A stretch of DNA of 29,693 nucleotides from a virus. Position 1 is the first letter of the stretch. Each line of letters begins with the position of its first letter. Positions 1 to 29,693 of this stretch are shown one piece after another. Below the pieces are notes generated by a model. It did no database searches. It had not been told where the DNA came from and saw only the letters and a program-made list of their open reading frames with translations. The stretch spans positions 1-29,693 of IMG/VR virus record IMGVR_UViG_3300008050_000202. One strand, given 5' to 3'. Position numbers and translations under genes: made by a program.

Positions 1-276
1 CGGCTCCCCGAGCAGGGCAGCGATCTTCGATGCCTGGACCGCGATGTCGTCGCGCTCTACCTCGCATCGGTCGGCGCGGGAGAGGGCTTCCAGCAGCTCC
101 TTGTCCGCCTTGATGTGGATGCCGGACAGGCTCACCTCGACGGTCTTGTCGGTCTGGGTGCCGACGTAGATCGCACCGAGAGCCAGGGCGCACACCCCCA
201 GGAAGCCGAAGACCACGATGGCGAGGGTGGCTGGACTGCTCGCGACCTTCAGCAGGACCTTGGCGAGGGCTTCCAC
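1..276 (-). CDS. Small membrane protein, partial (C-terminus beyond window edge)
   Basis: The reading frame opens with GTG at 276, two bases past the TAG of the upstream gene, and stays open to base 1, giving 92 residues without a stop. Residues about 16-38 (ATLAIVVFGFLGVCALALGA and flanks) form one clear hydrophobic membrane segment after a short N-terminal helix. The rest (VSLSGIHIKADKELLEALSRADRCEVERDD) is charged and probably helical and cytoplasmic. One membrane span followed by a charged helix would suit a phage holin- or spanin-type protein or a tail-associated membrane protein, but nothing seen decides between these. The Shine-Dalgarno is weak (AGG about 7 nt upstream), so translational coupling to the preceding gene is likely. 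The coding assignment is fairly secure; function is unknown. Confidence 0.65.
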   Translation of the reverse strand, partial: MEALAKVLLKVASSPATLAIVVFGFLGVCALALGAIYVGTQTDKTVEVSLSGIHIKADKELLEALSRADRCEVERDDIAVQASKIAALLGEP

Positions 277-277
277 G

Positions 278-526
278 CTACTGCCTATCGACCCACTCGG
301 CCAGGCGCTCGGGGAGGTTGACCTTGGTGCCGGTGACCTTGCCCTTCGAGTCGACCTTCCGGGTGCGGGTCCGACCGTCCGTGAGCACGATGGCGACGAA
401 TCCGTCAGCCGCAGACACCTGGGAGATCTGCTCGATGGGCACGCCCGACGCAAACACGCCAGCGATTGCGGCCGCTTCATCGGTTTGGAGGAAGGCGACG
501 AGTGCCGCCTGATCGATCATCATCAT
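278..526 (-). CDS. Small hypothetical phage protein (82 aa)
   Basis: Three consecutive ATG codons (526, 523, 520) are possible starts. I chose 526 because GGAG lies 7 nt upstream, in the overlap with the end of the preceding gene. The 82-residue product has an alpha-helical first half (MIDQAALVAFLQTDEAAAIAGVF) and a small beta-rich second half (FVAIVLTDGRTRTRKVDSKGKV), ending in a short helix. There are no Cys/His clusters, membrane segments or signal peptide. It lies between the putative structural protein (531-1346) and the partial membrane protein, in the same transcript. I do not recognise the family. A small virion accessory or chaperone-like role is only a guess from context. Confidence 0.6.
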   Translation of the reverse strand: MMMIDQAALVAFLQTDEAAAIAGVFASGVPIEQISQVSAADGFVAIVLTDGRTRTRKVDSKGKVTGTKVNLPERLAEWVDRQ

Positions 527-530
527 CAGG

Positions 531-1346
531 CTACTCCAGCACGTTCCAGACCTTGACCCACAACTTCTCAGCGTTGACAGCTTCTCCGTTGTTCCCGGCC
601 TTGCCGATGACTACTGCCGTCGTCGAAGGGGCGAGGTAGTTGGCTGTCGTCGCAGCCATGTTGAAGCCCAGCAGGGTGTTCGTGTCCTTCGCGGAAGCCC
701 ACGAGCCTCCGCTGAAGGCGGTCTGATAGTCGTCCGCGTCGGTCGAGTAGTAGACCTCAGCCTGGTTCGGGTTCAGCAACCGGAGCCCCAGCACGCGGGT
801 CTTTGCCCCCGGCAGCGGCCCCGTCGAGTCGTTCGACAGAGCGTTGTTCTGTAGGCGGGTCGTCTCGACCTCTTCGACGCCGCCGTTATCGAACCCAGCC
901 TTGATCAGGAGCGCGTCGGATCCTGCCTCACCGGGCAACGCGGTCGGGTCGCAGACACCGAACACGGCCTGCACGAAGCCAGCCGTGAAAGCGTCGTTGG
1001 CAAGCAAGAGCTGAAGGTCCACCACCTGCCGGCTGTCCACGTAAGCGGCCACGAGGTCGGAGATCAGGATGTGGACGTTGGGCCCGCGCGTCGAGCCGCT
1101 CGTCTCCCAGTGACGGGTGCCGCTGCTGGTCATTTGGAGCCCCGTCCCGTTGACCACCTGGAAGTCAGACGTGTACGCCATGTTGTCGGCGGTCCACGTC
1201 TTGGAGTCCAGCGTCACGTTCCCGTCGCCGCTGGCGTCGATGTCCAGCGAGGCGTGGGCGGTGAAGTCCAACTCGTACTCGCTGGCGGTCCAGCCGCCGC
1301 CGTCGCCGCCGCCCCAGAAGCAGCCTTCCAGACCGAGGGGCAGCAC
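531..1346 (-). CDS. Putative virion or tail-fibre-type structural protein
   Basis: The GTG at 1346 overlaps the TAG of the upstream gene (TAGTG), with GGAGG 10 nt before it; a GTG at 1376 is also open but lacks a good site. The 271-residue product begins with a glycine-rich patch (CFWGGGDGGGW). A long beta-rich sequence of short alternating strands rich in Thr, Ser, Asn and Gly follows (TSSGTRHWETSGS, QAEVYYSTDADDYQTAF, APSTTAVVIGKAGNNG). This pattern is typical of jelly-roll or concanavalin-like domains in phage tail fibres and receptor-binding proteins. There is no signal peptide or membrane span. The context, small structural-looking genes on both sides, supports a virion role. The exact family is not recognised; a lectin-like fold is an inference from composition. 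Confidence 0.6.
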   Translation of the reverse strand: MLPLGLEGCFWGGGDGGGWTASEYELDFTAHASLDIDASGDGNVTLDSKTWTADNMAYTSDFQVVNGTGLQMTSSGTRHWETSGSTRGPNVHILISDLVAAYVDSRQVVDLQLLLANDAFTAGFVQAVFGVCDPTALPGEAGSDALLIKAGFDNGGVEEVETTRLQNNALSNDSTGPLPGAKTRVLGLRLLNPNQAEVYYSTDADDYQTAFSGGSWASAKDTNTLLGFNMAATTANYLAPSTTAVVIGKAGNNGEAVNAEKLWVKVWNVLE

Positions 1347-1639
1347 TACTCCGCCCCCTCCAGCCAGGACACCCACCAGATCGAGTTGGCCGTGAAGATC
1401 ACGGCGGGGGCGATCAGTTGCCCCGCGAAGCTGATGGTCTGGCCGATGCCCGACTTCACGGTGTGGATGTCACCGCCAGCAACCCTGACGGTCGTGTCGC
1501 CACCGTTCGCATATACGTGGACCTCCAGCAACCGCGCGCCGACCGGCGGGTTCACCGTCTCTGCTCCGGACCCCGCCTCGTAGCCGTAGGTACCGACGAT
1601 CCGCTTGAGGAGACGCAGGAGTAGATACTGCCATTTCAC
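1346..1639 (-). CDS. Small beta-rich phage structural-like protein (97 aa)
   Basis: GTG at 1639 is preceded by GGAGG about 7 nt upstream, a strong site in the 31-nt gap after the QueD stop. The N-terminus is basic and hydrophobic (KWQYLLLRLLKRIVG). It is followed by a compact beta-sheet sequence (ARLLEVHVYANGGDTTVRVAGG ... ISFAGQLIAPAVIFTANSIWWV). Small all-beta proteins of this type are often phage head- or tail-decoration components, and the next gene overlaps its stop by one base (TAGTG), suggesting joint function with the fibre-like protein. No catalytic motif is visible. The first 16 residues could be a membrane-associating helix. The function is inferred from fold pattern and neighbours only. 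Confidence 0.55.
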   Translation of the reverse strand: MKWQYLLLRLLKRIVGTYGYEAGSGAETVNPPVGARLLEVHVYANGGDTTVRVAGGDIHTVKSGIGQTISFAGQLIAPAVIFTANSIWWVSWLEGAE

Positions 1640-1670
1640 GGATGCACCTCCGGATGGCCCAACCCTACCA

Positions 1671-2117
1671 TCACCCTCCGAGTGGTGCCACGCTCCTCTT
1701 CTTCCAGTCGGCCCAGCAATTCGGCGTCTCGTACACCCGGACGTGGACGACTTCGATGTTGTGCTGAGCCAACAACGCCTGCGAGGCACGCGCGATGAAC
1801 GCGGCGAGATTCTCCGCCGTCGGCTCACCCAAATCTTCGGGCATCGGACAGGTCTTGTGCCCGGAACCGGAAAGGAACGACCCAACGGGGTCACCGATCT
1901 TGAAGATGTACCCATGGTCGAGGTGGTCGTCGATCCACTTGCCGACGATCTCCTTCAAGACCCCGTAGTCGATCACCCTACCCGCGAAGTCCAGCTTCGC
2001 CCCGGCCACCGTCACTTCGGCGGTGTAGCGGTGGCCGTGGACAGACCGGCACTTCGACTCGTGGCGGGTGACGCGATGTCCGGCGTCGAATCCGAATCGG
2101 CGGGTGCAGGTGATCAC
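1671..2117 (-). CDS. queD: QueD, 6-carboxy-5,6,7,8-tetrahydropterin synthase
   Basis: QueD converts 7,8-dihydroneopterin triphosphate to 6-carboxytetrahydropterin, the second step toward 7-deazaguanines. The 148-residue protein has the full T-fold signature. DAGH gives His14; the CxxxHGH motif (CRSVHGH) gives catalytic Cys23 and zinc ligands His27 and His29. GRVIDYGVLK matches the usual G-x-V-x-D-[FY]-x-x-L-K; LDHGYI, PTAENLA and the C-terminal substrate-binding Glu in VYETPNCWADW are all present. Length is normal for the family. GTG at 2117 overlaps the TGA of the ParB-like gene by 4 nt (GTGA). The usual GMV is GRV here, a minor change. It closes the deazaguanine operon, far from FolE and QueE but on the same strand with no break. 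Confidence 0.93.
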   Translation of the reverse strand: MITCTRRFGFDAGHRVTRHESKCRSVHGHRYTAEVTVAGAKLDFAGRVIDYGVLKEIVGKWIDDHLDHGYIFKIGDPVGSFLSGSGHKTCPMPEDLGEPTAENLAAFIARASQALLAQHNIEVVHVRVYETPNCWADWKKRSVAPLGG

Positions 2118-2863
2118 GACAGGCGCTTCAACAAGTTCCGGACGGCGACATCCAAGCCGCCATCTGGGCTGTCGATCCCGAGGGACAGGGCCTCGACAAG
2201 CTCGGTATAGGTGTCGTGCTTGATCCGGCCTCGGATGTGCCCGATGGTCACGGCTACCAGCGACTCGCTCGGGTCGGTGAGCGTGTCGACGAGTTCTTCG
2301 GCACGTTCGGCAGCAGCCGCTTCGACCTCGTTCTTGTCGACCTCGGACGATGCCGCCGCGTTCATCACGGTGACCTCCGGATCCGTCGCGTAGGAGACGA
2401 GGTCCTCCAAGATGTCCTCGTCGAAGCCGGACAGGAGAAGATCGAGGTCGGTCCCTTCGACGACTTCGCTCAACTGGCCGAGGTAGTCGGACAGCTTCGT
2501 GTAGTCCCAATCGCCGTCGGCGTTGTTGTCGCGGAGAGCGACGAGACGCGCCTTCTCCTCGGGACCGTTGAAAAACGTGACGGGGATGCCCGACGCAGCG
2601 GAGCCGTCGTCGTGAACGAGTGCGACCCCGTCCTTCACCGCTTCCGAGATGACGGAGAAGCGCTGGTTGCCGCCGATGATGACGGTCTGTCCGTCCGGCG
2701 TCTTCCAGGCGAGGAGGGCACGGAACAAGCCCAACTCGTCGAGGGAGCGACGAAGCTCACGCCGCTCACGCTCCGAGAGCGACTGCCGGGGGTTGTCGTC
2801 GAAGCCAACGGCCTCCTTGGGGTCGATGTAGGCGTCGGCCTTGCAGACGGTGATCTTGTTCAT
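2114..2863 (-). CDS. ParB/DndB-like domain protein paired with DpdA
   Basis: This 249-residue protein carries a ParB/sulfiredoxin-type domain in its first 120 residues: NPR at the start of the domain (DDNPRQSLSERERRELRRSL), a conserved helix, then VIIGGNQR, which corresponds to the DGQ(H)R motif of ParB/DndB folds, and LRDNNADGDWDYTKL. The C-terminal half is acidic and helical and resembles nothing I know. ATG at 2863 overlaps the DpdA stop by 4 nt (ATGA), implying coupled translation. Bacterial dpd clusters also pair the transglycosylase DpdA with DpdB, which to my knowledge carries a related ParB/DndB-like domain. A role as the DpdA partner is therefore attractive. A plain transcription or partition factor is the alternative. 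The fold is fairly certain; the role is inferred. Confidence 0.75.
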   Translation of the reverse strand: MNKITVCKADAYIDPKEAVGFDDNPRQSLSERERRELRRSLDELGLFRALLAWKTPDGQTVIIGGNQRFSVISEAVKDGVALVHDDGSAASGIPVTFFNGPEEKARLVALRDNNADGDWDYTKLSDYLGQLSEVVEGTDLDLLLSGFDEDILEDLVSYATDPEVTVMNAAASSEVDKNEVEAAAAERAEELVDTLTDPSESLVAVTIGHIRGRIKHDTYTELVEALSLGIDSPDGGLDVAVRNLLKRLS

Positions 2864-3957
2864 GGTGCTGTCTCACTGGTGCGGTCGTAGATGTTCTTCC
2901 TGATAGCCGCCGACGCGCGAAGGGAGATCATCCCGTTCTCGGCGATGACGACATAGAGGATCCGAAGCGGCCCCTGGATGGACGCGAGCCAGTCGGTACC
3001 CGGCAACCCGACAGCCAGGAGGTTGTCGCGGAGCCGCGTCTGGTAGTCGACGTCGGTGCGCTTTGCGGCGGCTTTGTCTTGGATCGCGTTGTACCCCGTG
3101 ATGATCACGGCGGACGCTTCTGCTCGGGACATCCGGTTCCACCGGGACACGTTGATCCCGTAGCTCCGGAGGATGGGAAGCGCCCGATCGAGAGAAACGG
3201 TCGCGATGGTGTTGCCGATGCCCGTTTTCCGCTTGATGTGGTGGTACGGGTGTGGGAATCCGGGCGCTTTCTCGCGGGCACGCTCGTAGAGGGGCGCGAA
3301 CCCGAAGCGGGGGAGGCCCGCCCAAGACGAGGAATCTGCTGTGAGCCACGCAAGCTCGGTGTCCATCAGCATCCGGATGCTGGTCATCGCGAACCCGTGG
3401 CAGCCCGCTCCGTAGTGGAACAAGATGCGGGAGCACGCCCGGTAGAAGTCGTGCTGCGGCTTCGCCCGCTCGACCGCCGCCCCTGAGTGGTTGTCCATGC
3501 CGAGGGTTCCGAGGCCGACATAGGGCCAGTCCTTCGCGTACTCCTCCAGCATCTTGAACCCGTGGATCGGCTGGTGAACCCACAGCGGGTAGGCCCGATC
3601 CCCGATCACACGGACGATGCGAGCGAAGTTGCGTCGCATCTGCGGGGTGTTCCCGACATCGAGGTTCACGACGACGTCGATGAGCCCCTCGTCGGCGAGC
3701 CGCTGCGCGCACGCAAGGTACCGGCTCAGGTCGACCTCCAGGCCACGTCGCCGAATGGTGAACGCTCCGGAGTCGAACATGATGAACTTGCAGAACTTCC
3801 GCATCTGCCGAAGCAGCTTCACGGCGTTCTTGTAGTCGTTGACGAACAGCGCGTAGCTGATCAAGCCAGCCGTGTCCGGGTCCGGCACCCTGACGGGGGA
3901 CTCGACATCGTGAAGGATCTCGGTCCGGACGGAGTCGTGGTCGAAGGGATTACCCAT
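2860..3957 (-). CDS. dpdA: DpdA-like DNA guanine transglycosylase (TGT-type TIM barrel)
   Basis: TGT/DpdA enzymes swap guanine in a nucleic acid for a 7-deazaguanine base; phage DpdA members act on DNA. The 365-residue protein shows the DpdA pattern: FDSGAFT (Asp62, equivalent to DSGGFQ of TGT), NLDVG (Asp100), LWVHQP, VGLGTLG (the GGLAVG position of TGT) and a second acidic motif TADSSSW (Asp208), the place of the other catalytic Asp. The TGT zinc-binding C-terminal subdomain is not visible, as is usual for phage members. ATG at 3957 overlaps the radical SAM stop by 8 nt; its own stop overlaps the ParB-like start (ATGA). Together with FolE, QueD and QueE in the same operon this strongly indicates DNA, not tRNA, modification. 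The subfamily cannot be fixed without an alignment. Confidence 0.85.
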   Translation of the reverse strand: MGNPFDHDSVRTEILHDVESPVRVPDPDTAGLISYALFVNDYKNAVKLLRQMRKFCKFIMFDSGAFTIRRRGLEVDLSRYLACAQRLADEGLIDVVVNLDVGNTPQMRRNFARIVRVIGDRAYPLWVHQPIHGFKMLEEYAKDWPYVGLGTLGMDNHSGAAVERAKPQHDFYRACSRILFHYGAGCHGFAMTSIRMLMDTELAWLTADSSSWAGLPRFGFAPLYERAREKAPGFPHPYHHIKRKTGIGNTIATVSLDRALPILRSYGINVSRWNRMSRAEASAVIITGYNAIQDKAAAKRTDVDYQTRLRDNLLAVGLPGTDWLASIQGPLRILYVVIAENGMISLRASAAIRKNIYDRTSETAP

Positions 3958-4669
3958 CGTAGTTTCCCCAATCCTCCGGACCCTGGAAGACGAAGCCACG
4001 GCACTTGCCGCAGTCGACCTTCCCGCCGCCCTCGATGTCGACACAACAGAGCCCGAAGGAGCCGTCCCACAGGACGACCCGCCACGGCTTCCCGTCGGGG
4101 TAGCCGAGGTAGGAGCACCGACTGGAGCCGTCCTTTTCGACGAGCCCTTCGACGTGCCCCGCGTAGGACACAAGCTCTTTCTCGGGGGCATCGTCCGGCT
4201 TCCCGTCCTCTCCCGGCACCCAATGCTCGGTAGCGAGGAACCCATCGGGGATGTCGAACTCGCTGAGGCGGACCCCGAAGGGGTTGACGTGCAGCCGAAG
4301 CCACGCGAGCCCGAGGTCGAGGTACGCGTCCAGCTTCTCCTGCGTGAGCAGCTTGCCGTTGGTCGAGAACCCGACCCGCTTCCCACGTTCCGTCGCCATC
4401 CGGATGAAGTCGGGCAGGCGCTTGTGGAGCAGCGGCTCGGTGAAGTGGTGAAGGTGGAAGGACTCGTTCTCGACGACGTCGAGGACCACATCGAAGGTGT
4501 CCAGGGACATGAACCCCTTGGCCCGCTCGTGGTCCGGATGCGGGCAGTACGAGCACACGGCGTTGCAGTGGTTCGTGATGTCCACTTGGAACACGCGCAC
4601 CTTTTCCCCGGATGCCCTGAGCGAGAAGACGTCCGTTGCCGGCATCGAGAAGTCAGGCACGAGCATCAT
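3950..4669 (-). CDS. Radical SAM enzyme with SPASM/twitch-like C-terminal cysteines
   Basis: The 239-residue protein has the radical SAM cluster motif CX3CX2C (Cys35, Cys39, Cys42 in NHCNAVCSYCPHP). It also has the following barrel features TEPLLHKRLPDF and FSTNGKLL, and a C-terminal group of five more cysteines (185, 208, 209, 220, 223; RCSY ... GLCCVD ... DCGKC) that would bind an auxiliary Fe-S cluster, as in SPASM/twitch enzymes. It is not QueE, which is encoded separately. The ATG at 4669 (or 4666) lies inside the end of the upstream gene with AAGGA 8 nt before it, and the stop overlaps DpdA by 8 nt. Placement directly before DpdA suggests it modifies the 7-deazaguanine base or an attached group, but the reaction is unknown. 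Confidence 0.85.
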   Translation of the reverse strand: MMLVPDFSMPATDVFSLRASGEKVRVFQVDITNHCNAVCSYCPHPDHERAKGFMSLDTFDVVLDVVENESFHLHHFTEPLLHKRLPDFIRMATERGKRVGFSTNGKLLTQEKLDAYLDLGLAWLRLHVNPFGVRLSEFDIPDGFLATEHWVPGEDGKPDDAPEKELVSYAGHVEGLVEKDGSSRCSYLGYPDGKPWRVVLWDGSFGLCCVDIEGGGKVDCGKCRGFVFQGPEDWGNYDG

Positions 4670-5108
4670 CGGCGTAGTCCTTCGGACGTGTACGGAGCCC
4701 GGCGTGGATGGGGATCGTCGTGATGTCGAACGGGGTGCCGACCGAGATGTAGTCGCGCTTCTTGAATATGGACAAGTCCATCGTCGGTGCGCGGGCTACC
4801 AGCGTCAAAGGGGGCAAGGACGACCGGGCTTCCGTGAAGGGTACCACGTCCTCCCACAGCCGAGCGACGACGACCCGGAGAAGCGGGTAGTCGCCCATGA
4901 ACGACCGGAGCCAGTCCCAATCGTCGAACCGGTCGGAGCAGAAGATCTGCTTGACGCGTCCTTCGTCGACCATGAACCGGAGGTCGCTGTCGTCTTCGGC
5001 CGAGTCGACGAAGCCGGTGAGGAACCCGTGGCCTGGGTGTTCAACTTCGTGCCCGAACCAGATGCCGCCACGCTCTCCGACTCCGGGGTGCTTCTCTTCG
5101 CTCAGCAT
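4653..5108 (-). CDS. Unrecognised operon protein between glycosyltransferase and radical SAM genes
   Basis: The ATG at 5108 overlaps the glycosyltransferase stop by 7 nt. The 151-residue product is rich in aromatic and acidic residues (GGIWFGHEVEHPGHGFLTGFVDSAEDDSD, FDDWDWLRSFMGDYP) with several histidines near the N-terminus. It has no membrane segment, signal peptide or metal-binding cluster I can name. Its last 17 nt overlap the radical SAM start. The codon pattern is strongly GC-ending like its neighbours, so it is a real gene. I do not recognise it. Its position between a glycosyltransferase and a radical SAM enzyme makes it a candidate accessory protein of the modification pathway, and nothing more can be said from sequence. 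Confidence 0.6.
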   Translation of the reverse strand: MLSEEKHPGVGERGGIWFGHEVEHPGHGFLTGFVDSAEDDSDLRFMVDEGRVKQIFCSDRFDDWDWLRSFMGDYPLLRVVVARLWEDVVPFTEARSSLPPLTLVARAPTMDLSIFKKRDYISVGTPFDITTIPIHAGLRTRPKDYADDARA

Positions 5109-6118
5109 CGCTGCGCCTTCTGGAGGTAGCGGAGCATCTGCGAGATCGCGCCCGTCCACCGCATCGAGTCGTACCGGTAGCCGACGGGGGCTTGCAGCCG
5201 CTCGATCACCATGCCGGCGACGAAGTCGAGATCGCGCTCGTCGGGGTAGCGCTCGTCGAGAGGGAACGTCTCGCGGTACGAGAGCCGATCGGGGACGACA
5301 GGGTAGCACCCCAGCATCGCCGCCTCGACCATCCCGATCCCGAAGTTCTCCGCGACCGCGAAGGAGACGGCGACGCGCGAGTCGGCGAGGAGATCGTAGT
5401 AGCGCGGCTTCGGAAAATCGTGCTCGCGTGTCTTGACCCACTCGATCTTCGGCCCACGCCACCGGGCTTCGACCCGGTCGCGAAGGGACGCGAAGAGATG
5501 CGGCTGCTTGTCGTCGTGGAGGCGATGCGGGAACACGACCCGGTAGGAACGCATCGACCACTGACGGGACCGCCACGTGAACTCCGGATGAACCGGCAAG
5601 CCGGTGACGGCGATCTTCTCCGCACTGGCCCTGCCCGATTCGACGATCACGCTCTTGTGGTACTCGGTCGCGACGAACGCAAGATCGAGCGCGGCGAAGT
5701 ACCCTTGCTCGATTCCTTCGCACCACCGCTGCATGTTCACGCGGGACAGGAGGTCGTGGGTGTCCCACGACCCGGCGTGGAAGAAGCCGCCCATCTTGAA
5801 CTTCAGCCCAGCGACATCCCGCATGTACGCGAGGGCCGTGACCGTCGGGGTCCACGCGTCGAGGAACAAGACGAGGTCGTCGTCGTCGACCGCGCCAGCT
5901 TGCAGAAGCTCGACAAGGCGCATGGTCTGCGACGCTTTGTAGAAGTGCGTGTCGTAGCAGTCGAGGAAGTCGCCAACCTCGATGTCGCTCGCCGTCCGAT
6001 CGCCTTCGACTACTACTGGCTCGTACCCGAAGGACTGGACCTCTTCGGCGAACCACCGCCGCCATTGTCCCGTGTACCGGGCGTCGATCTCTTCGATCGG
6101 GACGAGAAAGACCTTCAC
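5102..6118 (-). CDS. GT-B-fold glycosyltransferase (GT4-like)
   Basis: The 338-residue protein shows two Rossmann-like halves. The N-terminal half opens with MKVFLVPIEE and includes DLVLFLDAW and DLAFVATEYHKSVIVES, then TGLPVHPEF at the domain junction, a common GT-B linker. The C-terminal half contains YDLLADSRVAVSFAVAENFGIGMVEAA (residues 240-266) and LGCYPVVPDRLSYRETFP. The E-x-F-G-I-x-x-x-E-A pattern is the nucleotide-sugar-binding motif of GT4 enzymes. ATG at 6118 overlaps the T-fold gene stop by 4 nt (ATGA). No membrane span is visible, so it is probably cytosolic. The sugar donor and acceptor are unknown. Lying between deazaguanine genes, it could glycosylate the modified base; surface-polysaccharide modification of the host is the alternative. 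Confidence 0.8.
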   Translation of the reverse strand: MKVFLVPIEEIDARYTGQWRRWFAEEVQSFGYEPVVVEGDRTASDIEVGDFLDCYDTHFYKASQTMRLVELLQAGAVDDDDLVLFLDAWTPTVTALAYMRDVAGLKFKMGGFFHAGSWDTHDLLSRVNMQRWCEGIEQGYFAALDLAFVATEYHKSVIVESGRASAEKIAVTGLPVHPEFTWRSRQWSMRSYRVVFPHRLHDDKQPHLFASLRDRVEARWRGPKIEWVKTREHDFPKPRYYDLLADSRVAVSFAVAENFGIGMVEAAMLGCYPVVPDRLSYRETFPLDERYPDERDLDFVAGMVIERLQAPVGYRYDSMRWTGAISQMLRYLQKAQRC

Positions 6119-6543
6119 GAGGCTACCTCTACGGTTGCGCCGTTCTCACCGTCCTCCCAGACGGATGCCGTCGCGGTCCATCCGGCCGGCAGAACTGGGA
6201 GGTTTTCGCCTTCCCGCCCGACCTCTTCCGGGTACGCGGGGAGGTCCAGATCGGGATCGTTTGCGGCGAACCTGATGGCGTGAGCAGCCAGGAGCATCGC
6301 CTGTTGCTCGCAGGACGCGCGCCCGAGATGGAGTCCCCACAACTCGGCGACGCCCTTGAGGTACCGCTGGAGCAGGATGAACTCGACGTCCCGATCTCCG
6401 TGGTCGACGGGAACGGTCACCTCCGCGTGGAAGGCATGGCGGTGCATCGACGAGAGGAACGCGACCTCTCGCGGGGCTTCGGGCCAGCAGTGGAGCCCCT
6501 CGTAGGCGAACCGGACGGTGACCGACTGGCGAACGACCCTCAT
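6115..6543 (-). CDS. T-fold QueD-like paralog of unknown reaction
   Basis: The 142-residue protein can be laid over QueD by eye: MHRHAFHAEVTV against HGHRYTAEVTV, DRDVEFILLQRYL against GRVIDYGVLKEIV, CEQQAMLLAAHAI against PTAENLAAFIARA, and ATASVWEDGENGATVEV against VHVRVYETPNCWADW. HGH thus becomes HRH. The CxxxHGH cysteine is missing (FLSSMHRH), so it cannot do classical QueD chemistry. ATG at 6543 overlaps the FolE stop (ATGA) and its stop overlaps the glycosyltransferase start (ATGA). It may be a deazaguanine-tailoring enzyme, for example a CDG decarboxylase, or a pterin-binding accessory protein. The homology is my visual inference; the reaction is open. Confidence 0.65.
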   Translation of the reverse strand: MRVVRQSVTVRFAYEGLHCWPEAPREVAFLSSMHRHAFHAEVTVPVDHGDRDVEFILLQRYLKGVAELWGLHLGRASCEQQAMLLAAHAIRFAANDPDLDLPAYPEEVGREGENLPVLPAGWTATASVWEDGENGATVEVAS

Positions 6544-7136
6544 CGGCAGCGGGCCATGTGATCCAACCACTCAGCCCGAGCCGACGACGACTCACGGAAG
6601 CGGCCATCGAACACGCACGTCGCCATCTTGACGCGCTTGTTGACGCCACGGCAAGCGACGCACAGGTGCTCGGCGATGATGCGGACTCCAACGGCAGACG
6701 GGTTGAGGTGCTCGGTGAGCGTGTCCGCGATCTGCTGGGTCATCCGTTCCTGCACCTGCAGACGCCGCGCGAACATGTCTACCAGCCGAGGGATCTTCGA
6801 CAGGCCGACGACCCGTCCCGACTTCCCCGGCAGGTAGCCCACGTCGGCGACGCCGCCGAAGGGCAGGAGGTGATGCTCGCACGTCGACCAGAACGGGATC
6901 GCTCCTACGGCGACAAGCTGATCGTAGCCACCGACTTCGTCGAAGCCGTCCGCGCCGTCGGAGGTCTTCAAGACCTCCGCAGGGTCGAGCCGGTACCCGG
7001 CAGTCATCTGCGCCCACGCCTTCGCGTACCGCTTCGGGGTCGACGCGAGCCCTTCGCGCTCGACGTCCTCCCCGATCGCGGAGAGGAGCATGGAGGCAGC
7101 GCGAGTCGCGGCCTTGTGGTCGAAGTCGTTGATCAC
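6540..7136 (-). CDS. folE: FolE, GTP cyclohydrolase I
   Basis: GTP cyclohydrolase I turns GTP into 7,8-dihydroneopterin triphosphate, the first step of 7-deazaguanine (and folate) synthesis. The 198-residue protein has every hallmark: EGLASTPKRYAKAW, zinc/active-site motif STCEHHLLPF (Cys86, His88, His89), GLSKIPRLVDMFARRLQVQERMTQQIADTL, and EHLCVACRGV with the second zinc Cys159. Length is normal for the core enzyme. GTG at 7136 overlaps the QueE stop by 4 nt (GTGA). A phage copy of this otherwise housekeeping enzyme usually serves to raise precursor flux for hypermodified DNA bases. The last residues (MARCR) are slightly extended compared with many homologs. Confidence 0.95.
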   Translation of the reverse strand: MINDFDHKAATRAASMLLSAIGEDVEREGLASTPKRYAKAWAQMTAGYRLDPAEVLKTSDGADGFDEVGGYDQLVAVGAIPFWSTCEHHLLPFGGVADVGYLPGKSGRVVGLSKIPRLVDMFARRLQVQERMTQQIADTLTEHLNPSAVGVRIIAEHLCVACRGVNKRVKMATCVFDGRFRESSSARAEWLDHMARCR

Positions 7137-7789
7137 GGCAGTCCCAGCATCTTGTGCGTTTGGACCGACACCCTCCAGCCGAGGGACGCGGCAAGTTTCA
7201 TGGTCATCGGCAGCGCGGCAGACCCGGTGTCCCCCCGGTCCATCGGCTGCAAGAAGCGGTGCTTGAAGTTCCACCCGGCCATCTCGTGGAGCGGCAGGGT
7301 CGTGGGGACGATGACCTTCAAGTCGTCGCCGTTCCGGACGACGATGTGCCCGATGGTCGCCGCATCCCCCATGAGGGGCTTCGGGCTCACGGTCACGTGA
7401 TCGAGGGCGTCGAGGATGTCCGCCTCGACCGACCCGTTGGTTTCGATCGCGACCTCGCACTCCAGTGCGACGTGAAGCTCGTTCACGAACACTTCGCCGT
7501 GACGGCGGCGAAGCTGGAGCGCGGGTTCGCCACCCGTCAAGACGATGAGCGGGTTCCGCATCCCTTCGGCGAGAGCAACGACTTGCTCGACGGCGAGGCC
7601 GGGGTCCATGCGTTCGCCCCCGACGAAGTCGGTGTCGCACCACTTCGCGCACTCCCCGAACCCTTCCCGCTTCTCGGGGTTGCCCGACCACAGGTTGCAT
7701 CCAGCAAGCCGGACGAAGATCGCGGGCGACCCGGCGCGTGAACCTTCGCCCTGGATGGTCCGGAAGATCTCTTTGACGCGGAGCCCCAT
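7133..7789 (-). CDS. queE: QueE, 7-carboxy-7-deazaguanine synthase (radical SAM)
   Basis: QueE rearranges 6-carboxytetrahydropterin into 7-carboxy-7-deazaguanine (CDG). The 218-residue protein starts with the typical VKEIFRTIQGEGSRAGSPAIFVRLAGCNLWSG and has CDTDF after the cluster, LTGGEPALQ, VAIETNGS and VTVSPKP. The three cluster cysteines are Cys31, Cys47 and Cys51, spaced CX15CX3C, one residue longer in both gaps than the CX14CX2C of many proteobacterial QueE enzymes. ATG at 7789 overlaps the stop of the small membrane protein (TGATG). The C-terminus has a tail (NFKHRFLQPMDRG ... ASLGWRVSVQTHKMLGLP) normal for the family. It supplies CDG to DpdA or to later steps; QueC is not encoded in the window. 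Confidence 0.94.
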   Translation of the reverse strand: MGLRVKEIFRTIQGEGSRAGSPAIFVRLAGCNLWSGNPEKREGFGECAKWCDTDFVGGERMDPGLAVEQVVALAEGMRNPLIVLTGGEPALQLRRRHGEVFVNELHVALECEVAIETNGSVEADILDALDHVTVSPKPLMGDAATIGHIVVRNGDDLKVIVPTTLPLHEMAGWNFKHRFLQPMDRGDTGSAALPMTMKLAASLGWRVSVQTHKMLGLP

Positions 7790-8061
7790 CAGCCCACCAA
7801 CCGGAGCGCCCACATGAGGGCCTCCGCGATCAAGATCGCGATGACGACCGTCGCGCCGATCTCGCCCAAGATCCGCTTCGGGACAACATGCTTGGTAGGC
7901 GGGATCATCAGGAGCGCCTGTTTGAACCGGCCACCGTCGTTGACGAGAAAGGTCGTCGCGACCTCCCACCCTTGGGTGAGCAGCGCTGCGAGCGCGGGGT
8001 CGTTGGCGGCAGACGCGAGGTCTTCGCCGTCGAGGTAGTAGATGGTCGGATGATGTTCCAC
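7789..8061 (-). CDS. Small protein with GWE motif and one C-terminal membrane segment
   Basis: GTG at 8061 has AGAGG 5 nt upstream and lies 31 nt after the UDP-GlcNAc epimerase stop. The 90-residue product has a soluble N-terminal domain. Its LTQGWEVATTFLVNDGGRFKQALLMIPP resembles the small DUF4177-type fold, in which a GWE motif precedes two strands. A basic linker (PPTKHVVPKR) follows, then one membrane helix at residues 67-87 (EIGATVVIAILIAEALMWAL). It would sit in the membrane with its N-terminal domain in the cytoplasm if the positive-inside rule holds. Its role within a base-modification and sugar operon is unclear; it might tether a partner to the membrane. Function not recognised. Confidence 0.6.
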   Translation of the reverse strand: MEHHPTIYYLDGEDLASAANDPALAALLTQGWEVATTFLVNDGGRFKQALLMIPPTKHVVPKRILGEIGATVVIAILIAEALMWALRLVG

Positions 8062-8092
8062 GGGAGCCTCTCGGGCCTCGGGATGGAAGCTA

Positions 8093-9223
8093 TCACGCGT
8101 CGAGGAAGCGCGTGATGTGCTTGACGATCTTGGCCGTCGGGGACTCCCCGTCATCGCAGACGTAGGGGGTCTGGTCGATGCGTGGACGATCGGGGTTGAT
8201 CGCCTTCCGGATGAGCTTCTGGAGGTCCAGCGGCTTCGTGACGACGTCTTCGGGCGAAGCCAGGGTCGCAAACCCGCGCGATAGCAACTGCCATCGCTCT
8301 GTCGAGGGCCGCACGATGATGGTCGGGATGCCGGCCCACGCCGCCTCCTCGGAGAGTCCGCCGCTGTCGGTGATGACGACGTCGGGCTTGCGCGCCGACG
8401 ACGAGAGGACGCGAACGACATCTCGGTAGGGGAAGGGTTCTTCGAACGACTGGTCTGAGAGCCACTTGCCAGGATCGCCGACCGAACGAAGTAAGGAAGG
8501 GTGAACCGGGATGCGGAGGTCCAGATCTGCTTCCGATACCGCGAAGGCGACGGCGGTGAGAAGCCGCGACGTCAAAGCCGGGTCCGCGAGTAGTTCGGTG
8601 CGGTGGAACGTCGCGAACGCCCACCGACCACCCGGCACCCACGCCGGAACGGCCCAAGACCGCCCATCCAAGCACCGTTCGTAGGCGTCGAAGGCGGTGT
8701 TGCCGGTGACGTAGATCTTCGACTTGACCTCGCCGAACTTCCGGAAGAACTCGGTGCGGAGCATCTCCGCTTCGAACTCGCCGGGGCAGAAGCACAACGC
8801 GCTCATGTGGTCCACGAGCTTCCGGATCTTCTCCTCGACTTGGTAGATGTCCCAAGAACGAAGCCCGGCTTCGACGTGAGCAACGGGAACGCCCATTCGC
8901 TCCCCGGCGAGTGCGCCTGCGAGGCAGGACGCAGTGTCGCCTTGCACGACAACGAGGTCCGGGTCGAACCGCGTCTCTTCGATGAAGTCCGAGATCCCGA
9001 TCGCCGCCTCGGCATGGGCATCCCCGACCTTCGACGTCGGCCACTCCAAGATGTGGTCGAAGTCTGGAAACCCCTCCCACGCCTTGACGTTCAACATCGC
9101 TTCGTCGGTGTGCTGGCCGGTCGCGAGGAAGCAGACGTCGAACCGAGCGCGCAGGTTCCCTACCAGGGGTGCGAGCTTGATGAACTCGGGGCGGGTGCCC
9201 GCTACGACGAGGATTCTACCCAT
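8093..9223 (-). CDS. wecB: UDP-N-acetylglucosamine 2-epimerase (WecB-like)
   Basis: This enzyme interconverts UDP-GlcNAc and UDP-ManNAc. The 376-residue protein has the family landmarks: GTRPEFIKLAPL (residues 9-20), LATGQHTDEAM, VVQGDTASCLAGAL (92-105), AHVEAGLRSWD (115-125), VTGNTAFDAYER, FATFHRTE, RIPVHPS, and ITDSGGLSEEAAWAGIPTIIVRPSTER near the C-terminus. Length is typical. In common WecB proteins the segment after HVEAGLRS reads MPEE(I/A)NR; here it is DIYQVEEKIRK, so the substrate may differ. ATG at 9223 overlaps the RmlC-like stop by 8 nt. It would supply an activated amino sugar for the glycosyltransferase in the same operon or for cell-surface change. The family is secure; the exact substrate is not. 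Confidence 0.88.
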   Translation of the reverse strand: MGRILVVAGTRPEFIKLAPLVGNLRARFDVCFLATGQHTDEAMLNVKAWEGFPDFDHILEWPTSKVGDAHAEAAIGISDFIEETRFDPDLVVVQGDTASCLAGALAGERMGVPVAHVEAGLRSWDIYQVEEKIRKLVDHMSALCFCPGEFEAEMLRTEFFRKFGEVKSKIYVTGNTAFDAYERCLDGRSWAVPAWVPGGRWAFATFHRTELLADPALTSRLLTAVAFAVSEADLDLRIPVHPSLLRSVGDPGKWLSDQSFEEPFPYRDVVRVLSSSARKPDVVITDSGGLSEEAAWAGIPTIIVRPSTERWQLLSRGFATLASPEDVVTKPLDLQKLIRKAINPDRPRIDQTPYVCDDGESPTAKIVKHITRFLDA

Positions 9224-9803
9224 CGACCACCTTCCTCCAGTCGTAGGGCGGGAGCCCGGTCGCCGGGGCAACCGATGGGTCCAACCGGTACTCGTCGGTG
9301 CCGTCGTACTCGTGCGTGACGGCATTGAGGATCTTCGACCCGTCGCGGAACGAGATCCAGCCATGCGCGACCATCGGGGGCACGAGCACCAACTTCGGTG
9401 CGCGGGCGTCCAAGGTGAACTCCCGGTACTGATGCTGCGTGCGCGACAACGGTCGAAGGTCGCACAGCACGAGGCGAAGCCGGCCCGCGAGGCAAACAAA
9501 CCTGTCTGTCTGGACCCGGTGCAGATGCCACCCCTTGATGACCCCCCGGTCCGTCTCAGAGACGTAGACTTGGTTGACGCCGTCGTCGGGTTCCGACTTC
9601 GGCCAGCGGTCGTTGCCGCGCAGCCGGAACGACCACGACCCCCGAAACAACTCGATCAGCGAGCCGCGATCGTCGACGTTGAGGTTGAGGGTCCGGACGT
9701 ACACGCCCGGCATGTCTGGCTCGCCATCGAACCCAGGCATGTCCTCGACCCACGGCTCGGGAGCCTCGTTGAGCCGCGTCCAGCCGTCGCGGAGGTCATC
9801 CAT
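9216..9803 (-). CDS. RmlC-like cupin, dTDP-4-dehydrorhamnose 3,5-epimerase family
   Basis: RmlC-type enzymes epimerise dTDP-4-keto sugars. The 195-residue protein shows the family layout: YVRTLNLNVDDRGSLIELFR, QVYVSETDRGVIKGWHLHRVQTDRF (usual VLRGLHYQ region, candidate catalytic His93), LAGRLRLVLCDLR, FTLDARAPKLVLVPPMVAHGW, and VTHEYDGTDEYRLDP near the end. The lysine that normally follows in the RmlC active site (QxxKLVR) is not evident; the segment reads TDRF. A related cupin activity (3,4-ketoisomerase of FdtA type, also having a GWHxHK region) is therefore possible. Start ATG 9803 overlaps the previous stop by 8 nt. No RmlA, RmlB or RmlD lies nearby, so it would act on a host sugar nucleotide. 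Confidence 0.78.
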   Translation of the reverse strand: MDDLRDGWTRLNEAPEPWVEDMPGFDGEPDMPGVYVRTLNLNVDDRGSLIELFRGSWSFRLRGNDRWPKSEPDDGVNQVYVSETDRGVIKGWHLHRVQTDRFVCLAGRLRLVLCDLRPLSRTQHQYREFTLDARAPKLVLVPPMVAHGWISFRDGSKILNAVTHEYDGTDEYRLDPSVAPATGLPPYDWRKVVDG

Positions 9804-10167
9804 CCTTCTTGAACGTCTCGTCTCGTTGTTCCAGCTTCCGGACGCCGTCCGGATGGAAGTTGTCGGCATGTTGCGGGTGCGCCTTCTGGACATGATGAAG
9901 GCGCTTGTCGGGACGCGAGCCCAGGACCACGACCTCGGTAGGGGAGAGCGCCGTGCGGAGCCCTTCCTCCCACCAGAACGGGATGATCCGGAGGCCGGGG
10001 TTCTCCTTCTTCGCGCGCTTCTCAGCTTGTCGATACCAGTCGACTTGGGCGCGCGTCATGTCGTGGATGGACATCACTTCGACCTGCGTCCCTTCGGGGA
10101 TCGTGATCATCGTGTTGTCCTTCCACGACCGACAGAAGGTCATCGGCTTCCGGATCTGCGCCTTCAC
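9796..10167 (-). CDS. Unrecognised small basic operon protein (123 aa)
   Basis: GTG at 10167 forms a GTGA overlap with the upstream stop and has GAGG 8 nt upstream. The 123-residue product starts with a beta-strand pair (KPMTFCRSWKDNTMITIPEGTQVEVM) and has a basic helix with Trp/Tyr (RAQVDWYRQAEKRAKKEN). It ends with several histidines and lysines (RLHHVQKAHPQHADNFHPDG). No domain is recognised. The short first part resembles a small beta-barrel, and the histidine-rich tail could bind metal or nucleic acid, but this is speculation. It lies just ahead of the sugar-epimerase genes, with the next start overlapping by 8 nt, so it is coexpressed with the modification operon. Confidence 0.55.
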   Translation of the reverse strand: MKAQIRKPMTFCRSWKDNTMITIPEGTQVEVMSIHDMTRAQVDWYRQAEKRAKKENPGLRIIPFWWEEGLRTALSPTEVVVLGSRPDKRLHHVQKAHPQHADNFHPDGVRKLEQRDETFKKDG

Positions 10168-11012
10168 GATGCGGACCTCGCGAGGTCGAGGGCGCGGGCG
10201 ACGACGTCGGAGTCGATCAGCCACACGCCGCTCGTTTCCTGGGTGCCGTCGGCGTAGGACTCACCGAGCGCGGTGATGATGTGCTCCAGGCGCGGCTTCA
10301 CCGACCGGGTGGACGAGAGCATCTTGTACTGGTTGAGCACGTCGGCGATCGAGAGCCCGTCGGGTGCGCGGACCGACAGCGCCGTGTCGACGTCGTCCTT
10401 CCCGATATCGTGCAACTCACCATCGATGTCGACGATGGAGTAGGACTTGATGTCCTCGGTCGTCGAGTCGACAACGACCTCCGAGACGATGCCCGTCATC
10501 CCCTCCTTCGTCGTGATGAGGTCGCCTTCGGACGCGACGACCGACAGGGTCTTGTCCGCCCCGAAGGGGAGGTTGGCCTGCATCGACTCCAGATCGAGGG
10601 ACACCTCTTCGCCGAGAGCCGTCCACATCCCGGCGAACTCCTCCGCGCTGACGCGGTGAACCCGGAACTTCGTGGTCAGCACGAGAGCGCTCTTGATGCG
10701 CTTGATGCTGTTGGCGACGAAGGTGATCCCGACGTTGTCGAGGACGACTTTGCCTTCGCACGACAAGGTCGCCATCGCGGACGCGTAGGGGTTGCCGTCG
10801 CGGAGGGTGATCTTCTCGGACTCCGCGTTGAAGACCGCGAGCGTGCCGGGGAGGACCTTGTCGACGGTTGCCGCATCCTCTTCGGAGTCGATGTCGAACG
10901 ACATCTCCACGTCCCACATCACGGAGTGCGTCTCCGCACCCGCGTCGCGCTTGCCGCTGATCTTGGTGATGACGCCGACACCAGTGGTCGGCATGAAAGC
11001 GAGGTCGATCAT
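10164..11012 (-). CDS. Unrecognised 282-aa protein opening the modification operon
   Basis: ATG at 11012 is chosen over an upstream start at 11030 because GGGAG lies 6 nt before it and the promoter-like site at 11045-11073 is just upstream. The protein is mostly beta-rich and acidic (VGVITKISGKRDAG, MWDVEMSFDIDSEEDAATVDKVLPGTLAVFN, ATLSCEGKVVLDNVGITFVANSIKRIKSA). A second part carries many Asp/Glu (VSEVVVDSTTEDIKSYSIVDIDGELHDIGKDD), and a helical end follows (LNQYKMLSSTRSVKPRLEHIITALGES). I do not recognise it. It is the first gene after the primase-helicase stop and leads the overlapping chain to DpdA and QueD. A replication accessory or DNA-binding role fits the position, but no motif supports it. 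Confidence 0.6.
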   Translation of the reverse strand: MIDLAFMPTTGVGVITKISGKRDAGAETHSVMWDVEMSFDIDSEEDAATVDKVLPGTLAVFNAESEKITLRDGNPYASAMATLSCEGKVVLDNVGITFVANSIKRIKSALVLTTKFRVHRVSAEEFAGMWTALGEEVSLDLESMQANLPFGADKTLSVVASEGDLITTKEGMTGIVSEVVVDSTTEDIKSYSIVDIDGELHDIGKDDVDTALSVRAPDGLSIADVLNQYKMLSSTRSVKPRLEHIITALGESYADGTQETSGVWLIDSDVVARALDLARSAS

Positions 11013-11044
11013 TTGGGCTCCCGGTCCCAAGAGGTTGCCTGCGA

Positions 11045-11073
11045 CTTATACCCCGGCCGATCCAGATTCGTTG
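11045..11073 (-). promoter_or_regulatory. Leftward promoter for the modification operon
   Basis: On the minus strand CAACGA (11073-11068) is followed by a 17-nt spacer ending in GGGG and then TATAAG (11050-11045). The -10 element overlaps the TAA of the primase-helicase gene. It differs from the CCACG-type -35 sequences of the other leftward sites by one base. It would drive 11012 and the chain down to at least 1671. Recognised by similarity to sibling sites; no experimental support. Confidence 0.55.
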
Positions 11074-13088
11074 CCGTCCACCATGAGAGAGGCTTTCCGG
11101 CCTTCCGCGCCGGCAGGCGTTTCCTCCCACGAGTCACCGTACATGCAGGAGCCGGGGTCGAAGGCGAGGATGGTCGACGACCCCGCCTCCCCGAACTCGG
11201 ACCGGACCTTGTCGAAGTAGACGCGGGACCGTGGGTAGGGATCCTTCTTCGACGGCTTGACCTTCGCAACCACGAGCCCAACGTGGCAATCCTGCTCGAT
11301 CGCGGACGACCCTTTGAGGTTCTTGATCGTTACCCGCTGCTGCTCGGCAACATGGCCCCGGTTCGGATGGCAGATCAAGCAGATCGTCATCTCGTCGCCG
11401 ACGCCGACCGTTGAGAGGTTCCGAACGATCTCGCCGATCTCACGGCGCTCGTCCTGACACTTCGGGTCGATCATGAACCCGAGGTGGTCGAGGAGAGCCC
11501 AGCGCACCCCCATCCGACGACGAGCGTAGCGGACGATGTCGATCACTTCGGAGGCTTTCATCCCGCCGTGATGGTCGACGATGTGGATCGGGAGATCGGA
11601 CAACTCTGTGAACGCTTGCGCCCGCTCCTCGCGGGTGACGGTCGTGAAGTCCCTTCCGAGCTTCAACCGAAGGAGCTTCTGCGTGACCCCTACCGGGGAT
11701 TGTTCGAAACATGTGATGAGCACGGGGATTCCACGGAGCGCCTGCTCGTAGGCGAACCAGACGGCGAGGGTCGTCTTTCCGCAACCGGTGTCCCCCGTGA
11801 GAACCGTCAACCCCGGACGCCACCCACCGAGGCAGCGATCGATCCCGCGCGACCCGGTGACCCGCCCGCGCAAGAGGTCCGGATTGTCGATCAACTGCTC
11901 GATGCGGGTGCTGAACACCCCGGCCTTGACCAGCCCAGCTTTCAATGCGGGCCTAGCGTTCTCGATCGCGGAATCGATCAGTTCTTGCCCGATCCCTTGC
12001 GCGAGGCACTCCCCGGCGTCGTTGGCAGGCAAGACCGCGACCGCCGCCCGGTAGGTGCCGAGTTTCTCGCAGACTTCCGACGCCCCCTTGCGCCCGGCGT
12101 CGTCGTCGTCGTAGAGGAAGATGAACGAGAGGTAGGGCTCCAGAATGTCGAGCCACTTCTCGTCCCACGTACCGGCCCCCGCTGTCCCGCTGACGACGTT
12201 CTCCCGGTAGCCGTAGTCCCACATCGCCATGACGTCGAACTCCCCTTCGACAGGGATCACCGGCTCCCCGAAGTCGGGTGAGAGTCGGTCGATGCCGAAG
12301 AGGGTGGTCGGGCGACCCGGCGACCGACAGTAGAACTTCCGCACCTCGCCGTTGGAGCAGCGCTTGCACCCCCCGGCATCACACCACCCGCACGGGCCGG
12401 GCACCGATCGAAACTTGATGTTGACGGCTTTGCCAGACCTGTCGCGAACCGGGATGCTGATGTACTCCGCGTACACTTTGCCGCCCGACCAACGGCACGG
12501 ACGACCCTGTGTGTCCTTTCCGACGAGAAGGACACCCAGCCCAAACTCCTCGATGCAGGAGGTCGACATCTTCCGAACGCTCGTCAGGTAGTCGTAGGCG
12601 TGCTTCCCTCGCTCCGTCGTGAGAGCCATCCTGCAGTCGTCGGCGAGCGAATCGGACCACGAGAACACCGACTGCTTCGTCGGCTTCGACGACTTCGTCG
12701 GCTTCGGGTCGAGGCGAATGACGTCGTCGACACGCCGGACGCGCTTGTTGAGCGTGACCGTCGCGCTCCCGTCGCGCGGGCGACAAAACCCGGCACCAGC
12801 GAGGGCCTTGCGGACTTCGTCGCGCTCGTCGTCGGAGAGGTCCGAGCAGCGCTTGCTGTAGAGGTGGTAGGCGACGAAGTCGACCGCATCGCCCTTCGCG
12901 TCGCACTTGAAGCACGCCCATCCGAGATCGCGGAAGCCGACCGGTCCGCGCGAGTCGGACCCGCCACGCTGCTCCGCGTTGCAGTGCGGACACGGGGTGA
13001 TGGACTGACCCCTGCGCCGCTTGAACGGACCGATGGCCTGAGCGACCGGGCCGACACCCGCTCGCTTTGCTTCTGAGATCCACTTCAT
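11046..13088 (-). CDS. Bifunctional primase-helicase (T7 gp4 type)
   Basis: This enzyme unwinds the fork and makes primers. The 680-residue protein has an N-terminal zinc ribbon (Cys33, Cys36, Cys59, Cys62), a second CxxC pair set (CGWCDAGGCKRC, about 233-244), a TOPRIM-type primase core (VIPVEGEFDVMAMWD, Glu281; FIFLYDDDDAG, Asp327-330) and a DnaB/RecA-fold helicase domain. The helicase has Walker A GDTGCGKTT (432-440), Walker B WALLDHLGF and a sensor region CLICHPNRG. The extra CxxC pair between the zinc ribbon and TOPRIM is unusual for gp4-like proteins. ATG at 13088 overlaps the replisome-organiser stop by 4 nt (ATGA), fitting a joint role at the replication fork. No DNA polymerase gene lies in the window. 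Confidence 0.92.
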   Translation of the reverse strand: MKWISEAKRAGVGPVAQAIGPFKRRRGQSITPCPHCNAEQRGGSDSRGPVGFRDLGWACFKCDAKGDAVDFVAYHLYSKRCSDLSDDERDEVRKALAGAGFCRPRDGSATVTLNKRVRRVDDVIRLDPKPTKSSKPTKQSVFSWSDSLADDCRMALTTERGKHAYDYLTSVRKMSTSCIEEFGLGVLLVGKDTQGRPCRWSGGKVYAEYISIPVRDRSGKAVNIKFRSVPGPCGWCDAGGCKRCSNGEVRKFYCRSPGRPTTLFGIDRLSPDFGEPVIPVEGEFDVMAMWDYGYRENVVSGTAGAGTWDEKWLDILEPYLSFIFLYDDDDAGRKGASEVCEKLGTYRAAVAVLPANDAGECLAQGIGQELIDSAIENARPALKAGLVKAGVFSTRIEQLIDNPDLLRGRVTGSRGIDRCLGGWRPGLTVLTGDTGCGKTTLAVWFAYEQALRGIPVLITCFEQSPVGVTQKLLRLKLGRDFTTVTREERAQAFTELSDLPIHIVDHHGGMKASEVIDIVRYARRRMGVRWALLDHLGFMIDPKCQDERREIGEIVRNLSTVGVGDEMTICLICHPNRGHVAEQQRVTIKNLKGSSAIEQDCHVGLVVAKVKPSKKDPYPRSRVYFDKVRSEFGEAGSSTILAFDPGSCMYGDSWEETPAGAEGRKASLMVDGNESGSAGV

Positions 13089-13873
13089 GTCTTTCGGTTC
13101 CTGTACTGCGCGAGAGGTCCGGGCCGGTACCCGGTGCCGTCTCCGTCGTCTTCGGTCCGCTTCTGCTCCCACTCGACAACGAGTTGGAGCCGGGAAGCGA
13201 GCTTCTTGAGCTGCATCAGATTGTCGAGCCCGAGGTAGGTCCGGCGTTGCCGATTACCTCCCCTCCAGTACTTGGCGGCGGCTTCATCGGCCTCGTAGGC
13301 AAACCGGACAAGGCCGACCAGTTGCTCCGGAGTCGCTTCCCCGAGCGCGGCTTTGATGACCGCCTGGGAACCGCGCCCGAGTTTGGTTGTGCCCTTCTGG
13401 TACTTCGCCCATGCGTCGAAGACGCGCTTGACGTCCCGGTTCGCGATGCCGGGGCCAGCCCGCTTCTTCCCGAAGGTGCGGGGAGAAGCTGCTTCCATCT
13501 CCTTCCGGGTCGCCGGTCGATGGAGTCGCTTCCGGAGGGCTTCCATGACTACCCCCGGAGGGGGTGCCGGGAGGGCGATGTCCCGCTCGGGCTTTAGCTT
13601 ACCGGCTCGGGGCTGGTGAAGCGGGAGCTTCGGAACCCACGCATACCCGACATCGTCGGCCGAATAGTAGGCGACGAGGCCTTCCCTCGACAACTCCCAC
13701 AGCGCAGAGTCTTGCTCAGTCTGCGTGAACCCTGGACAGGGCGTCACGGGCGCGATGCCGTCGGCGTCGGCGCTCGCGATCAGCCAGAGGAACAAGAGGC
13801 GAGCCCCGGAGGGGACGGAGAGGACTCTCTCGTCCTTCCAGAACTCGCCCCTGATGACGCGATCTGCGGGCAT
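13085..13873 (-). CDS. Phage replisome organiser / DnaT-like helix-turn-helix protein
   Basis: The 262-residue protein opens with RVIRGEFWKDERVLSVPSGARLLFLWLIASADADGIAP, a pattern typical of phage replication initiators with an N-terminal winged helix. Residues 80-140 are a proline- and lysine-rich linker. The C-terminus (NRDVKRVFDAWAKYQKGTTKLGRGSQAVIKAALGEATPEQLVGLVRFAYEAD ... GLDNLMQLKKLASRLQ) looks like the DnaD/phage replication module that contacts single-stranded DNA or the helicase. ATG at 13873 is 7 nt after the SSB-like stop, and its stop overlaps the primase-helicase start by 4 nt. A general transcription regulator is the less likely alternative. The origin it might bind is not obvious in the sequence. 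Confidence 0.75.
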   Translation of the reverse strand: MPADRVIRGEFWKDERVLSVPSGARLLFLWLIASADADGIAPVTPCPGFTQTEQDSALWELSREGLVAYYSADDVGYAWVPKLPLHQPRAGKLKPERDIALPAPPPGVVMEALRKRLHRPATRKEMEAASPRTFGKKRAGPGIANRDVKRVFDAWAKYQKGTTKLGRGSQAVIKAALGEATPEQLVGLVRFAYEADEAAAKYWRGGNRQRRTYLGLDNLMQLKKLASRLQLVVEWEQKRTEDDGDGTGYRPGPLAQYRNRKT

Positions 13874-13880
13874 GATCGGC

Positions 13881-14453
13881 CTAGAACGGGATGTCTTCGT
13901 GGCCCTCGTTGGTGACCGGCTTGGGGGCCGGCTTGCCGGAACCGCCGCCGGAACCGCCGCCGGACTGCCACTCGGCGAAGCGAGCGTGCCGGTCTTCGGC
14001 TTCCACGAGCATGTCCTGCCATGCCGGATGCGCGTCGGGATCGCCGGCCCACGGCGCGTACTTCTTCGGGTCGAAGTACGTCTTGCCGTTGTACTCGCGG
14101 GAACCGACGGTCACGCGGACGGGGCGCTTGGCGATGATGCCGCGCACCGTCCCCTCGTCGTAGGCGTCGAAGGGCGACGTGTGCCCGACGGCGCGGGCGA
14201 AGGCGCGCAAGCGCCAGACCGCCTTCTCCGTCAGCCAGAACGTCTCCATGCAGTCCGCACCGACGTCGTCGGAGCCCTCGACTTCGTCGATCATGCAGGT
14301 GAACCTGACCTTGATGACGTCCCGCAAGCCGTTCTTCGTGTTGATCTCGGCGTAGTCGACGCCGGTCGCCCACATCACCTTGTCGCCCTCGGTGCTGCAC
14401 CAGCCGGACCGTTCTTCGGCCTCCGGGTCGACGTTGAGACTCTTCCTCGTCAT
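13881..14453 (-). CDS. Single-stranded DNA-binding-like protein with acidic C-terminal tip
   Basis: The 190-residue product has a beta-rich body (EINTKNGLRDVIKVRFTCMIDEVEGSDDVGADCMETFWLTEKAVWRLRAFARAVG, and RPVRVTVGSREYNGKTYFDPKKYAPW). A glycine-serine linker follows (SGGGSGGGSGKPAPKP) and it ends in HEDIPF. The D-D/E-I-P-F acidic tip is the classical protein-interaction tail of bacterial and phage SSBs. The body resembles the phage DUF669 proteins often found beside RecA-like annealing ATPases. ATG at 14453 has a very good ribosome site (AAGGAGG) and promoter P(14483-14511) just upstream. It lies between the RecA-fold ATPase and replication genes, consistent with recombination or replication. 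The SSB assignment rests on the tail, the linker and the context, not on a verified OB-fold. Confidence 0.72.
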   Translation of the reverse strand: MTRKSLNVDPEAEERSGWCSTEGDKVMWATGVDYAEINTKNGLRDVIKVRFTCMIDEVEGSDDVGADCMETFWLTEKAVWRLRAFARAVGHTSPFDAYDEGTVRGIIAKRPVRVTVGSREYNGKTYFDPKKYAPWAGDPDAHPAWQDMLVEAEDRHARFAEWQSGGGSGGGSGKPAPKPVTNEGHEDIPF

Positions 14454-14482
14454 TCTGACCTCCTTCTATCCAGGGTCGTTTA

Positions 14483-14511
14483 CTATTACCCCGCCGCCTC
14501 GACGGTCGTGG
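14483..14511 (-). promoter_or_regulatory. Leftward promoter for SSB-like and primase genes
   Basis: Minus strand CCACGA (14511-14506), a 17-nt spacer ending in GGGG, then TAATAG (14488-14483). The -10 overlaps the TAA of the upstream ATPase gene. A strong ribosome site (AAGGAGG) follows. Same architecture as the sites at 11045 and 16629. Confidence 0.6.
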
Positions 14512-15277
14512 CTTCGGGCTTCGGGTTCGCGTTGTTCTGGACCGACTCGACCCACGCAGCGGGCTCGGGGTCTTCGATCGGGCGAAGGGGCTGCGTGGGC
14601 TTGCAGATGTGGCGCGTGTTCGACTGGAACATCACCTTGTGCAAGATGAGCGGCTGGTCATCGCCTTCCTTCTTCGCCCGGTTCTTGACGGTGTACGTGT
14701 ACCCGACGGCCGAGAAGTAGCCGGGCATCTCCTTGCTGATCGAGCCCTCCATCAGCGGCCCGATGAACCGGGCACCCGTCTCTTCGTCCTTGTCGACGTC
14801 GGCGTGGCACGTCGCGAAGACGTGGTAGGGCATGTCGCGGAGCCGCTGCAGGACCTTCCGCATCCGGTCCTTCAAGGTGCCGAAGTCCTTCATCGTGAAG
14901 TTGGCTTCGGCGTTCCCTTTCCGAGCGAGGATGTCCTCCTTGACGATCTTCTGGAGTTCGTCGAGCGTGTCGATGCACACCGACTCCACGCCCGCCTCCG
15001 CGAGCGTCCCGTCGATCGCCGCCTTGAAGAAGTCCATCACGACGGAGAGCTTCGTCCGGCCCTCCTTCATCGCGACCTCCCACACGCGCACGACCTTCGC
15101 CGACGGGTTCTCCTTCGCTGCCGCGAGGACCGTCGTGAGCCCTTGCGGCTCCAGCAGGAGGATCGCGGGGTTCGGGGCCTTGGTGATCAGGTGCGTCTTG
15201 CCCGACCCCGAATCCCCGTAGGCCAGCACCTTCAAGAACACCTGATCACGCGTCATGTCCGTGACCGTTTCCAACAT
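14486..15277 (-). CDS. Phage RecA-fold ATPase, Sak4-like recombination protein
   Basis: The 263-residue protein has Walker A GDSGSGKTHL (residues 21-30), the aromatic/acidic sequence ILLLEPQGLTTVL, Walker B VESVCIDTLDEL, and MPYHVFATCHADVDKDE as a sensor-like region. These features match phage P-loop ATPases of the Sak4 / AAA_24 kind that load annealing proteins onto ssDNA. The last 45 residues are proline- and alanine-rich and look disordered. ATG at 15277 overlaps the Cas4-like stop by 1 nt (TGATG). The position between a Cas4-like nuclease and an SSB-like protein makes a recombination or end-processing set likely. A simple DNA-packaging or helicase loader ATPase is the weaker alternative. 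Confidence 0.78.
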   Translation of the reverse strand: MLETVTDMTRDQVFLKVLAYGDSGSGKTHLITKAPNPAILLLEPQGLTTVLAAAKENPSAKVVRVWEVAMKEGRTKLSVVMDFFKAAIDGTLAEAGVESVCIDTLDELQKIVKEDILARKGNAEANFTMKDFGTLKDRMRKVLQRLRDMPYHVFATCHADVDKDEETGARFIGPLMEGSISKEMPGYFSAVGYTYTVKNRAKKEGDDQPLILHKVMFQSNTRHICKPTQPLRPIEDPEPAAWVESVQNNANPKPEATTVEAAG

Positions 15278-16608
15278 CAGTCCCACAGCGAAAACTCCTT
15301 CTTCTGAGGGGGTAGAGGATCCTTGCTCACCCACCGGAGGCCCGGACGGATGATGAACTGCGAACGCGCCTCGGGGCTGTCCTGCAAGCAGAGGCTCGTG
15401 TAGGCGCATCCGTAGCCGGGGCCACGGCACAGCGGTGTGCGTGGATACCCGTGCTCCGTCACCGCGCTCCGATGAAGCCGCCGGTACAGGGATGCAAGCC
15501 GCTTCGCGTCGGCGAACAACTCGCGCTTGTACTGCTCGATCTGGTCCGGGCCGATCGTCGTCCACTCGGTCACGTAGAGGGACGGGTCCACGAACATCTG
15601 GAGGTGATCGCGGAAGTCGCGGAAGTCAGCCGCGCCCATATGTGGGTTCGCGGCGAAGAACGCATCCCACCGCCACGTCGGGATCGTCTGACGCTTGTCG
15701 GTGCTGATCTTCCCGCTCTTGAGGACTCTCGGGTCGTTGTGCATCTTCGACGACACGAGATCGTAGACGAACCCGCCGAACCCGCGAGCGTGTTCGAAGT
15801 AGCCGGTCTTCGCGACGTGATCGAGCACGTAGGCGTACCCGGACACTTGGGTGTCCAGTGCGAGATCGCGGGCGTAGTTGCCGGCGCTCTTGGTGAACTT
15901 GTGCTCGTAGAACCAGAGGGTGCCGTTTCCTCGGTGCATCACCACCGCGTCCAGCTTGGCGATCTGGTACCAAGGCAACATCACGTTGGTGATGTCGCAC
16001 GCCAGATCGGTCGCCCGCGCGAGCCGCCAACCCTCGGGCTCTCGCACGACGGGCACCAGCGACTTGTAGACCTTCCCGGTCGTGGGAGAGATCACGGGTG
16101 CGGCGATGCGACACTCGGGCTGGAGGATGCGGAACATCGCGGGCGGCGCGGTGCCGTAGAATCGGAGGTAGCCGGACAGGCAGCGGTACAACCGCTCCCC
16201 CTCCTTGATCGCCGCGACCAAAGCCTCTTGGCCGTCACCGGACTGGAGGGCGTCGAGTTCCAGGGTGTCGCGAATCCTCGCGACCGGACCTTTCTCGGTC
16301 CCGTGGCACCACGGGCAATCGTCGTGGTCGCCTGCCGGCCCCCAAATGCAGTCGGTAAGGCCGACGATGGGAAAGTCGGCATCGGTTGCCGCCCACCATG
16401 CGAACACTTCTTCTAGAACGTCGTGGCCGTGCTGCCCGAAGGATTGCGCGGGGGACGAGCCGGTGTCGTACCCGTACCCGTACCCCCAAAGCCAGCGACG
16501 GTCGCACCACGATGTGCGGCGCTCCGAATTGGACAACACCATCGCCCGATCGGGAAGCCCGATGACCCCGCCTTCATAGCGGGGCACCTCAATACCAGTT
16601 GGCCGCAC
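15277..16608 (-). CDS. Cas4/AddB-type PD-(D/E)XK nuclease with Fe-S cluster
   Basis: The 443-residue protein has a catalytic motif of the PD-(D/E)XK family. Asp220 in IAKLDAVVMHRG is followed 15 residues later by Glu235-His-Lys237 (FYEHKF), then QVSGYAYVLDHV, the usual recB-family helix. One cysteine near the N-terminus (Cys35, TSWCDRRW) and three at the C-terminus (Cys394, 401, 407; CRGPGYGCAYTSLC) are spaced as the 4Fe-4S ligands of Cas4/AddB nucleases. The start is GTG 16608 with GGAGAAGGA just before it; ATG 16542 is possible but would lack a ribosome site. An extra CPWC insertion appears near residues 98-101. It likely processes DNA ends for recombination. There is no CRISPR here, so it is not a Cas4. 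Confidence 0.82.
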   Translation of the reverse strand: MRPTGIEVPRYEGGVIGLPDRAMVLSNSERRTSWCDRRWLWGYGYGYDTGSSPAQSFGQHGHDVLEEVFAWWAATDADFPIVGLTDCIWGPAGDHDDCPWCHGTEKGPVARIRDTLELDALQSGDGQEALVAAIKEGERLYRCLSGYLRFYGTAPPAMFRILQPECRIAAPVISPTTGKVYKSLVPVVREPEGWRLARATDLACDITNVMLPWYQIAKLDAVVMHRGNGTLWFYEHKFTKSAGNYARDLALDTQVSGYAYVLDHVAKTGYFEHARGFGGFVYDLVSSKMHNDPRVLKSGKISTDKRQTIPTWRWDAFFAANPHMGAADFRDFRDHLQMFVDPSLYVTEWTTIGPDQIEQYKRELFADAKRLASLYRRLHRSAVTEHGYPRTPLCRGPGYGCAYTSLCLQDSPEARSQFIIRPGLRWVSKDPLPPQKKEFSLWD

Positions 16609-16628
16609 TCCTTCTCCCAGTCTGACCA

Positions 16629-16657
16629 GTAGTACCCCGTCGGTCGGGAACCCGTGG
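16629..16657 (-). promoter_or_regulatory. Leftward promoter ahead of the Cas4-like nuclease gene
   Basis: Minus strand CCACGG (16657-16652), 17-nt spacer ending GACGGGG, then TACTAC (16634-16629). It lies in the 56-nt gap between the helicase stop and the nuclease start; GGAGAAGGA and GTG follow 12-23 nt later. Same architecture as the sites at 14483 and 18239. Confidence 0.55.
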
Positions 16658-16664
16658 CTCGCTT

Positions 16665-18140
16665 CTACAGGGTAACGGCGACCCTGGACAGTTCCTGTCC
16701 GGGGAACATCTCCAGGGCCTTGTTGAGCGGAACAGGGCCGACGGGGGAGGCGTTGAGCGCCTTCCGGTACGCCGACATGCGGGTCCGGGCGTGCTTGGCA
16801 AAGACTACCCCGCCATCGGCGAGGTCGAAGAGGATCGGCGGACGACCAGAAGGCCGCATGAGCCGGCCGACACGCTGGAGCGTGCCTCGGTCGGCTTTGC
16901 CAGGGATGGCGTTGATGAGGCAATCGAGCGCAGGAACGTCCAACCCCTCGTCGGCAAGCTGAGTCGCCACGAGCACCTGTAGCTCTCCGCTCCGGAGATC
17001 CGCGATCTTCCCGCGACGCTCCCCGACACCGGACTGGCCCGATACCGCCTCGACGTTCACCCCGTGTCGGCGCAGAAGGTCGCGAATCTTGTACGCCCCG
17101 TTGACGCGCGGAACGAGGATCAGCGTCGACCGCTGGTCCTTCGCCGCTGCGAGCCCGAGGTTCAAGATCACCCCGTTGCGGGCGTGCGAATGGGCAGCAG
17201 CCGACACGGCTCGCACCCACTGGAACCGGAACCGGTCACCGTCCCAAGTCCAGTGCTGGTTGCCTTCCTCGCCGAAGTCTGGAGGAGTCTTGTGACTCCA
17301 CGAGGACTCGACCACGACGATGTCCGGCCGGACGAGGAAGCCGTCGTCGACTAGCTCATCGGGCGTGACCGTGTGGACGCGCGGGCCGATCAGGTAGTCG
17401 ATCATGAACTCCAGCCCATCGGAGCGGCTCGGAGTTGCGGTGAGCCCGAAGCGGTACCGAGCCGGGCACCGCTCGGTGAGCGACTTCCACGAAGGCGCGG
17501 CGACCCGGTGACACTCGTCGAAGACGATGACGCCGCACGATTCCAGAGCACGCTCGCCACCCGTAGACCGGTGGAACGATTGCGGCGTGCCGACGGCGAC
17601 GTCTCCGGGGCGCATCGGGCGCTTCACGAAGCCGGGCTTGACCGGGTTCATCCCGTGTTGCGCGAGAGTGTTGAACCACTGGTCGACGATGTCTTTCGTC
17701 GGGCCAACCACGCAGGCCGACTCCCCGGTCGACTCGATCGCGGCGCTGCCGATGAAGGTCTTTCCGCCGCCGCACGGGATGACGACGTAGCCCTGCACCG
17801 CCTGCACGAGTCGCTCGACGGCTTCACGCTGGTACGCACGGAGGCCGTCCATCGGCTCGCCGGGGTCAACGCTCTTGTGCTTCGTGACGCACGATTCCCA
17901 CGTGATCGGACGCTTCGCGAGCCGCGCCGCTTCCCGTACCAGCGGGAGCGCGCCGCGCGGAACGACGGCACCGTCTTCCTCGTACAGCTTGATCTTCTTC
18001 GGGACGCCCCACGTGGGGAGGCCCCGCGCGGTCCGGTTGCGGTAGTCCGGGTTGTCGAACGTGAGGACCGCGCGCATCCGATCGATGACGTTGGGCGGCG
18101 CTCCCACGAGTCGAAGGGAGCTGCCGACGATGACCTTCAT
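16665..18140 (-). CDS. SF2 helicase (XPB/UvsW-like DECH helicase)
   Basis: The 491-residue protein has the ordered motifs of a superfamily 2 helicase: the Q-type LRAYQREAVERL, Walker A PCGGGKTFIG (123-131), VVGPTKDIVDQW, DECH box (VIVFDECHRV, 208-211), FGLTATPSR (232-240), LVATQLADEGLDVPALD (motif V) and LQRVGRLMRPSG (motif VI). The C-terminal half is normal length. Similar phage helicases such as UvsW resolve branched DNA and replication intermediates. ATG at 18140 has AGGG 7 nt upstream. It is the first gene of the leftward block, read from the promoter at 18239-18267, and its mRNA leader carries a stable hairpin. No nuclease domain is present, so a type III restriction subunit is unlikely. 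Confidence 0.88.
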   Translation of the reverse strand: MKVIVGSSLRLVGAPPNVIDRMRAVLTFDNPDYRNRTARGLPTWGVPKKIKLYEEDGAVVPRGALPLVREAARLAKRPITWESCVTKHKSVDPGEPMDGLRAYQREAVERLVQAVQGYVVIPCGGGKTFIGSAAIESTGESACVVGPTKDIVDQWFNTLAQHGMNPVKPGFVKRPMRPGDVAVGTPQSFHRSTGGERALESCGVIVFDECHRVAAPSWKSLTERCPARYRFGLTATPSRSDGLEFMIDYLIGPRVHTVTPDELVDDGFLVRPDIVVVESSWSHKTPPDFGEEGNQHWTWDGDRFRFQWVRAVSAAAHSHARNGVILNLGLAAAKDQRSTLILVPRVNGAYKIRDLLRRHGVNVEAVSGQSGVGERRGKIADLRSGELQVLVATQLADEGLDVPALDCLINAIPGKADRGTLQRVGRLMRPSGRPPILFDLADGGVVFAKHARTRMSAYRKALNASPVGPVPLNKALEMFPGQELSRVAVTL

Positions 18141-18159
18141 GTCGGTTCCCTGGAAGGGG

Positions 18160-18227
18160 GGGCTCCTGGCGACGCATGGATCAACGAAGACCCGTTTTGG
18201 AAGAAGAAGGAGAGCCGCCAGGAGCCC
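18160..18227 (-). promoter_or_regulatory. Leader stem-loop of the helicase transcript
   Basis: The arms 18160-18171 and 18216-18227 form a perfect 12-bp inverted repeat (GGGCTCCTGGCG and CGCCAGGAGCCC), with a 44-nt loop. In the leftward mRNA from the 18239 promoter the stem starts a few nt after the expected start site and ends 19 nt before the ATG at 18140. The loop holds the complement of the ribosome-binding element used by several rightward genes. Whether it acts in cis or in trans is unknown. Confidence 0.6.
18198..18218 (+). promoter_or_regulatory. Orphan ribosome-binding element without a gene
   Basis: This rightward sequence, GGAAGAAGAAGGAG plus flanks, matches the ribosome-binding leader of the sigma-like gene (27820-27840) in 20 of 21 positions. 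No ATG, GTG or TTG follows at a usable distance; the next bases are CAGGAGCCC. It is either a remnant of a lost rightward gene or, read on the minus strand, an anti-RBS segment in the helicase leader. Confidence 0.55.
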
Positions 18228-18238
18228 TTCTCAACCCC

Positions 18239-18267
18239 TTTATACCCCGCCCGATCAGGGAGCGTGG
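18239..18267 (-). promoter_or_regulatory. Leftward promoter for the helicase gene
   Basis: Minus strand CCACGC (18267-18262), 17-nt spacer ending GGCGGGG, then TATAAA (18244-18239). It is the best -10 element in the window. It lies back to back with a rightward site at 18272-18300, so this 268-nt gap is a divergent control region. Confidence 0.65.
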
Positions 18268-18271
18268 ATTC

Positions 18272-18300
18272 TTTCCCTCCCGGCCCGTTTCGGGTATAAG
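18272..18300 (+). promoter_or_regulatory. Rightward promoter of the divergent region
   Basis: TTTCCC (18272-18277), a 17-nt spacer ending CGGG, then TATAAG (18295-18300). The -35 is a poor match; the -10 and its CGGG prefix match the other sites. It would begin the mRNA of the primase-like gene. Confidence 0.45.
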
Positions 18301-18309
18301 AACGAGCGA

Positions 18310-18333
18310 CCCCCGACGTTGACGCGCCGGGGG
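18310..18333 (+). other. Hairpin at the 5' end of the rightward leader
   Basis: CCCCCG (18310-18315) and CGGGGG (18328-18333) form a 6-bp stem with a 12-nt loop, beginning a few nt after the expected start of the rightward transcript. No T-run follows, so it is more likely a stabilising 5' structure than a terminator. Nothing else but the short 18374 frame is seen between it and 18409. Confidence 0.35.
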
Positions 18334-18373
18334 CCGATGCCGACCATCACTTGAACCCGCAGGCCGACGCCCC

Positions 18374-18412
18374 ATGATTACCCGCAACAGCGCGACAGGG
18401 CAAGCCACGTGA
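18374..18412 (+). CDS. Possible 12-codon leader peptide
   Basis: An ATG-started 12-codon frame (MITRNSATGQAT) ends in a TGA that overlaps the GTG of the next gene (GTGA), the same coupling pattern used by real neighbours. The ribosome site is poor (AGG 10 nt upstream). It could couple translation to the primase-like gene or be chance. Confidence 0.25.
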   Translation: MITRNSATGQAT

Positions 18413-19863
18413 GGCCCGTCGTCGTTGCGGCACTCGGGTTTGCGCCCCCTGGAGGGGCAGAAGTCCTCGACGTGATGCGGCGCGACGATTCGACGGGGAG
18501 AGCGGCACGCGTACTCGTCTGGTCGCTCGCGCAGAAGGAACAGCGTGTCGGCGGGGAGCGGTTCTACCGCGAGATGTGCCGCTCCTACCTCCGCAAAGTC
18601 GCAGTCGGGTTGAGCGACTACGCGACGCGACGGGCATGGGCGGCAGTCGGCTCCATCCTCGGGTGGACCGAAGTAGACTGGCGGGGCGCAAAGTCGGCGG
18701 GAGCGAAGCTCAGGCAGATCGCGTTCAAGACCGCCAGATGGGGGAAGCATCTCCTTCTCCCCGAAGCCGCGCTCCAAGGTGTTCGTTGGGCTCTCGCTCA
18801 CGCAGACGTCGAAGGGCTGCTCGCCGGGCTGTTCAAGAAGCCTACCGATGCAGGCGACTGGAAAAAGGTCAACGGGAAGACGCCTCGGGCACCGTCGCCC
18901 GCGAGCGGGACCAGGGGGAAGACGACGGCGGTCATCTGTCCCTTCCACGACGACCGCCACCCCTCGCTCATCCTCTTCGCCAACTACGGAGGGGAGTCGG
19001 GCGGGGGCTGGTGTGCCGCGTGCGGTGTACGTGTAGCGGCACGATTTGCCGGCGGGATTGAAGTCCGGGCAACGACCCCTTCCGGATTCCGTCTGCATCG
19101 GGATCCCCGACCGGTTCAACCGCAATATAGAACCCGGAGGGCCGGCCAGATCGAGCCGGGCCGACGTGAGGCCGTGACCGGAGGGGTCTTGGGGGACGGT
19201 CTACAAGGAAGCAGACTACGAGGAACCCTCTATGAGGTACTTCGGAGAGCCGAACGCCGGGCCGACTGGCCCTCCGAACAGCGAAAGGCGTGGGCCGCGT
19301 CCGCTTACGTAGCCCTCGGGCGCGCCACCGACCGGCAGGCGCTGCCGGACCGGCTCTATGCAGTCTCCGACATGGTCGCGTGCGCGTGGTCCCCGCTCCC
19401 GAACGGGGGGCAACGCCCTACATCGTGGAAAGCCGTCGCGCAGCGCAGGATCGTGTTCGACTTCGATGACTTCGATGACATCCAGGGGGACTACGCGGAG
19501 GCGATGATGCGCGTCCTTCGGCGCGACCCCTGGCTCGCCGGACCCGCTGCCGTCGTGCAGACCTCCTGGGAAGGCATCCAAGTCGTCGCCGATCTCGCGG
19601 ACCCGGAAGGCGACCCGGAAGCGTTCTTTGCCGACGAGGAAGTCATCGGCTGGTACCAGTCTCTCGCTCAGAGGCTCATGCGTGCGGCCCACCGATCAGG
19701 CTGCAAGGGCGGAAAGGTCGATCTGAGCGCAGCAGCGGCAGGGCGCTGGGCTCGCCGACCGGGTTGGAGGATGAAGGACGGGATCCCCGTTCGTGCGCGC
19801 CTCGTAGCCATCTCGTCCAGCGAAAAAAGTTCTCGCGTACAGGAAAAAACTGGTAGCGAGTAA
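18409..19863 (+). CDS. Primase-like protein (CHC2-type zinc finger plus AEP-like core), frame irregular
   Basis: The open frame of 484 codons begins with GTG at 18409 (AGGG 8 nt upstream). Residues 177-205 form a zinc-binding motif (CPFHDDRHPSL ... GWCAACG: Cys177, His180, Cys202, Cys205) as in CHC2 primases. Near residues 348-356, IVFDFDDFDD resembles the catalytic aspartates of archaeo-eukaryotic primases; VVQTSWEGIQVVADL and RWARRPGWRMKDG match later AEP motifs. Residues about 205-284 (19021-19260) are odd. Third-position GC drops in this frame while the +1 frame looks coding but contains TAG and TGA. A compensated double frameshift, a decayed gene, or two abutting genes are possible. It would be the second primase in the window. 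Function is fairly likely; integrity is uncertain. Confidence 0.6.
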   Translation: MRPVVVAALGFAPPGGAEVLDVMRRDDSTGRAARVLVWSLAQKEQRVGGERFYREMCRSYLRKVAVGLSDYATRRAWAAVGSILGWTEVDWRGAKSAGAKLRQIAFKTARWGKHLLLPEAALQGVRWALAHADVEGLLAGLFKKPTDAGDWKKVNGKTPRAPSPASGTRGKTTAVICPFHDDRHPSLILFANYGGESGGGWCAACGVRVAARFAGGIEVRATTPSGFRLHRDPRPVQPQYRTRRAGQIEPGRREAVTGGVLGDGLQGSRLRGTLYEVLRRAERRADWPSEQRKAWAASAYVALGRATDRQALPDRLYAVSDMVACAWSPLPNGGQRPTSWKAVAQRRIVFDFDDFDDIQGDYAEAMMRVLRRDPWLAGPAAVVQTSWEGIQVVADLADPEGDPEAFFADEEVIGWYQSLAQRLMRAAHRSGCKGGKVDLSAAAAGRWARRPGWRMKDGIPVRARLVAISSSEKSSRVQEKTGSE

Positions 19864-19881
19864 CGGGGATCGGGGTACTAT
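19854..19881 (+). promoter_or_regulatory. Rightward promoter ahead of the 19940 gene
   Basis: TAGCGA (19854-19859), 16-nt spacer containing AACGG and ending CGGGG, then TACTAT (19876-19881). It overlaps the stop of the previous gene (TAA 19861-19863). Same family as the sites at 23950, 25891 and 27772. Confidence 0.6.
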
Positions 19882-19939
19882 TCTTGTGAGGCGAGGGGAC
19901 GACCCCCGAACCCCGAAACGGAAGAAGAAGGAGAATCCG

Positions 19940-20815
19940 ATGACGACGCGCAACAAGATCATGAGCGATCTGAATCAGGGCCTCGGCGCGCTGGTGTGGT
20001 GGGACCTCGGCGATACGCTGACGACCCCGGACGACATGCGCCACATCCTCCAGACGGAGGGGATCACGGACATCAAGGTCCCCGACATCGACCCCATCCA
20101 GGGCGCGAAGACCGCCGCCCGCGAGTGGACGCAAGGTCGCGGCAACGCCGACCGCTACCGCGCGGACGTGTCGTACCTGGAAGCCGGTCGCGAGATCGAA
20201 GTCGGCATCCTCAAGCTGACGCAGGTGACCGACAAGGAGGTCGCCTGGAAGCAGGTGGACTCCTGCACCTTCAAGGTCGATACGGGCATGTGGTCCTCGA
20301 CCAACCCCGCTTCCCGCGAAGTCCAGAGCTTCCTGCGCCGCGCCATCACCCGGCAGACGTACCTCGACCACTCTTGGGTCCGGCCGCACCTCGTGCAGGG
20401 CCTCCTCAAGAAGGCCGCGTCCTTCCGCCTGCGCCGTCGCGGTGGGATGGAGTTCGTGCCGATGAACAACATCGCCGAGGTGGAACGCCTCCAGAACGTC
20501 GTCGAGCGCCTCGGCAACAGCGAGTTCAACATCGGGATCATGGCGGACACCGAAGGGGCGCGCAAGAGCGTCGGCAAGGCCGCACACTCGTCCGTGATGG
20601 ACGACGTCGAGTCCCTCATCGAGACGCTGGAAGCGTGGGAGGGCGGCGACCGCAAGCCCCGCGCGTCCTCGCTGAAGAACACCATCGAGGAGTTCCAGTC
20701 CCTCCGGAGCCGGGCGTCCCTCTACAAGTCCACCTTCGAAGTGACCATCGACGATCTCAACGACGCCATCGCGGTGGCCGAGGCCCGCGCCCTCGCGCTG
20801 GTCAAGGCCGCGTAG
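19940..20815 (+). CDS. Conserved phage protein of unknown function (291 aa)
   Basis: ATG at 19940 is preceded by the long element GGAAGAAGAAGGAG at 8 nt. The 291-residue protein begins with LNQGLGALVWWDLGDTLTTPDDMRHILQTEG, resembling proteins of the DUF6744 type found in phages with MoxR/VWA genes; I cannot confirm membership. The middle is a mix of beta strands and charged helices (KVDTGMWSSTNPASREVQSFLRRAI, FRLRRRGGMEFVPMNNIAEVERLQNVVERLG). The C-terminal 90 residues are helical and coiled-coil-like (VESLIETLEAWEGGDRKP, IEEFQSLRSRASLYKSTFEVTIDDLNDAIAVAEARAL). It has its own promoter and a GC-rich hairpin after the stop, so it is probably a separate highly expressed transcript. Function not known. 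Confidence 0.7.
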   Translation: MTTRNKIMSDLNQGLGALVWWDLGDTLTTPDDMRHILQTEGITDIKVPDIDPIQGAKTAAREWTQGRGNADRYRADVSYLEAGREIEVGILKLTQVTDKEVAWKQVDSCTFKVDTGMWSSTNPASREVQSFLRRAITRQTYLDHSWVRPHLVQGLLKKAASFRLRRRGGMEFVPMNNIAEVERLQNVVERLGNSEFNIGIMADTEGARKSVGKAAHSSVMDDVESLIETLEAWEGGDRKPRASSLKNTIEEFQSLRSRASLYKSTFEVTIDDLNDAIAVAEARALALVKAA

Positions 20816-20830
20816 CGGGGAGGTCGTGCA

Positions 20831-20850
20831 GGGAGGGGGATTCCCCTCCC
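20831..20850 (+). terminator. GC-rich hairpin after the 19940 gene
   Basis: GGGAGGGG-GATT-CCCCTCCC is a perfect 8-bp stem with a 4-nt loop starting 15 nt after the stop codon. There is no T-run, so it may be a Rho-assisted or partial terminator. A second small stem CTACGG-TTGAAGT-CCGTAG follows at 20852-20870. Confidence 0.45.
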
Positions 20851-20921
20851 GCTACGGTTGAAGTCCGTAGGGCCGCGCGAAGCGGTCGGCGCTACCCCGA
20901 ATGGAAGAAGAAGGAGCGAAC

Positions 20922-21353
20922 ATGGCCCTGCATTGGAGCATCGAAGACGTCGAGGACTACGACGCGCACTGCCGCGTTCCGGCCTACGACGACGACGGGA
21001 ACATCAAGACGTGCCCGGAGACGGGCGAGGAGCTGACGACGCTCTCGCCGATCACGCAGACGCTCATCTGGGCCACGATGACCCTCGGGATGCGCGGCAT
21101 CACCAAGAAGAACGTCGACGACGTCTACAAGCGCTACCGGCTCGCTCACGCCCTCGGCTGTATCGGCGGGATCATGGAGCGCAACGCGAGCGGGAAGTGG
21201 GACGACCGCCGCCTGACCTACAACGAGATCCGCAACCACATCGGGCTCCAGACGAACGCCGCGCCGCTCACGTGGTCGGCCTTCCACAAGCGGATGACCG
21301 AGCGCTTCTACGAAGACGTCGAGAACTACAGCATCGCCCCGATGAAGCTCTAG
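20922..21353 (+). CDS. Small conserved phage protein (143 aa), unknown
   Basis: ATG at 20922 has GGAAGAAGAAGGAG with 5 nt to the start. A longer frame beginning further upstream at 20901 would run into that element and is rejected. The 143-residue product is mostly helical (LTTLSPITQTLIWATMTLGMRGITKKNVDDVYKRYRLAHALGCIGGIMERN), with an acidic tyrosine-rich N-terminus (DVEDYDAHCRVPAYDDDG) and a C-terminal helix pair (WSAFHKRMTERFYEDVENYS). A CPETG pattern near residue 37 is not part of any evident zinc motif. No promoter was seen in front of it, so read-through from the 19854 site past the hairpin is expected. Function not recognised. Confidence 0.65.
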   Translation: MALHWSIEDVEDYDAHCRVPAYDDDGNIKTCPETGEELTTLSPITQTLIWATMTLGMRGITKKNVDDVYKRYRLAHALGCIGGIMERNASGKWDDRRLTYNEIRNHIGLQTNAAPLTWSAFHKRMTERFYEDVENYSIAPMKL

Positions 21354-21361
21354 TCACGATT

Positions 21362-21376
21362 CCCCGGCGACCGGGG
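21362..21376 (+). other. Short intergenic hairpin
   Basis: CCCCGG-CGA-CCGGGG (6-bp stem, 3-nt loop) lies between the 20922 and 21406 genes, 13 nt before the ribosome site. It may modulate read-through or shield the leader; no T-run. Confidence 0.35.
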
Positions 21377-21405
21377 TAACGGGGAAAAGGAAGAAGGAGA
21401 ACCCG

Positions 21406-21906
21406 ATGGAAAAGAACCCCCTCGGCCCGCGCCAGACGGACACCCTCGTGGTCCGGTTCCTGGCCCAAGAACCGACGTTGTCCAACGCCGAACTTCTGGT
21501 CCTCCTCCAGCGAGAGGTGGACGCCAACTTCCCGACGTTCGCCGCCCCGAAGTCGCTGTCCCGTGCAGCGGCAGACGCACGAGCCGTTCTCGGCATCGTC
21601 GCGACCGAGCGCGGTCTCGGAGAGGACCGGATCGTCTACATGCACATCGACCAGTACAAGGCGGGGTGCCGGGCGCGGCAGATCAAGCCAAAGGTCCCCA
21701 AGAACGTCCGTGACCCGAAGCTCCTCCCCGAGAAGAAGCCGAAGACCTCACGCCCGACCTACGACCCCGTCGTGGGGATCGAGTCCGCGCTCCGAGCGGT
21801 CAAGCGGCACATGCTCGCCGACGACATCGAGTCGATCACGATCTGCGCCGATGGAACTGTCCGCATGACCAAGCTGGTCAAGCAGACGACGACGGTGACG
21901 CTGTGA
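21406..21906 (+). CDS. Unrecognised phage protein (166 aa), winged-helix-like start
   Basis: ATG at 21406 is preceded by GGAAGAAGGAG and 6 nt. The first 60 residues are helical (TDTLVVRFLAQEPTLSNAELLVLLQREVDANF ... SLSRAAADARAVLGI) and suggest a small DNA-binding helix bundle, possibly a winged helix. Residues 88-118 are lysine- and proline-rich and probably disordered (KAGCRARQIKPKVPKNVRDPK). The end is a small alpha-beta unit (IESALRAVKRHMLADDIESITICADGTVRMTKLVKQTTTVTL). Its TGA is overlapped by the GTG of the next gene (GTGA). Candidate DNA-binding accessory protein; the family is not known. Confidence 0.65.
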   Translation: MEKNPLGPRQTDTLVVRFLAQEPTLSNAELLVLLQREVDANFPTFAAPKSLSRAAADARAVLGIVATERGLGEDRIVYMHIDQYKAGCRARQIKPKVPKNVRDPKLLPEKKPKTSRPTYDPVVGIESALRAVKRHMLADDIESITICADGTVRMTKLVKQTTTVTL

Positions 21907-23015
21907 ACAAGACGGCACTCCGCTTTCTCCGACTCCAGTCGGTGTTCCAAGAGCAGCGGGACACCGAGCCGCATCGACCGGAAGGCACCGATCTGATCAT
22001 CGGACTCGGAGAGGACCTCCGTCCGCTTGTCGACCTCGTCGCCAAGTCGTGCCTCGTCGAGTTTCCAGCGTCCTACTACGCGCAGATCCACCACGAAGCC
22101 GACGTCTACACGACCGAAGTCATCGCCGGGATGAAGTGGCACGGGGACCCCAACCTCAACCTGATCCCCGAAGGGGAGCACATCCAGCATGTCGAGATGA
22201 TCGAGGCGGCAGGACGAGGGATCCCCTTTCCCGACTTCCCCCCCTTCCCGCACACGATGTTCATGTTCGACACGCTGGTCGAGTTCACGGCGGACCAATG
22301 TCTCTTCTACGGGCAGGCGCTCGCGTCCGCCGTGAAGATGCACAAGGCTCGCGCGTGGCTCGTCGGGTACTACGTCGGGCAGTACGACAAGAAGGCAGCG
22401 GTGTTCTTCCTGCTCCAGCGGCCGGACGGGGTGACCGGCTACACGTTCTCATGGGTCCACAACGAAGACCTCGGTGGGTGGGTGGAGCCGTACTCGCTTG
22501 ACTGCTGGAAGCTGAACATCATGTGCGAGATGCTCCGCGAGTTCCGGGCGACGCTCTACCAACGTCCCCTCCGGACCTTCGGCTTCAAGCGCGCTTTGAA
22601 GAAGGCGGGCCACCGCCTCCCGAAGACGCCTCCGCACTTCTACGAGGTCGAGATCCGCAACACGGTGTCTGTCCAGACGGACTCCCGAACCGAGATGCGC
22701 CGCATCACCCCGGCGTCGCACCAATACGACGTCCGGAACCATGAGCGGGTGTACGTCCGGCGCGGACGGGGGCCGCTGGACCCGTCCGAACGGGCGATCC
22801 TGACGGAGCCTCGCGCCGTCTCTGGCGAAGCCTACCGGCTCTACGACGACCAGACGCCCCTGACTATGGCCGACCACCACCGGCTTCGGTCGCGTGGAAT
22901 CGCTCCCCCCGAGCCCGGCGAGTGGTTGGCCGTCATGTCCGTCGTCATCGACGCGCACCGGCGCGGCCCCAAGTCCGCGCCTTACATTCCCTCGGTCCAC
23001 ATCGTGCGGAGCTAG
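21903..23015 (+). CDS. Unrecognised phage protein (370 aa)
   Basis: GTG at 21903 overlaps the upstream TGA by 4 nt (GTGA). The 370-residue protein looks globular, with no membrane span. It contains LVDLVAKSCLVEFPASYYAQIHHEADVYTTEVIAG, TADQCLFYGQALASAVKMHKARAWLVGYYVGQYDKKAAVFFLLQRP and WVHNEDLGGWVEPYSLDCWKLNIMCEMLREFRAT, followed by a basic second half (LRTFGFKRALKKAGHRLPKTPPHFYEVEIRN). I see no catalytic motif. The stretch ITPASHQYDVRNHERVYVRRGRGPLD resembles basic nucleic-acid-binding arms. The stop is followed after one base by the next gene (gctagcATG). Function is unknown; its size and codon use support a real gene. Confidence 0.65.
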   Translation: MNKTALRFLRLQSVFQEQRDTEPHRPEGTDLIIGLGEDLRPLVDLVAKSCLVEFPASYYAQIHHEADVYTTEVIAGMKWHGDPNLNLIPEGEHIQHVEMIEAAGRGIPFPDFPPFPHTMFMFDTLVEFTADQCLFYGQALASAVKMHKARAWLVGYYVGQYDKKAAVFFLLQRPDGVTGYTFSWVHNEDLGGWVEPYSLDCWKLNIMCEMLREFRATLYQRPLRTFGFKRALKKAGHRLPKTPPHFYEVEIRNTVSVQTDSRTEMRRITPASHQYDVRNHERVYVRRGRGPLDPSERAILTEPRAVSGEAYRLYDDQTPLTMADHHRLRSRGIAPPEPGEWLAVMSVVIDAHRRGPKSAPYIPSVHIVRS

Positions 23016-23016
23016 C

Positions 23017-23301
23017 ATGAAGCGACGTCTCCGGTTCACCCCGTCGACCGACTACGCGAGGAAGGTCATCGCCTTCTTCGGGGACGAGGAAGGACGGATC
23101 TGTGAGCAGGGAAATGCAACGTTTCTCGTGATCCAAACGAGGTACGATCTCGCCCGCTTCCGCCTTCCCCTTCGGGAAGAGGTCTTGCAGAGCGAGATGG
23201 AGTTCATGCTGATGCCGAAAGGGTCGGGAGTCGACCGGATCACGCGGCTGGAATGGTGCGACGAAATCTTCGCGTGGGCAACATCAGGAGGAGAAGAATG
23301 A
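23017..23301 (+). CDS. Small unknown protein (94 aa)
   Basis: ATG at 23017 lies one base after the preceding TAG, with GGAG 5 nt upstream of the ATG. The product has a basic start (MKRRLRFTPSTDYARK), a central strand-helix region (VIAFFGDEEGRICEQGNATFLVIQTRYDLARF) and an acidic, aromatic end (RLEWCDEIFAWATSGGEE). Its last bases overlap the start of the methyltransferase gene by 4 nt (ATGA). No known motif is evident. It may be an accessory to the methyltransferase given the overlap; this is inferred from position only. Confidence 0.6.
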   Translation: MKRRLRFTPSTDYARKVIAFFGDEEGRICEQGNATFLVIQTRYDLARFRLPLREEVLQSEMEFMLMPKGSGVDRITRLEWCDEIFAWATSGGEE

Positions 23302-23927
23302 CCCCGCACGAGAGGTCCGTGATTCACGGACGCGGCATCCAAGAGTGGCGTACATGTCCGGACTTGTACGCGCGTCTCGATCTGGAGTTCGACTTCCTGC
23401 TCGATGTCTGCGCGACCGAAGAGAACGCCCTCGCCGACGACTTCTTTACGCGGGAGAACTCCTGCCTCGACCAGCCGTGGATCGCGTACCCGGAAGGGAA
23501 CCACGCTCTCACCGCCTTCATGAACCCGCCCTACGGGAACAAGGAGGTTGAGTGCAAGCCCGGCTGCAAGAAGCTCCACAAGCGCCGGGACGGTGAGCAC
23601 GTTGCCGCTGGAGACGGGTTCCCCGGCGTCGAAGCCTTCATCCATCGAGCATGGTGGGCGTCACAAGCTTGGGGCTGGACGGTCGCGTGTCTCCTGTTCT
23701 CCAACACCGACACGCGGTGGTGGCACGACTACGTCCCGCTGGCCGACGAGGTCCGACTGTGGCCGGGTCGAGTCCGCTTCCTCTTGCCGGACGGCACCCC
23801 ACCCAACGCAGGGGCTCCGAAAGGCTCGTGCTTGGTCATTTTCCGGCCACATGTAGGCCCCACCGGCCATCGAGGAGGCCCCCGGTTCGTCCACGGCCCG
23901 ATGCCTGGACGCCCCCCAAAAAAGTAG
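23298..23927 (+). CDS. Phage N6-adenine DNA methyltransferase (Dam-type)
   Basis: The 209-residue protein has the layout of phage N6-adenine methyltransferases (PF05869-like): an N-terminal WRTCPDLYARLDLEFDFLLDVCATEENALADDFFT, then the catalytic motif NPPYG (residues 76-80, AFMNPPYGN), and WWASQAWGWTVACLLFSNTDTRWWHDYV, ending with RVRFLLPDGTPPNAGAPKGSCLVIF. The SAM-binding FDFLLDVCATEENA sequence fits family usage. ATG at 23298 lies in the overlap with the previous gene, with CAGGAGG upstream. It may protect phage DNA from restriction in addition to the deazaguanine system. Target site unknown. The last 25 residues (PTGHRGGPRFVHGPMPGRPPKK) look like a disordered basic tail. Confidence 0.85.
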   Translation: MTPHERSVIHGRGIQEWRTCPDLYARLDLEFDFLLDVCATEENALADDFFTRENSCLDQPWIAYPEGNHALTAFMNPPYGNKEVECKPGCKKLHKRRDGEHVAAGDGFPGVEAFIHRAWWASQAWGWTVACLLFSNTDTRWWHDYVPLADEVRLWPGRVRFLLPDGTPPNAGAPKGSCLVIFRPHVGPTGHRGGPRFVHGPMPGRPPKK

Positions 23928-23949
23928 GCAGATTTCGAGACTTTTCGGG

Positions 23950-23977
23950 TAGGAACCAGTAACGGACGGGGTATTAT
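23950..23977 (+). promoter_or_regulatory. Rightward promoter ahead of the MoxR-like gene
   Basis: TAGGAA (23950-23955), 16-nt spacer with AACGG and ending CGGGG, then TATTAT (23972-23977). It is followed by GGAG 6 nt before the ATG at 24006. Same family as 19854 and 25891. Confidence 0.6.
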
Positions 23978-24005
23978 TCTGGTGGACAGAAGAACGGAGA
24001 GCCAG

Positions 24006-25151
24006 ATGACCCACCAGATGCCCCTCGACCGACTGCTCGCTATCGAAGCGGAGTTGAACGCCTGCTTCTACGAGCGCGCGAGCGAGATCCGCTCGCTGCT
24101 CGTCGCCATCAGCGCGGAGGAGCACGTCCTCCTGCTCGGCCCTCCGGGTACGGGCAAGAGCGCGCTCGCCAAGGCGTTCTCCGACGCCCTCGGCGTGAGC
24201 AACTTCTTCCAGGTGCTGATGACGCGCTTCTCGACCCCGGAAGAGGTGTTCGGTCCGCTGTCGCTCTCCAAGCTGGAGGAGGACAAGTTCGTCCGCGTGA
24301 CCGACCGCTACCTCCCCGCCGCCGAGTTCGCGTTCCTCGACGAGGTGTTCAAGGCCAACGGCCCCATCCTCAACGCGATGCTGACGGTCCTCAACGAGCG
24401 CGAGTTCGACAACGATGGTCGGGTCGACTGCCCCCTGCAGATGGCGATCGGCTGCTCCAACGAGACGCCGCCGTCGAACGAGGACATCTCCCTGGACGCG
24501 CTCTACGACCGCTTCGTCCTGCGCCACTGGGTGTCGTACATCAAGGACCGTGACGCGCTCATGTCCCTCGGCCGCTCGTCCGGCAAGCTGGGCACGTCCA
24601 CCGTCTTGCAGCCGGGCGACCTCGACGCGATCCGCGATGACGTCGCGAAGGTCGACATGCCCGACTCGGTGCTGGAGGCGATCCTCGACATCATGGACGA
24701 CCTCCGACGCAACCACGGCATCGAGATCAGCGACCGGCGCTTCTTGAAGCTGATCAAGCTGACCCGCGCCAACGCGTACCTCAACGGGCGCAACACGGCG
24801 AGCAAGCACGACCTCATGGTCCTCGCCAACGCGATGTGGGACGAGCCCGAGGATGCGGGGACCGTCAACGGCGTCGTCGCGTCGCACGTGAGTGCCGCGC
24901 TGGAGCAGGCCCTCAAGCTGATGGACGCGGCTACCGAGATCTACTCGGCCCTGGACCTCCAGTCGGTCGAGGCCTCCGACGCGCCCCGGCTCGCCGACGC
25001 CAACGACCAGTTGGAGCAGGTGCTCCGACAATTGTCCGGCTTGACCGACAAGGACCTCACCGCCGACGTCGTATCGAAGGTGACCCGGATGAAGAAGAGC
25101 ACCGCCCGCGCCGCCCGCCGCTGCCTCTCCATCGGGATGTCGGTGTTCTAG
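24006..25151 (+). CDS. MoxR-family AAA+ ATPase
   Basis: MoxR ATPases act as chaperones that pair with VWA proteins. The 381-residue protein has Walker A GPPGTGKS (residues 45-52), TRFSTPEEVFGPLSL, the Walker B FAFLDEVFKANGP (108-120), sensor MAIGCSNETPPSNED and the arginine/lid region LYDRFVLRHW. The C-terminal domain is helical with many Asp/Glu (DAVLEAILDIMDD-like), typical for the family. ATG at 24006 is chosen over GTG 23982 because GGAG is correctly spaced. The gene ends at TAG 25149-25151. After this TAG the same frame stays open for 26 more codons to TGA 25230-25232 and looks coding. The partner VWA gene lies at 25943. The substrate is unknown. Confidence 0.88.
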   Translation: MTHQMPLDRLLAIEAELNACFYERASEIRSLLVAISAEEHVLLLGPPGTGKSALAKAFSDALGVSNFFQVLMTRFSTPEEVFGPLSLSKLEEDKFVRVTDRYLPAAEFAFLDEVFKANGPILNAMLTVLNEREFDNDGRVDCPLQMAIGCSNETPPSNEDISLDALYDRFVLRHWVSYIKDRDALMSLGRSSGKLGTSTVLQPGDLDAIRDDVAKVDMPDSVLEAILDIMDDLRRNHGIEISDRRFLKLIKLTRANAYLNGRNTASKHDLMVLANAMWDEPEDAGTVNGVVASHVSAALEQALKLMDAATEIYSALDLQSVEASDAPRLADANDQLEQVLRQLSGLTDKDLTADVVSKVTRMKKSTARAARRCLSIGMSVF

Positions 25152-25218
25152 CCGACCGAAGACGACAAGAAGCAACTGACCCACGCGATCATCGCGATTT
25201 TGAAGAAGGAGAAGGGAC

Positions 25219-25515
25219 ATGGAACGCCGTGAGATGACCCAGGAGCAGTACGAGAGCCTCATCGAGAAGTTCTCGGGGCTCGGTGGCGACCGGGAAGCCG
25301 AGACGACCCTCTGCTTCAACAAGCAAGACGAGCACGACGGCTACATCTCGTTCTGGTCGAACCGTGGCCGGGACGTGGCGCGGACGCTGAAGCGCATCAG
25401 GCCAAAGGACATCCTGTGGTGGCAGGCCCACGGGGGCGGGCTCTTCTTGAAGATCAAGCTGAGCGCCGTGCGCGGACCGTGGTCCATCACGAAGGTCACG
25501 GCGGGGAAGGACTGA
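25219..25515 (+). CDS. Small unknown protein (98 aa)
   Basis: ATG at 25219 is preceded by GAAGAAGGAGAAGG, the usual purine-rich element. The 98-residue product starts helical and acidic (MERREMTQEQYESLIEKFSGLGGDREAE), then has a beta-rich part (TTLCFNKQDEHDGYISFWSNRGRDVARTLK) and ends with a glycine-rich strand pair (HGGGLFLKIKLSAVRGPWSITKVTAGKD). No domain was recognised. Its stop overlaps the next gene by 1 nt (TGATG). It is part of the MoxR/VWA region and may be a small accessory protein; no direct evidence. Confidence 0.6.
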   Translation: MERREMTQEQYESLIEKFSGLGGDREAETTLCFNKQDEHDGYISFWSNRGRDVARTLKRIRPKDILWWQAHGGGLFLKIKLSAVRGPWSITKVTAGKD

Positions 25516-25859
25516 TGGAGGACCGTGCGCCGACGATCGGAGAGACGATCGAAGCGATGACCCCCGGCACCGCCTTCGGGTTCTCCATCGCGATGTTCCC
25601 GATCGAGTTGAGCTTTGCCCTCTGGCGAGCGTTCGCGGTCTGGAAGGCGTGGACGTGGCTCGCCGAGCCGGCGGGTGCCCCGAACATCGCCTTTGGTGTC
25701 TTCTTCGGGCTCTACTACGTCCTAAGCGTCATGCTCACCGGGACTGCCGACACCCTCGCTACGGAAAGACTGACATTCAGCGCATGGATCAGTCACCGAC
25801 TGGCGTCACCGTTGATGGTCCTCATCACGGCGGCTTTGATCGAGTGGATGGTCTACTGA
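25515..25859 (+). CDS. Small membrane protein (114 aa) next to MoxR/VWA genes
   Basis: ATG at 25515 overlaps the previous TGA (TGATG). The 114-residue product has three hydrophobic stretches: residues 21-47 (AFGFSIAMFPIELSFALWRAF), 59-77 (IAFGVFFGLYYVLSVML) and a C-terminal one (LASPLMVLITAALIEWMVY). With three spans the N- and C-termini would sit on opposite faces. A charged segment separates the last two spans. No signal peptide. The family is not known. It is placed between the MoxR-like ATPase and the VWA protein, where it could anchor them to the membrane, as MoxR systems often work on membrane or cell-envelope complexes. That is an inference from context. Confidence 0.65.
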   Translation: MEDRAPTIGETIEAMTPGTAFGFSIAMFPIELSFALWRAFAVWKAWTWLAEPAGAPNIAFGVFFGLYYVLSVMLTGTADTLATERLTFSAWISHRLASPLMVLITAALIEWMVY

Positions 25860-25890
25860 AAAAAAGTCGAGAAGAACCCCGTTGTCGACG

Positions 25891-25919
25891 TAGACCTATA
25901 ACGGGGTTCGCGGTACTAT
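25891..25919 (+). promoter_or_regulatory. Rightward promoter ahead of the VWA gene
   Basis: TAGACC (25891-25896), 17-nt spacer including AACGG, then TACTAT (25914-25919). Ribosome site GGAAGGAAGGAG lies 6 nt further on and the ATG is 25943. A run of seven A's (TGAAAAAAAG) follows the stop of the previous gene. Confidence 0.6.
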
Positions 25920-25942
25920 TCGGAGGAAGGAAGGAGAATCCG

Positions 25943-27373
25943 ATGCGCCCGAAGCGACAGAAGCGCCACAACTACGCCACCGGCCGGGTCAAGGCCCAAG
26001 CGTTCACGGCAACCCGCTGGCAGCGATTCCTCTACGAGCAGCGCGTGGAGATCCCCAACTCGGAGATCCAGAAGGCGCGCAACAAGCTCGGACGTCGCCT
26101 CGCTGACGTCGGGATGCACGACGGGAAGGTGCGGGACTGCCGGAACGAGGCCGACCTGTTCGCGGGCGAGGTCTACTCCCGCCTCTACGATTCCCCCGAA
26201 GCCCTCACGAGCGCGACCGTCGAATGGGCGGGCGTCGCCCACGACGCGCTGGAAACGACGACCGAGTTCAAGTCCCTGTCCGAGCAGGTCGACGGCGACC
26301 CCGACATGGCCGCCATCGCTACCGCGAAGATCGTGGACAAGGTGTCGGACATGGCCGAGAAGCTGGCGAATGGGATGCCGGACAACTCTCCGGTCGACAT
26401 CGAAGACGTCGCCCGTTCCGCGATGCGTCAGGCGTGTCGCGAAGCGACGGGGGACGTCGCCGAGGCCATTGGCCTCCTCGGCGGGCTCGCGCCGGGCCTC
26501 GCTGCCGCGCCTCCCGCGCACGAGCAGCACGACCCTCGCCGGATGCGCCTCGCGCAGATGCTCATCGACAACGAGGAGCTTCGGAACATCCTTCGCTTGG
26601 TCGGTAAGTTCACGCGCATCGCCACGTCGACCCGCAAGAAGCGCGGCGACAACGTTCGCGAGGAGGTCGTCGACATCGAGCGCGGGAACGACCTCGCGCG
26701 GGCGCTCCCGGTGGAGTTGGCGAAGCTCCGACACCCCAAGCTCCGGACCCTGTTCTTCAAGAACTACATCGAGCGGTCCCTCGTCCAGTACCAGTTGGGC
26801 GGCAAGGAGCCCGTCGGTCGCGGCGCGATGGTCTGCCTCCTCGACGAGTCCGGTTCCATGCACGGCGAGCCGTCGCAGTGGGCGCGGGCCGTCGGCATCG
26901 CCATGACCCTCATCGGGAACAAGGAGAACCGGGCCGTGACGGTGATGGGATTCGATACCCGCGTCAAGACGGCCTTCCGCCTCGACGAAAAGGGCCGGGC
27001 GTGGTCGATGAACCCGCACACGCTGGAGGTCAAGTCGGAGATCGGCGACGTCACCGACATGATCCTCGCGATCTCGGAGCAGGGGTGCGGCGGGGGCACG
27101 TCCTTCGACGGTCCCGTCACCGCCGCGATCGACTTCACGCAGATGCCGGGAGGCGATGCCGACGCCGACTTCGTGCTCGTCACCGACGGGCACGCGTCCC
27201 TGAGCGACCACGTCGCCGAGCGTATCCAAACCCTCCGCGAAGAGAAGGGGCTCCGGGTCTTCGGCATCACGATCAACGGCGGCGAGGTGACCCGCGCCGT
27301 CAAGCGCCTCTGCGACGAGACGACCGACATCGCCATGCACGGCATCGATTCCGTCGGAGCGACCCTCCCGTGA
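25943..27373 (+). CDS. VWA-domain protein (CobT/ViaA-like), partner of MoxR ATPase
   Basis: The 476-residue protein has an N-terminal helical region (to about 290) rich in Arg/Ala/Glu and a C-terminal von Willebrand A domain with an intact MIDAS site. DESGSM (Asp301, Ser303, Ser305) follows VCLL; Thr386 lies in GCGGGTSFDG; Asp415 lies in FVLVTDGHASLSD. Such proteins bind a divalent metal ion and work with MoxR-type ATPases. The start at 25943 follows GGAAGGAAGGAG; a longer frame upstream is a shadow of the membrane gene. The GTG of an 11-codon frame overlaps its TGA. Known VWA/MoxR pairs assemble or remodel protein complexes; the phage target is not evident from this sequence. Confidence 0.88.
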   Translation: MRPKRQKRHNYATGRVKAQAFTATRWQRFLYEQRVEIPNSEIQKARNKLGRRLADVGMHDGKVRDCRNEADLFAGEVYSRLYDSPEALTSATVEWAGVAHDALETTTEFKSLSEQVDGDPDMAAIATAKIVDKVSDMAEKLANGMPDNSPVDIEDVARSAMRQACREATGDVAEAIGLLGGLAPGLAAAPPAHEQHDPRRMRLAQMLIDNEELRNILRLVGKFTRIATSTRKKRGDNVREEVVDIERGNDLARALPVELAKLRHPKLRTLFFKNYIERSLVQYQLGGKEPVGRGAMVCLLDESGSMHGEPSQWARAVGIAMTLIGNKENRAVTVMGFDTRVKTAFRLDEKGRAWSMNPHTLEVKSEIGDVTDMILAISEQGCGGGTSFDGPVTAAIDFTQMPGGDADADFVLVTDGHASLSDHVAERIQTLREEKGLRVFGITINGGEVTRAVKRLCDETTDIAMHGIDSVGATLP

Positions 27374-27405
27374 GTTGCTTGCTGTGCAAGGGGAAGAACG
27401 CGTGA
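27370..27405 (+). CDS. 11-codon CxxC mini-ORF bridging two genes
   Basis: GTG at 27370 overlaps the TGA of the VWA gene (GTGA). The frame encodes MSCLLCKGKNA and stops at 27403-27405, where its TGA is overlapped by the GTG of the next gene (GTGA). CLLCKGK looks like half of a zinc ribbon. It may be a coupling device or a real micropeptide; the double overlap is unlikely by chance but not impossible. Confidence 0.35.
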   Translation: MSCLLCKGKNA

Positions 27406-27782
27406 ACCGTCGCGACCGTCACCTCCTGATGCTCGTCTCGGAGCTTTCGGACCTCCGCGAGTGGGAGCCGGTCGGCTCGCGCATGGAAGCGGTCAAGCTC
27501 CAGATCGCGCATATCGAAGGGCTCACCGACGACGAAGCCCGACGCATCGAAGTGATGGCCGTGAACTGGCGACGCATCCACCCCTCCGTCCGGGCGTTCT
27601 ACGCCGTTTGGGCGAAGCGAGACACAACCGTCTCTGTCGCCCTCTGGCGCGTCCTCAACGTCGGGGCGACCCAGACCCCGCCCCCGCCCCTGGACGGCTG
27701 GCAGAGGGGCGCTCTGCGCCGTCTCTGGACCGAAACCTACGGGTGTCCCTGCCCGTTCGACCTCTACCCCGTTGACCGTTAG
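27402..27782 (+). CDS. Unrecognised small protein (126 aa) ahead of the sigma-like gene
   Basis: GTG at 27402 is preceded by AAGGGG with 8 nt and overlaps the TGA of the mini-ORF. The product is mostly helical with many Arg/Trp (NRRDRHLLMLVSELSDLREWEPVGSRMEAVKLQIAHIEGLTDDEARRIEVMAVNWRRIHPSVRAFYAVWAKRD), a Pro-rich loop (ATQTPPPPLDGW) and a Cys pair near the end (YGCPCPFDLYPV). Its final codons overlap the -35 element of the following promoter (TTGACC 27772-27777). It does not match a family I know. The helices resemble a small DNA- or RNA-binding bundle; this is a guess. Confidence 0.6.
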   Translation: MNRRDRHLLMLVSELSDLREWEPVGSRMEAVKLQIAHIEGLTDDEARRIEVMAVNWRRIHPSVRAFYAVWAKRDTTVSVALWRVLNVGATQTPPPPLDGWQRGALRRLWTETYGCPCPFDLYPVDR

Positions 27783-27800
27783 TAACGGTCGGGGTACAAT
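27772..27800 (+). promoter_or_regulatory. Rightward promoter for sigma-like/RecU genes
   Basis: TTGACC (27772-27777), exactly 17 nt, then TACAAT (27795-27800), with GGGG just before the -10 and AACGG in the spacer. It is the closest match to a housekeeping sigma-70 promoter in the window. The -35 lies inside the 3' end of the previous gene. The start site is expected about 27807. Confidence 0.75.
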
Positions 27801-27840
27801 ACGTGAAACCCGTTCCCCCTGGAAGAAGAAGGAGAACCGC

Positions 27841-28326
27841 ATGACCCCGAACGAGGCCGCCTGGGCCTTCGTGCTCAAGCACGCCGAGTACATCGATGCG
27901 CTCGTGAAGAAGATGACCCGCCACACCTCCCTGGATGCCGAAGATGTCCGGCAGGACGTGATCGAGAAGGTAGTCAAGTGCCACGCCGGCTTCGACCCCA
28001 GCAAGTCCAAGTCCACCTCGTGGATCTGGATGGTCGCGTCGAGCGTCGTGAAGAACAGCTACCGCTACAACTCGCGGCACCACCGGGAGGAAGCGGTCGA
28101 CGCCGACAACATCATCAACCTCCAGACGTGCGTGCCGAAGATCGAGACGCGGATCCTCGCGCGGCAGATCATCGGACTCGCGACCCCGGCGCAAGCCGAG
28201 GCGGCGATGTCGAAGGCGTCCGGTGAGTCGATCCCCGAGTACCGATCCGCCCACGGTGGTGCCGACTGCATGCGGCGGCACCACATCATCAAGCTGCGCT
28301 CCCGCGCGGCGAAGGAGACGCGATGA
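27841..28326 (+). CDS. Sigma-70-family (ECF-like) factor, phage-encoded
   Basis: Sigma factors direct RNA polymerase to promoters. Residues 10-80 read like region 2 of an ECF sigma factor: FVLKHAEYIDALVKKMTRH, then DAEDVRQDVIEKVVKCHAGFDPSKSKSTSWIWMVASSVVKNSYRY (usual DLVQEVFLRV ... FDP.....WL..IARN). The C-terminal third (QIIGLATPAQAEAAMSKASGESIPEYRSAHGGADCMRRHHIIKLRSRA) could be region 4 with a short helix-turn-helix. Length is normal for ECF-like proteins. ATG at 27841 follows GGAAGAAGAAGGAG at 6 nt. It is read from the TTGACC/TACAAT promoter and its stop overlaps the next gene (ATGA). It may switch phage gene expression, possibly on the GGGGTA promoter set. The family call is a fair guess, not proof. 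Confidence 0.7.
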   Translation: MTPNEAAWAFVLKHAEYIDALVKKMTRHTSLDAEDVRQDVIEKVVKCHAGFDPSKSKSTSWIWMVASSVVKNSYRYNSRHHREEAVDADNIINLQTCVPKIETRILARQIIGLATPAQAEAAMSKASGESIPEYRSAHGGADCMRRHHIIKLRSRAAKETR

Positions 28327-28592
28327 AGTTCATCATGGACACCACAGTCAAGGGGTCGCGGTTCCCGTCGACCGAGATCTTCCACGAGCTTCGCGCCCGA
28401 TGGCAGAAGAAGTACAGCGGGAACAACTCCCGCTTCGCGGAGTTCTGCGGCGTGCAGCCACAGCGGACGTCCAACTACTGCAACGGCAGCGGCAAGAACA
28501 ACCCGCCTCTCTGGATGATCATGATGGTCGCCGCGTCGGTCGACGCGAAGATCGAGATCCGGCCGGACGCCGTCGAGATCCTCGACGCGTGA
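28323..28592 (+). CDS. Small Cro/CI-like DNA-binding protein (89 aa)
   Basis: ATG at 28323 overlaps the previous TGA (ATGA). The 89-residue product has a basic helical region HELRARWQKKYSGNNSRFAEFCGVQPQRTSNYCNGS that fits a lambda-repressor type helix-turn-helix (RFAEFCGV-QPQRTSNYCNG, recognition helix QRTSNYCN). It ends in a hydrophobic helix plus a short beta part (PLWMIMMVAASVDAKIEIRPDAVEIL). It could be a Cro-type transcription regulator of the rightward transcripts. The next gene starts with GTG in the overlap with its stop (GTGA). No operator repeats were found near it. Confidence 0.6.
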   Translation: MKFIMDTTVKGSRFPSTEIFHELRARWQKKYSGNNSRFAEFCGVQPQRTSNYCNGSGKNNPPLWMIMMVAASVDAKIEIRPDAVEILDA

Positions 28593-29137
28593 CCAGTCGC
28601 GCGCGACGTGGCGAGGCGTGGGAAAACCTCCTCGATGCGGTCCACGACCGCTACATCGGGGAGAACCGCGCGTGGGTCGTCCGAACGCCGCCCCGCTTCC
28701 GCGTCATCAAGCGGACGAAGGGAGGTCAGTTCATCGGCGTTTACCAGAAGCAGGACGGCGGACCACCCGACTACACCGCGTTCTCACGTGGGCTCTGCTT
28801 CGGGTTCGACGCGAAGGACTGCGCCGGGGATCGGTGGCCGCTGTCGAACCTCAAAGACCACCAAGCCAAGGCGTTCAACCTGCTCAACCTCCACGGCGGG
28901 ATGGCGTTCATCCTCCTGCGCTTCCGGGGCGATGGGTATCTCGTCCCCTGGACGGACTGGTCAGGGACACCCATCGAGCACACTTTGGCGTTCCGCTGGC
29001 ATCGGTGGAAGAACAAGCTGCCGGGGGCTGCCGCCTCCCTCTCGGCCCGAGACCTTAGGAGCCACGCGCACAAGTTCGTCGCGCCCGACTTCGACTGGCT
29101 CGCGGTCGCGATGCGGGCGAGGCTCAGGCTGGACTGA
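28589..29137 (+). CDS. recU: RecU-like Holliday junction resolvase
   Basis: RecU enzymes cut four-way DNA junctions. The 182-residue protein fits the family: RGEAWENLLD (Glu9), the stretch RTPPRFRVIKRTKGGQFIGVYQKQDGGPPDYTAF with Asp61, then GFDAKD (Asp74, Lys76) as the D-x-K variant of the usual E-x-K, LKDHQAKAFNLL and GGMAFILLRF. Length matches phage and Gram-positive RecU. GTG at 28589 overlaps the previous TGA (GTGA). The final 14 nt overlap the convergent gene at 29124. It would resolve or trim junctions left by recombination and replication. The catalytic Glu-to-Asp change should be noted but does not rule out activity. Confidence 0.8.
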   Translation: MTSRARRGEAWENLLDAVHDRYIGENRAWVVRTPPRFRVIKRTKGGQFIGVYQKQDGGPPDYTAFSRGLCFGFDAKDCAGDRWPLSNLKDHQAKAFNLLNLHGGMAFILLRFRGDGYLVPWTDWSGTPIEHTLAFRWHRWKNKLPGAAASLSARDLRSHAHKFVAPDFDWLAVAMRARLRLD

Positions 29138-29657
29138 CGACGCGGTCTGCGCGCTCTCGCTTCCGCTCCGCACGACGGCGCAGCCTGCGCGCCCGCTTCG
29201 GCTTCTCGACCGCGAAGTCGTCTGCCTTCGCTTCCAGTTCGTCGGCGCGAGCCGTCAGCTTCTCGGCGCGCTCGGCGCGCTCGACATCGTCGAAGGTCGC
29301 GATGTCCCGAAGCCACGCCCCAACCGCACGCCCCACCGGCTCCAACTGGAGGAGGGCTCGGTTCCAGAACTCGTCGTCGATCGCTTCCAGCGCGCCGCCG
29401 ATCGGCCCGCCGGGCAGAACGTTGAAGTTCCACATCGCGTCGAGGGCATCGGACATGCCTTCGCGGGCGGCGTCCTTGGCTTCGTCGAGGATGTCGACGA
29501 CAGCCTCGGCGACCTCTTCGTCCTCCGTCTCGCCGGACAACACGTCGGCGAACAACTCGGCCAGCGCGAAGCGCAGATTCTCGTCGATCGACGCGAGGAG
29601 ATCTTGTAGGACCGATTGGGCCTTAGTCTTGTCGACACCTTCTTTCAGATCGAACAC
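29124..29657 (-). CDS. Unrecognised helical protein (177 aa) at the right edge
   Basis: GTG at 29657 has GGAGG 4 nt before it. The product starts with helices rich in Asp/Glu/Ala (SVLQDLLASIDENLRFALAELFADVLSGETEDEEVAEAVVDILDEAKDAAREGMSDALDAMW) and ends with a charged coiled-coil-like region (RAERAEKLTARADELEAKADDFAVEKPKRARRLRRRAERKRERADRV). It runs convergent with RecU and overlaps it by 14 nt. No membrane segment, metal motif or known domain is evident. A coiled-coil structural or scaffolding-like role is possible. It probably belongs to a leftward transcript beginning outside the window. Confidence 0.6.
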   Translation of the reverse strand: MFDLKEGVDKTKAQSVLQDLLASIDENLRFALAELFADVLSGETEDEEVAEAVVDILDEAKDAAREGMSDALDAMWNFNVLPGGPIGGALEAIDDEFWNRALLQLEPVGRAVGAWLRDIATFDDVERAERAEKLTARADELEAKADDFAVEKPKRARRLRRRAERKRERADRVVSPA

Positions 29658-29693
29658 ACGACCTCCAGAAAGGCGATCCTACACTACTGCGCC

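Follow-up and report, generated by a model that had tools for sequence, protein, structure and literature searches.

QueD enzymes cleave side-chain bonds beside the pterin at a zinc site. The QueD/PTPS proteins (PF01242; 4ntk and PH0634, 2dj6) are the closest described relatives of the viral family considered here, with which they have in common the T-fold, a His triad, a base-anchoring Glu and an operon with folE and queE. The QueF and QueF-like enzymes also share with it the T-fold and, presumably, an action on a 7-deazaguanine late in the pathway, but their substrate is preQ0, for which QueC is required, and their catalytic Cys forms a thioimide. As for phage DNA, Cui et al. in 2023 (NAR 51:9214) reportedly found 7-deazaguanine and 7-carboxy-7-deazaguanine in it, and they are said to have predicted a phage CDG decarboxylase, DpdL, which would make 7-deazaguanine from CDG. 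Cellulophaga phage phiST, which carries a member of the family, may, we assume, be among the phages of that work.

The stretch of viral DNA analysed here (the window, 29,693 nucleotides) contains one gene of this kind at 6115-6543, which encodes a QueD-like T-fold protein of 142 aa belonging to the PHROG 17812 family. The coordinates given for it in the earlier note are exact, and its strand, left unstated there, is the minus one (start codon ATG at 6543, stop codon at 6117-6115). The gene does lie directly after folE and before a glycosyltransferase gene, as the note had claimed. Its start overlaps the folE stop codon as ATGA (6543-6540), and its stop codon overlaps the GTG of the glycosyltransferase gene as GTGA (6118-6115), so the three genes look translationally coupled. 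A chance open reading frame is ruled out by the conservation and the gene overlaps.

On the minus strand, the order is queE, folE, the T-fold gene, the glycosyltransferase gene, a 151-aa ORF, a radical SAM gene, the DpdA-like gene, a ParB-like gene and queD. The QueE-like radical SAM enzyme, which makes CDG, is encoded at 7133-7789 (phrog_2076, 1.8e-31) and the GTP cyclohydrolase I FolE at 6540-7136 (PF01227, E=3e-60; GTG start assigned from the queE overlap). The glycosyltransferase at 5102-6118 is of the GT4 type, and its homologues adjoin the family elsewhere. Between it and DpdA are the 151-aa ORF with no family match (4653-5108) and the second radical SAM protein (3950-4669; PF04055, 1e-10), which is not QueE and has only a weak match to phrog_2076. 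The DpdA-like DNA guanine transglycosylase (2860-3957; phrog_887, 2e-21) has a putative ATG start at 3957, and the true QueD/PTPS with the motif CRSVHGH (1671-2117; PF01242, 2e-33; phrog_2389, 1e-33) a putative GTG start. QueC is absent from the 29.7-kb window, which is a fragment of a phage genome. On the plus strand, an AAA+ ATPase (23982-25151) and a VWA-domain protein (25649-27373) are adjacent, and by eye they look like the MoxR/CobS and CobT-like pairs that large phages encode.

The sole PHROG match of the T-fold protein is 17812, annotated as of unknown function, and the single sequence has no match in Pfam, NCBIfam or the PDB sequences. PHROG 17812 was matched by all 18 members of the family alignment A1 (best 3.9e-69), while only 1 of 46 family members matched the PTPS family (E 0.11), below the Pfam and NCBIfam thresholds. 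By tblastn, 27 phage records were found, and the identical 27 were obtained with a distant family member as the query; a motif scan of viral contigs confirmed at least 594 T-fold family loci. In contrast, a scan for close relatives across 84,980 genomes of bacteria and archaea yielded seven loci, all on MAG contigs. These are probably viral contigs in MAG bins, and the family is in effect viral. With the phiST protein as the scan query, no relatives were found. The pair of T-fold and glycosyltransferase genes occurs in loci L106-L112, MAG-binned contigs (Nitrosarchaeum and Rickettsiales bins among them) that are probably viral. Fusions of the T-fold domain to other domains occur as well, with N-terminal extensions in Bakedbeans and MA9V-3 (L011, 6221-7372, and L013, 6461-7342, respectively), and two longer predicted viral proteins in BFVD, A0A8S5V119 and A0A6J5LEZ6 (300 and 459 aa), match the T-fold model.

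The AlphaFold2 model of the protein, built with 46 homologues (pLDDT 89.8, pTM 0.86), arranges its secondary-structure elements as a T-fold subunit does (strand-strand-helix-helix-strand-strand). Its top match among solved structures is E. coli QueD 4ntk (Z 11.6, 2.4 Å over 111 residues, 16% identity), followed by other PTPS proteins, and thus the top solved matches are all QueD/PTPS. Dihydroneopterin aldolase, QueF-like (Z 9.1), urate oxidase and GTP cyclohydrolase, all of them T-fold proteins, are found lower down. The family profile, when compared with the PDB, has its best match in the archaeal PTPS PH0634 of Pyrococcus (2dj6, E=0.0058), end to end and with the His and Glu residues in register, and hhalign aligns the family with QueD at 88% (E=3e-6), whereas the controls FolE, QueE, the glycosyltransferase and DpdX3 give 0.11-0.62. 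The earlier note had proposed a QueD-like T-fold by eye, and the predicted fold, set against that of QueD, is indeed a T-fold. The QueF-like match is weaker than that to QueD.

Residue invariance was counted over 61 aligned family members, which are 32-52% identical to the query. H18, H34 and H36, which correspond to the zinc histidines H16, H31 and H33 of QueD and are in register with PH0634, are invariant in all 61 and presumably form a zinc-type metal site, judging from the sequence. Likewise, E130, the counterpart of the base-anchoring E110 of QueD, is invariant (61/61) and aligned with the PTPS Glu. Unlike QueD/PTPS, however, the family lacks the Cys of CxxxHGH: the position of the catalytic C27 of QueD is L30 in 61/61. 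The Asp-His dyad of QueD (D70, H71) is missing too, as no D-H pair is conserved in the stretch of alignment A1 that runs from helix 1 to the SCE motif. Consequently, the residue tests, with the catalytic Cys and the dyad gone, rule out that the protein is a true QueD, which is in fact encoded in addition to it. Instead, the family has new invariants relative to QueD, namely R51, E54, S77, C78 and E79, and S77-C78-E79 (SCE) takes the place of the PTSE motif of QueD. The invariant C78 might recall the Cys of QueF, a correspondence that is only putative. The HRH in place of HGH described in the note is present in the window protein (MHRHAFH, against LHGH in QueD), but it is not a family invariant, since this Arg, although usual, gives way to HFH in 2 of 61 sequences. 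Similarly, the loss of the QueD cysteine holds throughout, but the family has an invariant Cys of its own. The note mentions neither the invariant Cys, Arg and Glu nor the pairing, seen across the family, with either a glycosyltransferase or a TGT-like protein.

For the pathway context, 13 complete genomes of distinct phages with a T-fold family member were each searched whole. FolE and QueE are present in 12 of the 13 and QueD in 11, and all three occur together in the window and in 11/13 carrier genomes; a DpdA or TGT-like gene was detected in some of these, not all. The membership in the deazaguanine pathway suggested by the note is in agreement with these counts, and none of the 13 complete carrier genomes is devoid of all deazaguanine genes. 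At 99 T-fold loci, many of which are cut by contig ends, FolE was found 62 times, QueE 54 times and QueD 48 times. QueC, in contrast, was above the cut-off in one carrier genome only, that of Vibrio phage D479, whose QueC-like protein has a CxxCxxC cluster, lies 100 kb from the deazaguanine cluster and adjoins a nicotinamide phosphoribosyltransferase; D479 has the T-fold protein and no detectable QueD (PF01242). Among 47 further viral contigs, a single one has a weak QueC match above the cut-off, while as many as 303 phage records match QueC. For comparison, 65 DpdA phages with FolE, QueD and QueE have been described, of which two are without QueC (Hutinet 2019, PMC6884629). A Fisher test of QueC absence in the carrier genomes versus these phages gave 1e-10, a value that merely describes the contrast, because related phages are treated as independent. 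The pathway ends at CDG in these viruses, since FolE, QueD and QueE are present and QueC is absent; that is, the family is tied to CDG-making viruses without the conversion of CDG to preQ0. What the computations show is the gene itself, its fold, its pattern of residues and its co-occurrence with FolE, QueD, QueE and DpdA or TGT-like proteins without QueC.

The sole exception among the carriers is Faecalibacterium phage Roos, the genome of which lacks FolE, QueD and QueE altogether. At its locus (L014, 6297-8893), a ParB-like gene is accompanied by the T-fold gene, which DpdA directly adjoins, and by the gene of a Vut_1 (YhhQ-type) transporter. As the synthesis genes are absent, the host or the medium would have to supply the substrate, possibly preQ0 or preQ1 in the place of CDG. 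In the whole Roos record, the DpdA profile match spans a TAG codon. The PA5oct and BUCT-ZZ01 clusters contain xanthine-guanine-type phosphoribosyltransferase-like genes (L018, 8178-8612, and L019, 2441-2902, respectively), the products of which might feed free 7-deazaguanine into nucleotides.

Based on the above, the T-fold protein is almost certainly an enzyme of the deazaguanine pathway. It probably acts on the next base, CDG, because it is derived from QueD, has kept the metal- and base-binding residues and has lost those that make CPH4. We favour, at a probability of roughly 55%, the reading that it decarboxylates CDG to 7-deazaguanine in QueC-less pathways. It would thus be a zinc-type T-fold enzyme of QueD/PTPS origin whose reaction directly follows that of QueE. 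E130 would anchor the guanine edge of CDG, and the 7-substituent would be placed at the metal site of H18, H34 and H36. Removal of the 7-carboxylate would then yield 7-deazaguanine (DG), the base that a DpdA-type transglycosylase would put into DNA. The binding of a metal, the CDG substrate, its decarboxylation, the roles of R51, E54 and C78 and DG as a DNA base are what we infer. A C-C cleavage beside the base suits the T-fold protein, since QueD enzymes cleave the side chain there, and the absence of QueC both agrees with and favours the decarboxylation of CDG. On the other hand, 7-deazaguanine offers no evident acceptor group to the glycosyltransferase that is present at two thirds of the loci. 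Roos, without FolE, QueD and QueE, and D479, with a QueC-like protein and without QueD, also count against this explanation.

By role and context, and not by sequence, we take the family to be perhaps DpdL, for the context that would require DpdL, i.e., FolE, QueD and QueE without QueC, is that of the T-fold family. If so, the step is a published prediction, and the window gene is a new diverged member. We know of no glycosyltransferase pairing in the DpdL paper or elsewhere in known work.

This partner deserves consideration in its own right. A GT4-type glycosyltransferase homologous to that of the window is encoded at 64 of the 99 loci, always on the same strand and usually within a few hundred bases, as well as at all eight additional T-fold loci, and the AlphaFold2 model of the window protein (pLDDT 88.7) has a GT-B fold, with Z of 24-27 to GT4 retaining enzymes. 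Another 29 of the 99 loci have a TGT-like, phrog_20335-like protein (DpdX3), again always on the same strand, and the two are never both present at one locus. DpdX3 and the window DpdA contain the motifs LDNSAFE, HFLG and SWDSSS in the same order; the label TGT-like comes from these shared motifs and from an hhalign match to the window DpdA with E 0.002 and a probability of only 13%, and the DpdX3 profile has no match in the PDB. Examples of such TGT/DpdA-like genes in the place of the glycosyltransferase gene are L010 7695-8552, L017 7801-8580, L012 9077-10345, L020 7417-8289 and L013 7815-8609, and the phrog_20335-like proteins, which carry no annotation, could be a further DpdA subfamily. 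Other DpdA-type genes (phrog_887 and phrog_10773, the latter linked to DpdA by a single annotation) were found at 16/99 loci.

Then, could the T-fold enzyme act on CDG or a CDG-like base without simple decarboxylation, with GT4 later decorating the base, so that a sugar-bearing 7-deazaguanine is present in DNA? Both the frequency and the confirmed fold of the same-strand GT4 speak for it, as do the nucleotide-sugar genes that lie a short way upstream of the window's queE gene. The latter encode, in the same direction, a UDP-GlcNAc 2-epimerase (8093-9223; PF02350, 2e-58) and a dTDP-4-dehydrorhamnose 3,5-epimerase-like protein (9216-9893; PF00908, 3.6e-18; phrog_8784, 2e-9), and the pair (8093-9893, minus strand) might supply the sugar of the glycosyltransferase. 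However, neither these genes nor the second radical SAM gene and the 151-aa ORF of the window were found at the other T-fold loci, and the glycosyltransferase may modify another base or other target. Moreover, at the 29 loci with the TGT-like protein in its place the invariant residues of the T-fold protein are unchanged; therefore, its chemistry should not depend on the glycosyltransferase. We consider this alternative unlikely, although it is the best of those weighed here. It is equally doubtful that the T-fold family and GT4 form a module, found in the majority of carrier viruses, that makes and installs glycosylated 7-deazaguanine, the viruses with TGT-like proteins keeping the plain base. 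Among the abstracts and titles listed by a literature search there is no report of glycosylated 7-deazaguanine in phage DNA, and to our knowledge such a hypermodification at guanine position 7 has not been described so far.

It is less probable still that the T-fold protein is a non-catalytic carrier or adaptor, which passes CDG or 7-deazaguanine to DpdA. Such a role would be consistent with the protein having lost both the catalytic Cys of QueD and its Asp-His dyad, and with the gene being often beside a DpdA or TGT-like gene, as in Roos, whose copy directly adjoins DpdA. Nevertheless, the three zinc-type His residues together with R51, E54, S77, C78 and E79 are invariant in 61 sequences of such low identity, for which a catalytic site is to be expected rather than a carrier. 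Finally, a pterin enzyme of the QueD type with a place ahead of QueE in the pathway, i.e., a diverged or alternative CPH4 synthase, would account for the QueD/PTPS fold and metal residues and for D479 having no PF01242 match, but it is very improbable given the separate QueD in the window and in 11/13 phage genomes and the absent catalytic Cys and dyad.

With the decarboxylation of CDG as the preferred reading, the hundreds of proteins of a PHROG without assigned function can now be given a fold, a predicted active site and, as the probable step in place of QueC in phages that stop at CDG, a position in a pathway. Specific proteins and phage isolates are now at hand for a direct test of the predicted CDG decarboxylase. 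In addition, the conserved glycosyltransferase partner implies that the modified base in the DNA of these viruses may exceed plain 7-deazaguanine in complexity.

Follow-up and report, generated by a model that had tools for sequence, protein, structure and literature searches.

A phage helicase-leader hairpin that may act in cis and appears partly built from a duplicated ribosome-site leader

Does the hairpin in the leader of a viral helicase gene regulate genes on the opposite strand, or does its complementarity to their ribosome sites have a simpler origin? The hairpin lies in a 268-bp divergent gap that separates the two halves of the window, by which we mean the whole stretch of viral DNA analysed here (Table 1). 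The left half is transcribed leftward, with genes for 6-pyruvoyl tetrahydropterin synthase, GTP cyclohydrolase I, radical SAM proteins and sugar epimerases; the helicase belongs to this half too, as do a primase-helicase, a Sak4-like protein and an exonuclease. Transcription of the right half runs rightward, through genes for a DUF6744 protein, a Dam methylase, MoxR, VWA and a sigma-70 region 2 protein. The 6-pyruvoyl tetrahydropterin synthase, GTP cyclohydrolase I and radical SAM genes, at 1671-7792 (-), are by their sequences consistent with a 7-deazaguanine DNA-modification pathway, and the 2860-3912 product, which has no Pfam match, might be a candidate transglycosylase partner. At 24006-27373 (+) this phage genome carries a pair of genes for a MoxR AAA ATPase and a VWA-domain protein, and relatives of the latter are scarce among sequenced phages (10 records by tblastn).

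Table 1. Positions of the window and of the features of the helicase leader and related sites
Feature	Position	Strand	Remarks
Virus record window	29.7 kb (29,693 nt)		IMGVR_UViG_3300008050_000202, positions 1 to 29,693
Superfamily 2 DNA helicase gene (ResIII/DEAD + Helicase_C), downstream of leader	16665..18140	-	Pfam and PHROG matches; ATG at 18140
Stem 3' arm (CGCCAGGAGCCC in leader RNA)	18160..18171	-	Inverted repeat
44-nt loop: CU tract and smaller inner hairpin	18172..18215	-	From folding
Start-less copy of rightward leader/Shine-Dalgarno element GGAAGAAGAAGGAGAG	18199..18214	+	Exact 14-mer; sigma-leader likeness 18186-18227
Stem 5' arm in helicase leader RNA (GGGCUCCUGGCG)	18216..18227	-	+ strand reading overlaps broken start-codon region of putatively duplicated leader
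Leftward promoter-like element ATCGGGCGGGGTATAAA	18240..18256	-	GGGTATAA at 18240-18247; predicted RNA start ~18233
Divergent rightward promoter-like GGGTATAA	18292..18299	+	For gene starting near 18409
Sigma-like gene leader and first codons	27805..27848	+	Closest relative of loop copy; best predicted pairing partner

The hairpin is as the first-pass annotation described it: the arms, GGGCTCCTGGCG and CGCCAGGAGCCC, are fully complementary over 12 bp, and the spacer between them is 44 nt long. The window contains two perfect 12-bp inverted repeats with a spacer of up to 100, where shuffles give 0.73 (P 0.19); the second (22284/22325) lies within a gene. By comparison, a 12-bp repeat appeared in only 13 of 20,000 shuffles of the helicase leader (about 6.5e-4). 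The repeat is therefore ordinary genome-wide and unusual for the helicase leader. The predicted fold of the leftward leader RNA has an energy of -40 kcal/mol (z -3.1), and all 200 shuffles are less stable. Rfam covariance models gave no match in 17900-18600 (E up to 1) or across the window at gathering scores, and there was no tRNA match. Two candidate roles were ruled out: a terminator at the 18160 stem, which has no U tract on its 3' side, and a repeated operator, since neither arm has a further copy in the window at up to one mismatch.

The position of the hairpin is informative because of the promoter-like motif beside it. The sequence GGGTATAA occurs at 18240 (-), 18292 (+) and 11046 (-), three copies where 0.04 are expected, and each stands directly upstream of a gene in the matching orientation. 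The leftward pair, consisting of the helicase promoter and a site at 11046-11062 that precedes another leftward gene, has 17 nt in common with one mismatch (ATCGGSCGGGGTATAA). This motif and its 17-nt near-copy predict that the helicase mRNA starts at ~18233, which would place the beginning of the stem ~6 nt from the mRNA 5' end; the hairpin, just past the leftward promoter motif, would form a stem-loop at the 5' terminus of this mRNA. Stem-loops of this kind are known as ompA-type stabilisers, which are found at the 5' termini of bacterial and phage mRNAs. The helicase leader resembles them in having, given the predicted start site, a strong stem a few nt from the RNA 5' end and upstream of the gene start, but differs in that its loop is 44 nt long and carries, in reverse, a copy of the ribosome-site leader of another gene.

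That reverse copy is not a chance motif. Read as leftward RNA, the loop contains CTCTCCTTCTTCTTCC, the reverse complement of 18199-18214, as had been claimed. There are just four exact copies of GGAAGAAGAAGGAG in the window, and each is on the + strand (18199, 19920, 20903 and 27821); allowing up to 3 mismatches gives 20 matches, against 2.4 in shuffles. Three of the exact copies stand before a start codon; the copy at 18199 has none and is the sole start-less member among the long intergenic + strand purine leaders. The identity to the sigma leader noted in the first pass, 20 of 21 positions between 18198-18218 and 27820-27840, was reproduced by blastn, and the similarity reaches beyond the ribosome-site core: with the purine core excluded, a likeness to the sigma leader persists in the flanks of the 18199 copy (P 0.0016-0.004), which show none to the flanks of gpB or gpC (P 0.34-0.88). 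The gapped alignment, GAAGACCCGTT----TTGGAAGAAGAAGGAGAGCCGCCAGGAGCCC with GAA-ACCCGTTCCCCCTGGAAGAAGAAGGAGAACCG-CATGACCCC, spans a broken start codon, CATGACCCC to CAGGAGCCC, in which the sigma ATG is AGG in the loop copy.

Likeness that runs through a broken start codon favours a duplicated leader fragment, and the remnant of a rightward leader, offered in the first pass as the plain alternative to regulation, is accordingly the better supported of its two explanations. The likeness begins near the predicted sigma transcript start and leaves the sigma promoter outside, and our data, in the form of this single genome, favour a duplicated leader fragment that lacks both start and promoter. Reading frames of the gap around the 18199 copy have no significant similarity to proteins of the window. 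The 3' end of the fragment forms one arm of the hairpin. One possibility for the origin of the opposite arm is template switching, by which inverted repeats are copied from one to the other (PMC7202029).

We propose, with about even confidence, that this element is an ordinary stem-loop at the mRNA 5' end, derived in part from a duplicated leader and acting in cis; its fold and start site are predicted, and we infer its duplication and its cis function, the likeliest role. The helicase gene and the rightward gene block would be separated by two divergent promoters, of which the leftward one would begin the helicase mRNA at ~18233, with a 12-14 bp stem-loop at its front. The loop and 5' arm would hold, reversed, the fragment duplicated from the sigma-gene leader, which, having neither promoter nor start codon, would no longer serve as a rightward ribosome site. 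The stem-loop would act only in cis, affecting the stability or accessibility of the helicase mRNA, and its complementarity to rightward ribosome sites would be a by-product of the duplication. We prefer this reading because both arms and the motif were confirmed and the predicted hairpin is strong, stands at the 5' terminus and follows a statistically supported promoter motif, and because the flank likeness is specific to sigma, the alignment crosses the former start codon, and the copy is uniquely start-less. Three findings count against it: the copied stretch is missing the sigma promoter; a 12-bp stem surrounds the motif, at about 6.5e-4 for the helicase leader; and the 14-nt core is exactly kept while its flanks have drifted, which could reflect selection, as none of ~5 changes falls within it, an outcome with a chance of roughly 9% by hand estimate.

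Appreciably less probable, but the strongest competitor, is pure accident, in which a neutral duplicated leader fragment has met a chance inverted repeat and neither functions at the RNA or DNA level. The 0.73 such repeats expected per window and the second repeat observed, which sits in a gene, are in keeping with this, as are the start-less motif copy and the arms without further copies. Against it, the repeat is rare inside the helicase leader (those 13 shuffles in 20,000) and lies immediately at the predicted 5' end of the RNA, in a fold with z -3.1.

We consider it unlikely that, as first suggested, the helicase-leader loop acts as an antisense RNA in trans by which leftward transcription silences rightward genes. 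In such a model the loop would pair with the sigma, gpB and gpC mRNAs at their ribosome sites and block translation. Folding calculations indicate that pairing between the loop and the sigma leader is physically possible. Predicted net pairing energies are -18.2 kcal/mol for sigma, -11.2 for gpB, -9.2 for MoxR, -7.7 for gpC and -7.3 for VWA, and the CU tract is nearly unpaired, costing 4.2 kcal/mol to open, such that accessible complementarity to the target ribosome sites is present; full pairing, however, needs 11-20 kcal/mol of stem-loop to be opened. Moreover, any duplicated leader read in reverse would pair likewise. Since reading a duplicated rightward leader from the opposite strand yields complementarity automatically, the complementarity carries no independent weight, and the rank of sigma as strongest partner is predicted equally by duplication from sigma.

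A further property of trans-acting antisense RNAs is that they are discrete, with a 3' end of their own. Terminator prediction gave no such end: there is no terminator-like site 3' of the stem on the - strand, and the sole site in the leader is a weak 6-pair one at 18228-18211, which does not exceed the rate expected by chance. The prediction thus yields no separate short RNA, and the element would remain attached to the helicase mRNA, although a short RNA may arise by processing of the longer transcript. Staphylococcus aureus RNAIII and other regulators with C-rich loops mask Shine-Dalgarno sequences (PMC2837412), a precedent for ribosome-site-masking loops, and the phage hairpin shares with RNAIII a pyrimidine-rich loop complementary to the ribosome sites of several mRNAs. 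In contrast to RNAIII, it belongs to an mRNA leader and has neither a terminator nor a predicted transcript of its own, and its complementarity is explained by duplication. The phage antisense RNAs P22 sar and lambda OOP are short discrete RNAs (review PMC12197685); like them, the helicase leader is a phage-encoded RNA complementary to the start region of a phage mRNA, but it has no predicted 3' end, and sigma is a predicted target.

The fullest form of the antisense idea, which we regard as improbable, is that the sigma leader was copied backwards into the helicase 5' hairpin and now works as an antisense loop, restraining sigma and other rightward genes as leftward transcription rises. Were antisense action true, a trans regulator could arise by a simple path, in which a leader is duplicated into an mRNA hairpin of the opposite strand, and the two halves of the phage genome would be coupled. 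Mainly, the case illustrates how a reversed, duplicated ribosome site can mimic a designed antisense RNA. A DNA-level element, either an operator or part of a replication origin among replication genes, has a similarly small chance: the inverted repeat does lie in the divergent intergenic region between the helicase and rightward genes, but the window holds no second arm copy at one mismatch or fewer, and GC skew shows merely a weak local rise, with no marked switch exactly at the hairpin.

To look for relatives, the helicase, DUF6744 protein, VWA protein, primase-helicase, Sak4 and MoxR were compared with IMG/VR and the helicase also with GTDB genomes, and phage and plasmid records were searched at the DNA level, the phages at the protein level too. 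No close relatives were found in these collections, only distant homologues about 20-37% identical, too divergent to be used for leader comparison. Mycobacteriophages gave weak 36-nt matches (E 0.1) to 18309-18344, which is not part of the hairpin; these were treated as chance. Searching for both exact arms separated by 30-58 nt gave no match. The ribosome motif ahead of an ATG, a pattern that itself picks start-bearing copies, matched at least 120 loci; among the matches listed, none was related, none had the motif between a 10-bp inverted repeat, and none of these start-selected loci had a second, start-less copy.

A 12-codon ORF (MITRNSATGQAT) at 18374-18412 (+) ends in a TGA that overlaps the GTG start (18409) of the first rightward gene, making a leader peptide with translational coupling possible. 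TAACGG followed by GGTA within 9 nt occurs five times against 0.04 expected, and the rightward promoters at 19861-19883, 23960-23979, 25899-25921 and 27783-27802 (+) have TAACGG-N(2-5)-SGGGTAYWATWC-like elements in common; the leftward promoters do not have TAACGG, which suggests two promoter classes. Within 27765-27800 the promoter of the sigma-like gene adjoins a perfect palindrome (GACCGTTAgTAACGGTC) with a TAACGG...GGGGTA element on both strands, which is perhaps a divergent promoter or an autoregulation operator.
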